Of a stretch of DNA of 64,000 nt, positions 1 to 64,000 are shown piece by piece; the stretch's first letter is position 1; every line of letters begins with the position of its first letter. Position numbers and translations under genes: made by a program. This stretch comes from Stutzerimonas xanthomarina DSM 18231. Its GTDB lineage: Bacteria > Pseudomonadota > Gammaproteobacteria > Pseudomonadales > Pseudomonadaceae. The DNA is taken from NCBI RefSeq assembly GCF_900129835.1, contig NZ_FQXA01000006.1, positions 186,001-250,000 of the forward strand, in the 5' to 3' direction. Under the pieces are notes generated by a model. The model searched no databases. It was not told where the DNA came from and saw nothing but the letters and a program-made list of their open reading frames with translations.

Positions 1-154
1 CCAGCGTCTGGATGTACCGCGGCTCCCCGTTGATTTCTTCCAGCTCGGTCATCCCGGCGAGTTCGCCGACGACGCGATAGCGCTTGCCGACGCGTTTGTC
101 CTGCAGCGGATAGAGCTGGGCAATCTGTTGGGCGAGTTCGGTAAGAGTGGACAT
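1..154 (-). CDS. Partial hypothetical protein, N-terminal 51 residues
   Basis: A reading frame on the minus strand begins with ATG at 154 and runs off the left edge. It starts MSTLTELAQQIAQLYPLQDK and continues with a basic stretch (KRVGKRYRVVGEL). The frame is open to the edge, codon use is typical of the window, and a GGAG lies about 11 bases upstream of the ATG. I do not recognise the family from 51 residues; the start of a small soluble protein is all that can be seen. Confidence 0.6.
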   Translation of the reverse strand, partial: MSTLTELAQQIAQLYPLQDKRVGKRYRVVGELAGMTELEEINGEPRYIQTL

Positions 155-302
155 GGTTCGGTAGCTCCAGATAACTGCATTCCGCAGCTTTTTACAGGCC
201 TTAGGTTACGATTCAACGACAAGCTTCCTTCGTCTCGCCTGTTGGAGCCACCCGTTGCGCAATTGATTCCCTACCAGAGGCAAAAACTACCCGAACGATT
301 GA

Positions 303-425
303 TCAGCAGATACCTACACCCAGCTGTAGCAGAGCCAGGCCGCCCTGCTGCCAGCCCCACCAAGCCGCAACCAAGAGCAGCGACGCCAACACGGCGCCGC
401 CTGTCCATAACCAGACGCGGCGCAT
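303..425 (-). CDS. Tiny single-pass membrane protein coupled to the MFS gene
   Basis: This 40-codon frame encodes MRRVWLWTGGAVLASLLLVA followed by AWWGWQQGGLALLQLGVGIC. It has a short basic N-terminus, one hydrophobic segment (residues about 4-24) and a hydrophobic tail ending in Cys. Its ATG overlaps the stop of the upstream MFS gene as TGATG, the classic arrangement for translational coupling, so the two are almost certainly one transcript. Function is unknown; a small accessory or stabilising partner of the transporter is an inference from position only. The coupling and the clean membrane-protein composition argue against chance. Confidence 0.6.
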   Translation of the reverse strand: MRRVWLWTGGAVLASLLLVAAWWGWQQGGLALLQLGVGIC

Positions 426-1636
426 CAGGCCGTACCTGCCGCCAAGCGCACGCGCTCGACCGGTTGCTCACGAATTGGCCAGTTGAGAGCAGCAGCCATC
501 AGGCTCAGCGCGATGGAAATCTGCCAGACCAGATCGTAACTGCCAGTCGTGTCATAGACCCACCCGCCCAGCCAGCCACCGAAGAACGAGCCGATCTGGT
601 GGAACAGAAACACGATGCCACCCAACATCGACAGATTGCGCACGCCGAACAGCGTAGCGACCGTGCCGTTAGTCAAGGGCACGGTGGACAGCCACAGGAG
701 CCCCATGGCGATGCCGAACGCATAGGCGGTCCAGAGCGTCACCGGAGCAAAAAAGAACGCGCTGATTACCACTGCCCGAGCCAGATAAAGCGCAGTCAGC
801 AGTTTCGGCTTCGAATAACAACCGCCCAGCCAGCCCGCCGTGTAGGTACCGATGATGTTGAATAGCCCAACCAGCGCCAGAACGGTCGTGCCGGCCATCG
901 CTGGCAACTGCTTGTCGACCAGATAGGCCGGCAGGTGAATACCGATGAACACCACCTGAAACCCGCAGACGAAAAAGCCCAACGCCAGCAGGCGGAAGCC
1001 GGAGTGGCTGACCGCTTCACGCAGCGCCTCCATCAGCGTTTGCTGCGGGCCGGTCACCGGCGCTGCCGGCCCGCTGCGCAGCATCAGCGCCAGCGGCATG
1101 ATCAGCGCCACCAGCAAACCCAGCGCCAGCAAGGCCGACGACCAGCCCAACCAGCCAATCAGACCAAGCGTGCCGGGCAGCATGGCAAACTGACCGAACG
1201 AACCCGCTGCGCTGGCAATACCCATCGCCATGCTGCGTTTTTCGACCGGCACCGCGCGCCCAACTGCACCCAGGATCACGGAAAACGACGTTCCGGAAAG
1301 CCCCAGCCCGATTAGCAGACCAGCACTGAGAGACAGCGAAACCGGCGAATCCGCGCCCGCCATCAGCAACAGGCCGACCGCATAGAGCACACCGCCGAGC
1401 AGCACCGCGCGGGCCACACCGAAACGGTCAGCCAGCGCGCCGGTGACCGGCTGCGCCAGACCCCAAATCAGATTCTGCAGGGCGATGGCAAAGGCGAAGG
1501 TTTCACGCCCCCAACCGAATTCGGCGCTCATCGGTGGCAGGAAAAGCCCGAACCCGTGCCGGATACCCAGGGAAAGGGCGAGGATCAAGGAGCCGCCCAG
1601 CAGAATCCAGGTACTGTTGCGCCAAATCGCATTCAT
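425..1636 (-). CDS. MFS transporter, 12-TM, monocarboxylate/oxalate-formate type
   Basis: This 403-residue protein starts MNAIWRNSTWILLGGSLILA and has about 12 hydrophobic segments in two halves. The loop between TM2 and TM3 carries the MFS signature GALADRFGVARAVLLGG (residues about 67-83). The substrate cannot be read from sequence; the overall look is of the major facilitator group that includes monocarboxylate and oxalate/formate exchangers. The start is not settled. An in-frame TTG at 1684 would add 16 residues, but the strong AAGGAGG at 1685-1691 touches that codon, leaving no spacer. I chose the ATG at 1636, where the hydrophobic pattern begins. The stop overlaps the tiny membrane gene downstream. 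Confidence 0.85.
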   Translation of the reverse strand: MNAIWRNSTWILLGGSLILALSLGIRHGFGLFLPPMSAEFGWGRETFAFAIALQNLIWGLAQPVTGALADRFGVARAVLLGGVLYAVGLLLMAGADSPVSLSLSAGLLIGLGLSGTSFSVILGAVGRAVPVEKRSMAMGIASAAGSFGQFAMLPGTLGLIGWLGWSSALLALGLLVALIMPLALMLRSGPAAPVTGPQQTLMEALREAVSHSGFRLLALGFFVCGFQVVFIGIHLPAYLVDKQLPAMAGTTVLALVGLFNIIGTYTAGWLGGCYSKPKLLTALYLARAVVISAFFFAPVTLWTAYAFGIAMGLLWLSTVPLTNGTVATLFGVRNLSMLGGIVFLFHQIGSFFGGWLGGWVYDTTGSYDLVWQISIALSLMAAALNWPIREQPVERVRLAAGTA

Positions 1637-1786
1637 CGCTGACACACTTTGCAAAAAACGAGGGGGGATCCATCTTACTCGCAACCTCCTTGTCGTCCAC
1701 CTCTGCCTTTTTATTCAGCAAAAGGCGAGCGACGGGGTTGCTCGGGTAAACTGCCGCCTGTCTGCCTTTCCTGCCGCGAGCACCTC

Positions 1787-2794
1787 ATGCCGATTCGCCA
1801 CAGCATCGTTCACCTGATCGAAAAAAAGCCGGACGGCACACCCGCCGTTCTCCATGCCCGCGATTCGGAACTGGGCGATTCCCAGGCCATCGAGAACCTG
1901 CTGGCCGATCTCAACGAGAGCTACAACGCCAAGCAGGGCAAGGCCTGGGGCTTCTTCCATGAGGAATCCGGCGCCTACCCCTTCAGCGGCTGGCTCGCGC
2001 AATACATGGAAGGCAATCAGAACTTCACCGCGTTCAGCCGCCAGGCGGTCGAGCATCTGCAGAAGCTGATGGAGGAGTCCAACCTGTCAACTGGCGGCCA
2101 CGTGCTGTTCGCTCACTACCAGCAAGGCATGACCGATTACCTGGCGATCGCTCTGCTGCATCACAGCAATGGCGTCACTGTTACTGACGCGCTGGACGTG
2201 GCCGAAGCCAGGCACCTCGACTTGGGTCAACTGCACCTGGCGACACGCATCAACATCTCGGAGTGGAAGAACAACAAGCAGTCCAGGCAGTACATCTCCT
2301 TCATCAAGGGCAAGAACGGTAAGAAGGTTTCGGAGTACTTCCGCGACTTCATTGGCTGCCAGGAAGGCGTCGATGGGCCGGGTGAAACGCGCACGCTGCT
2401 CAAGGCCTTCAGCGACTATGTCGAGAGCGAAGACCTGCCCGACGAAAAGGCACGTGAGAAAACCAGCGCACTGGTGGGCTATGCCAGCAGTCAGGCCAAG
2501 ATCGGTGAGCCCATGTCGCTAGAGGAGCTGTCCGGCGTTATCGACGAGGAGCGGCCGCGCGCCTTCTACGACCACATCCGCAACAAGGACTATGGCCTTT
2601 CGCCGGAGATTCCCGCTGACAAGCGCACCCTGAACCAGTTTCAGCGGTTCACCGGGCGGGCCGAGGGACTGTCGATCAGCTTCGAATCTCATCTGCTGGG
2701 CTCGAAGGTTGAGTACGACGAAGCCCGCGACATGTTGATCATCCGCAACCTGCCGACGCAACTGACCGATCAACTCAAGCGACGCAAAGGATAA
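1787..2794 (+). CDS. ndpA: Nucleoid-associated protein NdpA/YejK
   Basis: This 335-residue protein has the length and character of the 37-kDa nucleoid-associated protein family (YejK/NdpA). It opens [20 protein letters not shown] and has the family core around [22 protein letters not shown] (residues about 166-187) and a C-terminal part rich in charged residues. Family members bind DNA and associate with the nucleoid; the precise role is unsettled. The frame stays open upstream to 1649, but ATG 1787 gives the conserved N-terminus. It is divergent from the MFS gene and stands alone, with uppP starting 180 bases downstream in its own unit. Confidence 0.93.
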
Positions 2795-2973
2795 GGCGCT
2801 GGGCAGCGACGCCTGATCACGCCGTAGGCTGCTGAGGCTGTGCGCAAGGCCTCGCAAAGCACGTCGGCTACGAAAATCTGTCTCCTCGCTGGAATGAAAC
2901 GGCTATCTGCCAGTCAGATGGCTGCTCATCGCTGCTGCAACCCTGTACGACCCGCTACGGCTAAGGATTCACA

Positions 2974-3771
2974 ATGGATTGGCTGCACCTAATTATTCTG
3001 TCCCTGGTCCAGGGCATCACTGAATTTCTCCCGATTTCATCTTCCGCCCACCTGATCCTTCCTTCGCAAGTGCTTGGATGGCCCGACCAAGGCCAGGCAT
3101 TCGACGTCGCGGTACACGTCGGCACCTTGCTCGCCGTATTGATCTGCTTCCGTCACGAAGTGATCGCGACCACCCGTGGCTGGCTGGCACACGTGTTCCG
3201 CCGACAGGTCAGCGCGGAAAGCCGTCTCGGCTGGGCGATCATCATCGGCACATTGCCGGCGGGCATCATCGGCTTGCTGCTGGAGGACTACATCGAGCAG
3301 TACACCCGATCGATGCTCTTCATTGCGGCCACGACCATTATCTTCGGCCTGCTGCTGTGGTACGCGGACGTCAAGGGGCGGCGTGTCGCCGAAATGGATC
3401 AGCTGACCTGGAAAAGCGCACTGATCATCGGCTTCGCCCAGGCCCTGGCGCTGATTCCTGGCACATCGCGCTCGGGTATCACCATGACGGCAGCCCTGCT
3501 GCTTGGCTTTACCCGGCAGACGGCTGCACGCTTCTCCTTTCTGCTGTCGATACCGCTGATTCTCGCCGCAGGCGGGCTGAAAGCCGTCGAGCTGGCTCAG
3601 TCAGGTGAAGCTGCGCCGTGGAATGACATTTTCATCGGTGCAGCACTGTCGTTCGTTGCCGCATTCCTTTGCATCAAGCTGTTCCTCAAGGCGCTCGACG
3701 CGCTGGGCATGCTGCCTTTCGTGATCTATCGCTTGCTGCTGGGCGTGACACTACTGTTCATCGCGCTCTGA
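2974..3771 (+). CDS. uppP: Undecaprenyl-diphosphatase UppP (BacA)
   Basis: An integral membrane phosphatase of 265 residues that removes one phosphate from undecaprenyl pyrophosphate, recycling the lipid carrier for peptidoglycan and O-antigen and giving bacitracin resistance. Both family motifs are present. The N-terminal (E/Q)-rich motif reads EFLPISSSAHLIL (from residue 17; this protein has Ala where many have Gly), and the second motif PGTSRSGITM lies near residue 162. About eight membrane segments are visible. The length is normal. The gene is monocistronic and is followed by a perfect 10-bp hairpin shared with the convergent GST gene. Confidence 0.96.
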   Translation: MDWLHLIILSLVQGITEFLPISSSAHLILPSQVLGWPDQGQAFDVAVHVGTLLAVLICFRHEVIATTRGWLAHVFRRQVSAESRLGWAIIIGTLPAGIIGLLLEDYIEQYTRSMLFIAATTIIFGLLLWYADVKGRRVAEMDQLTWKSALIIGFAQALALIPGTSRSGITMTAALLLGFTRQTAARFSFLLSIPLILAAGGLKAVELAQSGEAAPWNDIFIGAALSFVAAFLCIKLFLKALDALGMLPFVIYRLLLGVTLLFIAL

Positions 3772-3785
3772 CGAGCGTCGATGGA

Positions 3786-3813
3786 GGCCCGCGCAACGAA
3801 ATGTGCGCGGGCC
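3786..3813. terminator. Hairpin between convergent uppP and GST genes
   Basis: A perfect 10-bp inverted repeat (GGCCCGCGCA / TGCGCGGGCC) with an 8-base loop lies between two convergent genes, 14 bases after uppP and 8 bases from the GST stop. Neither side has a T-tract, so it may act as a bidirectional stem-loop stabiliser rather than a full intrinsic terminator. Confidence 0.5.
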
Positions 3814-3820
3814 CGATGCA

Positions 3821-4759
3821 TCAACGGGCGTCGATGCGATAGCCCATGCGCGGAAAGTGCACATGCACGACGCCAGCACGTTCATCCTCACGTCGCAGAA
3901 TCAATTCTTCCACACCGGCGAAGACCAGCTCGCCCTCGACCGGATCGGTGCCGTAGTCCACTGCGGAGATGGTCACGGCCTGGCCTGCCTGGAACCCGTT
4001 AGGCTCGGAGAACGGCTCATCCGGTAGCTCGGCAGGCGTTGCTTCGCGGGCGATAGCGACGGCGTGTTCGGCTGACAGCTCGGACAGTGAGCCGTGCCCC
4101 ACGGCCAGTACCTTACCTAGCCAGGCCGCTACGTCTGGATAGGCGTCAATCAGCGGCGCAGTTACCGGTGTGCCTTTAAGGAACCAAAGGCAATGGGCGA
4201 CAGAGAAATCGGCCACACAAGGTGCGCTGCCAAGCAGAAACTCTCCATTACCGCGCGCTAGTTGCTGTTGCAGACGCGCCATCAGGACCGGCCAGTGGTT
4301 CTTAGCCTGCTCCAGTGGAACGCGAGTCGCCGAGCCGCTGCTGAACAAGGCGGCGCGGTCTTTGCTGAACACCTCAATGAACGCCTTGGGCACTTGAGCG
4401 AAACGCATCGCCATCGACTCGGGCTGGAACACCAGACTCACGGCGTGCAGAAACAGTACCGAGTCAGCCCACTGCGCCAGCGTAGCCGCGACGAACTCCT
4501 GTCCTTCAGGAAACAGCGCAGGTGTGGCTTTTTCGGCCTCCAGACGACGCGCGATCAGAGCGGTATCACAATAGATGTCAGCGCCAATCTGCAGCACGGG
4601 CGTGCGCCGATAGCCGCCTGTCAGCGCCGTGAGATCGGGCTTGGGCATGACCGGAGGAATTTGCACCGAACGCCAGGAGAGCTGCTTGAAACCCAGCATC
4701 AGCCGCGCTTTTTCGGCAAAGGGCGAGGTTGGATAGTGGTGCAGGATCACTTCGTGCAT
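3821..4759 (-). CDS. Glutathione S-transferase family protein with C-terminal extension
   Basis: A 312-residue protein with a GST N-terminal thioredoxin fold (residues about 3-80: HHYPTSPFAEKARLMLGFK, then a cis-Pro region RRTPVLQIGADIYCDT with the Ser/Asp-type glutathione contact) and an alpha-helical C-domain to about residue 215. The last 95 residues go beyond a normal GST of 200-230 residues and form a small beta-rich tail (VEGELVFAGVEELILRRE). This long form is a known subfamily in Pseudomonas; its substrate is unknown. A GGAG lies upstream of the ATG. It is monocistronic and convergent with uppP. Confidence 0.85.
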   Translation of the reverse strand: MHEVILHHYPTSPFAEKARLMLGFKQLSWRSVQIPPVMPKPDLTALTGGYRRTPVLQIGADIYCDTALIARRLEAEKATPALFPEGQEFVAATLAQWADSVLFLHAVSLVFQPESMAMRFAQVPKAFIEVFSKDRAALFSSGSATRVPLEQAKNHWPVLMARLQQQLARGNGEFLLGSAPCVADFSVAHCLWFLKGTPVTAPLIDAYPDVAAWLGKVLAVGHGSLSELSAEHAVAIAREATPAELPDEPFSEPNGFQAGQAVTISAVDYGTDPVEGELVFAGVEELILRREDERAGVVHVHFPRMGYRIDAR

Positions 4760-4825
4760 TGCAGGCTCCGCCAGTCGTTAGGTAGACCGGAAGCTTACTC
4801 GCGCCAACGGAGGCAGCCTACCCGT

Positions 4826-6860
<2,035 letters not shown>

Positions 6861-6878
6861 TCCTTCCGGCTCCGCGCT

Positions 6879-7349
6879 TCAGCTTCGCCCGATGGCGGCG
6901 AAGCTGCCTGCGGTATGCTCGGCCAGCACCTCAGCCGCCAGTTCCACCTCCAGCCCTCGCCGCCCGGCGCTGACATAGATGCTCGGTTGTGCCTGCGCCG
7001 ACACGTCAATAAACGTGCGTAGCCGCTTCTTCTGCCCCAGCGGACTGATGCCACCGACCAGATAGCCAGTCGCGCGTTGCGCCGCCATGGGATCGGCCAT
7101 GTCGACCTTCTTCACCTTGGCCGCCTGCGCCAGCGCCTTGAGATCAAGCGAACCGGCAACCGGCACGACAGCCACCAGAAGCTCGTTCTTTTCGGTGCAG
7201 GCGAGCAGTGTCTTGAACACCCTTGCCGCCTCCAGGCCAAGCTTCTCAGCGGCTTCGAGGCCATAGGATGCCGATTTGGGATCGTGTTCGTAGCTGTGGA
7301 TGCGGTGGTCGGCCTTGGCCTTTTTCAGCAGATCGATAGCGGGCGTCAT
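6879..7349 (-). CDS. ybaK: Cys-tRNA(Pro)/Cys-tRNA(Cys) deacylase YbaK
   Basis: This 156-residue protein is a trans-editing enzyme that hydrolyses Cys-tRNA(Pro) made in error by ProRS. The YbaK fold is recognisable from RIHSYEHDPKSASYGLEAAE (residues 16-35), the conserved VFKTLLACTEKNELLVAVVPV block with the catalytic Lys (about residue 46), and the glycine-rich VGGISPLGQKKRLRTFID segment (about 98-115). The length matches the family. The gene is alone, convergent with mltF. Confidence 0.93.
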   Translation of the reverse strand: MTPAIDLLKKAKADHRIHSYEHDPKSASYGLEAAEKLGLEAARVFKTLLACTEKNELLVAVVPVAGSLDLKALAQAAKVKKVDMADPMAAQRATGYLVGGISPLGQKKRLRTFIDVSAQAQPSIYVSAGRRGLEVELAAEVLAEHTAGSFAAIGRS

Positions 7350-7434
7350 GGCGAAAAGAATCGTCGAGGAAAGGACGCTACATTAGCCAAAAACACAAAG
7401 GCTCGCACAGCGTACAAGCCGAAAATGGTGCAGC

Positions 7435-7459
7435 GCGGCCGGGCCGTGAGACCGGCCGC
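7435..7459 (-). terminator. Probable metE terminator
   Basis: An 8-bp perfect stem (GCGGCCGG / CCGGCCGC) with a 9-base loop lies 17 bases after the metE stop codon. Read on the minus strand, a TTTT stretch follows about 10 bases beyond the stem, so the element is a plausible but not classic intrinsic terminator. Confidence 0.5.
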
Positions 7460-7475
7460 CCTTCCCGACACTCGC

Positions 7476-9776
7476 TCAGGCCACCTTGTCCCGGTGCATC
7501 GCACGCAATTGACGGGCCGCCGCGACCATGTTTACCAACGCCGCCTCGGTTTCCGCCCAGCCGCGGGTTTTCAGGCCGCAATCCGGGTTGACCCAGAGCC
7601 GCTCGGCCGGGATTCGCTCGGAGGCCTTCTGCAGCAACTGGACCATTTCAGTTGTGTCCGGGACGCGCGGCGAATGGATGTCGTAGACGCCGGGACCGAT
7701 GTCGTTGGGGTAGTCGAAGACGCGGAACGCTTCCAGCAGCTCCATGTGCGAGCGGGAGGTCTCGATGGTGATAACGTCTGCATCCATCGCGGCGATCGCC
7801 TCGATCACATCGTTGAATTCGCTGTAACACATGTGCGTGTGGATCTGCGTTTCGTCGCGCACACCGCTGGCGCACAGACGGAACGCATCGACTGCCCAAT
7901 CGAGATAGTGCCCCCACTGGGCGCGCCGCAACGGCAGACCTTCGCGAAATGCCGCTTCGTCGATCTGGACGATTTTGATGCCCGCCTCTTCGAGATCACA
8001 CACCTCGTCTCGGATCGCCAATGCCAGCTGCCGCGCCTGTTGCTCACGGCTGATATCCTCGCGAGTAAACGACCACATCAACATGGTGACCGGCCCGGTC
8101 AGCATGCCCTTCATGACCTTACTGGTCTGCTGCTGCGCGTAGCGAATCCACTCCACCGTCATCGCTGCCGGGCGGCTCAGATCGCCGTAGATGATCGCCG
8201 GTTTCACGCAACGCGAGCCGTAGCTCTGCACCCAGCCGAAACGGGTGAAGGCGTAGCCATCCAGTTGCTCGGCGAAATACTCGACCATGTCGTTACGCTC
8301 GGCTTCGCCGTGCACCAGCACGTCCAGACCCAATTGCTCCTGTACGGCAATTGCGTGACGAATCTCGGCGTGCATCGCCTCGGTGTAGTCGGTCAGCGCC
8401 AGCTTGCCCTGTTTGAAGGCTTGACGCGCCAAACGGATCGCCGGAGTCTGCGGGAACGAGCCGATGGTGGTCGTCGGGAATGCCGGCAGATCCAGCCGCG
8501 TACGCTGCTTCTCGATGCGGCTTTCGAAATCGGACTGCCGTTGGCTGTGCCTGGGCTCGATCGCTGCCAGCCGCGCCTGCACGGCGGGCTTGTGGATCCG
8601 TGGAGACTCGCCGCGGCTCGCCTGCACCTCGCGGCTTTGTTGTAGCGCCGCCTGAACTTGCGCATCTCCCGGTTGATTGACCGCTCGCGTCAGCACTGCA
8701 ACCTCCGCGCATTTCTGCACGGCGAATGCCAGCCAGCTACGCAGCTCAGCATCCAGTTGGTCCTCCCGCGCAAGGTCCACCGGTGCGTGCAGCAACGAAC
8801 AGGACGGCGCGACCCAGAGTCGCTCGCGCAACCGCTCGGCAGCGTGACGAAGCACGCTCAAGGCTTTATCCAGATCGCAGCGCCAGACGTTTCGTCCGTT
8901 GACGATGCCTAGGGAGAGGATTTTGTAGGCGGGCAGTCGATCAAGAATGACCGGGTACTGATCCGGTGCACGCACCAGGTCGATATGCAGGCCATCCACC
9001 GGCAATACTGCGGCCAAGCCAAGGTTGTCTTCCAATCCGCCAAAATAGGTTGCGACCAGCTTCTTCAATGGTGCGCGCTGCAACAGGTTGTAGGCTCGCT
9101 CAAAGGCGTTCTTCCAATCTTGCGGCAAGTCGAGCACCAGGATCGGCTCATCGATCTGCACCCACTCCACGCCCTGCGCGGCGAGCCGCTCCAGCACTTC
9201 CCCGTAGACCGGAAGCAGGCGCTCGAGCAGCTCCAGCTTGTCGAACGCTTCCCCCTTGGCCTTCCCCAGCCAGAGATAGGTCAACGGGCCGATCAGCACG
9301 GGCTTCACCGCGTGGCCGAGGGCCCTGGCCTCTTCCACTTCCTCGAACAACTGCGTCCAGGACAGCTGAAAGGACTGATCAACGCTGAATTCGGGTACCA
9401 GGTAGTGATAGTTGGTATCAAACCACTTGGTCATCTCTTGCGCTTGCCCGGCGCCGCAGCACTGATGAGTTACGCCGCGTGCCATGGCGAACAAGGTATC
9501 CAGGGTTGGCTTGCCATCGGCGGGGCGAAAGCGCTCAGGCACAACGCCAAACATCAACGAATGGGTCAGCACCTGGTCATACCAGGCGAAATCGCCTGCC
9601 GGCAGCAATTCAATGCCGGCGTCAGCCTGCAGCTGCCAATGGGCGGCTCGCAATTCCCGACCGACCCGACGCAACTCGGCCTCGCTGAGGACACCCTTCC
9701 AGTACGCTTCGAGCGCCTTTTTCAATTCCCGGTCGGCACCAATACGTGGGAAGCCCAGGGAATGCGCAACAGCCAT
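7476..9776 (-). CDS. metE: Cobalamin-independent methionine synthase
   Basis: MetE (766 residues) transfers a methyl group from 5-methyltetrahydropteroyltri-L-glutamate to homocysteine, the last step of methionine synthesis, without B12. The N-terminal repeat starts [20 protein letters not shown]. The C-terminal barrel carries the zinc ligands: His and Cys in the [10 protein letters not shown] motif, a conserved Glu further on, and the final Cys in [11 protein letters not shown]. The linker ends at [12 protein letters not shown] (residues about 437-448), a standard landmark. The start is ATG 9776, with GGAG 8 bases upstream; a TTG four codons earlier is less likely. It is divergent from metR, as in enterobacteria and pseudomonads. 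Confidence 0.97.
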
Positions 9777-10121
9777 GACAATCTCCAATTCGTTTCGTTT
9801 TCGATGTGCGAATTGTGGTGGCTTGAGATCTGTGAAACAAACTAATGCATTTCTTGATGATCTTTAGATATCTTCATGATCCGAAACTGACGAGACGCGA
9901 AAGCCGAGCGGCCACGCTGCGTGTCGTTTGGTATTCCGCCGGCCAAACCATCGCAAATCTCCAAGCGACCATCTGTTTCCATATGCTGGCTCGACAATGA
10001 TCGGCGCGCTAGGACACACTTCGCCGCCACGATGAGGATTGCTCAAGTCACCCCAGTCTTGCGTTATCTAGCATCCTCTCGAACCTAGGCCCCGCCCACG
10101 AAATAGCAGGAACTCCCCAGC
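9777..10121. promoter_or_regulatory. metE-metR divergent control region
   Basis: This 345-base gap must hold the promoters of both genes. It contains a MetR-like site at 10033-10045 and an AT-rich quasi-palindrome centred near 9870 (AGATATCT flanked by GATC-rich arms). I looked for the conserved boxes of a cobalamin riboswitch in the metE leader and did not find them, so control by MetR with homocysteine is the likely mode. Confidence 0.6.
10033..10045. promoter_or_regulatory. Candidate MetR operator
   Basis: TGAGGATTGCTCA is a perfect 4-bp inverted repeat with a 5-base spacer, 13 bases in all. This is the geometry of the known MetR consensus TGAA-N5-TTCA, with one symmetric change. It lies 77 bases before the metR ATG, a position suited to control of one or both divergent genes. 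No footprint supports it. Confidence 0.4.
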
Positions 10122-11048
10122 ATGCTGGAAATCCGCCACCTGAAAACGCTTCACGCGCTGCGCGAAACCGACAGCCTGGTGGAGGCTGCCGAGCGGCTGC
10201 ACCTGACCCAGTCAGCACTGTCCCATCAGTTCAAGGAACTGGAAGAACGCCTGGGCTTGCAGCTGTTCGTGCGCAAGACGCGTCCCGTACGCTTCACCAG
10301 TGCCGGTTTACGTCTGTTGCAATTGGCCGACAGCGTGCTGCCACAGCTGCGCAGCGCCGAGCGCGACCTGGCCCGGTTGGCAGGGGGCACCGCAGGCCGT
10401 CTGCATATGGCAATCGAGTGTCACAGCTGCTTTCAGTGGCTGATGCCGACCATTGACCAGTTCCGCGATGCCTGGCCGGAAGTTGAGCTGGACCTGGCCT
10501 CGGGGTTTTCCTTCGCACCGCTGCCGGCCCTGGCGCGCGGTGATCTGGATCTTGTGGTGACGTCTGATCCTGTCGACCTACCGGGCATCACCTATGTGCC
10601 GCTGTTTACCTACGAAGCGCTGCTCGCCGTCGCCAACCAGCACGCCCTGGCATCCCGCCCGTTCGTACGCGCCGAAGACCTGGCCAGCGAAACCCTGATC
10701 ACCTATCCGGTGGAACGTGATCGTTTGGACATCTTTACCCGTTTCCTCGAGCCGGCCGACATCGAACCCGCGCAGGTTCGTACCTCGGAACTCACCGTGA
10801 TGATGATGCAGTTGGTGGCCTCCGGTCGCGGCGTGTGCTGCGTGCCTAACTGGGCGTTGCATGAATACAGCACGCGCGGTTACGTCACTGCCAAACGACT
10901 TGGCGAGAAAGGCCTGTTTGCCACGCTCTATGCGGGCATACGCGCTGACATGCTGGATTCGCCGTTCATGCGCGATTTCCTGCTGACCGCCAAGGACACC
11001 TCGTTTTCGACGCTCGAAGGGGTCAGCGCCGCACCGAAGACGAAATAG
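10122..11048 (+). CDS. metR: LysR-type regulator MetR
   Basis: A LysR-family regulator of 308 residues. The N-terminal winged helix-turn-helix reads LKTLHALRETDSLVEAAERL and HLTQSALSHQFKELEERLG (residues 6-45), followed by LFVRKTRPVRFTSAG. The effector domain covers about residues 90-295 and contains IECHSCFQWLMPTIDQF, typical of MetR. MetR uses homocysteine as co-effector and activates metE. The divergent position beside metE is the standard arrangement and supports the name strongly. Confidence 0.95.
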   Translation: MLEIRHLKTLHALRETDSLVEAAERLHLTQSALSHQFKELEERLGLQLFVRKTRPVRFTSAGLRLLQLADSVLPQLRSAERDLARLAGGTAGRLHMAIECHSCFQWLMPTIDQFRDAWPEVELDLASGFSFAPLPALARGDLDLVVTSDPVDLPGITYVPLFTYEALLAVANQHALASRPFVRAEDLASETLITYPVERDRLDIFTRFLEPADIEPAQVRTSELTVMMMQLVASGRGVCCVPNWALHEYSTRGYVTAKRLGEKGLFATLYAGIRADMLDSPFMRDFLLTAKDTSFSTLEGVSAAPKTK

Positions 11049-11049
11049 C

Positions 11050-12177
11050 TCACTCCTGCCGATACGGCAGCGCATCGCGCGCGGCCTCGGCATAGCGCAT
11101 CACACCTAGACGTTCCTGCTGTAGGAACTCGCTGACCGCAGCACGCAGCCCCGGATGCTCCAGGTAGTGCCAGGAGCGCGTGATCACCGGCTCGAAGCCG
11201 CGTATCAGCTTGTGCTCGCCCTGTGCTCCGGCATCGAAGCGTGACAGGCCAGCAGCAATCGCCTGATCGATCCCTTGGTAAAAGCAGGTTTCGAAATGCA
11301 GGCGGTCGAAGTCTGCCAAGCTGCCCCAGTAGCGACCATACAGCTCGCCAGCACCAATCAGACTAAACGCCATGGCCACCGGCCGGCCGCTCTGGCAGGC
11401 AAGCACCACCCGGATCGCCTCGGGCATCCGCTCGGCCAGCAGGCTGAAAAAGCTGCGAGTCAGATACGGCGCCTGACCGCGAACATGGTAGGTATTGGCG
11501 TAACAGGCATAAACGAAATCCCACTCTGCCTCGCTGACCTTGTGACCTTCGCGCCACTCGAATTCGATCCCCTGCCCCACCACCTGCTCGCGCTCTTTTC
11601 GCAGCTGCTTGCGTTTGCGCGACGTCAGCGCGTCAAGAAAATCCTGGAAATCACGGTAGCCGCGGTTGTGCCAGTGAAATTGACAGCCGATGCGCTCAAG
11701 CCAGCCATCACGGTTCTGGAAAATCGCATCGGCGTCGGGCTCGGTGAAGTTCACGTGCAGGCTGGAATGTCCCTGCGCGTCAAGCTCCGCCGTGAGCTGA
11801 TCAAGCAACCGCGCCGCCGCCGCGCGATCACCGAGGAGCCGTGCGCCGGTCACTGGAGAGAACGGCACCGCGCAGAGCAGCTTGGGGTAGTAGTCGATGC
11901 CGGCGCGATGACAGGCGTCGGCCCAGGCCCAATCAAACACGTACTCGCCGTTGGAGTTGGTCTTGCGGTACAGCGGTAGCGCGGCGATCACGTCACCCTG
12001 CGCATCGCTGAGGACTTGATGATGCGGACGCCAACCGGTGCGTCCCCCGACGCTGCCGCTGTCTTCCAAAGCGGACAGGAAAGCGTGCCTTAGAAACGGC
12101 TGAGGATTATCGGCCAGCAATGCATCCCAACGAGCGGGATCGATATCGGCAAGGCGGGACAGGGTCTGAATAGGCAT
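11050..12177 (-). CDS. FemAB-like GNAT-superfamily protein (COG3146/DUF482)
   Basis: A 375-residue member of the DUF482 family, which has a FemAB-like acyltransferase fold. Diagnostic blocks include FLRHAFLSALEDSGSVGGRTGW (residues about 27-48), the SRKRKQLRKEREQV basic stretch (about 190-203), and FETCFYQGIDQAIAAGLSRFD with the following GAQGEHKLIRGFEP motif (about 300-335). Family members are annotated as peptidogalycan biosynthesis/recognition proteins; the reaction is not known. ATG 12177 was chosen because it gives the family N-terminus MPIQTLSRLADIDPARW. It ends one base after the convergent metR stop, so the two 3' ends nearly touch. Confidence 0.88.
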   Translation of the reverse strand: MPIQTLSRLADIDPARWDALLADNPQPFLRHAFLSALEDSGSVGGRTGWRPHHQVLSDAQGDVIAALPLYRKTNSNGEYVFDWAWADACHRAGIDYYPKLLCAVPFSPVTGARLLGDRAAAARLLDQLTAELDAQGHSSLHVNFTEPDADAIFQNRDGWLERIGCQFHWHNRGYRDFQDFLDALTSRKRKQLRKEREQVVGQGIEFEWREGHKVSEAEWDFVYACYANTYHVRGQAPYLTRSFFSLLAERMPEAIRVVLACQSGRPVAMAFSLIGAGELYGRYWGSLADFDRLHFETCFYQGIDQAIAAGLSRFDAGAQGEHKLIRGFEPVITRSWHYLEHPGLRAAVSEFLQQERLGVMRYAEAARDALPYRQE

Positions 12178-12206
12178 GCGCGCCAGTCTGGCCTGTAACC
12201 GGGACG

Positions 12207-12234
12207 AAAAAAAGCCCCAAGAACATGGGGCTTT
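12207..12234 (-). terminator. Intrinsic terminator of the porin gene
   Basis: A 9-bp perfect stem (AAAGCCCCA / TGGGGCTTT) with a 6-base loop, followed on the minus strand by seven T residues, lies 32 bases after the porin stop. It is a textbook Rho-independent terminator and separates the porin from the acyltransferase gene. Confidence 0.9.
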
Positions 12235-12265
12235 ATAAGGAGCATCGCGAGCGTAGCGGTGTTGC

Positions 12266-13570
12266 TTAGAAGACGTATTGGGCGCGCAGGGAGATGGCGT
12301 CACCGTCGTCGTCGCCATTGGCGTTGACCACGTCATCCACACTGGTCTTCAGGTAGTTGGCGGAGATCTTTACCGCCTCGTTGGCATACCAGTTGACGCC
12401 GATGGTGTGAGTCTTCGCGGCGGCCTCGGCACTGTCGACCGTCAAGCCGGCCACAGGCACGGCGCCACCTTCACCAACCGGCAACATGGCCGTTTCGTCA
12501 ACCGTGATGTTGTCGTAACGGTAGAAGACTTCCCACGCGCCGAGTTGCTTGTTCTCGGGCTTGATCTTGTCGAACTTGCCGCCATCAAGCTTGTAGCTGC
12601 GTGACTCACCGGTAAGTGTGTAGGCGAGCTGGACGTTGTAGCCGGTGGCTTCCAGATCGTTGTCATTGCCGTTCAGGGCCGCGTCGCCATCCGCGTTGCG
12701 GGTGAGGTACTCGCCCTGGACGGAGAACGGGCCGATCATGTACGCCGCTTCGAGGCCCCAGGCCTGGTCAGTGCCGTCCAGCGCTGCGCCACCGAACAAC
12801 GCGCGGTTACCATTCGGGCCGTCTTCGGTGGTGCCGCGGACCGACAGGCGCGATTCGATTTCTTCTTCAAAGCCCGCTTCGACCTCACGTGTAGCGAAAT
12901 TCAGGCCGAAGTGCAGCACTTGGTCATCTTGAACGATCGGCGCGACCACACCGCGAGCGATGAACGAGGTGTTGTTCTGGCCATCTTCATCTTCGTTTCC
13001 GCTCTGGCGGTAGCCGCCGACTTCACCATGGAACATGCCTGCAGTTGCGCGCAGTCGGATGCCTTCGCCATCTTCATGGCTGTTCAGCCAGGGCGCTAGG
13101 TCATACATGGCCGACCGCTCGATCGCAGTGATCCATTTGGAACTGACCGCTTCTTCCAGACCGAAAGTCGGGTTGATGCGGCCTATCGATAGTTGCACGG
13201 GCTTCCAACCGTTGTAGTGGATCGCCAGTTCATCCCAGTTGCTCGAGCTGTCGCCGAAGTTGCGGTTGAACGTATAACCCCAGTCGGTAAAGGCCACACC
13301 CGATATCTCGATACGTGCCCGGCGGAAATAGGTCTCGTCAGCACGCTCACCGTTCTGGGTGTAGAAACCATCAAAGCTGTCAGCATCAGCTTGCAGACGA
13401 CCGTTGATCTTGAAAGAGAACTCCTTGTCCGTCGTCCCTACTTCCAGACCACCCTTGGTCTTGATCATGATATCGGCGCCGTCAGTCGTAACGGTGCCGG
13501 CGAAAGCCTGGGCGGAAACGGCCAGAGCGAGGGCGCTGGCGGCGAAACCGGCGAAGTGCTTACGGATCAT
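12266..13570 (-). CDS. OprP/OprO-type phosphate-selective porin
   Basis: An outer-membrane porin of 434 residues. It has a signal peptide (MIRKHFAGFAASALALAVSA, cleaved after AFA), a short N-terminal segment GTVTTDGADIMIKTKGGLEV, and then the phosphate-selective porin domain, starting FSFKINGRLQADADSFDGFY with the family FRRARIEISG strand (residues about 83-92). It ends in an aromatic residue (SLRAQYVF), as outer-membrane barrels do. The OprP/OprO family takes up phosphate or pyrophosphate, and a candidate Pho box sits about 100 bases upstream. Whether this copy is phosphate- or pyrophosphate-selective cannot be read from sequence. A GGGGAA ribosome site precedes the ATG. Confidence 0.88.
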   Translation of the reverse strand: MIRKHFAGFAASALALAVSAQAFAGTVTTDGADIMIKTKGGLEVGTTDKEFSFKINGRLQADADSFDGFYTQNGERADETYFRRARIEISGVAFTDWGYTFNRNFGDSSSNWDELAIHYNGWKPVQLSIGRINPTFGLEEAVSSKWITAIERSAMYDLAPWLNSHEDGEGIRLRATAGMFHGEVGGYRQSGNEDEDGQNNTSFIARGVVAPIVQDDQVLHFGLNFATREVEAGFEEEIESRLSVRGTTEDGPNGNRALFGGAALDGTDQAWGLEAAYMIGPFSVQGEYLTRNADGDAALNGNDNDLEATGYNVQLAYTLTGESRSYKLDGGKFDKIKPENKQLGAWEVFYRYDNITVDETAMLPVGEGGAVPVAGLTVDSAEAAAKTHTIGVNWYANEAVKISANYLKTSVDDVVNANGDDDGDAISLRAQYVF

Positions 13571-13672
13571 CGAAAATTCCCCTTTTGGTTTAGCGTCGGA
13601 AAACACACGGCTAGTGGCTCTTTGTGTTGCCGGCATCTTGGCCAGCGCGTGTGTCAGCCAGGTGGCTATTCC

Positions 13673-13690
13673 ATAAAGGTTTTATGACAG
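13673..13690 (-). promoter_or_regulatory. Candidate Pho box of the porin
   Basis: On the minus strand CTGTCATAAAACCTTTAT has a perfect first half-site (CTGTCAT), the AAA-type spacer of four bases and a weaker second half-site (4 of 7 matches). PhoB boxes are two 7-bp direct repeats 11 bases apart. The position upstream of an OprP-family porin makes the call more likely than sequence alone. Confidence 0.45.
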
Positions 13691-13769
13691 CGGGAACTTA
13701 AAAGATCCGTCTTTATCGCTAATTATCAAGGCGGCAGCCGGATCCTCTCTGCATGCGGCGGCAAGGTAC

Positions 13770-13797
13770 AAAAAAGGCGGACCGAAGTCCGCCTTTT
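13770..13797 (-). terminator. Intrinsic terminator of the KAS III gene
   Basis: An 11-bp perfect stem (AAAAGGCGGAC / GTCCGCCTTTT) closed by a TTCG tetraloop on the minus strand and followed by a T-run. It lies 22 bases after the KAS III stop. Strong and unambiguous. Confidence 0.92.
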
Positions 13798-13818
13798 ACC
13801 CGTGAGTGTTAACGCAAC

Positions 13819-14940
13819 TCAGCGTTTACGCAGGATCACGCTGCCAATCGAGTAGCCCGCACCGAACGAGCTGAGCACGCCGAGGCTGCCGCTGGACAGG
13901 TCATCCTGATGCTTGTGGAAGGCAATGACCGAACCCGCCGAACTGGTGTTGGCATAGGTGTCGAGAATAACGGGCGCTTCTTCCGGGCTAGCATCACGAC
14001 CGAGCAACTTGCGTACAATCAGATGATTCATGTTCAGGTTCGCCTGGTGCAGCCAGAAGCGCTTTACCTCGCTGACCTCGATCCCGTTTTCCTTCAGGTG
14101 CTCGCCAATCAGCTCGGCCACCATCGGGCAGACTTCCTTGAACACCTTGCGGCCTTCCTGAACGAACAGCTTGTCCGGGTTGGTCATGTATTCCTCGGCG
14201 GTGCGATTGAGGAAACCGAAGTTATTGCGGATATTGTTGGAATACTCGGTCGCCAGCTTGGTGCTAACGATGTCCCACTGATAGCCCGAGGTGGCCTGAT
14301 CGGCGCGCTCGACGATGACCGCCGTGCAGGCGTCGCCGAAGATAAAATGGCTGTCGCGGTCGCGGAAGTTCATGTGCCCGGTGCAGATCTCCGGATTGAC
14401 CATCAGCACCGCACGCGCCTGGCCCAATCGCACCGAGTTGGCGGCATTCTGAATACCGAAGGTGGCCGAGGAACAGGCTACGTTCATGTCGAAACCGAAA
14501 CCCTTGATACCCAGCGCCGCCTGCACTTCGATGGCAATCGCCGGATAAGCGCGCTGCAGGTTGGAGCAGGCAACGATCACACCGTCGATATCGGCTGCGG
14601 TTTTACCTGCGCGCTCAAGCGCCTGCTGAGCGGCCTTGACCGACATTTCGCAGAGGATGGACCACTGGTCATTGCTGCGCTCAGGGATGCGCGGAACCAT
14701 GCGATCCGGATCGAGGATGCCGGCTTTGTCAGTGACGAAGCGACTCTTGATGCCGGACGCCTTCTCGATGAACGCAGAGCTCGACTCCGGCATCGGCTGA
14801 ACATCACCCGCTTCGATCGCCGCAGCGTTCTCGTCGTTGAAACGACGTGAGTAGGTGTTGAAAGACTCAACCAGCTCGTCGTTGGAAATGCTCTGGGCAG
14901 GGGTGTAAAGGCCGGTACCGCTGATGACGACGTTATGCAC
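13819..14940 (-). CDS. Beta-ketoacyl-ACP synthase III, octanoyl-CoA type
   Basis: A 373-residue thiolase-fold condensing enzyme. The active-site Cys is in DMNVACSSATFGIQNA (residue about 155), the His in FWLHQANLNMNHLI and the Asn in YANTSSAGS, giving the Cys-His-Asn triad of KAS III. It is longer than housekeeping FabH (about 320 residues). It resembles the P. aeruginosa PA3286 protein, which condenses octanoyl-CoA from beta-oxidation with malonyl-ACP and so shunts degradation products back to synthesis (beta-ketodecanoyl-ACP synthase). The neighbouring ankyrin gene agrees with that synteny. It is monocistronic with its own terminator. Confidence 0.88.
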   Translation of the reverse strand: MHNVVISGTGLYTPAQSISNDELVESFNTYSRRFNDENAAAIEAGDVQPMPESSSAFIEKASGIKSRFVTDKAGILDPDRMVPRIPERSNDQWSILCEMSVKAAQQALERAGKTAADIDGVIVACSNLQRAYPAIAIEVQAALGIKGFGFDMNVACSSATFGIQNAANSVRLGQARAVLMVNPEICTGHMNFRDRDSHFIFGDACTAVIVERADQATSGYQWDIVSTKLATEYSNNIRNNFGFLNRTAEEYMTNPDKLFVQEGRKVFKEVCPMVAELIGEHLKENGIEVSEVKRFWLHQANLNMNHLIVRKLLGRDASPEEAPVILDTYANTSSAGSVIAFHKHQDDLSSGSLGVLSSFGAGYSIGSVILRKR

Positions 14941-15209
14941 AGTCGTTCCTCTCGAATATTGGCTGATCGTAGTCGGGTGTCGGAACAGGAGCGAAGCCAG
15001 CGAGCGCCGATGCGATCGTCACGCCGCGTCTGTTTATATGGCGGCTATTGTGCACGAAAACCGAACACAATCTGCAGCTCAGCGCGTAAAAGCAGACAAA
15101 GGTTGATGATCTGCAGCGAGGAATGCCGTGCGCCTGCTACGCCCACCGTGGCCCGCTGGCTCCAGGCTTTCGGGTATTCTTGCACACCCTCATTCCAGGA
15201 CCGCGCCCG

Positions 15210-15740
15210 ATGAAAGAGCCACTCGCTGAACTGATACGTCTGATCAGCTCAGGCTGCATGAGCGATGACGAGATCAACCGACTCGCCGACGAAGCGGCTC
15301 AGGCCTATGCGGACCCCCAGGCTTTCCTGCAGGCGAATCCGGACATCATCTACGACGATGACTTTCCCATTCCGCTGGGTGAATGGATGATCGTCGGAAG
15401 CTTGCCGGACACCGTACTGTTCCAGGCCGACGATTATCAGGCGCTGTTCGAGCAGATCGTCGGGTCATTCGGGCCGGATGTGAATTTCGTCCTCAAGCCA
15501 AAGCAGCTGGCGAAGACCGAGCCGCTCAAGGCACTCAACCGCATCCAGACCCAGTTGAGCAGTCTCTACCCGGAAAAAGGCGGCTACGTGCTGGTGGACT
15601 TCAGCGAGCCGCTGGACGATGAGTTGCAGGCCGTACTCGTCTACACCTGCGATATCGAGCGGGTCATGGCGCTGGCGGTGGAAGCCGGCATCTATGCGGC
15701 ACCAGCGCTGGCAGCGCTTCAGGCGGAAAACGGGGACTGA
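15210..15740 (+). CDS. Conserved hypothetical protein, acidic
   Basis: A 176-residue soluble acidic protein starting MKEPLAELIRLISSGCMSDD. No signal peptide, membrane segment or known motif is visible. The first third looks helical, and the middle holds FPIPLGEWMIVGSLPDTVLF, the kind of block that is usually conserved. ATG 15210 was chosen as the most upstream start giving protein-like sequence. It ends one base before the convergent DUF3820 gene. I do not recognise a function; a syntenic hypothetical near PA3286 in P. aeruginosa is the best relation I can offer. Confidence 0.75.
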   Translation: MKEPLAELIRLISSGCMSDDEINRLADEAAQAYADPQAFLQANPDIIYDDDFPIPLGEWMIVGSLPDTVLFQADDYQALFEQIVGSFGPDVNFVLKPKQLAKTEPLKALNRIQTQLSSLYPEKGGYVLVDFSEPLDDELQAVLVYTCDIERVMALAVEAGIYAAPALAALQAENGD

Positions 15741-15741
15741 C

Positions 15742-15954
15742 TCAACGACGACGCAGCGGCTCGAGCAAGCCGGACAGGCCGTTGTGGTCGATCTCCTGCA
15801 TCAGGGCCAGCAGCTGACCGAGATCCCCGGGTGGGAAACCGACCCGGGCGAACCAGTTCAGGTAGTTGCCGGGAAGATCCGCAATAAGCCGGCCCTTGTA
15901 TTTGCCGTACGGCATCGTCTGGGTCACCAGGCGTTCGAGATCTTCAGCTTTCAT
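15742..15954 (-). CDS. DUF3820 family protein
   Basis: A 70-residue protein of the DUF3820 family (Pfam title: putative quorum-sensing-regulated virulence factor). The family core MPYGKYKGRLIADLPGNYLN, followed by WFARVGFP, covers residues about 14-40. The remainder is helical (LGQLLALMQEIDHNGLSGLL). The function is unknown despite the family name. The ATG at 15954 overlaps the TGA of an upstream small frame (ATGA), so it is probably the second gene of a two-gene unit. Confidence 0.85.
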   Translation of the reverse strand: MKAEDLERLVTQTMPYGKYKGRLIADLPGNYLNWFARVGFPPGDLGQLLALMQEIDHNGLSGLLEPLRRR

Positions 15955-16145
15955 TTGCAAGGTTCCCGGTGATAGAGCCGCAAATACTGCCAGAGCCGTT
16001 CCGCCCGCGCACATTTCGCACATTGGCGCTGCCTATCGGTCGGATAGATACGCAGTTGCCAGCCCGGGCCGATTGCTTTGGCAGAATTGACGCTCGCGCC
16101 GCTGCGCCCAACCCGACAGTCGAGGAGATCTAGATGACGGATCAA
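15951..16145 (-). CDS. Small CxxC protein coupled to DUF3820 gene, start uncertain
   Basis: The frame ends ...GPGWQLRIYPTDRQRQCAKC and then ARAERLWQYLRLYHREPCK, a basic protein-like tail with a CxxC motif and a final Cys. Its TGA overlaps the DUF3820 ATG by four bases (ATGA), typical of coupled genes. The 5' end is a problem: between GPGWQ and the ankyrin gene there is no ATG or GTG in frame. The only standard start is a TTG at 16145, which would overlap the divergent ankyrin gene by 12 bases. A non-standard start or a small frameshift is possible. Function unknown. Confidence 0.4.
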   Translation of the reverse strand: MIRHLDLLDCRVGRSGASVNSAKAIGPGWQLRIYPTDRQRQCAKCARAERLWQYLRLYHREPCK

Positions 16146-16667
16146 CCGAGTTCCAAACCCGAACTGGACGACGCCGCACTGGCATTCGCCGAGCAGGTTT
16201 TCGAAAGTGCCCGTACCGGTGACGCTCAGCGTCTCGGCGACCTGCTCGGTCGGGGCTTGCCGGCCAATATCCGCAACCACAACGGCGACAGTCTGTTGAT
16301 GCTCGCCAGCTACCACGGCCATCTCGACGCCTCGCGCGTGCTGCTGGAAAACGGTGCGGACCCCCAATTGCGCAACGACAAAGGCCAGAGCCCGCTGGCC
16401 GGCGCTGCGTTCAAGGGCAACCTGGAAATGGCCCGACTGCTGCTCGACCACGGCGCCGATGTCGAAAGCGCCTCGCCCGACGGCAAGACCGCACTGATGA
16501 TGGCTGCCATGTTCAATCGCAGTGAAATTGTCGAACTGTTGCTGGCGCGCGGCGCGGATCCGAGTCGTGCCGACATGAACGGCGTGACGCCCCTGGCTAT
16601 CGCGCATTCCATGGGCGCTCAGGACACACCGCATCTGCTAACCAAAGCCCTTGCTGCCCGTAGCTAG
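16134..16667 (+). CDS. Ankyrin-repeat protein
   Basis: A 177-residue protein without a signal peptide, made of about four ankyrin repeats from residue 30 on: NGDSLLMLASYHGHLDASRV, KGQSPLAGAAFKGNLEMARL, DGKTALMMAAMFNRSEIVEL and a last partial repeat. Ankyrin repeats bind partner proteins. In P. aeruginosa a similar gene (PA3287, as I recall) adjoins the KAS III-like gene, as here. A GAGGAG ribosome site lies 8 bases upstream of the ATG. The partner is unknown. Confidence 0.9.
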   Translation: MTDQPSSKPELDDAALAFAEQVFESARTGDAQRLGDLLGRGLPANIRNHNGDSLLMLASYHGHLDASRVLLENGADPQLRNDKGQSPLAGAAFKGNLEMARLLLDHGADVESASPDGKTALMMAAMFNRSEIVELLLARGADPSRADMNGVTPLAIAHSMGAQDTPHLLTKALAARS

Positions 16668-17062
16668 TAGCTGAGTTTCAACTGCGCAGCGACTGAACGG
16701 CGACCCTCCTCTGCGCACCGCGCCGTACATCGGATGGCTGCAGCTGCCAGCACGGTGGCCAAGGCAGCCTTCGCACGGAGCGCATTTATCCTGCGGCCTG
16801 CTGTCCAGGTGTTTGCCTACAGGCACATGGCGGCTGAGGACCATGCAGGGCGACAGTCAGTTCGCCACCGGTCCTGGCCGGGTGCCGATAACTGCTGCGC
16901 GTTGCCTGTTACGGGTCGTGCCGTAGATACAATCTGCCTTCGATGCCGCGACGAACTTCAACTTGCGATTATTGCCTACCCATCGCCCCATCCCCCGCAC
17001 GCCCAGCGCCGCTCGACTCCAGCAGCACGTGTCCGTTATTCAAACCATCCGTTGAGGCACCG
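16668..17062. other. Intergenic stretch without a recognisable gene
   Basis: These 395 bases contain short open frames in several phases, but none has a ribosome site, protein-like composition or recognisable motif. No hairpin with a T-tract and no repeat was seen. The promoter of the downstream MFS gene should lie here. Confidence 0.5.
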
Positions 17063-18286
17063 ATGACCCAAGTGAACGCCACAGGCAAGCCGATGCTCTC
17101 GGCGCGCGCCATTCTGCTGATTGAACTGGCGCTGGCCATGGGCGGGTTCGCCATCGGCACCGGCGAGTTCGCGATCATGGGTCTGATGCCCAACGTCGCG
17201 CAGGGCCCCGGCATCAGCGAGCCGCAGGTGGGCCATGTGATCAGCAGCTATGCCCTGGGCGTAGTGGTGGGCGCACCACTGTTGGCGATCCTCGGCGCAC
17301 GCATGTTTCGGCGGCATCTGCTGTTGCTGCTGATGGCCTTTTTCGCCCTGGGCAACTTTGCCAGCGCCATGGCACCGGACTACCAGGCGCTGATGCTGTT
17401 CCGCTTTCTGGCCGGCCTGCCTCACGGTGCCTATTTCGGCGTAGCCATGCTGGTCGCAGCCTCGATGGTGGCTCCAGATCAGCGGGCCAAGGCAGTTAGC
17501 CGCGTGCTGGCGGGCCTGACCATTGCCATGTTGATCGGCAACCCCACCGCGACCTGGCTGGGGCAGTGGCTCAGTTGGCGCTGGGCCTTCGGCCTGGTCG
17601 GGCTCATCGCGCTGCTGACGGTACTGCTGGTGGCAATCTTCCTGCCGCTCGACCGCAGCGAGCCGCGCAACAATGCGATACGCGAGCTACGCGACTTCAA
17701 TCGCAAACCGGTGTGGCTGGCACTGGCCATCAGCTCGATCGGTTTCGCCGGCATGTTCTGCGTGTTCAGCTACCTGGCACCGACCATGCTGCAGGTCACC
17801 GGCGTCAGCGAACATTGGATCCCGGTGGGTCTCGCCGCGTTCGGCCTGGGCGGCATTGTCGGCAATATCTTCGGCGGCTGGCTGTTCGACAAGCTGGGGT
17901 TCAAAGCCGTCGCCTGGCTGTTGCTGTGGAGCATTCTGGTCCTGTTGATATTCCCGCTCGCCGCGCATTCGCTGTGGACGATCCTTCCGGCCGCGTTTGC
18001 GGTCGGCACCATGGTGTCGCTCGGCCCGCCCCTGCAGACTCACCTGATGGACGTGGCCGGCGAGGCCCAGACGCTTGGCGCTGCGTCCAACCATTCGGCG
18101 TTCAACGTCGCCAATGCCCTGGGCCCCTGGCTCGGCGGCCTGGCGATCAGCGCTGGCCTTGGCTGGACTGCCACCGGCTACATTGGTGCCGCTACCGGCG
18201 CCGCCGGCCTGCTGGTGTTCTGGTGGGCCTGGACCGCAAGCGATGCAAGCGAAGCAACCCGGGGAACCGCCACCGCCTGCGATTGA
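17063..18286 (+). CDS. MFS transporter, DHA1 family (AraJ/SotB-like)
   Basis: A 407-residue, 12-TM protein. It starts MTQVNATGKPMLSARAILLI and has the DHA1 landmark GTGEFAIMGLMPNVA in TM1 (residues about 33-47), the TM2-TM3 loop GARMFRRHLLLL, and the mid-protein GGIVGNIFGGWLFDKLG repeat of the signature. Members export sugars or small drugs; the substrate here is unknown. ATG 17063 was chosen because a GAGG site precedes it and the hydrophobic pattern begins soon after. It is followed at once by chemoreceptor debris, so it is probably a single-gene unit. Confidence 0.9.
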   Translation: MTQVNATGKPMLSARAILLIELALAMGGFAIGTGEFAIMGLMPNVAQGPGISEPQVGHVISSYALGVVVGAPLLAILGARMFRRHLLLLLMAFFALGNFASAMAPDYQALMLFRFLAGLPHGAYFGVAMLVAASMVAPDQRAKAVSRVLAGLTIAMLIGNPTATWLGQWLSWRWAFGLVGLIALLTVLLVAIFLPLDRSEPRNNAIRELRDFNRKPVWLALAISSIGFAGMFCVFSYLAPTMLQVTGVSEHWIPVGLAAFGLGGIVGNIFGGWLFDKLGFKAVAWLLLWSILVLLIFPLAAHSLWTILPAAFAVGTMVSLGPPLQTHLMDVAGEAQTLGAASNHSAFNVANALGPWLGGLAISAGLGWTATGYIGAATGAAGLLVFWWAWTASDASEATRGTATACD

Positions 18287-18289
18287 ACA

Positions 18290-19737
18290 GCCCGAACATG
18301 AGGCTGCGACATACCGGGCGCTGCCTACGGTGGAAATATTTCGTTACGGGGCTTAAGTTTCCCCGTTTCGGGTCGTCTTTTTCCGTGGCACCAACCCGGA
18401 CGGCGTTGGCACCAGCATGAAGGACCGTCAGGATCAGCAAGGCATGTTCATCAACACCGAACTGGTACGTGCGGCGAAGGATGGCAGCCATTACCTGCGG
18501 TACTTTTCCTCGATGCCCGGCAACGACAGCGTGCTGCTGCCGAAGCTGTCTTATAACCACTAACCTGCCGAAGTGGGACATGGCCATCGGTACCTCGATC
18601 AACATCGACAGCATTGATGCCGAACTGGAACAAATCCAGGCGCAAATCGATGAGCGAATCCAGGCGATCGTCACCAGCACCATTGTTCTGGCAGCCATCA
18701 TGCTGGTCGTGCCCGGCCTCGTCGGGCTGGCACTGAGCAACTCTATCGTGCGGCCTATTCAGCGCATCAAAGACAACCTCGACGACATCGCCGCCGGCGA
18801 AGGCGACCTGACCCATCGGCTGCAGATCACCAGCCAGGACGAAGTCGGCGAGCTGGCGTCCTCGTTCAACCGCTTTGTCGAGAAGATTCACGGCATGGTA
18901 AGCCAGATGGTTGAGGTCACCTCTCAGCTGACCGAGCTGGTTGGCGAGGTGGCTGCGCAGGCACGGCGCTCCGAGATCGCCATGGCGCAGCAGCGCCAGG
19001 AAACCGACCAGGTGGCCACAGCCATCCATGAGATGTCCGCCGCAGCACAGGAAGTGGCACAGAGCGCGCAGAATGCTGCCAACGCCGCACAACAAACCGA
19101 TCAGGAAGGCCAGGACGCCAAGCGAGTCGTCGATGTCAGCGTTCAGCGCATTCACTCGCTGGTGCAGGACATCGGGGAAAGCGGTGCGTCCATCAACAAC
19201 CTGCAAAAGGACGTAAGCTCAATCATCAATGTGCTGGGCGTGATCCGCTCGATTGCCGACCAAACCAATCTGCTGGCGCTCAACGCCGCCATCGAGGCGG
19301 CACGTGCCGGCGAGGCCGGCCGAGGTTTTGCTGTTGTGGCCGACGAGGTGCGCGCACTGGCCAGCCGGACTCAGCAGAGCACGCAGGAAATCCAGGGAAT
19401 GATTGATCGCCTGGAGCAAGGCACGCAAAGCGCAGTCAACGCCATGATCCGTTCCAGCGAAGCGGGCGAGAGCAGCAGCGAACAGGCCAATCGCGCGGGC
19501 GTTTCCCTGGATGCGATCGCTCAGCTGATCGGCACCATCAACGCCATAAACGCGCGGATCGCCAGTGCCGCCGAAGAGCAGACTTCGGTTGCCGAGGAGA
19601 TCAACCGCAGCGTGCATCAGATCGCCGTCTCGGTCGATCAGGTCGCTGACGAGACCCAGCAAGGCGCGCAGACGGCGCGCAACCTGGAGCAGCCGGGCAA
19701 CCGCCTGGGCGCACTGGTCAAGCAGTTCCGGATCTGA
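18290..19737 (+). pseudogene. Decayed methyl-accepting chemotaxis protein (sCache type)
   Basis: A broken chemoreceptor. The 3' part is intact: TM2, HAMP and a full signalling domain with the hairpin tip [20 protein letters not shown]. Upstream, the sCache ligand domain is spread over three frames: TVEIFRYGA before a TAA at 18354, then [19 protein letters not shown] to LLPKLSY in a second frame ending at TAA 18560, then [19 protein letters not shown] in the third. One extra A near 18553-18556 explains the second break. The N-terminal TM1 is missing altogether. Blocks align with the intact receptor at 53534-55219. A residual product could start at ATG 18580, with one TM and no sensor. Confidence 0.85.
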
Positions 19738-19865
19738 TCGGCAACCCAATTGCGGCGCGCACGGGCAGCGCTCGGGCCAAGCCAGTCAGGGAAATCGCCA
19801 ACACAGGTCGCCAGAATGGCGGCCTGCCAGACAACGCCGATCTCGACCTGCTGATCATGCCGCGC

Positions 19866-20771
19866 TCAGCATGCCCGGCATTCGGTTGACTCAAGGGGCG
19901 CTGTTGTCCATGGATTGCGGCCCTCGTCTATCCAGCCCAGGGTTGCCTGCCAGAAGCCGTGCCGGTGGCGCTCATGGAACAGATCGAAATGCCCGACCCG
20001 CGCCAGACCCAGCTCGGCGGGGCTGAGCCGCACATGTTCACAAGTACTGTTCCGGTAATAACTCAAGCCTCGTTCGATAGCCGGCAACGTGCCGTACTCA
20101 TCATCCGTGACGCTCACCGCGAGAATCGGTGCGCGGACCGCGGCAAAGCGTTGCAGCACTTCGTCACGTTCGTGAGCCGGATAGCTGCTTTCCAGCCGTG
20201 CGCGGCGAAACGCCCACTCCAGCGCGACACCGGCTGGCAGGTCTTCCAGCCAGCCCAGGCGCCGCCCAGGGAAATAACCGCATAGCGCTGTCAGGGCAGG
20301 CATGAATAGATGCCATTTGGCGAACATCTGCCAGCGCTGCGCCGAAGCATAATCCGACCAATAGGCGTATTGCGCACCGACGCTGAGAAAGCGATCCACC
20401 TCTGTTGCCGCCGTCGCGAAACCAGGCAGGAAGCCGCCGATGCTGTGCCCTACTGCCACCAACAGACCCTCTGAATCGCGGGCGCGCATCCAGCGCACTG
20501 CCGCATCGAAGTCATAGTCACCCCAGTCACGCCAGCGAATCTTAACGCCGCGCAGGCTGGCCGGACGCGACCCACCGATGCCACGGTAGTCGTAAGTCAG
20601 CACCGCATAGCCCTGCTCGCGCAGGAAACCGGCGTAACGCGCGTAGTAGCGGGCCAGCACGCCAGTCGCGCTACTGATAATCACCGAGCCGCGCGCTTCG
20701 CCAGCCGGCAACCAGAGTTGCGCGGCGAGCGGATAGCCATCACGGCATTGCAGAACTAGATGCTTGGGCAT
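19866..20771 (-). CDS. Alpha/beta hydrolase (COG4757)
   Basis: A 301-residue alpha/beta hydrolase without a signal peptide. The nucleophile elbow is GHSIGG (Ser near residue 110), the oxyanion region follows VIISSATGVLARYYARYAGF, and a late His sits in RVGHFDLFHER. The YDYRGIGGSRP block (residues about 61-71) is typical of COG4757. The substrate is unknown. A GTG two codons upstream is possible; ATG 20771 was preferred. It is divergent from the SLC13-type transporter. Confidence 0.88.
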   Translation of the reverse strand: MPKHLVLQCRDGYPLAAQLWLPAGEARGSVIISSATGVLARYYARYAGFLREQGYAVLTYDYRGIGGSRPASLRGVKIRWRDWGDYDFDAAVRWMRARDSEGLLVAVGHSIGGFLPGFATAATEVDRFLSVGAQYAYWSDYASAQRWQMFAKWHLFMPALTALCGYFPGRRLGWLEDLPAGVALEWAFRRARLESSYPAHERDEVLQRFAAVRAPILAVSVTDDEYGTLPAIERGLSYYRNSTCEHVRLSPAELGLARVGHFDLFHERHRHGFWQATLGWIDEGRNPWTTAPLESTECRAC

Positions 20772-21066
20772 GGGCACTTTCTGATCTGGACTCCGCTACA
20801 TCCTTGCCCACCGGAGCGGGTCTTGCCAGTGGCTGGGGCTGGAAAAGTATCCGGCGCGGAATATTTCGGCCCTAGAATGCGAGCAGTGTCTGGTTTAAAC
20901 ACCCACCCCGCTATCACTAATATCGAACGCAGCGCTGGCTCAGCACCCGCGCCAACGGCTAGTGTATGGCGGCACTAGGCGCTTCGCGTTGACGCTCTAC
21001 CTCCTGCCGCTCGGCTCTTTCATCTTCATCCGCCCACTGCGGCAAAAGCCGTTATCGGAGTTATCC

Positions 21067-22926
21067 ATGCAAAGCGATCAGCTGATCGTATTCGCTGTGC
21101 TGGCCGCCACCCTCGGGCTGTTTGTGTGGAATCGCTGGCGTTACGACATCGTCGCCCTTGGCGCATTGCTGGTGGTCGCCCTGGCCGGCATCGTGCCACC
21201 GCAAGAGGCATTCATGGGCCTTGGCCATCCGGCGGTGATCACCGTTGCCGCCGTGCTGGTGCTCAGCCGCGGCTTGCTCAATGCGGGTGTGGTGGATTCG
21301 CTGGCACGGCACCTGACCAAGGTCGGCGATCGGCCCTGGATTCAGGTAATGACGCTCACCAGCATCGTCGCGCTGTGCTCGGGCTTCATGAATAACGTCG
21401 GCGCGCTCGCGCTGTTCATGCCCGTCGCCGTCTGGATGTCGCGACAGAGCGGGCGCTCACCTTCCTATCTGCTAATGCCGCTGGCTTTCGGCTCTTTGCT
21501 CGGCGGCACCCTGACCCTGATCGGCACGCCGCCGAACATCATCATTGCCGGCTATCGGCGTGAAATCAGCGAAGCGCCGTTCGGCATGTTCGACTTCCTG
21601 CCGGTGGGCCTCGCCATCACCCTTGCCGGGGTGCTGTTGATCGCTCTGCTCTGGCGCTTGACGCCTCGTCGCGAGGACCCGAGCGGTGAGCAGGGGCTGT
21701 TCGAAATCAGCGCTTATTTGACCGAGCTGCAGATTCCGGCCGACAGCAAATACGCTGGCCGCACCCTGCATGACCTGATCGTCGCAGGCGGTGACGAGGT
21801 CGATGTAATGGTCACCGGGCTGGTACGTGCCGGAAAGTACCACCGTATGCCGTCGACCTATGAAGTTCTACGCAACGACGACATCCTGCTGGTCGAAGCT
21901 GACTCTGACAGCCTGAAGCGGTTTCTCGACGTGACGCACCTGCGTCTTGCTGCCGAAGCCGACAGCAAGGCGGACGCCCGTGAAAAAGCCGAACAGGACA
22001 AACAGCTGAAACGGAACGGTGAGCCTGACAAACAGCCCGAGGCTGCCGATTCCAAAGCCGACCGCAACGCCGAGCGCGCCCTGGCCGAGGCCATCGTCAC
22101 TGCAAGCTCGTCTTTGATCGGTACTAGCGCCTCCGGTCTAGCACTGCGTGAGCGTCATGGCGTCAACATCCTGGCCGTGGCTCGCCAAGGGCAGCGATTG
22201 CAACAGCGGCTGGGCAAGATCCGCTTTGCCGCGGGCGACATCCTGCTGTTGCAGGCGCGTGAGGATCAGCTGCAGTCGACGCTCAACAGTCTCGGTTGCC
22301 TGCCGCTGGCATCGCGCGGCCTGCGGATCACCGCACCTCGCCAGGTGCTGCTCGCCAGCAGCATCTTTGCCGCTGCGCTGGTGCTCATTGCGCTGGGCAT
22401 GGTGCCGTCCGCCGTCGCATTGGTGGGTGCCGCCCTGGCGATGATTCTGGTCGGGCTAGTCCCCACGGGGGACATCTACAAGAGCATCGACATGTCGATC
22501 ATCGTCCTGATTGCCGCGATGCTGCCCATTGGCGAAGCGCTGGAAAGCACCGGAGGCTCGCGCCTGATCGCTGATGCTCTGCTGGACGTTGGCCAGGCCG
22601 CCCCGCCGGCAGCCACCGTGGCGATCCTGATGGTGGGTGTGATGCTGCTGTCGAACGTGGTCAACAACGCCGCCGCCGCGGTGCTCGCCGCGCCCGTGGC
22701 GATCGCCCTCGCGCGCGGTATGGACGCCTCTGCCGATCCGCTATTGATGGCGGTCGCCATCGGTGCCTCCTGCGCCTTCCTGACGCCCATCGGGCACCAG
22801 TCGAACACGCTGGTCATGGCGCCCGGCGGCTACCGTTTCGGTGACTACTGGCGGCTCGGGCTGCCGCTGTCGATGCTGGTGGTGCTGGTGGCCGTTCCCG
22901 TCATTCTGTGGGTCTGGCCGCTGTAG
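21067..22926 (+). CDS. SLC13/CitMHS-type transporter with two TrkA-C domains
   Basis: A 619-residue inner-membrane transporter of the ion-transporter superfamily. The N-terminal half holds the hairpin NNVGALALFMPVAVW and the loop GTPPNIIIAGYRR. The second half repeats the pattern (VVNNAAAAVLAAPVAIALAR, then FLTPIGHQSNTLVMAPGGY). Between them lie two regulatory TrkA-C domains (residues about 205-295 and 355-420) separated by a very charged, repeat-like linker (AEADSKADAREKAEQDK and ADSKADRNAERA). The family carries dicarboxylates, sulfate or citrate; the substrate is unknown. A CGGAG ribosome site precedes ATG 21067. Confidence 0.88.
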   Translation: MQSDQLIVFAVLAATLGLFVWNRWRYDIVALGALLVVALAGIVPPQEAFMGLGHPAVITVAAVLVLSRGLLNAGVVDSLARHLTKVGDRPWIQVMTLTSIVALCSGFMNNVGALALFMPVAVWMSRQSGRSPSYLLMPLAFGSLLGGTLTLIGTPPNIIIAGYRREISEAPFGMFDFLPVGLAITLAGVLLIALLWRLTPRREDPSGEQGLFEISAYLTELQIPADSKYAGRTLHDLIVAGGDEVDVMVTGLVRAGKYHRMPSTYEVLRNDDILLVEADSDSLKRFLDVTHLRLAAEADSKADAREKAEQDKQLKRNGEPDKQPEAADSKADRNAERALAEAIVTASSSLIGTSASGLALRERHGVNILAVARQGQRLQQRLGKIRFAAGDILLLQAREDQLQSTLNSLGCLPLASRGLRITAPRQVLLASSIFAAALVLIALGMVPSAVALVGAALAMILVGLVPTGDIYKSIDMSIIVLIAAMLPIGEALESTGGSRLIADALLDVGQAAPPAATVAILMVGVMLLSNVVNNAAAAVLAAPVAIALARGMDASADPLLMAVAIGASCAFLTPIGHQSNTLVMAPGGYRFGDYWRLGLPLSMLVVLVAVPVILWVWPL

Positions 22927-23035
22927 CAGTCTTTTGCAAGCGGGGCTCAGCCATAGCGGGGTCCAAGATGTTTCGGCGTCCATACGGCCGGAACCACGGC
23001 GAAATCGCCCTGAGGTTTAAGCGCGGCGTGCACCT

Positions 23036-23464
23036 TTACTGGATGTCGACCTGCTGGATATCGAAGCCGATGCGGTTATCGCTGCTGATGCGGAACTGCA
23101 GCTTTTCACCCGGCTCGACCCGCGCCGCTCTCTCGCGTAGCAGATCGCCCTTGCCGCACAGGGTGTCGTCCTCAGGATCCGATTCGATGCTGACGATGCG
23201 CATCCCGGCCGGCACCTGCAAGCGCACCTGCTCGCCGACATGAATACGTGCCGCCAGCCTGCGATCAACCATCACCGCCACGTAGCACCCGCCGCCGCGA
23301 ATGCCGAAATCACGGGTCACTACCAGCTCGCCACCATTGGCTACAGGCGTCTGGTAACCACGCAGACGCTCCTCGGGCACCGGCGTGATGTCCTCCGGGT
23401 CCGCCTGCCAGGACGAGCAACCGGCCAAGGCGATCAGAGGAATGAGTGCCACGAGTAAACGCAT
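23036..23464 (-). CDS. Small lipoprotein, last gene of the LpoB/CsgG-like operon
   Basis: A 142-residue lipoprotein starting MRLLVALIPLIALAGCSSWQ with a perfect lipobox LAGC, so Cys16 should be lipidated. The mature part has a GGGCYVAVMVDRRLAARI strand and two further Cys residues (one in DDTLCGKG) that could form a disulphide. No family name comes to mind. It lies 79 bases after the CsgG/FlgT-like gene on the same strand with no visible terminator between them, so it is probably the last member of the operon. The C-terminus ends IGFDIQQVDIQ. Confidence 0.8.
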   Translation of the reverse strand: MRLLVALIPLIALAGCSSWQADPEDITPVPEERLRGYQTPVANGGELVVTRDFGIRGGGCYVAVMVDRRLAARIHVGEQVRLQVPAGMRIVSIESDPEDDTLCGKGDLLRERAARVEPGEKLQFRISSDNRIGFDIQQVDIQ

Positions 23465-23543
23465 GCGAGCCTTCCTTACAGTGTGGGAATCGTTGGGCAA
23501 CAATGCTGGCCACATGCAACACGGCCAGCATTTGCTCCGCTAA

Positions 23544-24734
23544 CTACCGTCGCACTATAGCTCCGGTTTCGATCAGGTCACCTTCACCACCGATGATCTT
23601 GGCGTAGGTCGTTTTTGCATTGACCCGCACTACCTGCACATCAGCGACCTTTTCTTCGAGCTGGCCAAGAGACTCGTTGGTATAGGGATCGAACATCTCT
23701 TCACCAAGAAAGTAGACGCTTAGCTTGTCACCCACCTTAAGCGTCTTACCGCCTTGGTTCAGCACCACCGTTTTGCCGTTCTTGGCTACAACCCGCATCG
23801 GGTAGATGTTCGATAACGCGCTGCTCACTAATTGCTCGGCCAGCTCCGCCGTCATGCCCGCTTGTGACGAGCCGTACTTGCTGAGCAAGCCACGGACCCC
23901 GGAATCGCTGAAGTTGAGGGTTATCGAGTCAGACCACTTGACCTGACGGGTAGCCGCCAGAATGATTTTGTAATCAAGCTGAGCACTGCCGCTGTAGGTC
24001 GTGATCGTTTCGCCGGTCAATTGCAGTGTCTTAACGTTGCGGCTGCTACGCATGCCACGGATGTTGCCTACCACAAGGTAGTCGGCACCCAACACATTGC
24101 CCGCCTTCGCCTGCTCGGCAATTGCCGCATCGCCGCCCACCCAGATCGCCTTTTCCTGCTGGAATTCCGCTCCGAACTCCCGATCCAGCACATTCAGCCG
24201 TCGCGACTGGGTAAAGAGATCGAGAACCCGATTGCGCAGCTCCGATTCGACCTTCGCTGCGGGAGTGTTGTCGCCCAGCAGCGAAAATGTCTTGCGATCG
24301 ACGTGGAACGGCATCACCGCCAGGCTGCGACGGCTGTCGGCTGACAGTCCCGGCTTTTCATACTTGATCACATGCAAAGTGATGTCGGCCCGGTAGCTGC
24401 CATCGGTTTCCTGCGCCACGTCGTGCACGTCATAGCGCGACACCACGCCACCCGTTTTCAGCTGCAGGTCGCCCTGACGAGCGACTTCAAAGCTGCTGGT
24501 GTGTGTTGCTTCGTCATTGACGCTGACACTTTGTCGTCCAGAGATGGATTGCATGACCTCCTGGCTCTCGATGGTCACGCCAGTCGCCTGCCGCAGCCCC
24601 TGAACCAGCGCATCGGCAATCGCCAGCGTGCGGTTGGCGCCGTAGCCGGTGGCATCGACGGCCTGCTCAGCCGCCAACACCGGCCCAACCAGCAGCACGA
24701 GCATGAGTCCCAACGCTTTCATTAACACAGGCAT
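23544..24734 (-). CDS. Periplasmic CsgG/FlgT-like protein
   Basis: A 396-residue secreted protein with a signal peptide (MPVLMKALGLMLVLLVGPVL, cleavage after LAA). Three parts can be seen: an N-terminal helix-sheet unit (ATGYGANRTLAIADALVQGLRQ, residues 28-49) as in LPP20/FlgT N-domains; a TolB-N/CsgG-like middle (RSLAVMPFHVDRK to LGADYLVVGNIRGM, about 135-245); and a small C-terminal beta domain (VVLNQGGKTLKVGDKLSVYF). This order matches FlgT of Vibrio, but no flagellar genes are near. There is no lipobox, so it is likely soluble or ring-forming. It is the fifth gene of the operon. Confidence 0.72.
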   Translation of the reverse strand: MPVLMKALGLMLVLLVGPVLAAEQAVDATGYGANRTLAIADALVQGLRQATGVTIESQEVMQSISGRQSVSVNDEATHTSSFEVARQGDLQLKTGGVVSRYDVHDVAQETDGSYRADITLHVIKYEKPGLSADSRRSLAVMPFHVDRKTFSLLGDNTPAAKVESELRNRVLDLFTQSRRLNVLDREFGAEFQQEKAIWVGGDAAIAEQAKAGNVLGADYLVVGNIRGMRSSRNVKTLQLTGETITTYSGSAQLDYKIILAATRQVKWSDSITLNFSDSGVRGLLSKYGSSQAGMTAELAEQLVSSALSNIYPMRVVAKNGKTVVLNQGGKTLKVGDKLSVYFLGEEMFDPYTNESLGQLEEKVADVQVVRVNAKTTYAKIIGGEGDLIETGAIVRR

Positions 24735-24744
24735 GGGATCTTCC

Positions 24745-26157
24745 TCAGAAATCGTCAGCTGACATCAAGTTGCGGCTTTGGCTCGTGCCGGCCTGACCGT
24801 CACCGCGGCGCTGCGTAGCTTGCGTATTGCTCGAGGTCCGCGCGGGTTTGAAATCGCGTAACCCTCGAGCATTTTGCTCGGCGAGCGGATGCCAGACGTA
24901 CACCACGCCGTTGATCTCGTGTCCATAAAGCGGGTGATTGGCGCTCCAGCGGAACAGTTCGCGGGTGCCCGGCAGGTTCGAAATGCTGCCGCGCGCGGCA
25001 ATCTGCCGATCCATCGTGCTGACGAACTGCAGCGTCTGTTCCTCGGACTCAGTGACGTTCTGCCCCTCGGCTGTCGCTACGCCAGTGGTTTCACGCACCA
25101 TCTTCTTGCTTTCGGTCTGTTCAGTGCTGCCGGTCGCATTGAATAGATAGGCAAAGTTCGCGTAACTCGCCGACTTGGCGCTGGCATAGGAAAGCTCACG
25201 GTTGTCCGCTCGCTGTTGAAAGTCGTCGCCACGATAGGGGTTACTCGACTGGCCGAACGATACGAGCACCGGATAGCCCTGCTCGTCGTACATGCGTCGA
25301 ATGCCAAACTCGTCGATCAATGCCGTCTTATCGGCGCGCAAGAGTTGCAGCAAGGGCTGCTGGCTGGCCTTGGTCGGGTCAGCAGCGATGTCGCCCTTGC
25401 TCTGGGCGATGTCATAGACAAACTGACGAAATTTGCTGGATGCGACGATGGCTACCGCTACGGCATGATCGCCATTTTCGTTGTAGGCCTCGAAGGTCTT
25501 CACCGGAATGACGCCGGTCAGGCTCTGGCGAGCCCGCGTCACGGTGCTCTCGGAAACAGAGCGTTCGAACATCTTGGCGCGCTTTTCCACCGGTGCGGCG
25601 CGGAATTCCTGCGGGTCGATGCCCATTTCCTGCAACTCACCGTCGAGCTTGCCTCCGACCACTGCAACCGCCTTGTCGAACAGCTCGCCGAGCTTGCCGT
25701 TTGCTCGCAGATCGGACTCGCTGAATGAGGGCATCTGCGATTTGTCGTCGAACAAGCGGCTGAGGCTCTCAGCGCGGACGCTGACGCCTAAAAATTCCAC
25801 ATACTTGGCTTGTGCCTTGAGCAGGGCGTCCTTGTAAGCCATGACGCGGGCGTTCCCCCAGTCGCGGCTGTCGGGACCTACCATCACCGAGCTGCTGGCG
25901 GTTGCGTAGAACATGCCGGGGCGATCACGGAAGGCCTGCCCCAGCGCCGAGGCTTCGAAGTCTTCAATCAATGTTTCGATTTTCAGGCCCGGATCACTGA
26001 CGTCAGGCTTCGCAGCAGCGGCAATGCTAGCGGCTGCTGTGTCCAGCTCCTGTTCGGAGATAACCGCCGCGACCGCAACCGGTTCCTGCGCATGCAGCGC
26101 GGGCACAGCGCCGGCGATGACCAACGCGACCAGTGTTTTGCCAATCAACTTTTTCAT
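24745..26157 (-). CDS. Secreted DUF6844-like protein of the LpoB operon
   Basis: A 470-residue protein with a signal peptide (MKKLIGKTLVALVIAGAVPA, cleaved after LHA). Blocks that look conserved are FYATASSSVMVGPDSRDWGN followed by ARVMAYKDALLKAQAKYVEF (residues about 82-121), a pattern of secreted proteins that sit beside LpoB-like genes. The last 40 residues are low-complexity (RTSSNTQATQRRGDGQAGTS) and end SADDF. I can assign no biochemical role. The family name is a tentative recall. It lies 10 bases after the lpoB-like gene and 10 before the CsgG/FlgT-like gene, so it is in the same transcript. Confidence 0.65.
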   Translation of the reverse strand: MKKLIGKTLVALVIAGAVPALHAQEPVAVAAVISEQELDTAAASIAAAAKPDVSDPGLKIETLIEDFEASALGQAFRDRPGMFYATASSSVMVGPDSRDWGNARVMAYKDALLKAQAKYVEFLGVSVRAESLSRLFDDKSQMPSFSESDLRANGKLGELFDKAVAVVGGKLDGELQEMGIDPQEFRAAPVEKRAKMFERSVSESTVTRARQSLTGVIPVKTFEAYNENGDHAVAVAIVASSKFRQFVYDIAQSKGDIAADPTKASQQPLLQLLRADKTALIDEFGIRRMYDEQGYPVLVSFGQSSNPYRGDDFQQRADNRELSYASAKSASYANFAYLFNATGSTEQTESKKMVRETTGVATAEGQNVTESEEQTLQFVSTMDRQIAARGSISNLPGTRELFRWSANHPLYGHEINGVVYVWHPLAEQNARGLRDFKPARTSSNTQATQRRGDGQAGTSQSRNLMSADDF

Positions 26158-26167
26158 GTCGGTGTCC

Positions 26168-26791
26168 TTACCAAGAGGTGCCCTTGGCACTGCCAAGCTT
26201 GCTGATCTGTTCCTCGCCTTCCCACACGGCGAGGCCGTTCTGCAGGTCGCTTAGGGTCATCTGGAAGTAATACTCGACCAGTTCCTTGTTGCCATCGACG
26301 CGGTTGTTGCGCTGCAGGATCTTGCCGGACAGGCTCATGTTTGGAGCCGCCAGTTTTTGTTTGACCAGGGTCGAGCGATCCACCTTGCGTGACTGGCTGA
26401 GCTCAGAAAAAGCAGTGTTCATCTGATCTTCCGCACCATTCAGGCCGATGGCGGTAGTGACCATAACCTTGCCACTGCGCAGCAGCTCAACGCGGATTTT
26501 CTTTACCAGCTGATCGGTGTCGATGCGCTGCATCGTGTCGTTCAGCACGCTCGACACGACCATGATGTGTTTCTTGCCGTCATTGCGCTCGACCGCGCCG
26601 GATTCCAGCATCGATTGCGTTGCGGCCGCAGCGGCTTGCTCGAAATCCGCAGCACTAAGGCCCAGCGTTATCGGGCGGTCGACTGAAGACGACGAGAGCA
26701 GCTGTGTCTGGGGTGCGCAGCCTACGGTTAGGCCCAATAGCGCAGCCATCCCGGCAACTCGAAAGAGGGCGGAGGCGGACTGAATCTTCAT
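26168..26791 (-). CDS. LpoB-like lipoprotein, penicillin-binding protein activator family
   Basis: A 207-residue outer-membrane lipoprotein. The signal peptide ends in the lipobox LTVGC (Cys25). The mature domain has the TolB-N fold pattern seen in LpoB: LSAADFEQAAAAATQSMLES, then HIMVVSSVLNDTMQRIDTDQ and LVKKIRVELLRSGKVMVTTA. In E. coli LpoB activates the peptidoglycan synthase PBP1b. P. aeruginosa is known to use a different activator (LpoP), so this one may have another partner. Its ATG overlaps the upstream YcfL-like stop by four bases, and ycfL and lpoB are also neighbours in E. coli. Confidence 0.82.
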   Translation of the reverse strand: MKIQSASALFRVAGMAALLGLTVGCAPQTQLLSSSSVDRPITLGLSAADFEQAAAAATQSMLESGAVERNDGKKHIMVVSSVLNDTMQRIDTDQLVKKIRVELLRSGKVMVTTAIGLNGAEDQMNTAFSELSQSRKVDRSTLVKQKLAAPNMSLSGKILQRNNRVDGNKELVEYYFQMTLSDLQNGLAVWEGEEQISKLGSAKGTSW

Positions 26792-27204
26792 GGATAACTT
26801 CCTGATGTATGAGGTTTGACGTTGGCAGGTGTGTTGATATCGAACAGGTGGATGCGGTAGTTCGTCGCTTTCGGAGACGGCGCGATGCGGTCGAGTGAAT
26901 GGCTAACCTGCGGTCGAAGCTCAAGCCGCTCCCAACGCCCGGCCAGACCTCGAAGCTCGAAACCAGAGGCATCGAGCCACTCAAAGCGAAAGCGCAGCGT
27001 CTGCCGCACATTGCTGATGCTGTGCAGGCGTACCCCGGCGCGCAGCAAGTCGCCGGAAGCCGTCCCCTCCTGCACACCTTCGATTTGCAGATAGCTGCTG
27101 GCCCGTGGCCCGATGACCAGATGCGGGTGCTCGGTATCCAGCGTTTTGGTCTGGCAGCCGGAAACGATCAGCACCGCGACCAGTAGCAGAGCGCGAATAA
27201 TCAT
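26788..27204 (-). CDS. YcfL-like lipoprotein
   Basis: A 138-residue lipoprotein with lipobox VSGC (Cys17) followed by a beta-sandwich-like domain (RAGVRLHSISNVRQTLRFRF, then EWLDASGFELRG). This matches the YcfL family, whose E. coli member sits directly upstream of lpoB. The function of YcfL is not established. It overlaps the LpoB-like gene (ATGA) and lies 10 bases after the COG3014 gene, which indicates one translationally coupled transcript. Confidence 0.82.
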   Translation of the reverse strand: MIIRALLLVAVLIVSGCQTKTLDTEHPHLVIGPRASSYLQIEGVQEGTASGDLLRAGVRLHSISNVRQTLRFRFEWLDASGFELRGLAGRWERLELRPQVSHSLDRIAPSPKATNYRIHLFDINTPANVKPHTSGSYP

Positions 27205-27214
27205 GGTTCAGGCC

Positions 27215-28654
27215 TCAGGGCTTGTAGCTGGCGATCTGGTAAACCGGTTGCGTACCCGGTGCCGCCGCCTTGACGTAGACGATGGAGAACTGTGCGTCCG
27301 GCAATTCGATTTGCAGCGGCGTCAGGAGCCCAGGTCCATTGATGGTGAGTTTGCGATCATCCGGGCGGCGCACACGTGCCACCTGCACTTCCTTCGGAAG
27401 CGCGCTCCAGATACGCGTATCGGCGCGAGTGGTAACCGCCTGATAGATGCCGGCAGCCAAGGCGCCAGCAAGTCCGCCTTCCTTACGCGCCTGATACTGA
27501 ATGACGCCCTTGGTCAGCGTACTGATGACGGCTTCGGTAACCTTCAGCGGGAACTCGCGCTTGAATTCGGTTTGCACGACGCGATCGAGGCTGGCCAGCT
27601 GCTCGGTCTTGCCTAGCGAACGCTTGCCGGAAAAAAGCTCGAGGTGATCGTAGGCCTGTTCACGCAATTTCAGCTTCGGCAATGCCAGCTGCGAGTACTC
27701 GACCTTGTTGTTAACCACAAACAGCGGAATCGGTATCAGCAGCTCTTCTACCTGAGGCCCCAAGCCGTTCTCGAAGATGACCCACACCGCAGGGTTCAGC
27801 TTCTGCTTGCGCCATTTGCCGCGTATCAAGTTGTCGACGACCTTGAGGTCAGTCTTGATCGCAGGGTTGGTGGGATTCATTCCTGCAACCCGACGCAGCG
27901 AATCCCGCGCCTTGCCCAGATCATCCTTGTCCGTGCCGCCGAGCATGAAGTACAGCCCGTGCAGGTAGTCCGTATAGGGGTTTACGAAGTCGGGGTAGAC
28001 CTGCCAGTCGGCAAGTTCGGGATAAGCGTCATACACCGTTTTTTCGGCCTGATCGCGATCAGGCTGAGGCATGCCGGCAGTCGTCGACGACGCTTGCTCG
28101 TCCTTCGCTTTCGCCTGCTTTTGCTTCAGTTCCTCAATCTTGCTGCGGAAATGCTCTTCCGCACGGCGCTGACGGTCCGCGGCACGGTTGAACTCGATGC
28201 GCGCATTCTGTGCGTCGCTGAGAAAGATGTTGTTCAGCGCTTTGTAGGTATTGATCATCACCCCGTCATACACAGCCGGCGAATACCTGTTGAGGTTATT
28301 GTTCACCAGCGTAGAGGTAAGTTTCTCGAACCCTTTGCGCGCTAGGTGCTCGGTATCCTCTTCCTTGGCCAGGTTCTCCGCTGCATCAAAGACCTGATTG
28401 CTCAGCGCAAATTGGCCGCTGGCCGTAAGAGCCGTGCCAGCCTGTAGCGACCAGAGCAGTTCAGGTTTCTGGGTAGTTGAGAGACCGCCGGCATTGGAAA
28501 GCGCTGCGTCAGCGGCAGCTTGATAGGCTCCGGAGACGTAGAGTTCGTTGAAGTCCGCCGCTTTCTGGGTGGGTGCGAGTGTCTGACAACCACTGGCCAA
28601 GGCGAAGCAGCCTGCTAGCACCAGCAATCGAGACGGGAAAGTTCTGCTGTTCAT
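27215..28654 (-). CDS. COG3014 lipoprotein, first gene of the LpoB operon
   Basis: A 479-residue lipoprotein starting MNSRTFPSRLLVLAGCFALA with lipobox LASGC (Cys23). The N-terminal 150 residues look like TPR-type helices (ELYVSGAYQAAADAALSNAG). A highly charged coiled-coil stretch follows (FRSKIEELKQKQAKAKDEQA, about 170-190), then a globular domain with VIFENGLGPQVEELLIPIPL (about 288-307), the mark of COG3014. The role is unknown. ATG 28654 was chosen because it precedes the signal peptide. It is the first gene of the six-gene operon; the promoter should be in the 460-base gap upstream. Confidence 0.8.
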   Translation of the reverse strand: MNSRTFPSRLLVLAGCFALASGCQTLAPTQKAADFNELYVSGAYQAAADAALSNAGGLSTTQKPELLWSLQAGTALTASGQFALSNQVFDAAENLAKEEDTEHLARKGFEKLTSTLVNNNLNRYSPAVYDGVMINTYKALNNIFLSDAQNARIEFNRAADRQRRAEEHFRSKIEELKQKQAKAKDEQASSTTAGMPQPDRDQAEKTVYDAYPELADWQVYPDFVNPYTDYLHGLYFMLGGTDKDDLGKARDSLRRVAGMNPTNPAIKTDLKVVDNLIRGKWRKQKLNPAVWVIFENGLGPQVEELLIPIPLFVVNNKVEYSQLALPKLKLREQAYDHLELFSGKRSLGKTEQLASLDRVVQTEFKREFPLKVTEAVISTLTKGVIQYQARKEGGLAGALAAGIYQAVTTRADTRIWSALPKEVQVARVRRPDDRKLTINGPGLLTPLQIELPDAQFSIVYVKAAAPGTQPVYQIASYKP

Positions 28655-29115
28655 GTCTTCTGGTCCTTGATCCATAAGGTCCGAGTGACACCAGGCGGGC
28701 AAATACAGCCCTGCCAAACCGGCATCCCTCAGGCCGCCAGAACAGCGATACGAACAGGAACAATGTGCAGAGATGCACTATAAGAAGCGAAGACAGGGGA
28801 CAAACAAAAAGCGTTAGAGCCATCCATGAATTCAACGACGCACGGGGCAGTCATTCAACTGCCCCGATCATTCCTTTGACGGCGTTATGTGTACCAAGCG
28901 TTGAGCATTCCGGTACAACAACAGCCCGCTGCCCTGATGGCACTTTGATACTGACCTGACTGACGGCCTCTGTCCAGTCAAAAAAACCTGTACCGGTTGC
29001 TTGACGCTTGGGTATCGGGTTCACATTTTGGACGCAACCCTATCCTCCACTCAACGAAACTTGACGCGTCGCGCGCGCCGCATCAAACGCATCGGGGTCC
29101 GTCATGCGACGGCGG
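28655..29115. other. Intergenic region upstream of the LpoB operon
   Basis: These 461 bases have no credible gene. They hold the perfect hairpin at 28843-28866. AT-richer stretches near 28780-28830 and 28975-28995 could include the operon promoter on the minus strand, but no clear -35/-10 pair can be picked. Confidence 0.5.
28843..28866. terminator. Perfect 9-bp hairpin, possible terminator
   Basis: CGGGGCAGT / ACTGCCCCG with a 6-base loop. No strong T-tract follows on either strand. It could end transcription from the DUF2188 gene before the LpoB operon promoter, or be an operator. Confidence 0.35.
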
Positions 29116-29337
29116 CTAACGGGTCGACACCGGATGGCTGCTGCCGGGATAGGGCCGCTCTTCTTCCAACGTCCCGTTACGATCGTAGACCTCGACCGAT
29201 GCGGTCTTGCCTTCCATCAAGCTGTCCAGGCCGGTGAACATTTCGTCTTTGGTGAGGGTCCGCAATACCGTTTCCTGAGACTGCTGATCGGTCAGCTCCC
29301 AGCCCATCGGGGTTGGATTCACGTGGTATTTGTCCAT
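29116..29337 (-). CDS. DUF2188 domain protein
   Basis: A 73-residue protein starting MDKYHVNPTPMGWELTDQQS. The pattern of YHV-N-P-x-GW at the N-terminus, a central helix (TKDEMFTGLDSLMEGK) and the strand SVEVYDRNGTLEEERPYP is that of the DUF2188 family. These are small soluble proteins of unknown role found in many bacteria. It stands on the minus strand after the small acidic gene; they are 117 bases apart and may share a transcript. Confidence 0.8.
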   Translation of the reverse strand: MDKYHVNPTPMGWELTDQQSQETVLRTLTKDEMFTGLDSLMEGKTASVEVYDRNGTLEEERPYPGSSHPVSTR

Positions 29338-29454
29338 GCTGTGCTCCTTCTATGAAATGCGCTCGGCCCGCTTTCTTGGCGTGGCCGGCAATCGATTGCA
29401 CCGCTTGACTTACCGACTCCCATACAGCGGGCGCGATAGACGAGCGTTAACGGG

Positions 29455-29607
29455 CTAGCCCCGATCGTCGTCACCGCCTTCGATTTCGCTATCGTCGAAG
29501 TCAGGGTCTTCGCCGGCTTCCTTCTCGCCAGCGTCGGTCATGGTGATGTCCGGCAGATCCTCGGCCGGCTCGTTCTGCTCACGCTGAGTCTGGTCGCTCT
29601 GGTTCAT
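29455..29607 (-). CDS. Small very acidic protein
   Basis: A 50-codon frame encoding MNQSDQTQREQNEPAEDLPD, then ITMTDAGEKEAGEDPDFDDS and EIEGGDDDRG. Roughly one residue in three is Asp or Glu, and the sequence looks intrinsically disordered. A GAGG ribosome site lies 7 bases upstream of the ATG and the frame stops at TAG. Such short acidic proteins occur near DUF2188-type genes in pseudomonads, but I cannot name this one. It could be a chance frame, although start, ribosome site and composition agree. Confidence 0.6.
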   Translation of the reverse strand: MNQSDQTQREQNEPAEDLPDITMTDAGEKEAGEDPDFDDSEIEGGDDDRG

Positions 29608-29809
29608 GGCTACCTCGTTGCATGGTTTCGAAGGGTCTAACCCATTGGAGCAACAGTCGGCCGACAGCGTTCGCCGGGCCCGGCACCGGTGGTCCGGTCA
29701 CTCATCGGCAGGCCAAAAGAATCCGTCGCCCTTTCCAACTTGCGATTGCAGCGACCCCAGTACTCCACCACACTGCCGACAATCCAACCTTTGACCGGAG
29801 CTGCCTGCC

Positions 29810-30202
29810 ATGCCTGCCACCCAAACCCCTTCACGCGACAGCATCCTGGCCAACCCGGATGCACTGAGCTGCACCATCTACCGCGCTCACGAAACGGACC
29901 CGGACGGTGAAGAGCGTGACATGGGCGACGCCCGGGTCATCATCACCGGGCAGTTCGAACCGCCGCAGGAGTGGGACGCCAAGGCGCGCACCGATTACTT
30001 CGACGGCATGCCCGAAGACGCCTTCTTCACTGCCGTTTTTGCCAGTGAACACGGCTCCGACTCCAAGGGCTATTTCACCGTCGATGCGGACGACTACGCG
30101 GCCGTGACTGAACAGGACGGCACCATCTCGATGTTCTATGTCTGCGAGCGCCTGGATGACGACACCTACGTCCTTTTGCGTGAGGAAGACGACGAAGAAT
30201 AA
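29810..30202 (+). CDS. Hypothetical acidic protein
   Basis: A 130-residue soluble acidic protein starting MPATQTPSRDSILANPDALS. It contains DARVIITGQFEPPQEWDAKA, FFTAVFASEHGSDSKGYFTV and an acidic tail (LLREEDDEE). It has no signal peptide or membrane segment. I do not recognise it; single-copy relatives in Pseudomonas are likely. The ATG has a weak upstream site. The gene is followed 150 bases later by the DUF445 gene on the same strand. Confidence 0.75.
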   Translation: MPATQTPSRDSILANPDALSCTIYRAHETDPDGEERDMGDARVIITGQFEPPQEWDAKARTDYFDGMPEDAFFTAVFASEHGSDSKGYFTVDADDYAAVTEQDGTISMFYVCERLDDDTYVLLREEDDEE

Positions 30203-30352
30203 GCGGCGCAGACTGCTCCGGATTAAACGCATCAAACCGGCCACTCGAACCCACCACCGTTCAACCGGGTCTGTGCTGTATGGGCAGACCTGTCGGCCAT
30301 CCGGCTGACTGCACCTTCGCGTCACCCTTCCGCCGCTACCAAGAGGAATCGC

Positions 30353-31618
30353 ATGAGCCCTCTGCAACGCCTCTGGCAATCTCCGGTTTCACGCATGAAG
30401 CTGGTTGCCGGCCTCCTGCTGCTGGTCGCCGCCTTGCTCTACATCATCGCGACCGCCCTGGAGCCGCGCCATCCGGCCTGGGGCTACCTTGCCTCATCCG
30501 CCGAAGCGGCTATGGTCGGCGCCATTGCCGACTGGTTCGCCGTCACCGCGCTGTTCCGCCATCCGCTCGGCCTGCCGATTCCGCATACGGCGATCATCCC
30601 GCGCAGCAAGGCGCGCATCGGGCAGAACCTATCGACTTTCATCACTACGCATTTTCTGTCCACACCACTGGTGCTGGCGAAACTGGACGCGCTGGATATC
30701 GGTGGACGCCTCGCCAACTGGCTGCGCCAACCGGCTAACGCCGAAGCGGTCGGCCGCCAGCTCACCGGCATGGCGCGGTTCGGCGTCGAATCTCTGCATG
30801 ACGAGCGAGTGCAGGCCTTCGTTCAGGCCAAGCTGATCAACCGCGCACGCAAGGTCGACCTCGCACCGGTTTGCGGGCAGGTGCTGGAAATGCTCACCCG
30901 CCAGGGCAAGCATCAGGCGATGCTCGATGAAGCGCTGACCAAAATCGATGCTCTGCTGCAGGACGACGAAACCCGCGCGCTGGTGGCCGATGCCATCACG
31001 GCCGAGGTACGCACCCTGCGCTATCTGGGCCTGGGCAAGGCGGTCGGCGGCTGGTCGGCGAACAAGTTCGTCGATGGCGTATCGGCGGTAATCGCCGAGG
31101 TCGCGGGCGATCCCGAACACCCACTGCGCGAGCGTTTCGACGAGCATGTCGGTGAATATATTGACCGGCTCAAGCATGACCCGGCCTATCGACTGGAAGT
31201 CGAGCGCATCGTTGCGCAGTTGCTGGAGCATCCGGCTACCACCGTCTATATCCAGACGCTGTGGCACGAGCTGACCGACTGGCTGCAGGCCGATCTGGAC
31301 CGTTCGGACTCGCGCATCGGCAAACGGATCGTCAAGCTGACCCAGGGCCTCGGCGACTCGCTGGCCGCCGATACCGCAATGCGCACCTGGATCAACGAAA
31401 AACTGATGGCGTCCGCGCCCGCGATGCTCGAGCGCTATCGCGGACAGATCGGCAAGTACATCGCCCAGCGCGTGGAAAACTGGGAAAGCCGCGAACTGGT
31501 CGAGCAGATGGAACAGAGCGTCGGCAAGGATCTGCAATACATCCGCATCAACGGCACCCTGGTCGGTGGTCTGGTCGGGTTGGTGCTGCACACGCTGACC
31601 CAGCTGGCCGTTGGGTAG
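30353..31618 (+). CDS. DUF445 family membrane-anchored protein (YjiN-like)
   Basis: A 421-residue protein of the DUF445/YjiN family. It has a TM segment near residues 17-36 (KLVAGLLLLVAALLYIIATA), the conserved AEAAMVGAIADWFAVTALFRHP block (about 51-72), a long helical cytoplasmic region, and a C-terminal hydrophobic hairpin (NGTLVGGLVGLVLHTLTQLA). The function is unknown; family members are linked to the envelope and cell shape only weakly. An AGAGGAAT ribosome site precedes the ATG. It is probably monocistronic. Confidence 0.9.
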   Translation: MSPLQRLWQSPVSRMKLVAGLLLLVAALLYIIATALEPRHPAWGYLASSAEAAMVGAIADWFAVTALFRHPLGLPIPHTAIIPRSKARIGQNLSTFITTHFLSTPLVLAKLDALDIGGRLANWLRQPANAEAVGRQLTGMARFGVESLHDERVQAFVQAKLINRARKVDLAPVCGQVLEMLTRQGKHQAMLDEALTKIDALLQDDETRALVADAITAEVRTLRYLGLGKAVGGWSANKFVDGVSAVIAEVAGDPEHPLRERFDEHVGEYIDRLKHDPAYRLEVERIVAQLLEHPATTVYIQTLWHELTDWLQADLDRSDSRIGKRIVKLTQGLGDSLAADTAMRTWINEKLMASAPAMLERYRGQIGKYIAQRVENWESRELVEQMEQSVGKDLQYIRINGTLVGGLVGLVLHTLTQLAVG

Positions 31619-31678
31619 CAGTCGACGAGGCAGAACCGATGTATCGCTCGGCGTGAACTTGATGAACGCCGCAGCCTG

Positions 31679-32338
31679 CTAGACGCCGAGCAAGCGCAGC
31701 TCTGCACTGATACGGCTCGCACTGGCGCCACCGGTCAGGGGCCGATCCCAGCGCAAGGTGGCAGGCCGGCCACTCATGTACCACAGGCGGTTGGCCAGTT
31801 GGTCGGCATCACGGGCGTCGTGGGTTACACAGATCATTGCCATCTGCGGCTGCGCATCCAGTAGCTGGACGATGAGCCCGCGCAGTTCGTCGGCACGATC
31901 CGGGTCCAGCGAGGCGAAGGGCTCATCGAGCAACAGCAGGTCCGGCTTGATCGCCAGGCTCCGCGCCAGCGCCGCGCGACGGGCCATGCCCAGCGACAGC
32001 TGATCGGGCAGACGGTGCCCGGCATCACACAGCCCCACCTCATTCAACAAACGATCGATATCGCCAGAAGATGCGCCGACCAGCGCCAGGTTCTGCCGCA
32101 CCGTGCGCCAGGGCAACAGGCGGTGCTCCTGAAACAGGTAGCCGACACGCACACCGGCACGCGGCCGAGCCATAGAACTGAGACGCGGATCGAGCCCGGC
32201 GATGGCGTTGAGCAGCGTGGTCTTGCCAACGCCGGACGGTCCCAGCAGGCAGATGCGATCACCCGCCCGCACCTGCACGTCGATTGCACCCAGCACCGGA
32301 TGGCCTGTCGCCGCACCGTCGATCCGCAGCTCAAGCAT
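31679..32338 (-). CDS. ABC transporter ATPase, nitrate/taurine type
   Basis: A 219-residue ATP-binding subunit. It has Walker A GPSGVGKTTLLN (residues about 33-44), a Q-loop FQEHRLLPWRT, the signature LSLGMARRAALARSLA, Walker B LLLLDEPFASLDPD and the H-loop VTHDARD. The Q-loop wording is typical of the SsuB/TauB/ThiZ group. It is the last gene of a three-gene unit and overlaps the permease by 8 bases. The signature has Met-Ala after LSLG where most have GQ, which is uncommon but occurs in this group. Confidence 0.9.
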   Translation of the reverse strand: MLELRIDGAATGHPVLGAIDVQVRAGDRICLLGPSGVGKTTLLNAIAGLDPRLSSMARPRAGVRVGYLFQEHRLLPWRTVRQNLALVGASSGDIDRLLNEVGLCDAGHRLPDQLSLGMARRAALARSLAIKPDLLLLDEPFASLDPDRADELRGLIVQLLDAQPQMAMICVTHDARDADQLANRLWYMSGRPATLRWDRPLTGGASASRISAELRLLGV

Positions 32339-33092
32339 GCGCTATTCCCGCCTCGCGCCAGGATGATGCGCGCCGTTCCAGCGGTTGCAGCGCAACCAGT
32401 TCGATCAGTTGCACCACCGCGATGAAGGCCAGGCTGTAGGCCAGGATGCTCGATACATCGAACACCTGAAAGGCCATGTGCAGCTGGAAGCCGACACCGT
32501 CGGAACGCCCGAGCAGCTCAACGACCAGAACGATCTTCCAGATCAGCGCCAGGCCGCCGCGGGTCGCCGCCATCAGATAGGGAAACAGCTGCGGCAGCCA
32601 GACGTTGGCCACCCGCTGCCAACGGTTGAAACCGTAGACCTGCGCCATCTGTTCCAGCTTGGGATCGAGGCTGCGCGCGCCTTCACGCACGGTCACCGCT
32701 ACATTCGGCACCTTATTGATCACCACCGCCAGCACCGCTGCCGCTTCCACCAGACCGAACCAGACATAGAGCAGGATGATGGTGACCAGTGCGGGGAGAT
32801 TGAGAAACAGCACCAGCAGCGGATCGAGCACTGCGTTGGCAAACCGCGAGCGGCCCATCCACACGCCCAGCAGCGCACCCAATGCCATCGCCAGGACAAA
32901 ACTGATCAGCACTCGACGCAGGGTAATCAGCAGGTGATGGGGCAGCTCGCCGCTCTGCGTGGCCAGCCAGAAGGTTTGCAGGACACTCGCTGGAGACGGC
33001 AGCAGCGGCGTACTGACGATCAACGCGACAACTGCCCAGAGCGCAACCACCAGCGGCAGCGCGATCCAGCAGGCCCAGCGCGAACCCTTCAT
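32331..33092 (-). CDS. ABC transporter permease, SsuC/TauC type
   Basis: A 253-residue inner-membrane permease with about six TM segments. The BPD-transp-1 domain is clear, with the EAA-like loop EGARSLDPKLEQMAQVYGFN and the stretch VWLPQLFPYLMAATRGGLAL (residues about 170-190). It pairs with the ATPase and binding protein on either side; its start overlaps the binding-protein stop by four bases (ATGA). The substrate is not evident: nitrate, sulfonate and thiamine-precursor systems share this architecture. Confidence 0.9.
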   Translation of the reverse strand: MKGSRWACWIALPLVVALWAVVALIVSTPLLPSPASVLQTFWLATQSGELPHHLLITLRRVLISFVLAMALGALLGVWMGRSRFANAVLDPLLVLFLNLPALVTIILLYVWFGLVEAAAVLAVVINKVPNVAVTVREGARSLDPKLEQMAQVYGFNRWQRVANVWLPQLFPYLMAATRGGLALIWKIVLVVELLGRSDGVGFQLHMAFQVFDVSSILAYSLAFIAVVQLIELVALQPLERRASSWREAGIAHA

Positions 33093-34099
33093 GGTTCGCT
33101 CTGGAACAGCGCGGCCGGCATCAGCTTCGCCGGCCTGGCACCGGTCAGCTCTAACAGCCGGTGCAGCGCGGTTATGCGCGCCTCGCCCAGAGGTTGCGGG
33201 ATGCCTTCGACGAAGCTGTCGCGCAGCGCGGCGAATACCGCCTCATCATCGGCGCGCATCAACGGACGAATCGCCTGCCAGTGGTCCGGTTCGGCAGCCA
33301 ACTGATCCTTGGTCTGGCGCAAGGCACTGGCGAAGCCCCGCAGCAGGGCGCCGTGCTCGCTGGCCCAGGAATCGGCAAACAGATAGCCGAGCACCGGCAG
33401 ATCGGAATCGAGATCCAGTGTGCTGACCAGATCGGCCAGTCTGAAGGCTGTGCGCACGCCGCCTTCGCCGCGCATGCGTGCGGAAAAATGCCAGAAGGTC
33501 AACAGTGCATCCACCTGACCGCGACGCAGCGCCTGGCTCAGCAACGGCGGCGCGGCGTACTGCACCGTCGCTTCGCGCGCCAGGTCGACGCCTTGCCCTG
33601 TCGCTACCTGTTGCAACAGCTGCCAGCCGAGCCCGTCCGGCCCACCCGCCACACCGATGCGCTTGCCGCGCAAGTCGGCCAAGGTGCGAATGTCACTGCC
33701 GTCGTTCACCAATAGTTCGCCGATCTGCGAAGAAAATGCGACGTAGCGAAAGGGCGTTCCGGCCTCGTAACGCGCCTGCGCCCAGAGCAGATCGCTGACC
33801 GCGCCGTCGACACTGCCGCTGCTCAGTGCTAGCCGCGACGCTGGCAGATCGGCCACCAACCGCACCTTCAATTCGAAACCGTTGCTCTTGTCGAGATGGT
33901 GGCGCTTGAGATGGTCGAGTTCCCAGTGCGAGGTGCCAAACTGCAACACGCTGAGGGTCAGCACTGGCAGGGGTTGCGCAGCACTTTGCGCCAGCGCGAA
34001 AAGCGGCAGCACGGCGATTAGAACCGCCGCAACGCAGCGACGCGCCACACCAAGGGTGCGGGCATGCAGGCAGGTGTGGAACCACGAAGTAGGCGTCAT
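33089..34099 (-). CDS. ABC transporter substrate-binding protein, SsuA/ThiY-like
   Basis: A 336-residue periplasmic binding protein of the NMT1/SsuA fold. A long N-terminus with a hydrophobic signal segment (RRCVAAVLIAVLPLFALAQS, residues about 20-39) is followed by LSVLQFGTSHWELDHLKRHH, SSGSVDGAVSDLLWAQARYE and LADLRGKRIGVAGGPDGLGW. The last two are the standard nitrate/sulfonate/taurine ligand-site blocks. The ligand is unknown. It is the first gene of the three-gene operon, with no other metabolic gene nearby to suggest a substrate. Confidence 0.88.
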   Translation of the reverse strand: MTPTSWFHTCLHARTLGVARRCVAAVLIAVLPLFALAQSAAQPLPVLTLSVLQFGTSHWELDHLKRHHLDKSNGFELKVRLVADLPASRLALSSGSVDGAVSDLLWAQARYEAGTPFRYVAFSSQIGELLVNDGSDIRTLADLRGKRIGVAGGPDGLGWQLLQQVATGQGVDLAREATVQYAAPPLLSQALRRGQVDALLTFWHFSARMRGEGGVRTAFRLADLVSTLDLDSDLPVLGYLFADSWASEHGALLRGFASALRQTKDQLAAEPDHWQAIRPLMRADDEAVFAALRDSFVEGIPQPLGEARITALHRLLELTGARPAKLMPAALFQSEP

Positions 34100-34213
34100 G
34101 CCTGCAGGGTACGAAGCCTCCGGGGCGCCACGAATAGTACTTTGGTGCCCCTTCGCTGCTGCGATGGTCGCGGCTGCGATACCCGTAGTCGCGACCGCGG
34201 CGCAGTCCGTGAA

Positions 34214-34672
34214 TCAGAGGTCCGGCTGAGCGGTTTTCTGTGCCAGCCGCTGCACCAGCCGGGCCTGCAGCTTTTCCAGCTCCGCCGGCTCGGCCTTGCC
34301 CGCCGCATGAATTGCCAAGCCTTCGCCGGCGTAACGCGGCACGATATGCACGTGGATGTGAAATACCGTCTGCCCTGCCGGCGCGCCGTTGAACTGCGCG
34401 ACCTGCACGCCATCGGGCTGCAACTCATCGACGATCACTTGACTGAGCGTTTGCACCACCGCCATCACTTTGCACAACGCCTCGGTATCTACATCGAGGA
34501 TGTTGCAGGCCGCCGACCGTTTGGGAATCACCAGAGCATGCCCGAAGGACTGCGGGAACAGATCGAGAAAGGCGAGCACATCGTCATCCTCGTAGAGCTT
34601 GTAACAAGGCGCATCGCCCCGAATGATCTGGGCAAAGATGTTATTTGGATCGTAGGGAGTGATCAGAGACAC
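34214..34672 (-). CDS. HIT family hydrolase
   Basis: A 152-residue histidine-triad nucleotide hydrolase. The catalytic motif HIHVHIVPRY lies near residues 104-113, and the N-terminal IFAQIIRGDAPCYKLYEDDD is typical of the HIT family (Hint/Fhit branch). These enzymes split nucleotide phosphoramidates or dinucleoside polyphosphates. The four-Cys zinc motif of some members is absent. The gene is alone and divergent from ccoN. Confidence 0.92.
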   Translation of the reverse strand: MSLITPYDPNNIFAQIIRGDAPCYKLYEDDDVLAFLDLFPQSFGHALVIPKRSAACNILDVDTEALCKVMAVVQTLSQVIVDELQPDGVQVAQFNGAPAGQTVFHIHVHIVPRYAGEGLAIHAAGKAEPAELEKLQARLVQRLAQKTAQPDL

Positions 34673-34887
34673 CGGCGTCGCTCCGTGGCGGACAGGGCTC
34701 TAAACCATAGCGGGAACGACGACGGCAGCCAATAAGGCAATCCGCTTGCCGGGCCGGTGTTCAGAGCCAGACCGTTCGCCAGCGAGCACACGCGGACCTC
34801 CGCTCGCGAATGGCTGGCAAGACAGCGCGTTGCTTTGGTGCCATAGGGTTCAGCCAAGCGCGACTGCACCTGTCGCACCTCTACAAA

Positions 34888-34902
34888 TGCAAAATTATTG
34901 CA
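34888..34902. promoter_or_regulatory. Palindrome TGCAA-N5-TTGCA
   Basis: TGCAAAATTATTGCA is a perfect 5-bp inverted repeat with an AT spacer, of operator size, about 170 bases before the orphan ccoN start. The binding protein is unknown. Confidence 0.4.
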
Positions 34903-34925
34903 CTTAATCCGCATTATTATTCTTT

Positions 34926-34960
34926 TGCATACACAATCGTCGAGTATCAGACTGTATGCA
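34926..34960. promoter_or_regulatory. Inverted repeat TGCATACA ... TGTATGCA
   Basis: A perfect 8-bp inverted repeat with a 19-base spacer, 24 bases downstream of the first palindrome and sharing the TGCA core. The wide spacing suits a dimeric or looping regulator better than a hairpin. No T-tract follows. Confidence 0.4.
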
Positions 34961-35071
34961 CTCCTCCCGCAACTCTGCAGTCTCGTAATAAAAGCCCCCG
35001 AAAGAGGTGGCTCGCGAAGACATGCATGCGGACAGCGGAATATCCCCCCTTGCGTGCAACTGGAATTATTC

Positions 35072-36520
35072 ATGTCCAACCTGATTGCCGCCGGCTCGGC
35101 CGGCGAAACCTACAACTACGGCATCGTTCGTCGGTTTACCCTGATGACCCTGGCATGGGGCATTCTCGGCATGGGCCTGGGCGTGTTCATCGCCGCTCAA
35201 CTGGTCTGGCCGCAGCTTAATTTCGATCTGCCCTGGACCAGCTTCGGGCGTATCAGGCCGTTGCACACCAATCTGGTGATCTTCGCCTTCGGCGGTAACG
35301 CATTGTTCGCCACATCCCTGTATGTCGTACAGCGAACCAGCCGGGTACGGCTGATCTCGGACGTGGTGGCCAGCTTTGTGTTCTGGGGCTGGCAGGCGGT
35401 GATTGTTGCCATGCTGATCACTTACCCGCTGGGCTACACCACCTCCAAGGAATACGCGGAGATGGAGTGGCCGATCGCATTGCTGGTCACTTTCGTATGG
35501 ATTGCTTACATATGGCTGTTCTTCGGCACCATTGCCAAGCGCAGGGTCAGCCATATCTATGTCGGTAACTGGTTTTACGGGGCGTTCATCATCGTCACGG
35601 CGATGGTGCACATCGTCAACCACATGCTGGTACCCGTCTCGCTGTTCAAGTCGTACCCGATCTATTCGGGCGCGACCGACGCCATGGTGCAGTGGTGGTA
35701 CGGTCACAGTGTGGTCGGCTTCATCCTTTCGGTGGGCTTCCTGGGGATGATGTATTACTTCGTGCCCAAACAGGCAGAACGGCCGATCTACTCCTACCGC
35801 CTGTCGATCGTGCATTTCTGGGCAATCATCAGCCTGTACATCTGGGCCGGCCCACATCATCTGCACTACACCGCGCTGCCTGAGTGGGCGCAGAGCCTGG
35901 GCATGGTGATGTCGATCATCCTCCTTGCGCCAAGCTGGGGCGGCATGATCAACGGCATGATGACCCTTTCTGGCGCCTGGCATAAATTGCGCACCGACCC
36001 GATCCTGCGCTTCCTCGTCGTCTCGCTGGCGTTCTACGGCATGTCGACGTTCGAGGGCCCGATGATGGCGATCAAGACCGTCAACGCGCTGTCCCACTAC
36101 ACCGATTGGACCATCGGCCACGTCCATGCTGGCGCCCTCGGCTGGGTGGCGATGATCAGCATCGGCACGCTGTACCACATGATTCCCAAGCTCTGGGGCC
36201 GCGAGCAGATGCACAGCGTCGGTCTGATCAACGCGCATTTCTGGCTGAGCACCATCGGAACCGTGCTCTATATTGCCTCGATGTGGGTCAACGGCATCAC
36301 CCAGGGCCTGATGTGGCGGGCGATCAACGAAGACGGCACGCTCACCTATTCCTTCGTCGAAGCACTGGAAGCCAGCCATCCGGGCTATCTGGTACGTCTC
36401 GCAGGCGGTGGCCTTTTCGCCTTTGGCATGCTGCTGATGGCATACAACACCTGGTGCACCGTGCGTGCTGGCACACGTAACGTGCAGGCTTCGATTTCCG
36501 ATCTGGCCGCAGCGAGGTAA
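35072..36520 (+). CDS. ccoN: Orphan cbb3-type cytochrome oxidase subunit I
   Basis: A 482-residue catalytic subunit of a cbb3 oxidase with about 12 TM segments. All metal ligands are present: His65 in [10 protein letters not shown] (low-spin heme), His in [10 protein letters not shown] (CuB), Tyr in [12 protein letters not shown], the His pair in [10 protein letters not shown], and HVH in [13 protein letters not shown] (both hemes). No ccoO or ccoP follows, so it is an orphan isoform like CcoN3/CcoN4 of P. aeruginosa, which swap into complexes made with CcoO/CcoP from complete operons. ATG 35072 was chosen because it precedes the protein-like start [17 protein letters not shown]. The next gene begins 3 bases after the stop. 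Confidence 0.95.
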
Positions 36521-36523
36521 CCC

Positions 36524-36739
36524 ATGACACTGCTGATTGTCCTCACCACGATCACCCTGGTCTGCGCCGCACTCAGCCTTGGAAACCTGTCCAGTCAAGA
36601 CGCTGAGCAGGCCTCACTGCTGCCATTCGCCGACGATCCCGAGGCCGCCCGACAGATGACCACCGAAACCGGCCTGGTCTGCGAAACAGTGGTGCGGCCT
36701 GCCGAGGAGCCTGATCCCCCTTATACCTGGAAGGCTTGA
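36524..36739 (+). CDS. Small membrane protein paired with orphan CcoN (CcoQ-like place)
   Basis: A 71-residue protein starting MTLLIVLTTITLVCAALSLG, one N-terminal TM segment followed by an acidic soluble tail (SSQDAEQASLLPFADDPEAA) that ends PDPPYTWKA. Size and topology match CcoQ-type subunits, but the sequence is not a clear CcoQ. The 3-base gap to ccoN means co-translation. In P. aeruginosa the orphan ccoN4 is also followed or preceded by a small hypothetical (as I recall). A role in assembly or stability of the isoform is an inference. Confidence 0.75.
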   Translation: MTLLIVLTTITLVCAALSLGNLSSQDAEQASLLPFADDPEAARQMTTETGLVCETVVRPAEEPDPPYTWKA

Positions 36740-36740
36740 A

Positions 36741-36757
36741 CGCCTCGTACAGAGGCG
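36741..36757 (+). terminator. Short hairpin after the ccoN unit
   Basis: CGCCTC / GAGGCG with a 5-base loop lies 2 bases after the stop of the small membrane gene. No T-tract follows, so it is at best a weak terminator. Confidence 0.3.
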
Positions 36758-37020
36758 GGCATGCGCTTTGGCACCGCTGTCGGTAACGCCTATATGTCGG
36801 ACTGCGAGACGCCAGCGGTGCTGAAAACCAGGTGTCGAAGTGACACGGATCACGCCGCCGAAGTAGAGGTGCGGCATCCCAGGGACGCTTCCTCATTAGG
36901 CTCTGCACAAGTGCTCTCTGGCCAGCGCGTGACGGTATCGAAGCGCGGCTAGCGAAATGACCGCGTCACGCCGCACCCGCTATCCTCACCTTCCGATGTC
37001 TGTTTTGCGGAGAGAGCACC

Positions 37021-37725
37021 ATGCACGATCTGTCCACCTTCCCCATCACCCAGAAATGGCCCGCCAGCTACCCGGATCGCCTGCAGCTGTACTCGCTAAC
37101 CACGCCCAACGGGGTGAAGGCGTCGATCATGCTGGAGGAAACCGGTCTGCCCTACGAGGCGCACCTGGTCAGTTTCGAGAGCAACGACCAGCTCTCGGAA
37201 GAATTTCTCTCGCTGAACCCGAACAACAAGATCCCGGCGATCCTCGATCCCAACGGGCCGGACGGTGAGCCGCTGGCGCTGTTCGAGTCGGGGGCGATTC
37301 TGCTGTACCTGGCGGACAAGACCGGTCAGTTCATGCCCGAGGACGCCGCAGCCCGCTACGAGACGATTCAGTGGCTGATGTTCCAAATGGGCGGTATCGG
37401 GCCGATGTTCGGCCAACTGGGCTTCTTCAATATATTCGCCGGCAAGAATTACGAGGACAAGCGCCCGCTTGAGCGCTACGTCGCCGAAAGCCAGCGCCTG
37501 CTCGGCGTACTGGACAAGCGACTGGAGGGCCGCGAGTGGCTCATGGGCGGGCGCTACAGCATCGCCGATATCGCCACTTTCCCGTGGGTGCGCAATCTGG
37601 TGGGTTTCTACGAAGCGCGCGAACTGGTGGAGTTCGAACGGTTCGTCAACGTCCAGCGGGTGCTGGATGCCTTCGTCGCACGGCCTGCTGTGGCCAAGGG
37701 ACTGAATATTCCGTCACGCGACTGA
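37021..37725 (+). CDS. Glutathione S-transferase, YfcG/YghU-like (Nu class)
   Basis: A 234-residue GST. It has the N-terminal thioredoxin fold LQLYSLTTPNGVKASIMLEE (residues 22-41), where the Thr-Pro-Asn is the typical YfcG/Ure2p-like active-site segment, LNPNNKIPAILDPNGPDGEP with the cis-Pro, and FESGAILLYLADKTG for glutathione binding. The C-domain contains YSIADIATFPWVRN with the N-capping Asp. Nu-class GSTs have disulphide-bond reductase activity with bound glutathione. A GGAGAG site precedes the ATG. Confidence 0.93.
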   Translation: MHDLSTFPITQKWPASYPDRLQLYSLTTPNGVKASIMLEETGLPYEAHLVSFESNDQLSEEFLSLNPNNKIPAILDPNGPDGEPLALFESGAILLYLADKTGQFMPEDAAARYETIQWLMFQMGGIGPMFGQLGFFNIFAGKNYEDKRPLERYVAESQRLLGVLDKRLEGREWLMGGRYSIADIATFPWVRNLVGFYEARELVEFERFVNVQRVLDAFVARPAVAKGLNIPSRD

Positions 37726-37738
37726 GCGTAGGTATGGG

Positions 37739-37758
37739 AGCGCTGCTCACCCAGCGCT
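37739..37758 (+). terminator. Hairpin after the GST gene
   Basis: AGCGCTG / CAGCGCT with a 6-base loop lies 13 bases after the stop codon. No T-run follows closely; it may work with Rho or as an RNA stabiliser. Confidence 0.35.
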
Positions 37759-38018
37759 TCACCCTAGAAAAAGTGCGCAAGCACATCCAGCGCCACAGAG
37801 TTCGCAGTCGGCTTTCCGAAGTCGTGACGATCGAGCGTCTCGGCTCGCAACTACAGATAGCTGATCACCCAAAGGCCCTCCGGCGAGGCTCGTCGACTAA
37901 TAAAAAGTCGCACCCCGTTGTCGATTCTCGCCTCGCCCGCTCGACCAATGTCAGAGCCGGCGGAAATTCCTGCAGATCCGTCTAGGCTGACTCTCCCATT
38001 CGATGAAGGAGCCAGGCG

Positions 38019-38438
38019 ATGCGATTCATGGTGATGATCAAGGCCAACCGGGACACCGAAGCGGGCGTGATGCCCAGCGAGGACGTGCTCGCGGCCATGG
38101 GCCACTACAACGAAGAACTCGTGAATGCGGGCGTCATGCTCGGCGGTGAAGGCTTACACCCGAGCATTCGTGGGGCACGCGTGCGCTTCAGTGAGGGACG
38201 AACAACGGTGGTGGACGGCCCCTTTGTCGAAACCCGCGAGCTGATCGCTGGCTATTGGATATCGCAGACCGGATCGCTGCAAGAAACCATCGACTGGGTG
38301 AAGCGTTGTCCAGCATCTGCCACCGGCAATTCGGAAATCGAGATTCGTCAGATCTTCGAACCCGACGACTTCGGCACTGAATTCACACCCGAGTTGCGCG
38401 AACAGGAAGAACGTTTGCGCGCGCAGATTACCCAATAA
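38019..38438 (+). CDS. YCII/DGPF-domain protein
   Basis: A 139-residue protein of the YCII-related DGPF family: MRFMVMIKANRDTEAGVMPS at the N-terminus, GGEGLHPSIRGARVRF, and VVDGPFVETRELIAGYWISQ (residues about 67-86) with the name-giving DGPF. These dimeric ferredoxin-like proteins often accompany ECF sigma factor genes and PhnB-like genes; no sigma factor is present here. AAGGAG precedes the ATG. It forms a pair with the PhnB-like gene 19 bases downstream. The function is unknown. Confidence 0.9.
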   Translation: MRFMVMIKANRDTEAGVMPSEDVLAAMGHYNEELVNAGVMLGGEGLHPSIRGARVRFSEGRTTVVDGPFVETRELIAGYWISQTGSLQETIDWVKRCPASATGNSEIEIRQIFEPDDFGTEFTPELREQEERLRAQITQ

Positions 38439-38457
38439 CCCGAATAGGAGAGATCAC

Positions 38458-38883
38458 ATGAAAATCACCCCCTACCTCACCTTCGATGGCCAGGCGCGTG
38501 ACGCCTTTACGCTTTACCAGAAGGTACTGGGCGGCACGCTGGAAATGATGACCTTCGCCCAGGCGCCGGAAGGCGAACGGTTTCCTGCCGAGCACCGTGA
38601 GCGAATCATGCACGTCTGCCTGAGCCTGGGCGACTACCAGCTGATGGCGTCCGACACCATGCCCGGGGATGCGGCCTGTGGCGGCGGTCCGTATGAGGGC
38701 ATCAAGGGCTGTTCGATATCCCTGCATCCAAAAAGCGTTGCCGAGAGCGAGCGCGTGTTCAACGGGCTGGCCGAAGGTGGGCAGGTCGTGATGCCGCTGG
38801 AGAAAACCTTCTGGGCGGAGCGTTTCGGCATGTTCGTCGATCGCTTCGGCGTCTCTTGGATGGTTAACTGCGAGCAGGCCTAG
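38458..38883 (+). CDS. PhnB-like VOC family protein
   Basis: A 141-residue protein of the glyoxalase/VOC fold, PhnB branch. It begins MKITPYLTFDGQARDAFTLY and has the typical KVLGGTLEMMTFAQAP, HVCLSLGDYQLMASDTMPGD and KTFWAERFGMFVDRFGVSWM blocks. Members of this branch usually lack a full metal site and their role is not known. GGAG precedes the ATG. It is the second gene of the pair with the DGPF protein. Confidence 0.9.
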   Translation: MKITPYLTFDGQARDAFTLYQKVLGGTLEMMTFAQAPEGERFPAEHRERIMHVCLSLGDYQLMASDTMPGDAACGGGPYEGIKGCSISLHPKSVAESERVFNGLAEGGQVVMPLEKTFWAERFGMFVDRFGVSWMVNCEQA

Positions 38884-38978
38884 CTACAGCTATCGCCTAA
38901 GCGCCACCACCGATGCGAAGACGCCTGACTCCGCCTTGAGCCAAGCGTCTCGCTGACTTCGGAATGATGGAGCTCGAG

Positions 38979-38997
38979 CGCGACGCATGCCGTCGCG
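38979..38997. terminator. Hairpin at the 3' end of the Mut7-C gene
   Basis: CGCGACG / CGTCGCG with a 5-base loop, one base from the minus-strand stop codon at 38999. No T-tract, so a weak terminator call. Confidence 0.3.
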
Positions 38998-38998
38998 T

Positions 38999-39736
38999 TC
39001 AATCGGCCGTCAGTGAGCCCAGCAAGGCGCGCATGTCCTGCCAGTGCGAACCCTCCCAGAAGACCCTGCCGCAGCAATCGCAGCCCACGAATCGCTCGTG
39101 GCGTTCCAGCACGCGCGGCGGCACTCGGTCGCGCGCAGCCTGCTTGTCGATTTCGGAGAGTGGCCGGTTGCAACGCATGCACAGGCTGAAGGGCCGCGCA
39201 TGGGCGGCCAGTTCCAGTCGCTCATACAACTCACGCAGCTGGTCCGCTGGCTTGAGCGCATGCACATAGCAGCCATGCGTAACCACCCGGTGCATCAGCA
39301 ACGCACGGTCACGGGTCAGCAGTACGCGGCCCTCTCGGTTAGCCAGATCTGTCATGGCCGCGTCTTCGTAATGGTTGTCGAAGAGCGTATCGAAGCCGGC
39401 CATGCGCAGCAGCCGGGCGAGACCGCCCAGATGAGCGTCAGCGACGAAGCGCGGCGGGCCGCTCGGGAGCGGCTGCATGGGTGCCAGTCCGCTGATATCG
39501 ATGCGTTCGAATTTCGGGTAGACGGCTATTCGATCACCGTCATTGATGGCCCAGTCGAGCCCGACCGGGGTGCCGTTGGCCAGTACCAGTGCTACCTCGG
39601 TATGCGGCACGCCAAGGGCTTCGATCATGTGCTTGGTCGTCGCGGCCTGCGCGCACGAGCAGATGAACGCCTGTCCCCGACTGGAAGGAAGGCATTGAGC
39701 CTGGCATAAAAGCGGAAGGTGGCGGTCGTCATGCAT
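38999..39736 (-). CDS. Mut7-C RNase-domain protein with probable 5' frameshift
   Basis: A protein with an N-terminal ubiquitin-like domain and a C-terminal Mut7-C (PIN-like) RNase domain. The RNase part starts RFVADAHLGGLARLLRMAGF and carries two CxxC zinc pairs, SLCMRCNRPL and GCDCCGRVFW. The N-terminus is wrong in this frame: MHDDRHLPLLCQAQCLPSSR does not look like the family. One frame over, an ATG at 39732 gives MTTATFRFYARLNAFLP, the expected first strand. The two frames meet near 39676-39682, so one base is missing there or the sequence has an error. The domain downstream is intact. Confidence 0.75.
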   Translation of the reverse strand: MHDDRHLPLLCQAQCLPSSRGQAFICSCAQAATTKHMIEALGVPHTEVALVLANGTPVGLDWAINDGDRIAVYPKFERIDISGLAPMQPLPSGPPRFVADAHLGGLARLLRMAGFDTLFDNHYEDAAMTDLANREGRVLLTRDRALLMHRVVTHGCYVHALKPADQLRELYERLELAAHARPFSLCMRCNRPLSEIDKQAARDRVPPRVLERHERFVGCDCCGRVFWEGSHWQDMRALLGSLTAD

Positions 39737-39809
39737 GTTCGGCAACGCCAGCCGCGATGATGTTCATACCGGAACGCGCGGTGCGTCGCGCCTCCGAAAA
39801 AGGCTACGG

Positions 39810-40595
39810 TCAGATCAGCTTATAGCCGATGGTCGCCAACATCACCGCCATGCAGGGCCGCAAAACGGAATCCGGAACACGGCCGGACAGGTTGCTGCCC
39901 AAGTAAATGCCCGGCAACGAGCCCATCAGCAGATAGGCCAGAATGGTCCAGTCCATGTTGCCCATGCCCGCGTGGCCGAGGCCGGCAACAAGTGTCAGCG
40001 GAACGGCGTGGGCGATTTCCGTTCCTACCAGGCGACGGGTGGTCAGCAAAGGGTAGAGGAAGAACAAGGCGACTGTGCCCAGCGCACCGGCACCGATTGA
40101 GGTCAGCGTCACCATCGCCCCGAGAACCAGGCCGACCACAACGGTCAACGCATTCAGGCCACGCGGTGACAAGCGCGGCGTTGGTCCGGACAGGCGAGCT
40201 GCGAATGCCAGCAGACGCTTCTTGAACAGCACTGCCAATGCGGTGAACACCAGGACGATGCCCAGCGATTGCTTGATGACCGCGTTGAGCGCGTCCTGAT
40301 CGCCATGCAAGCCCTTCAGCACCCAGAGCATCAGCGCCGCCGCCGGCAGGCTTCCCAACGATAGCCAACCAGTAATGCGCCAGTCGATGTTGCGATTCTT
40401 CTGGTGGACCCAGACACCGCCTGCTTTGGTGATCGCCGCATAGAGCAGATCGGTGCCGACAGCCGCAGCCGGGCTGACGCCGAACCACAGCAGGATCGGC
40501 GTCATCAACGATCCGCCACCGACGCCCGTCATGCCGACGACGAAGCCGACCAGCAAGCCGGCAATCACAAAGCCAAGAACACCAAACTCCATCAT
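39810..40595 (-). CDS. TauE/SafE family membrane permease
   Basis: A 261-residue protein with about eight TM segments in two repeats. The N-terminal repeat has LVGFVVGMTGVGGGSLMTPI (residues about 16-35) and LLYAAITKAGGVWVHQKNRN; the second has VLGAMVTLTSIGAGALGTVA. These are the marks of the TauE/SafE (DUF81) family, proposed exporters of sulfite, sulfoacetate or related anions. The substrate is unknown. A second frame on the same strand (39820-40605) is open only because of codon bias. The gene is monocistronic. Confidence 0.9.
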   Translation of the reverse strand: MMEFGVLGFVIAGLLVGFVVGMTGVGGGSLMTPILLWFGVSPAAAVGTDLLYAAITKAGGVWVHQKNRNIDWRITGWLSLGSLPAAALMLWVLKGLHGDQDALNAVIKQSLGIVLVFTALAVLFKKRLLAFAARLSGPTPRLSPRGLNALTVVVGLVLGAMVTLTSIGAGALGTVALFFLYPLLTTRRLVGTEIAHAVPLTLVAGLGHAGMGNMDWTILAYLLMGSLPGIYLGSNLSGRVPDSVLRPCMAVMLATIGYKLI

Positions 40596-40796
40596 TCAAT
40601 CCCAAAGTGGGCCGGTCAGGCCGTGACGATGGCGGCCAGCATAAAGGTATTGTTTAGCGATTCTTAATATAAGTTTGTGCTTTCTTAGTAGCTGAAAAGC
40701 ATAAGCAAGCAGACGACGGCGGCTCAGACGCCTGTGAACTTATCCGCGGCGATCGGACTTGCCATACTGACGTCACGAAAACCAAGGAGCCAACGC

Positions 40797-41807
40797 GTGG
40801 ACCTACTATTTCTCGGCACCTCTTCCGGCGCTCCGACCCGGGCGCGCAACGTCAGCGGTCTGGGTTTGCTTGAGGACAGCGGAAAGGGTTGGTACCTGAT
40901 CGACTGCGGCGAAGCCACCCAGCACCAGCTGCTGCGTACGCCACTGACGCTGCACGGTCTGCGAGCGATCTTCATTACCCACGTTCACGGCGACCACTGC
41001 TACGGATTACCCGGCCTGCTCGCCAGTGCCGGCATGGCAGGTCGTCAGGAGCCGCTGGATATCATCGCGCCGACGGCGATTGAAGGGTGGGTCCGCGCGA
41101 CGCTCGAGATGAGCCAAAGCTGGCTGCCCTATGAATTGAATTTTCACCCCACTGAATCCCTCAAGGAATGGCACAGCCGCCTGCTGCGCGTCGAAGCCAC
41201 TCGCCTTTCCCACCGCGTCCCAAGCTGGGCTTATACCTTCACCGAAACCCGCCCCGACCCGCGCTTGAATGTCGAGAAGCTCGACCACGATGGCGTACCC
41301 CGTGGACCTCTCTGGGGCGAGCTGATGCGCGGCCACAACGTCGAGCACGCAGGCCGTTTCCTGCGCAGCGAGGACTATCTACTGTTTACCCGTTCACCGC
41401 AGCGCATTGTCATCGGCGGCGATAACGATTGCCCCGAGCTGCTGCGCGACGCCTGCCAGAATGCGCAACTGTTGGTGCACGAAGCGACTTACACCCAAGC
41501 TGTCGCGGATGCTGGCAAGGCCAATTTCGGCCACAGCACCGCCGCCACGGTCGCCGCGTTCGCGGAATCGATTCAGATGCCGAATCTCGTACTGATGCAC
41601 TTCAGCGCCCGCTACCAGAGCGCACCCAACCGAGGTCAGTCGATTGAGGATATTCGAGCAGAGGCGGGCCAACACTACAGCGGGCAACTCATACTGGCCG
41701 AGGACCTGATGCGGCTCAGGTTGAACAAGACGGGACAGGTGGAGCGAGTGGAACGCCACGTCCGATACGACGCGCGAGCCTCGAAGACAAACCAGCCAGA
41801 CGGCTGA
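40797..41807 (+). CDS. rnz: Ribonuclease Z (tRNase Z)
   Basis: A 336-residue metallo-beta-lactamase-fold endonuclease that removes the 3' trailer of tRNA precursors. The N-terminal LLFLGTSSGAPTRARNVSGL and the metal motif THVHGDHCYGLPGLLASAGM (His-x-His-x-Asp-His, residues about 62-68) are diagnostic. Further metal ligands appear in VHEATYTQ and HFSARY. It starts with GTG at 40797 and has AAGGAG 9 bases upstream; frame upstream of this is open but not protein-like. The length matches the short-form enzyme. Confidence 0.93.
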   Translation: MDLLFLGTSSGAPTRARNVSGLGLLEDSGKGWYLIDCGEATQHQLLRTPLTLHGLRAIFITHVHGDHCYGLPGLLASAGMAGRQEPLDIIAPTAIEGWVRATLEMSQSWLPYELNFHPTESLKEWHSRLLRVEATRLSHRVPSWAYTFTETRPDPRLNVEKLDHDGVPRGPLWGELMRGHNVEHAGRFLRSEDYLLFTRSPQRIVIGGDNDCPELLRDACQNAQLLVHEATYTQAVADAGKANFGHSTAATVAAFAESIQMPNLVLMHFSARYQSAPNRGQSIEDIRAEAGQHYSGQLILAEDLMRLRLNKTGQVERVERHVRYDARASKTNQPDG

Positions 41808-41847
41808 TCACGTCTACGGAGCTAAAACCGGCTCACTCCCACCAATC

Positions 41848-41866
41848 GATAATAATAATTCTTATC
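41848..41866. promoter_or_regulatory. Fur box of the siderophore receptor
   Basis: GATAATAATAATTCTTATC matches the 19-bp Fur consensus GATAATGATAATCATTATC at 16 positions. It lies 62 bases before the GTG start of the TonB-dependent receptor, so iron repression is very likely. Confidence 0.88.
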
Positions 41867-41927
41867 ATTTACAGTTAGCTTACATAACTCTATTGTCCAT
41901 CTCCCTTTTTCGACTGGAGACGACATC

Positions 41928-44045
41928 GTGGCAACAACCGCAACCCGTCTAGTTCCACTTCTAACCGCTCTGGCAGCTCCCGCCGTTTACGCTCAGCCCG
42001 CGACACCGTTTGAGCTTCCGGCGACCGCGGTAACCAGCACCCGCGAGGAGGCAAGTTACAAACCGGCGGAGAGCAAGACCGCGCTGAAGATAGACGCGCC
42101 ACTGCGCGACGTACCGCAATCGATCAACGTAGTGCCCCAAAGCGTGCTCCGTGATCAGGGCGCCGATTCGCTGGAGGACGCGTTGAAGAATGTCCCGGGC
42201 ATCGGCTTGAGTAACGGCGACGGGCAGCGTGATCAGGTCACCATTCGCGGCTTCAACGCGATTGGCGACCAGTACATCGATGGCATCCGGGATGACGCGC
42301 TGTACTACCGGGACATGTCGAACATCGAGCGCGTGGAGGTGATAAAGGGGCCAGCGGCGGTGCTCTATGGTCGCGGTTCTTCAGGCGGCCTGATCAACAG
42401 CGTGACCAAAAAGCCGACATTTGCGCCAGAGCAGGAAGTGGGCGTCAGCTTCGACAGCGAAGGAAAGCGCCGCACCCAATTTGATGCTGGCTGGGCCGAT
42501 CAGGAGCATAAAGACAAAGCCTTTCGCGTGACGGGGGCGCTGGAAGACAGCGAAACCTTCCGAGAAGACGGGTTTCTCGAGCGCAAGGCCATCGCACCGT
42601 CTGCCTACTTCCGGCTCTCGGATGATCTGGAAATCAATCTGGGTGCGTCGTATCTGTACGATGAGCGTCTGATCGACTTTGGGATTCCGTCTATCAACGG
42701 CCGCCCTGTCGATGTCGACCGCGACAAACGCTTCGGTTCTGCCGACGCGGATCAGGATTACACTCGTAGCGAAATGTTCTCGCTCACGGCGGGCATCGAT
42801 TACCGCATCAACGACGTCTTTACCCTGAGCAATACCAGCCGCTACTACCATTACGATCTGGACCGCAACAACACGCTGGCGCACACCGATGCCAACCGTT
42901 TCGTCACCGCGCCCGACGGCACATTGCTGGTCAAGCTCAAGCGCGGCAATGTTCAGCGCAAAGAGGATGGCTGGTTCAACCAGACCGAGCTCAAGCAGAA
43001 CGCGGTAATTGCCGGCATGAATCATCAATTGCTCTATGGCGTGGAGTTCGGCCGCCAGGAGAAGGACCAACAGTTCTATAACCAGGACGATGTCGCGCGG
43101 GTGCCGGTCTACGGCGATACCCTGCAGCCGGTGCCGTTCCAGGCCAACCGGAAGACCGGCGATGGGCTCAATACCCAGGAAACTACAGGTCTCTACATCC
43201 AGGATCTAATCGAACTGTCGCCACACTGGAAGGCCTTGCTAGGCGTGCGTTACGACGAATTCGACCAGGCCTACCGGGATGATCTCAAGGACAAGGCGGA
43301 ACTGGAGCGCACCGATTACACGCTCAGCCCGCGCGCCGGTCTTGTCTGGCAGCCGGATGACAAGCAGTCCTACTACCTCTCGGTCAGCCAGTCCTATCAG
43401 CCTTCCGGTGAAATGTTTCAGGTCAGCGCGGCCAGCGCCGAACTGGAGCCGGAGGAAACCACCAACTATGAGATCGGCGCCAAATGGAACCTGCTGCAGG
43501 ACCGGCTCACCCTGACCGCCGCGGTGTTCCGCCTGGAGCGCACCCAGATCAAGACGACCGACCCGGTCAATCCAGCCAAGCTGGTGCTGGCTGGCGAGCA
43601 GCGCACCGATGGTTTCGAGACCACCTTCATGGGGCAGGTCTCGGACAACTGGCAGCTGTATGGCGGCTACGCCTTTCTGGATGCGGAGATCACCAAGTCG
43701 AACAGCAAGACCAACGGTGTCGAAAACGAAGGGCAGGTGCCGACGCTGACACCGCGTCACAGCGCCAATCTGTGGGCGGTGCGCTCACTGACGCCTGAAT
43801 GGCGCGTCGGCATGGGCGCCAACTACGTCGGCAGCCGATACACGTCGCTGGATAACGACACCGAGATGCCAGGCTATACCAAGGTCGATGCAGCGCTGTT
43901 CTATCAGCAACCGAAGTGGGATGGGGCACTGCGCCTGTTCAACGTCTTCGACAAGGAGTACTACGCTTCGGCCCACGGCTCGGTCGACCTGATCACCTCC
44001 GGCGCGCCGCGGACACTTGAGCTAAGCGCCAACTACCGGTTCTAA
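41928..44045 (+). CDS. TonB-dependent siderophore receptor, catecholate (Fiu/PiuA-like)
   Basis: A 705-residue outer-membrane receptor. After a signal peptide (cleavage near AVYA) come a TonB-box region, a plug domain (APLRDVPQSINVVPQSVLRD, then VTIRGFNAIGDQYIDGIRDD and IERVEVIKGPAAVLYGRGSS), and a 22-strand barrel ending in LELSANYRF. The length and plug wording resemble Fiu/PiuA/BfrD receptors for monomeric catechol siderophores. It starts at GTG 41928 with a GGAGA site. The upstream Fur box predicts induction in low iron. No PiuC-type hydroxylase or TonB gene is adjacent. Confidence 0.92.
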   Translation: MATTATRLVPLLTALAAPAVYAQPATPFELPATAVTSTREEASYKPAESKTALKIDAPLRDVPQSINVVPQSVLRDQGADSLEDALKNVPGIGLSNGDGQRDQVTIRGFNAIGDQYIDGIRDDALYYRDMSNIERVEVIKGPAAVLYGRGSSGGLINSVTKKPTFAPEQEVGVSFDSEGKRRTQFDAGWADQEHKDKAFRVTGALEDSETFREDGFLERKAIAPSAYFRLSDDLEINLGASYLYDERLIDFGIPSINGRPVDVDRDKRFGSADADQDYTRSEMFSLTAGIDYRINDVFTLSNTSRYYHYDLDRNNTLAHTDANRFVTAPDGTLLVKLKRGNVQRKEDGWFNQTELKQNAVIAGMNHQLLYGVEFGRQEKDQQFYNQDDVARVPVYGDTLQPVPFQANRKTGDGLNTQETTGLYIQDLIELSPHWKALLGVRYDEFDQAYRDDLKDKAELERTDYTLSPRAGLVWQPDDKQSYYLSVSQSYQPSGEMFQVSAASAELEPEETTNYEIGAKWNLLQDRLTLTAAVFRLERTQIKTTDPVNPAKLVLAGEQRTDGFETTFMGQVSDNWQLYGGYAFLDAEITKSNSKTNGVENEGQVPTLTPRHSANLWAVRSLTPEWRVGMGANYVGSRYTSLDNDTEMPGYTKVDAALFYQQPKWDGALRLFNVFDKEYYASAHGSVDLITSGAPRTLELSANYRF

Positions 44046-44213
44046 TTAGAAACCGGCAAGCACAACGAAAGATACGAGGCGCTTACAAGAGCGCTTCGTC
44101 GTTCTGACTTGCCCGCCCACAGCGTCGTTGCGTGCCCATTATTCATAGCGATTGCTCGGTTGCGGTAACTCCCGTTGCTCCGAGGGGGATCAGCGGATCG
44201 ACGCTCCGCTCTG

Positions 44214-44594
44214 CTATTTCTGGGATAGCTGTTCGCCCGGCGCCAACGCCGAATGGAGCATAGCCCTGCTCGCCGCGAGCACGTTGCGCTGCGTATCTTC
44301 GCTCACCAACATACGTGCCACCACCAACGCCCCGACACACTGTGCAATCAGCGCCCAGGCCAAATCGTTGTCGCCGAGCGCCTGAGCCCAGGCACCCTGA
44401 AGCGCGCAAAGCCAATGCTCGGCTTCCTCCCGCACTTGAGGGGCGGCGCGAGCAATCTCAGCGCCCAGCGCAGGAATCGCACAGCCAGCTTCCGGGTTAT
44501 GCAGATGAGCCAAACTCAGATAGCTGTCGAGGCAGCGTTCCAGCCGGTCCGCCGTCAAGCAGCCGTCCTGCGCCAGAATCGGGCTTTGCGACAA
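44214..44594 (-). pseudogene. Truncated TetR-family regulator, DNA-binding domain lost
   Basis: What remains is the C-terminal ligand domain of a TetR regulator: LERCLDSYLSLAHLHNPEAG, then CAIPALGAEIARAAPQVREE and CVGALVVARMLVSEDTQRNV. A normal protein of this group has about 60-70 more N-terminal residues with the helix-turn-helix; none is found here. The frame begins at a TTG two bases from the start of the next gene fragment, which is transcribed the other way and has also lost its 5' end. One deletion across the shared promoter region explains both. It cannot bind DNA as encoded. Confidence 0.8.
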
Positions 44595-44595
44595 C

Positions 44596-45162
44596 GTGGG
44601 CAGCCCGGCCAGTTACCTCGGCTGGACTCAGCTGCCAGGGCTGTGCGAGCGCAACGGCGCCGAGTTGCTGTACCGGCCCATGCTGCTGGGCGGCGTATTT
44701 CAGGCCACCGGAAATGCCTCGCCGGTCAGCGTGCCGGCCAAGGGGCGTTACATGCTCTCGGACCTGCAGCGTTATGCCAGGCGCTATGGCGTACCGTTCA
44801 CGTTCAACCCGCATTTCCCGATCAATACGCTCGGCCTGATGCGCGGCGCCGTCGCCTATCAGCTGCAGCAGCCGGAAAGCTTCCCACGCTACCTGACAGC
44901 GATCTATCGCGCGCTCTGGGCCGAACAGCGCAATCTGGGCGATGAGGCCGTGCTTGCCGCCACGCTGGAAGCGGCAGGGTTCGATGCCCGGCAGTACCGC
45001 ACGATGATTGCAGAGGACGACGTCAAGGCCGCGCTCAAAGCCAACACTGAAGAAGCCGTGCGCCGCGGCGTATTTGGCGCACCGACGTTCTTTATCGGCG
45101 ACGAGATGTTCTTTGGACAGGACCGGTTGGAATTCGTCGACGAGGCGCTGAAAGGCGCCTGA
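44596..45162 (+). pseudogene. 2-hydroxychromene-2-carboxylate isomerase, 5' end deleted
   Basis: A DsbA-fold HCCA isomerase (kappa-GST-like). The present frame opens GSPASYLGWTQLPGLCERNG with the catalytic Ser region and continues LLGGVFQATGNASPVSVPAK and GVFGAPTFFIGDEMFFGQDR, all normal. Missing are the first 10 or so residues that form strand 1 and the FDFxSP motif. The frame can only start at GTG 44596, with no ribosome site and directly against the truncated TetR. The enzyme converts hydroxychromene-carboxylate to the benzalpyruvate in naphthalene-type pathways; here it is probably dead. Length 188 residues against about 200. Confidence 0.78.
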
Positions 45163-45175
45163 TGTTCGTCCGCCG

Positions 45176-45235
45176 CACACGAAGGGCGGCTGCTCCGGCA
45201 GGTGAATCCATCGTGCGGAGCAGCCGGCTCGTGTG
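45176..45235. repeat. Long two-stage stem-loop
   Basis: Outer arms CACACGA / TCGTGTG (7 bp) and inner arms GGCTGCTCCG / CGGAGCAGCC (10 bp) nest around an 18-base loop, with 5- and 3-base internal sides. It lies 14 bases after the isomerase fragment. It could be its terminator or a REP-like unit. No second copy was noticed in the window. Confidence 0.5.
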
Positions 45236-45405
45236 AAAGATCGTCGCGCCCTGGCACCGAAAGAACCTGTCGAAACCGCCCGGCTCTCCAATAGCTCCAG
45301 AAATCGAAGTGGGTCTACGCTTTGCAGAACGATGCGGGCAGTCCGAATGGGCTGGCTGCCTGCGTTGCCAAAGCCTTTACCCAGCCCTGTTTCGGGAGAG
45401 CCAGG

Positions 45406-45885
45406 ATGAGCAGCAAAAACACGATTTGCCTCTGGTACGACGGCACCGCGCTGGAGGCAGCGACCTTCTACGCCGAGACGTTTCCCGACAGCGCCGTGGG
45501 CGCTGTCCTCCATGCACCGGGCGATTATCCGGCGGGTAATCAGGGTGACATCTTGACCGTCGAGTTCACGGTAATGGGTATCCCTTGTCTCGGGTTGAAC
45601 GGAGGGCCGGCGTTCAAGCACAGCGAGGCGTTCTCGTTTCAGGTCGCGACTGACGATCAGGCCGAAACGGACCGTTTATGGAACGCCATCATCGACAATG
45701 GCGGCCAGGAAAGTGCCTGCGGCTGGTGCAAGGATAAATGGGGATTGTCGTGGCAGATAACGCCCCGCGTTCTGACGGCCGCCATGGCCCATCCTGACCG
45801 AGCGCTAGCCAAGCGTGCGTTCGAAGCCATGATGAAGATGACCAAGATCGATAGCGCAGCGATCGAAGCGGCTGTGAAGGGTTAA
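45406..45885 (+). CDS. PhnB-like VOC/3-demethylubiquinone-methyltransferase-domain protein
   Basis: A 159-residue protein of the VOC superfamily. The opening MSSKNTICLWYDGTALEAAT, then FYAETFPDSAVGAVLHAPGD and the blocks FTVMGIPCLGLNGGPAFKHS and CGWCKDKWGLSWQITPRVL are standard for this branch (often misnamed 3-demethylubiquinone-9 methyltransferase). The biochemical role is unknown. ATG 45406 has a GGGAG site; frame upstream is not protein-like. Confidence 0.9.
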   Translation: MSSKNTICLWYDGTALEAATFYAETFPDSAVGAVLHAPGDYPAGNQGDILTVEFTVMGIPCLGLNGGPAFKHSEAFSFQVATDDQAETDRLWNAIIDNGGQESACGWCKDKWGLSWQITPRVLTAAMAHPDRALAKRAFEAMMKMTKIDSAAIEAAVKG

Positions 45886-46074
45886 GCCACATGTAAGCCA
45901 CGTATGCAGACTTCGATGCCCACGGGTACGTTATAGCCGCAGGGGCAGCCGGGGGCAACGGCCATGGAAATGCGCTTCCAGTCAGCACTACAGCGCCGGA
46001 AGATCGATTGCGCCATCGGGCTCCTGGCCAGTTTTGGCAGACGGCGTTTGGTCAAAGCCGCTCACCCCGAACCG

Positions 46075-46968
46075 CTACACCCGCCCCCTGCGCAACGCCC
46101 TCGCCCCTTCAGCCACCAGCACCACGATTGCCAGCCAGATGGCGCCGTAGGTCAGCCACTGATCCGGCGCGATGCTTTCGCCGAGCAGTAGCGCAACCAC
46201 GACCAGCAGGACCGGCTCGACGTAGCTGAGCAGACCGAACACCGCCAGACTCAGGCGCTTGCCGGCAATGATCATCAATGCCAGTGCCAAAGCGCTGAGT
46301 GCGCCCAGTCCGAAGATCAGCAGGAGCAGTCGTGGACTCGCGCCAAGTTGCTGCAAAGCCTCTGGATCGGCCAGAGCCAAGGTGGCGGCTACCGGCAGGC
46401 TGATGGCGAGGTCGATCCACAAGCCACCGAGATTGGCGGTGCCGATCCAGCGGCGCAGGGCGAAGTAGCAGGGGTAGCCGAGGGCGACTGCCAGCACTGG
46501 CCAGGACGGTGACGAGGCCAGCAGCAGTTCGTTGCCGACGCCTACCGCCGCGAAAAGACAGGCCAGCCGTTGCAGGCGGCTGATCGCCTCGCCAAAGAGC
46601 AGACGGCCGGTCAGTACCAGGGTCAGCGGCAGCAGGAAATAGCCGAGGGAGACATCCAGACCATAGCCGTTGATGGGCGCCCACATGAATAGCCAGAGCT
46701 GCAGGCCGACCAGCACCGAGGACAGTGGCAGCGCCAGCCAGAGCCGCGGTTCGGCCGGCACCCGCACGAGGATCTGGCGAACCTCACTCCAGCGGCCGAG
46801 ACCGAGCAGCAGCAAGGCCAGACACGGCGCGGTAAACAGAATGCGCCATCCGTAGATCTGCTGGCCGGTCAACGGTTCGAGAAGCGTGGTGTAGTAATAC
46901 AGCGTGGCGAACAGCACCGATGCTCCAAGCGAACCGGCCACTCCCGGCAGACTGTTCCGGCCTTCCAT
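46075..46968 (-). CDS. EamA/RarD-type permease
   Basis: A 297-residue inner-membrane protein with ten hydrophobic segments, of the RarD branch of the drug/metabolite transporter superfamily. Typical are LFATLYYYTTLLEPLTGQQI, YGWRILFTAPCLALLL, and the second-half segment LSLAVFGLLSYVEPVLLVVV. The substrate of RarD proteins is not established. It lies 60 bases after hrpA on the same strand and may be transcribed with it. Confidence 0.9.
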   Translation of the reverse strand: MEGRNSLPGVAGSLGASVLFATLYYYTTLLEPLTGQQIYGWRILFTAPCLALLLLGLGRWSEVRQILVRVPAEPRLWLALPLSSVLVGLQLWLFMWAPINGYGLDVSLGYFLLPLTLVLTGRLLFGEAISRLQRLACLFAAVGVGNELLLASSPSWPVLAVALGYPCYFALRRWIGTANLGGLWIDLAISLPVAATLALADPEALQQLGASPRLLLLIFGLGALSALALALMIIAGKRLSLAVFGLLSYVEPVLLVVVALLLGESIAPDQWLTYGAIWLAIVVLVAEGARALRRGRV

Positions 46969-47028
46969 ATGACTTCCTGGGGTTCTGAGGCTTCGGTGAC
47001 GCGGACATCGTGACGCCGTGCCCGACCG

Positions 47029-51438
<4,410 letters not shown>

Positions 51439-51520
51439 GGACAGCCGTAAGCGATTTCGTGAAGGGCGCGATTGTCGCAGATTTGCCCGGCCGGCCGTAG
51501 GGAAAGGGACTGATGGAAAG

Positions 51521-51544
51521 ACCGCGCCGGCGAACCGGCGCGGT
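51521..51544 (-). terminator. Terminator of the aminopeptidase gene
   Basis: A perfect 10-bp GC stem (ACCGCGCCGG / CCGGCGCGGT) with a tetraloop (TTCG on the minus strand) begins 11 bases after the aminopeptidase stop. It is followed by CTTTCC, a short weak T-run. Confidence 0.7.
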
Positions 51545-51554
51545 GTTCAGACGA

Positions 51555-53159
51555 TCAACGGATCCAATGACCCCAGCGTGATTTCTCCTGAACCTGCTGG
51601 ATGCGCATGGCGCCGATGCTCTGCTCGGCCGCTGCGGCTATCTCGTCGTCGATCATTTTAGTCGACAGGGACAGCCAACTGGTGGCGAAGGCCAGCGCAT
51701 CACCGTGCAGCTCCAACGCCTCGGTGGAGATGTTGCTGAGGTCGTCGCACTCGGAGTGATAGCACGGATCGTACGCCAGCCCGGCGGTACCGCCATAGCG
51801 CTGTGCCTGCTCCTGGGTCTTGATGCCTTCGGCACCGGTGAACAAGCCACCAAAGGCGATGCCGTCATCAAAGAACTGCGCATAGTCGGAGCGGAAGTCG
51901 ATCTCGGTGCCTTCAGTCGGCGCATTACGCAGTTGGAAGTAGGAGCGGAACAGACGCTCGATGGCACCGGAGCCGGGCGGACCTTGCAGGCCGAAATCGG
52001 AGCCGTCACCGTCATAGAGGAAGTTTGCGAAATTCGGCGAGCCAATCATGTCGACGTTCAGGTAGGCCTTGATCTGTTGCTTCTCTTCCTCCGGCAATTG
52101 GTTGACGTAGAAGGTGGAGCCGACCAGTCCCGATTCCTCCGCACCCCACCAGGCGAAGCGCACCTTGTTCAGCGGATAAGCCCGGCTCATAAGGGTTGCC
52201 ATTTCCAGCAACGCGGCACTGCCGGAGCCGTTGTCGTTGATGCCCGCCCCTTCGAATACCGAATCCAGATGCGCACCGACCATCACCACGTTGTCGGGAT
52301 TGCCCCGCCGGGTCTCGGCCAGCACGTTGTAGGTTTCGGTCTGCTCGCGCACCACGTCAACCTTCATGCTCAGCTGCAGCCCTTCGGTGCCAGCCCAGCT
52401 CTCGCCATTGTCATAAGTGGAAAACAGCACCGGGATGCCGCCTTCATAATCCTCACCCAACGTCGCAACGAGGAGCGCTTTGCGGTCCTCGGTATCGCCC
52501 TGATTGAAGATGATCGCGCCCGAAGCGCCAGCCGCTGCCGCATTGGTCGCCTTCTGGCCGAACGCGCAAGCACCGCGTTGCATCAGGGCAATGGCGCCGG
52601 CTGGGAAGCCTGCAAAATCTTCCGGTTCACATCCGCTGGTGGAGGTATTGCCCAGACCGAGGGCTAGATCGACCGGAACGACCGGAGCAGTCACGGTTCC
52701 GGGATCGGTCTGATCGGCGTAGGTGAAGTCCTCCTCCCAGGTGTACTGCACAGCCTGCGGTGCTACCGCAGCGAGTGAGCCAGGCCCCTCTGGATAGAAC
52801 GCAAGGAAAGGGAAAGTCTGCACCCGCACACGGTAACCGGCGCGCTCGAGCGTCGTGCGCACGTAATCGACGGAAGCCTGATAACCCGCTTGACCGGACG
52901 CGCGATTGCCGTTGTTCAGGTCGGCGATGTCGTTCAGGTTCTGCAGGTGCGTCATGATGTTGCTGGCCTGCATACAGCGCGGCAGCCCGAGCGGGGTGCC
53001 GACCAGCAGCGGTGTACGACAAACTCTGGAGTCGGGCTTGTCCGGACTCCAGTAATCGTCGAATGCAGGAATTTCTGCAGTGGGTGCAGCCAAGGCTGCG
53101 GTGGAAGCCAGTAAAGCGAAAGAAGCAACTACCCGACGTGCATTGTTTTTCTTTTGCAT
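51555..53159 (-). CDS. Secreted M28 leucine aminopeptidase (PaAP-like)
   Basis: A 534-residue zinc aminopeptidase resembling PaAP of P. aeruginosa (PA2939, about 536 residues). It has a signal peptide (RRVVASFALLASTAALAAPT), a propeptide, and a peptidase domain with a PA (protease-associated) insertion (AIALMQRGACAFGQKATNAA, about 210-230). Zinc ligands are in VGAHLDSV, GINDNGSGSA, WGAEESGLVG, LNVDMIGS and YHSECDD. PaAP is exported by the type II system and acts on N-terminal Leu; the same role is inferred. A C-terminal 20-30 residues (MRIQQVQEKSRWGHWIR) may be trimmed on activation, as in PaAP. It is monocistronic. Confidence 0.9.
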   Translation of the reverse strand: MQKKNNARRVVASFALLASTAALAAPTAEIPAFDDYWSPDKPDSRVCRTPLLVGTPLGLPRCMQASNIMTHLQNLNDIADLNNGNRASGQAGYQASVDYVRTTLERAGYRVRVQTFPFLAFYPEGPGSLAAVAPQAVQYTWEEDFTYADQTDPGTVTAPVVPVDLALGLGNTSTSGCEPEDFAGFPAGAIALMQRGACAFGQKATNAAAAGASGAIIFNQGDTEDRKALLVATLGEDYEGGIPVLFSTYDNGESWAGTEGLQLSMKVDVVREQTETYNVLAETRRGNPDNVVMVGAHLDSVFEGAGINDNGSGSAALLEMATLMSRAYPLNKVRFAWWGAEESGLVGSTFYVNQLPEEEKQQIKAYLNVDMIGSPNFANFLYDGDGSDFGLQGPPGSGAIERLFRSYFQLRNAPTEGTEIDFRSDYAQFFDDGIAFGGLFTGAEGIKTQEQAQRYGGTAGLAYDPCYHSECDDLSNISTEALELHGDALAFATSWLSLSTKMIDDEIAAAAEQSIGAMRIQQVQEKSRWGHWIR

Positions 53160-53533
53160 GGGTAACTCATCCTTGCAACGAGATTGATGGGCAGGCCGCA
53201 AAATGGCATGCGCCATCGTCCCCTACGGCACAACCGGCCGTTGAAAACGAAGCGTGCGACAGAGATGGAGGCGAAGCCGGCTGCGATGCGCGTCGGCGCG
53301 TTGCAGTTGGACCCTCAAACGGCTTCAGCACGGCATAGCAGAGGCGCGCTGGCATTCAACAGCCGCTAGAGCGGACGCGGCCATAGGGTCCTAGACTGGG
53401 TGGCGTCGCTTCGGTTCGCACCGTTGTGCCAGACGGCAACACCACCGGTCGGGTTGATGGAACCCGACGGAAATTCCGCCGGGAGCCTTCGACTGGCCAA
53501 GGCGGACATTGCGCCCGCCTAATCAATCAGTGG
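53160..53533. other. Gap between aminopeptidase and chemoreceptor genes
   Basis: These 374 bases hold no credible gene. The minus-strand aminopeptidase promoter should be here. Short inverted repeats occur near 53470-53520, downstream of the chemoreceptor stop (a GGCGG / CCGCC pair), but without a T-tract. Nothing else was recognised. Confidence 0.45.
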
Positions 53534-55219
53534 TCAGATACGGAACTGCCCGACCAGCCGCTGCAGATTGTCGGCAAGACCGTTGAGTTCCCGGGCAGTC
53601 TGGGCGCCCTCGGCGGCTTCCTGCGCCACGCCGTCAACCGCATCGGCGATGTGATGAACGCTGCGATTGATCTCTTCGGCAACCGCAGTCTGCTCCTCGG
53701 CAGCGCTAGCGATCTGGGCGTTCATGGAATTGATGGTGCCGATCAGCGCGGCAATCGCATCCAGCGATTCCCCCGCCTGGTTGGACTGGGCCCGAGTGCT
53801 TTCGCCCTGCTGCCCGGCACGGCCCATCCCTGTCACGGTCGTCGCCGTGGTGTTCTGCAGGCGGTCGACCATGCTCTGAATTTCGACCGTGCTCTGCTGG
53901 GTACGGCTGGCGAGCGCTCGCACTTCGTCGGCGACCACTGCAAATCCGCGGCCGGCTTCGCCGGCGCGCGCCGCTTCGATGGCGGCGTTGAGCGCCAGCA
54001 GGTTGGTCTGCTCCGCGACTGCTCGAATCACATCGAGTACGCCGACGATGCCTTCCACGTCTTTCTGCAGTCCGCCCAGCGACTCGCCGCTGTCATGCAG
54101 TTCGCCGACCAGATCGTGAATCTGCTGAATGCTGCCGTCCACGATTCGCTTGGCGCTCTGGCCCTGCTGATCCGCTTCCTGAGCCGCTTCGGCGGCACGC
54201 TGTGCGCTCATTGCCACTTCCTGGGCAGCAGCCGACATCTCGTTGATTGCAGTCGCCACCTGATCGGTTTCATGGCGCTGCGCTGCCGTCGCCTGCTCGG
54301 AACGTTGCGCCTGGCTGGCGACGCTGGTAACCAGGGTAGTCAGCTGACCGGTGGTCTTCGAAACCTGTTGAACCAGGACATGGATCTTATCGACGAAGCG
54401 ATTAAACGACGACGCCAGATCGCCCAGCTCGTCCTGGCTGGTAACCGGCAGGCGATGGGTCAGATCGCCCTCTCCGGACGCCATGTCATCGAGCTTGCCC
54501 TTTATCAGCATGAGTGGCCGTAGCAGTGTGCGGCTCGTGGCAGTCGCCAGCAGAGCGATCAGTACCAGCAGTCCTATGGCAGAGCCCACCATGATAATCA
54601 GCAATTCGTTGATATCGTCCTGAAACGCCGCTCGAGCTGCCTGCACATCTCGCTCTACCCCGTCCAGGTTGAGAGATGTACCAAAGACCATTTTCCATTT
54701 CGGCAAATACTCGGCGTAGCCGATTTTCGGGACCAGTGTCGTGCTGCTGCCCAGCACGAAGCTGTAGTCGACGTAATGGCTACCATCCAAGCCGGCCCGA
54801 ACAAGCTCACGAATGGCGTACTTGCCGCTGGGGTCACGATAGTCTGAGAAACTCTGCCCAATCTTGTCTTTGGTGTTGCCTTGTAGAACCCGCACACTTT
54901 GTTCATCGTAGCCCCAGAAATAGCCGTCCTTGCCGTAGGTGAGCGTTTCCAGAATGGCCACGGCACGGTCCCGTGCGCCTTGGTCATCCGAGGCGGAGCC
55001 GTCGTAGATGGGGGCGATCATCTTTCGAGCAAGCTGCACGTAATTTTCCAGTTCCGCGCGGCGATCCCGAACGAGATTCTTACGCGTCTCTGCTTCCTGC
55101 TTCGCCGCCAACTCATGCAACGTGAGCACGGATATGCCGCTGAGAAGTATCGCCAGCAAGAGGATTGGACCTAACGCGAGGATAAGAAGCTTCGTTTTCA
55201 GACGCAATCTGGACAGCAT
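53534..55219 (-). CDS. Methyl-accepting chemotaxis protein, sCache type
   Basis: A 561-residue chemoreceptor. TM1 covers residues about 9-33 and the periplasmic single Cache domain follows ([20 protein letters not shown], then [20 protein letters not shown]). TM2 lies about 195-217, followed by HAMP ([20 protein letters not shown]). The signalling domain carries the conserved tip [20 protein letters not shown]. The ligand is unknown; sCache receptors of this kind often bind small carboxylates. It ends ...QRLVGQFRI without a CheR-binding pentapeptide. The pseudogene at 18.3-19.7 kb is a paralogue. Confidence 0.95.
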
Positions 55220-55435
55220 GAGCGGAACCCCGAGCAGAACTTAAAGGCAGCGAAGGCGCCTTTTTTGCGGCGCCAAATTTATCGCACCAGCAAGGCTAAC
55301 GGCTAGTCGACCAAATAATTAAAGGTGCGCCAGACAGAGCGACCCAGAAAACAGCCTTAGGTCTTACCAGCACGGAGGACGGAACCACCTCAGGCACAAG
55401 GCGAGCTCATCGTGATTGCACGCTGCACCAAAACG

Positions 55436-55461
55436 AAAAAGCCCCGCCGTAGCGGGGCTTT
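55436..55461 (-). terminator. Intrinsic terminator of fadD1
   Basis: A 10-bp stem (AAAGCCCCGC / GCGGGGCTTT) with a tetraloop, followed on the minus strand by further T residues, ten bases after the fadD1 stop. Strong. Confidence 0.9.
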
Positions 55462-55470
55462 CAATGGCCG

Positions 55471-57159
55471 TTACTTCTTCCCGAGTTTTCGCAACTCTTC
55501 GTCACGCAGCTCACGACGCAGGATCTTGCCAACGTTAGTGGTTGGCAGGCTGTCGCGGAACTCGACGGTCTTGGGCCGCTTGTAGCCCGTGACGTTGTCA
55601 TGCATGTGCTGCATAACCTGTTCCTTGGTCAGGCTTTCGCCCGGTTTAACCACCACAAACAGCTTGATCGCCTCCCCCGACTTTTCGTCCGGCACTCCGA
55701 TGGCCGCACACTGCAGCACGCCAGGCAGGGTTGCGAGCACGTCTTCCAGTTCGTTGGGATAGACGTTGAATCCGGAGACCAGAATCATGTCCTTCTTGCG
55801 GTCGACGATGCGCATGTAGCCATCGTCCTGGATGATGCCGATGTCGCCGGTCTTCAACCAACCATCAGCGCTCAGGATTTCATCAGTGGCTTCCTGGCGC
55901 TGCCAGTAGCCCTTCATGACCTGAGGACCTTTGACGCAGAGTTCGCCGATAGCGCCCATGGGCAGGTCGTTGCCCTCGTCGTCGATGACTTTGCACAATG
56001 TCGAGGGCATCGGAATGCCGATGGTGCCGATCTGAATGCCACCGAACGGGTTGACCGAGACCACGGGACTGGTTTCGGTCATACCGAACCCTTCACAGAT
56101 CTCGCACCCGGTGACCTGCTGCCAACGCTCGGCCGCTGCTAACTGCAGCGCCATACCGCCGGAGAAGGTCGCTTTCAGCGAAGAGAAATCCAGCTTGCGG
56201 AAGTCTTCGTTGTTGCACAACGCTACAAACAGGGTGTTGAGACCGACGAAACCGGTGAAACGGTGTTTGCCGAGGTCCTTGACGAAAGTCGGCAGGTCGC
56301 GCGGGTTGGTGATCAGCACGTTATGTGCACCGATCAGCATCATGGTCATGCAGTGAAAGGTAAACGCGTAGATGTGGTAAAGCGGCAGCGGCGCGACCAT
56401 CGTTTCGCAGCCGTTGCCCAGCTCCGAGCCCATCAGGGCGCGGCATTGCAGCATGTTGGCGACGATGTTGCGGTGGGTCAGCATTGCCCCCTTGGCCACA
56501 CCTGTCGTGCCGCCCGTATATTGCAGAACCGCCACATCATCACTGGCCGGGTTGGCTTCGCGCGCCACCTTGCCACGGCCCTGCGCCATGGCATCGGTGA
56601 ACTTGACCGCTTTCGGCAAGTTGTACGCCGGCACCATCTTCTTCACATGCTTGACCACGGCGTTAACCAGCATGCGCTTGACGGTCGGCAGCATATCGCC
56701 AACTTCGGTCACTACGACGTGCCGGATGCCTGTCTTCGGCAGTACTTCTTCTGCCAGATGGGCCATATTGGCCAGGCACACCAGCGCCTTGGCGCCGGAA
56801 TCGTTGAACTGGTGCTCCATTTCCCGCGAGGTGTATAGCGGGTTGGTGTTGACCACAATGAGGCCGGCACGCATGGCACCAAACACGACGATGGGGTACT
56901 GGATCAGGTTCGGCAGCTGGACCGCAATACGATCGCCTGGCTGCAGGTCGGTGTTCTGCTGGAGGTAGGCAGCAAATTCACCGGACAGCTTGTAGAGCTC
57001 GCCGTAGGTCAGGGTTTTGCCGAGATTACTGAAGGCAGGCTTGTCTGCGAATTGCTCACAGGACTGTTTGAGCACAGCCTGAATGTTCTGGTACTCATCG
57101 GGATTGATCTCGCTCTTGACCCCGACAGGATACTTATCCTTCCAGAAGTTATCGGTCAT
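55471..57159 (-). CDS. fadD1: Long-chain acyl-CoA synthetase FadD1
   Basis: A 562-residue acyl-CoA synthetase (AMP-forming) that activates imported fatty acids to acyl-CoA at the inner membrane. It has the P-loop motif YTGGTTGVAKGAMLTH (residues about 209-224), the FGMTETSP motif, GWLKTGDIG, and VDRKKDMILVSGFNVYPNEL before the C-terminal lid. The opening MTDNFWKDKYPVGVKSEINP and QHMHDNVTGYKRPK near the end match FadD1 of P. aeruginosa more than FadD2. A 212-base gap with a 13-bp hairpin separates it from fadD2, so it likely has its own promoter. Confidence 0.93.
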   Translation of the reverse strand: MTDNFWKDKYPVGVKSEINPDEYQNIQAVLKQSCEQFADKPAFSNLGKTLTYGELYKLSGEFAAYLQQNTDLQPGDRIAVQLPNLIQYPIVVFGAMRAGLIVVNTNPLYTSREMEHQFNDSGAKALVCLANMAHLAEEVLPKTGIRHVVVTEVGDMLPTVKRMLVNAVVKHVKKMVPAYNLPKAVKFTDAMAQGRGKVAREANPASDDVAVLQYTGGTTGVAKGAMLTHRNIVANMLQCRALMGSELGNGCETMVAPLPLYHIYAFTFHCMTMMLIGAHNVLITNPRDLPTFVKDLGKHRFTGFVGLNTLFVALCNNEDFRKLDFSSLKATFSGGMALQLAAAERWQQVTGCEICEGFGMTETSPVVSVNPFGGIQIGTIGIPMPSTLCKVIDDEGNDLPMGAIGELCVKGPQVMKGYWQRQEATDEILSADGWLKTGDIGIIQDDGYMRIVDRKKDMILVSGFNVYPNELEDVLATLPGVLQCAAIGVPDEKSGEAIKLFVVVKPGESLTKEQVMQHMHDNVTGYKRPKTVEFRDSLPTTNVGKILRRELRDEELRKLGKK

Positions 57160-57302
57160 GTAACCCCACTCCTAAGCGACAGCTTCACTGCATATAGCAG
57201 CGGTTTTATTGTGTTTTGTTAATTTTTGTACGGAAGTACCGGCCAAAACAGAGTTCGAGGTTAGCAGCTTTGCAACTGGCCGAACAGTGTCCGGCGAGTC
57301 CG

Positions 57303-57345
57303 AAAAAGACACGAAGTGACTGATGACTAACGATCAGTCACTTCG
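57303..57345 (-). terminator. Terminator of fadD2, 13-bp stem
   Basis: A perfect 13-bp stem (CGAAGTGACTGAT / ATCAGTCACTTCG) with an 8-base loop lies 25 bases after the fadD2 stop. On the minus strand it is followed by TGTCTTTTTC. The T-run begins 4 bases after the stem, which fits termination between fadD2 and fadD1. Confidence 0.75.
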
Positions 57346-57370
57346 AAGACAGCGGAAATGATCGCTCGAT

Positions 57371-59059
57371 TCAAGCCTGTTCGCGCAGCTCGCGCCGCAG
57401 AATCTTGCCTACCGGCGTCATCGGCAGCGAATCACGGAACACCACGTGACGAGGGACCTTGTAGCCCGTGAAGTTCTCCCGGCAGTACGCCTTCAGCTCA
57501 TCGACGGTCAGGCTGGGGTCGCTGCGCACGGCGAACAATTTCACGGCTTCACCTGACTTTTCGTCAGGCACGCCGATCACTGCGCAGGCGGCCACCTTCG
57601 GATGTGCCATGACCACATCTTCGATCTCGTTGGGGTAGACGTTGAAGCCGGACACGATGATCAGATCCTTCTTGCGATCGACGATGCGAACAAAGCCATC
57701 CGCATCGATTACCGCAACATCGCCGGTCTTGAGCCAGCCCTCGGCATCCAGCACTTCGGCGGTGGCATCGGGACGTTGCCAATAGCCCTTCATGACCTGA
57801 GGACCTTTGACGCACAGTTCACCGCGCTCACCGAGAGGGAGTTCGCTGCCGTCATCGTCGATCACTTTCAACGTCGTGCCCGGCACTGGCAGGCCAACGG
57901 TCCCCAACCGTGAGCCGTCACCGTGGGGGTTGGCGCAGACCACGGGTGAGGTTTCGGTCAAACCATAGCCTTCGGTCACAGTGACGCCAGTCATGTCCTT
58001 CCAGCGCTCGGCCACTGCCGAAACCAGTGCCGTACCGCCTGAGTTGGTGCCTTTGAGCGGTGCGAAGTTGATTTTCTTGAATTCGGGATGCGACATGAGC
58101 GCAACAAACAGCGTGTTCAGTCCGAGGAAGGCCGTGAACTGCCACTTCTGCAGTTCCTTGACGAAGCCATCGATGTCGCGAGGGTTGGTGATCAACACGT
58201 TATGGTTGCCGGTCACCATCATGCACATGCAGTTAACCGTGAAGGCATAGATGTGATACAGCGGCAGGGGCGCGATCATGATCTCCTGCCCTTCCTTGAT
58301 GATCGTGTGCCCCTGCTCGTCCAGCTGCTGCATGTTGGCGTGGACCTGCTGCATATTGGCGACCAGATTGCCATGAGTCAGCATGGCGCCTTTGGCCACG
58401 CCAGTCGTCCCGCCGGTGTATTGCAGGACCGCAACATCGTCCAGCGTCAGCGAAACCGGTTTGAGCCCATGCCGCGCGCCATCACGCAGCACGTGCTTGA
58501 ACGACACGGACTGCGGCAGGCTGTACGCCGGCACCATCTTTTTCACATGCTTGACTGCGGCGTTGACCAGCAGCCCCTTGAGCGACGGCAACATGTCGCC
58601 GATACGCGCCTCGATGAGGACCTTGATGTCTGTATCGGGCAGTACCTCCTGTACCAGCTTGCCGAAGGTATTCAGGTATACCAGCGCCCGCGCGCCGGAA
58701 TCCTTGAACTGGTGACGCATCTCCCGCGCGGTATACAGCGGGTTGGTGTTGACCACGATCAGCCCGGCACGCAAGGCACCGAACACAGCAATAGGGTATT
58801 GCAGCAGGTTGGGCATCTGCACTGCGATGCGATCGCCGGGTTGCAGGTCAGTGTGATTCTGAAGCCAGGCCGCGAAAGCCTCCGAGTAACGATCCAGGTC
58901 CGCATAGAACAGCGTCACGCCCATGTTGCTGAATGCCGGACGGTCCGCGTGTGTCTTGCAGGAGCGCTCGAATACTTCCACAACCGAGCGAAAGCCGCCC
59001 ATATCCACGTCGTTAGGCACACCGGCCGGGCGTTTGTCATTCCAGAAGTCAGGTTGCAT
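57371..59059 (-). CDS. fadD2: Long-chain acyl-CoA synthetase FadD2
   Basis: A 562-residue paralogue of FadD1. It has YTGGTTGVAKGAMLTHGNLV, YGLTETSP, GWLKTGDVAVID, and VDRKKDLIIVSGFNVYPNEI. The N-terminus MQPDFWNDKRPAGVPNDVDM differs clearly from FadD1, and a short insertion (QLDEQGHTIIKEGQEIMIAP) sits before the substrate-binding loop. In P. aeruginosa the two synthetases differ in chain-length preference. The gene order phaJ1 - fadD2 - fadD1 is kept here, although the gene PA3301 that I recall between phaJ1 and fadD2 is missing. Confidence 0.93.
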   Translation of the reverse strand: MQPDFWNDKRPAGVPNDVDMGGFRSVVEVFERSCKTHADRPAFSNMGVTLFYADLDRYSEAFAAWLQNHTDLQPGDRIAVQMPNLLQYPIAVFGALRAGLIVVNTNPLYTAREMRHQFKDSGARALVYLNTFGKLVQEVLPDTDIKVLIEARIGDMLPSLKGLLVNAAVKHVKKMVPAYSLPQSVSFKHVLRDGARHGLKPVSLTLDDVAVLQYTGGTTGVAKGAMLTHGNLVANMQQVHANMQQLDEQGHTIIKEGQEIMIAPLPLYHIYAFTVNCMCMMVTGNHNVLITNPRDIDGFVKELQKWQFTAFLGLNTLFVALMSHPEFKKINFAPLKGTNSGGTALVSAVAERWKDMTGVTVTEGYGLTETSPVVCANPHGDGSRLGTVGLPVPGTTLKVIDDDGSELPLGERGELCVKGPQVMKGYWQRPDATAEVLDAEGWLKTGDVAVIDADGFVRIVDRKKDLIIVSGFNVYPNEIEDVVMAHPKVAACAVIGVPDEKSGEAVKLFAVRSDPSLTVDELKAYCRENFTGYKVPRHVVFRDSLPMTPVGKILRRELREQA

Positions 59060-59244
59060 TGTTATTGGCCTCTATACCTGAGAGTGTCTGACCCACTCGC
59101 GGCGGGCTGTGGCGAACTTAACAGCTCCGCTGTGCGGTGCAATAGCGAGGCGGGTGTAATCAGTGATGTGAATCTCCGACTACTGCTACAAACCACCAGG
59201 CACGGGACAACCCCATCGCAGATCTCTAGAATGCAGCCACTCGA

Positions 59245-59268
59245 GCGCCTTCTAGGGCGCATTTTTTT
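59245..59268 (+). terminator. Intrinsic terminator-like hairpin upstream of phaJ1
   Basis: GCGCC / GGCGC with a 6-base loop followed by A and seven T residues on the + strand, 64 bases before the phaJ1 ATG. No + strand gene precedes it, so it may end a small RNA or act as a leader attenuator. Confidence 0.6.
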
Positions 59269-59331
59269 GCTACCTGCGGCGGACCTATCGCGGCGGGGGT
59301 CTGTCGTTTATTCGCATCCAGAGGTCTATGC

Positions 59332-59802
59332 ATGAGCACGCTGAGCAACACTCCCTACGCTGATCTGGAAATCGGTCAAAAGGCCACCTACAGCAAAACC
59401 GTAGAAGAACGTGACATCCAGCTGTTCGCCGCCATGTCGGGGGATCACAACCCGGTTCACCTGGACGCTGAATTCGCCGCCTCGACAATCTTCCGTGAGC
59501 GCATCGCGCATGGCATGTTCAGTGGCGCCTTGATCAGCGCAGCCGTGGCATGCGAGCTGCCTGGGCCGGGCACCATCTATCTCGGGCAGACGATGCGCTT
59601 CGCCCTGCCGGTCAAGCTTGGCGACACCTTGACTGTGCGTTTGGAAATTCTCGAAAAGCTGCCCAAGTTTCGCGTTCGCATTGCCACCCAGGTGTTCAAC
59701 CAGCGCGACGAGATGGTCGTGGACGGTGAGGCCGAAATTCTTGCCCCACGCAAGGCACAGACCGTCGAGATCAAAGCCTTGCCACCGGTCAGCATCGGCT
59801 GA
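59332..59802 (+). CDS. phaJ1: (R)-specific enoyl-CoA hydratase
   Basis: A 156-residue MaoC-type hot-dog hydratase that converts trans-2-enoyl-CoA from beta-oxidation to (R)-3-hydroxyacyl-CoA, the monomer supply for polyhydroxyalkanoate synthesis. The catalytic dyad is in MSGDHNPVHLDAEFA (Asp and His, residues about 38-43), followed by IAHGMFSGALISAAVA and LPGPGTIYLGQTMRFALPVK. Length and sequence closely match PhaJ1 of P. aeruginosa. It is divergent from fadD2, which supplies the pathway. Confidence 0.93.
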   Translation: MSTLSNTPYADLEIGQKATYSKTVEERDIQLFAAMSGDHNPVHLDAEFAASTIFRERIAHGMFSGALISAAVACELPGPGTIYLGQTMRFALPVKLGDTLTVRLEILEKLPKFRVRIATQVFNQRDEMVVDGEAEILAPRKAQTVEIKALPPVSIG

Positions 59803-60117
59803 CTGAATGCGATAAACCCTTTCGGCCGGCACGCCGATGGTTCGGCAGCTGCGGAACGACAATGGGGTCACGCTCAAGTGCGCCTGATTGGCGCCTTTTG
59901 CGCTTGATTGATCCTCGCGAGATGAGCTGCATCGGACTGCGGGAGTTGGGATTCGAGCGACACACTCAGCGACCCAGCTGGGTTGCGAATGATATAGACG
60001 GTTTTTCCGCCCGCGCACCGTGCCTGCGTGATCCGCCTCCGTTGATAAAAACGCAGGCAAAAAAAAGGGCGACCTAAGTCGCCCAAATGCCTTGCGTGCT
60101 CTGTACCACCGGCCGGA
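59803..60117. other. Gap between phaJ1 and ccoM
   Basis: These 315 bases hold no recognisable gene apart from the ccoM/PhrS terminator at their right end. In P. aeruginosa further genes lie here; their loss is the simplest reading. No remnant was recognised. Confidence 0.5.
60059..60084 (-). terminator. Intrinsic terminator of ccoM/PhrS
   Basis: A 7-bp GC-rich stem (GGGCGAC / GTCGCCC) with a 4-base loop followed on the minus strand by eight T residues, 34 bases after the ccoM stop. Strong, of the type used by Hfq-bound small RNAs. Confidence 0.93.
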
Positions 60118-60228
60118 TCAACGCTTCTTGTGCGCGTCCCGCCAGATGAAATATCCGAAACCTCCGAGGAAGGCGACCATAAGGCCGACCGTGACCACCC
60201 CTGCGAGCACCACATTATCGAGGAACAT
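60118..60228 (-). CDS. ccoM: cbb3 cytochrome c oxidase subunit CcoM
   Basis: A 36-residue single-TM protein, MFLDNVVLAGVVTVGLMVAF followed by LGGFGYFIWRDAHKKR. The pattern DNVVxAGVVTVGLMV and the FGxFIW-D-HK end match CcoM, the small subunit found in the crystallised cbb3 oxidase of P. stutzeri, where it helps assembly or stability. The TM covers residues about 6-29 with a basic cytoplasmic tail. GGAGG lies 9 bases before the ATG. It is far from any complete cco operon, as in other pseudomonads. The same RNA is probably the PhrS regulator. Confidence 0.9.
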   Translation of the reverse strand: MFLDNVVLAGVVTVGLMVAFLGGFGYFIWRDAHKKR

Positions 60229-60268
60229 GATTCCTTACCTCCAAGCTGTCTCGCTGTCTGATGGCTGC

Positions 60269-60274
60269 ATAGTT
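60269..60274 (-). promoter_or_regulatory. -10 element of ccoM/PhrS
   Basis: AACTAT on the minus strand has its centre 32 bases downstream of the centre of the ANR-like site, the spacing of class II FNR/ANR promoters. No -35 hexamer is needed or seen. Confidence 0.6.
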
Positions 60275-60296
60275 ACCCGTCTCACCGATTAAAAAA

Positions 60297-60310
60297 TTGA
60301 CCGACATCAA
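60297..60310. promoter_or_regulatory. ANR/FNR-type site upstream of ccoM/PhrS
   Basis: TTGACCGACATCAA differs from the consensus TTGAT-N4-ATCAA at one position. It lies 69 bases before the ccoM ATG, with a -10 element at the right distance. Induction at low oxygen by ANR is predicted. Confidence 0.8.
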
Positions 60311-60451
60311 CCCCACGAGACCTTTAGAAAAAGGCGCTGCGGGAGCTGATCCAGGTCAAGTATTCGGGGTATGAAGGCGAGTTGCCTTAGCGAGACGACA
60401 AGCTGCAGGCCATCGCGATGTCGCGGAGGGCGAAACGATGTGAGCGCGCTG

Positions 60452-60613
60452 TCAGCGTTTTTTCGGCTTGGTCTTGGGCTTCTTCTTCGGTTTGCTCAAC
60501 GGCAGCACCTGCTCGAAGGCCTGGCGCATCTCGACAAGGCGCTTTTCCTTGATGTCGTGGATGCGTTTTTCACGTTCTGCACTGAAGTCGATCAGCTTTT
60601 CGTCACTGCTCAT
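60452..60613 (-). CDS. Small charged protein with Lys/Pro tail, coupled to alkB
   Basis: A 53-residue protein: MSSDEKLIDFSAEREKRIHD, then IKEKRLVEMRQAFEQVLPLS and the tail KPKKKPKTKPKKR. The first part is a charged helix; the tail is nucleic-acid-binding in character. ATG 60613 overlaps the AlkB stop by four bases (ATGA), so the gene is co-translated with alkB. This suggests a link to DNA or RNA, but no function is known. The frame is open upstream inside alkB; the ATG chosen gives the coherent protein. Confidence 0.75.
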   Translation of the reverse strand: MSSDEKLIDFSAEREKRIHDIKEKRLVEMRQAFEQVLPLSKPKKKPKTKPKKR

Positions 60614-61215
60614 AAGCTCGGCTCGTCGATGATCTGGCGGAAAGTCAGGTTGAGGCGCGGTGCGCGAACCTGTCGTGTTCTGGCGATCTGATGTTGCCAA
60701 TGATGCTGGGTGAGACCGCTCATGACCAGCAGCGATCCATGCTCGAGCGCGATGGAGTGCTCAATACGGCTGGTTCCCTTGCGGCGAAAATCAAAGCGCC
60801 GCGTGGCGCCAAGATTGAGCGAGACCACCAAGGGCTGTCGTCCCAGCTCGCGTTCGTCATCGCTGTGCCAGCCCATGGCGTCCTGTCCGTCGCGATAGTA
60901 GTTGAGCAAGACACCATTCAGGTGCTTGCCGACCTGCTGTTGTACCCGCTGGCGGATATCGGCCAGCAGTGGCGTCCAGGCAAGCGGTTCGTGAGTGAGA
61001 CCTGAATACCGGTAGCGCGCATCAGGATCGCCATACCAGGCGACCAGTCGCGGCACGGCGATGCTGCGGCCATAGAGTTTGATCTGTGGCTGGGACCAAG
61101 GTGTCTGCGCGGAAAGCTGCGAAAGCCATTGTTCAGCAAGGCCTGCATCAACCCATCGCGGGAAGTAGCGCAGATCTGCATCAGGCAGATCGATCAGCTC
61201 GCTGTCGTCTGACAT
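60610..61215 (-). CDS. alkB: AlkB-family 2-oxoglutarate/iron dioxygenase
   Basis: A 201-residue Fe(II)/2-oxoglutarate dioxygenase of the AlkB family that removes alkyl groups from DNA or RNA bases by oxidation. The iron ligands are in MGWHSDDERELG (His-x-Asp), with a later His in GLTQHHWQHQIAR. The 2-oxoglutarate-binding Arg is in RLNLTFRQI. The substrate-lid part is PWSQPQIKLYGRSIAVPRLV with the YSGLTHEP turn. The length and wording are closer to the ALKBH2/3-like bacterial group than to E. coli AlkB. No Ada site was sought. It is the middle gene of three. Confidence 0.92.
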   Translation of the reverse strand: MSDDSELIDLPDADLRYFPRWVDAGLAEQWLSQLSAQTPWSQPQIKLYGRSIAVPRLVAWYGDPDARYRYSGLTHEPLAWTPLLADIRQRVQQQVGKHLNGVLLNYYRDGQDAMGWHSDDERELGRQPLVVSLNLGATRRFDFRRKGTSRIEHSIALEHGSLLVMSGLTQHHWQHQIARTRQVRAPRLNLTFRQIIDEPSL

Positions 61216-61222
61216 AGACGGA

Positions 61223-61522
61223 TCAAACCTCGACATCCACCCACAGTCCCTGTCGCGGCAGTTCATCGAGGGCGGCCTGGTCCTCTTCGGCGGTTTCACC
61301 TTCGGCCAGCTCCTGGGCGGTGTAGCCACGACGACGTTGCCGCCTACGCTGCTCGTCGCGCAGCATCTGCTCAGCTTCCTGCGGGTGACGGCGATCAAGA
61401 CCCACCGAACTTTCGTTGGCGCTAGGCTGCACGGGCGTCACCGGCGCGATATCGGGCCGCGGTTTGACCACGCCCTGTTGCGCGGTGACCTGGACGGTAC
61501 CGGGTGGAATGACTGGCAGCAT
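61223..61522 (-). CDS. Conserved hypothetical, first gene of the alkB unit
   Basis: A 99-residue soluble protein starting MLPVIPPGTVQVTAQQGVVK. The first 40 residues are Pro/Val-rich and probably unstructured. The rest is charged and helical (HPQEAEQMLRDEQRRRQRRR, then GYTAQELAEGETAEEDQAAL). I recall a hypothetical of this size (PA3307) between the alkB-like and rapA genes of P. aeruginosa. It lies 7 bases before alkB, so the two are one operon. The function is unknown. Confidence 0.8.
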   Translation of the reverse strand: MLPVIPPGTVQVTAQQGVVKPRPDIAPVTPVQPSANESSVGLDRRHPQEAEQMLRDEQRRRQRRRGYTAQELAEGETAEEDQAALDELPRQGLWVDVEV

Positions 61523-61755
61523 CTTCGCTCTCCCCTGGCAGGCCGATCGCTTTCCTATCCCGGCTGGCGGGCCTGTACCGGTTGATCGGCGGATCTGCCG
61601 ACGACTTTAGCAGCAACGCTACACTGCCTGGGTGCGTTTCCGTGTAGTCACGGATGAACACGAGTGATGACAGGCTTGATCCAGTGCCATCTATCGTCGA
61701 TCTATGGGCAGTGTTCCGTTAATATAGCGGGCTTTTTTACAGCGGGAGGCAGGGC

Positions 61756-64000
<2,245 letters not shown>

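Follow-up and report, generated by a model that had tools for sequence, protein, structure and literature searches.

A predicted PhrS-family RNA of Stutzerimonas xanthomarina contains the ccoM frame and is a candidate ANR-controlled dual-function transcript

The window analyzed here, a 64,000-nucleotide (nt) stretch of the S. xanthomarina DSM 18231 genome, contains a single gathering-level Rfam match, which is to the PhrS small RNA (sRNA) family (RF01673) and lies on the minus strand beside an AlkB-family gene (Table 1). The match scores 159.5 bits against a gathering cutoff of 37 (E = 3e-39). The predicted RNA is preceded by two ANR/FNR-like boxes and a -10-like element, encloses a short frame behind a ribosome-binding site, and ends in an intrinsic terminator. 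A first-pass annotation had described an RNA of about 204 nt with an ANR-like site carrying one mismatch, a -10 element at class II spacing, a 36-codon frame with a good ribosome site, and a strong terminator. All of these elements are in place, and the predicted length comes to 205 nt; what that list overlooked is the distal box, the creg pairing element, and a hairpin that precedes creg. The ANR consensus is TTGAT-N4-ATCAA, from which the proximal box TTGATGTCGGTCAA departs by one mismatch, and this box is centered 41.5 bp upstream of the first Rfam-matched base, at class II spacing. Conservation with PhrS extends over the full length of the Rfam model, and as far as the sequence can tell, the transcript is not much longer than 210 nt. 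From these signals, we infer transcription, translation, and regulation at the S. xanthomarina locus.

Table 1. Features of the PhrS/ccoM locus, in window coordinates.
Feature	Position	Strand	Basis
AlkB-family gene flanking the locus	60613..61215	-	Pfam PF13532, E = 1e-41; homologous order in the P. aeruginosa locus (L006)
Distal ANR/FNR-like box TTGACCTGGATCAG	60346..60359	-	Sequence; 49 bp upstream of TTGATGTCGGTCAA
Proximal ANR/FNR-like box TTGATGTCGGTCAA	60297..60310	-	Sequence and spacing
-10-like element TAACTA	60270..60275	-	Sequence alone
PhrS-family RNA, predicted transcript, 205 nt	60058..60262	-	Rfam RF01673, 159.5 bits, model 1-212, full length
Ribosome-binding site GGAGG	60238..60242	-	Sequence; 9 nt before ATG
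ccoM, 36-amino-acid frame plus stop (ATG at 60228, stop 60120-60118)	60118..60228	-	NF041600 equivalog, 74.2 bits; 5DJQ chain N, E = 5e-19; median pN/pS of 0.29 over 2,149 homologue pairs
Pre-creg hairpin, 5' arm, inside ccoM codons 27-32	60133..60150	-	Covariation with 3' arm
Pre-creg hairpin, 3' arm, stop codon to creg	60102..60120	-	Covariation with 5' arm
creg pairing element GAGCACGCAAGGCA	60088..60101	-	Letters identical to P. aeruginosa RNA positions 169-182; GCACGCAAGGC exact in 110/134 ccoM loci
Intrinsic terminator	60059..60084	-	Stem GGGCGAC-TTAG-GTCGCCC (60084-60067), then T8 (60066-60059); sequence and alignment

The product of the frame matches the curated NCBIfam equivalog model for CcoM (NF041600) at 74.2 bits, over a cutoff of 40 (E = 8e-21), and its residues 1 to 35 align without gaps with chain N of 5DJQ, the P. 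stutzeri cbb3 oxidase structure (E = 5e-19); no Pfam profile scored over its cutoff against the peptide. The window peptide is in these respects like CcoM of P. stutzeri ZoBell, a 36-amino-acid cbb3 subunit represented by the same chain and the same model. RF01673 and NF041600 each match the window's own genome once, both at this one place. Given the E values of the RNA and peptide matches, neither is a matter of chance, and a chance overlap of the two families was likewise rejected because their places coincide across the lists of family genomes. The best explanation is that CcoM is a single-helix subunit of the cbb3 cytochrome oxidase and that the body of the transcript is its mRNA. The papers on CcoM that were searched treat it as a small protein, whereas the window ccoM lies within a PhrS-family RNA; the word "PhrS" has 0 occurrences in PMC10433244 and PMC12350097. 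An excerpt of the former reports P. stutzeri proteomics in which CcoN and CcoP were higher in aerobic than in oxygen-limited conditions, a result that counts against the explanation favored here.

The same coincidence is found at the PhrS locus of P. aeruginosa. One genome in our collection (G118) belongs to P. aeruginosa or to a sister species very close to it, since the first 232 residues of its PqsR are identical to PDB MvfR at 231 positions. The gene order of the window, with an AlkB-like gene and a gene ending in KPKKR ahead of PhrS, recurs at the PhrS locus of this genome (L006); the genes on the other side differ. The 37-residue P. aeruginosa PhrS peptide scores 77.6 bits against CcoM, above the window peptide's own score, and creg occupies RNA positions 169 to 182, the span also given in an excerpt of PMC9308961. 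The window RNA thus shares with P. aeruginosa PhrS its family, its locus beside an AlkB-family gene, its frame, creg, terminator, and ANR-like boxes; the described target of PhrS is pqsR, however, and the window's genome has no detectable pqsR. The proposal of the first-pass annotation that PhrS and the ccoM mRNA are one and the same RNA is supported at the level of sequence, as the curated models for both match the same bases in the window and in P. aeruginosa. In the papers, as far as excerpts of them go, the PhrS peptide is unnamed or without a function, whereas in the window it is CcoM: publications dated 2021 and 2022 state that its function "has so far remained elusive" (PMC8395346), "remains to be elucidated" (PMC9308961), or is "currently unknown" (PMC8672173), and a 2017 paper (PMC5521070) places it among validated/functional small proteins, as "an unnamed protein." Among the literature listings and passages searched, none joins PhrS and CcoM; the original CcoM (mBio 2016) and PhrS (Mol Microbiol 2011) papers and a 2023 RNA interactome paper may carry the link.

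RF01673 matched 195 of 198 Pseudomonadaceae genomes at E ≤ 0.001, a few of them spuriously, with 181 over the cutoff, and CcoM matched 177 of the 198, with 176 over the cutoff. The RF01673 matches in at least two genomes (G012 and G040) are spurious, there being no creg in the sequence, and both are still counted in the 195; another genome (G179), matched at a looser limit alone and without creg, was dropped. Control genomes match RF01673 weakly below the cutoff, so subthreshold matches alone prove nothing. We read 165 loci of the family, a set deliberately enriched for exceptions, and found the CcoM frame in 134 and no such frame in 31. Among the 134 ccoM loci, CGCAAGG stands within 130 nt after the stop in 127 (about one is expected by chance, and one of the 127, GCGCCCGCAAGGCCGC, may be such a match), and GCACGCAAGGC is exact in 110. 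A TTGAY-N4-RTCA box lies within 160 nt upstream in 133, compared with none of the 134 downstream and a shuffle mean of 0.15, and two boxes 49 to 52 bp apart are present in 94.

The creg variants TGCATGCAAGGC and GCTCGCAAGGCC occur in two loci of genus g7 (L104 and L118) and in most of the genus g5 loci (L157 to L176), in a layout that is otherwise similar; in g5, the altered creg is GCTCGCAAGGCC, the 3' untranslated region (UTR) is often longer, and the terminator is different. Within genus g11, one genome (G010; L036 and L054) carries two tandem PhrS-like RNAs ~0.7 kb apart without a CcoM match, and another (G027; L039) has a CcoM-like frame that ends after 22 residues.

The ccoM frame is under purifying selection. 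Across 108 of the 134 loci, selected for an exact GCACGCAAGGC, an ATG start, and a length of 33 to 43 residues, the median pairwise pN/pS is 0.29 (2,149 pairs with pS of 0.15 to 0.6). Its presence also follows that of the oxidase. With ccoN scored at E ≤ 1e-100, ccoN and CcoM are both found in 174 of the 198 family genomes and neither in 16, with CcoM alone in 3 and ccoN alone in 5 (Fisher P = 1e-16, or 9e-7 without genus g6, values that ignore the relatedness of the genomes and hence are not true probabilities). Two of the five ccoN-only genomes also have no PhrS match at E ≤ 0.001, and these are perhaps assembly gaps. All 13 sampled genomes of g6 are without ccoN; two keep a diverged CcoM (L033 and L034, in G094 and G106, at 41 and 44 bits), one has a short remnant, and ten have none, the diverged forms representing either decay in progress or a new role. 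Ten genomes in which the RNA occurs without the frame were tested for ccoN, and since five of them retain a copy over the cutoff and five do not, cbb3 loss goes with ccoM loss and is not required for it. The tie between CcoM and cbb3, though strong, has exceptions. In the window's own genome (G000), three ccoN genes score over the cutoff. One of them, a third ccoN-type gene (TIGR00780 over the cutoff, Pfam COX1), lies within the window at 35108-36496 (+), about 24 kb from ccoM, and the other two copies are on contig C6, apart from it.

CcoM extends beyond the family. It was matched in 82 of 293 genomes across the order and, outside Pseudomonadaceae, in 69 of 279 genomes belonging to 15 families, and in 11 of these the score exceeds the curated cutoff. 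We read 67 of these 69 outgroup loci, covering 14 families (those of G215 and G315 were left out). An ANR/FNR-like box stands upstream of ccoM in 62 of the 67, in 13 families; the strict box pattern is present in 50, with 0 downstream and a shuffle mean of 0.07. CGCAAGG within 160 nt downstream was found in 1 of the 67. A pattern for the foot of the RNA, creg plus terminator, matched 14 of 14 Pseudomonadaceae genomes versus 15 of 279 other genomes of the order, where a reversed control pattern matched about as often (20 of 279). Among the 15 outgroup matches, 11 carry CGCGCAAGG in place of CACGCAAGG; of the other four, two were read and have no terminator. Because CcoM without creg, mostly boxed, occurs in other families of the order, the coding role appears to be the older one, as the first-pass annotation had suggested it might be. 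ANR-driven ccoM looks like the older form, to which creg was probably added in Pseudomonadaceae, the polarity being read from distribution rather than from a tree.

These data also bear on how much weight the frame deserves. PhrS could be primarily an sRNA in which the frame is incidental or late and, in most species, yields no functional cbb3 subunit; such a reading would suit the discovery of PhrS as an sRNA, an excerpt of PMC6700203 in which the internal open reading frame (ORF) was without effect on CRISPR regulation in PA14, and the absence of CcoM from some genomes that retain ccoN. It is difficult to reconcile, however, with creg-less and mostly ANR/FNR-boxed CcoM in other families of the order, with a pN/pS of about 0.3, and with the absence of CcoM where ccoN is absent, and we consider it very improbable.

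Within Pseudomonadaceae, the two modules come apart in both directions. Six g5 loci (L159, L160, L164, L167, L170, and L173) encode CcoM but show neither CGCAAGG nor an obvious terminator within 130 nt downstream of the stop. At the other extreme, creg is kept exactly in all 31 CcoM-less loci, each of which also has an ANR-like box; a pattern requiring creg and the box picked 16 of the loci, the other 15 did not come from this selection, and some of the 31 duplicate a species. Such creg-only forms are found in the P. oryzihabitans group, P. rhizoryzae, P. massiliensis, P. trivialis, P. poae, strains T1-3-2, M47T1, L18, and MWU16-30317, and a bog MAG. One of 17 pattern matches, from Desulfoferrobacter (L061), has no T-run terminator and was dropped, leaving the 16. 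The predicted sRNA-only transcript is about 60 to 85 nt long, with its own ANR-like box and terminator and usually a 5' hairpin, and the distance from box to creg is 63 to 68 nt in 11 of the 15 loci not selected by pattern, compared with about 200 nt in ccoM loci. Different short hairpins replace the ccoM tail in different groups (structure is weak in L059, L071, and the decayed L035), which suggests, from the groups rather than from a tree, that ccoM was lost several times independently. Both parts are thus under selection, ccoM as judged by its pN/pS and creg by its exactness in the ccoM loci and its retention in the 31 loci without the ORF.

Regulation by PhrS base pairing has been demonstrated in P. 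aeruginosa, according to excerpts of PMC8395346 and PMC6700203. The first-pass annotation considered pqsR probably missing from the window's genome, and no PqsR homologue was found there at E ≤ 1e-20; a search in which 11 first-look candidates were scored in each genome detected PqsR in 3 of the 198 Pseudomonadaceae genomes, the window's genome not among them. As creg is kept in nearly all loci read, it must have targets besides pqsR. With 195 of 198 genomes lacking PqsR, we take the activation of pqsR through uof to be a P. aeruginosa function and not one that defines the family. Upstream of pqsR in P. aeruginosa, the best duplex for creg (-18.3 kcal/mol) lies about 230 nt away, in keeping with the described interaction; a conserved pqsR site was rejected because the best sites near two other pqsR homologues are elsewhere. 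In our P. aeruginosa genome, the pqsR frame (G118:C1:4524217-4525210) is broken into two pieces that overlap but are not in the same frame, reflecting a frameshift or an assembly error.

We also sought the exact 11-nt creg complement, TGCCTTGCGTG, in 14 genomes and obtained 78 sites. At least 7 of the 30 loci examined are PhrS itself, and no called protein recurs among these 30 of the 78 sites; in P. aeruginosa, the complement occurs only in PhrS itself. Five copies about 250 to 355 bp apart in another genome (G016:C10:26485-27614) are probably a tandem repeat. Within the window, fadD (57371-59059, minus strand) contains a perfect complement at about 58768, about 280 nt into the frame, and fadD of another genome (G011; L287) has one at the same place, a coincidence that probably stems from codon use.

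The rarity of PqsR and the absence of a conserved target with an exact complement among the 30 sites examined would both be expected if the locus were, outside P. aeruginosa, merely the ccoM mRNA, with creg serving as a conserved 3'-UTR or stability element that does not act by pairing and PhrS regulation being a P. aeruginosa novelty. A mere mRNA tail should decay along with its gene, however, and creg, the ANR-like box, and the terminator persist after ccoM loss, even in ccoN-less genomes. We regard this alternative as unlikely.

The frame and creg are joined by a hairpin. Between the stop codon and creg lie 13 to 27 nt (median, 18), a stretch that pairs with the codons for F-I-W-K-D-(S/A). 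When 104 distinct RNAs were folded, at least four pairs joined the 16 nt before creg to the upstream region in 90 of them. Covariation was assessed over 96 distinct arm pairs, with 42 sequences aligned; matched arms averaged -14.3 kcal/mol versus -11.9 kcal/mol for permuted arms (z = -10.5, a value inflated by shared ancestry). A safer argument comes from grouping the loci by codon 30, which the covariation follows. For frames with AAA, CAG, or CGG, the best-pairing 3' UTRs are those of the same class, and for AAG frames, pairing is good with the AAG and AAA 3' UTR classes and poor with the CAG and CGG classes; in this table, the CAG class holds four loci only, and own-class means include each locus paired with itself. 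No arm covariation was detected in 65 outgroup ccoM loci without creg (z = 0.4), in the six ccoM-only g5 loci (z = 0.7), or in 15 g5 loci with the altered creg GCTCGCAAGGCC (z = -0.9). Because the stop is so close to creg and the hairpin uses coding bases, we infer that translation and creg use probably compete.

The hairpin is also relevant to whether the locus holds one gene or two. Two overlapping independent genes, one giving the ccoM mRNA and the other a creg RNA that is processed or has its own start and shares the 3' end, would explain how the RNA stands alone in sRNA-only species and why P. aeruginosa PhrS is given as 190 nt in an excerpt of PMC8545117, where it is also described as cosedimenting with Hfq. 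Against such an arrangement, the pre-creg hairpin is built in part from ccoM codons, there is one conserved promoter region, and the PAO1 PhrS of 213 nt reported in an excerpt of PMC9308961 spans the frame. Two separate genes therefore seem to us quite improbable.

Taken together, the locus is probably one ANR-controlled dual-function transcript, composed of a ccoM mRNA body and a 3' pairing sRNA end with hairpin, creg, and terminator. Low oxygen would activate ANR, which would switch on the PhrS/ccoM RNA; ribosomes would make CcoM for cbb3 from this RNA, and the same molecule would expose creg for the control of other mRNAs. A terminating ribosome would sit on the hairpin, near creg, so that translation would be coupled to regulation. 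An ANR-driven ccoM mRNA would have come first, with the creg/terminator module gained at the root of Pseudomonadaceae and with ccoM or creg later lost in separate lineages. More tentatively, an ancient ANR-driven oxidase mRNA may have been turned into a regulator by a 3' pairing module, its coding tail drafted into RNA structure. CcoM translation and creg exposure might then be coupled, with creg set against competing functions and peptide and RNA forming one low-oxygen switch, and the tail may survive as a minimal sRNA.

The dual-function RNA as a kind is already known. What is new here, as far as could be found, is the identity of the PhrS peptide across the family, the two-way separation of the modules, and the shared hairpin. 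In PhrS/ccoM, the protein would be built into a respiratory complex as a structural subunit, and the coding tail would form part of the hairpin before the pairing element, which is not known of SgrS/SgrT or VcdRP. Like these two, which an excerpt of PMC8672173 names as dual-function RNAs, PhrS/ccoM would carry a small protein and a pairing element on one transcript.

If the PhrS peptide is CcoM, the phenotypes of phrS deletions may combine the effects of losing an oxidase subunit and of losing the sRNA and may need to be read again, and the link of PhrS to hypoxia would gain a direct respiratory meaning. The conservation of creg where pqsR is absent implies that its main targets lie elsewhere. 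According to an excerpt of a 2025 review (PMC12101431), the bo3 oxidase genes cyoAB are expressed at a lower level under the influence of PhrS; were this effect direct, the RNA and the peptide would both act on one respiratory switch. The series of ccoM-only, dual, and sRNA-only loci offers a natural experiment on how mRNAs become regulatory RNAs, and if an ancient mRNA did become a regulator here, the series would have been caught in the act of passing from mRNA through dual-function RNA to sRNA.
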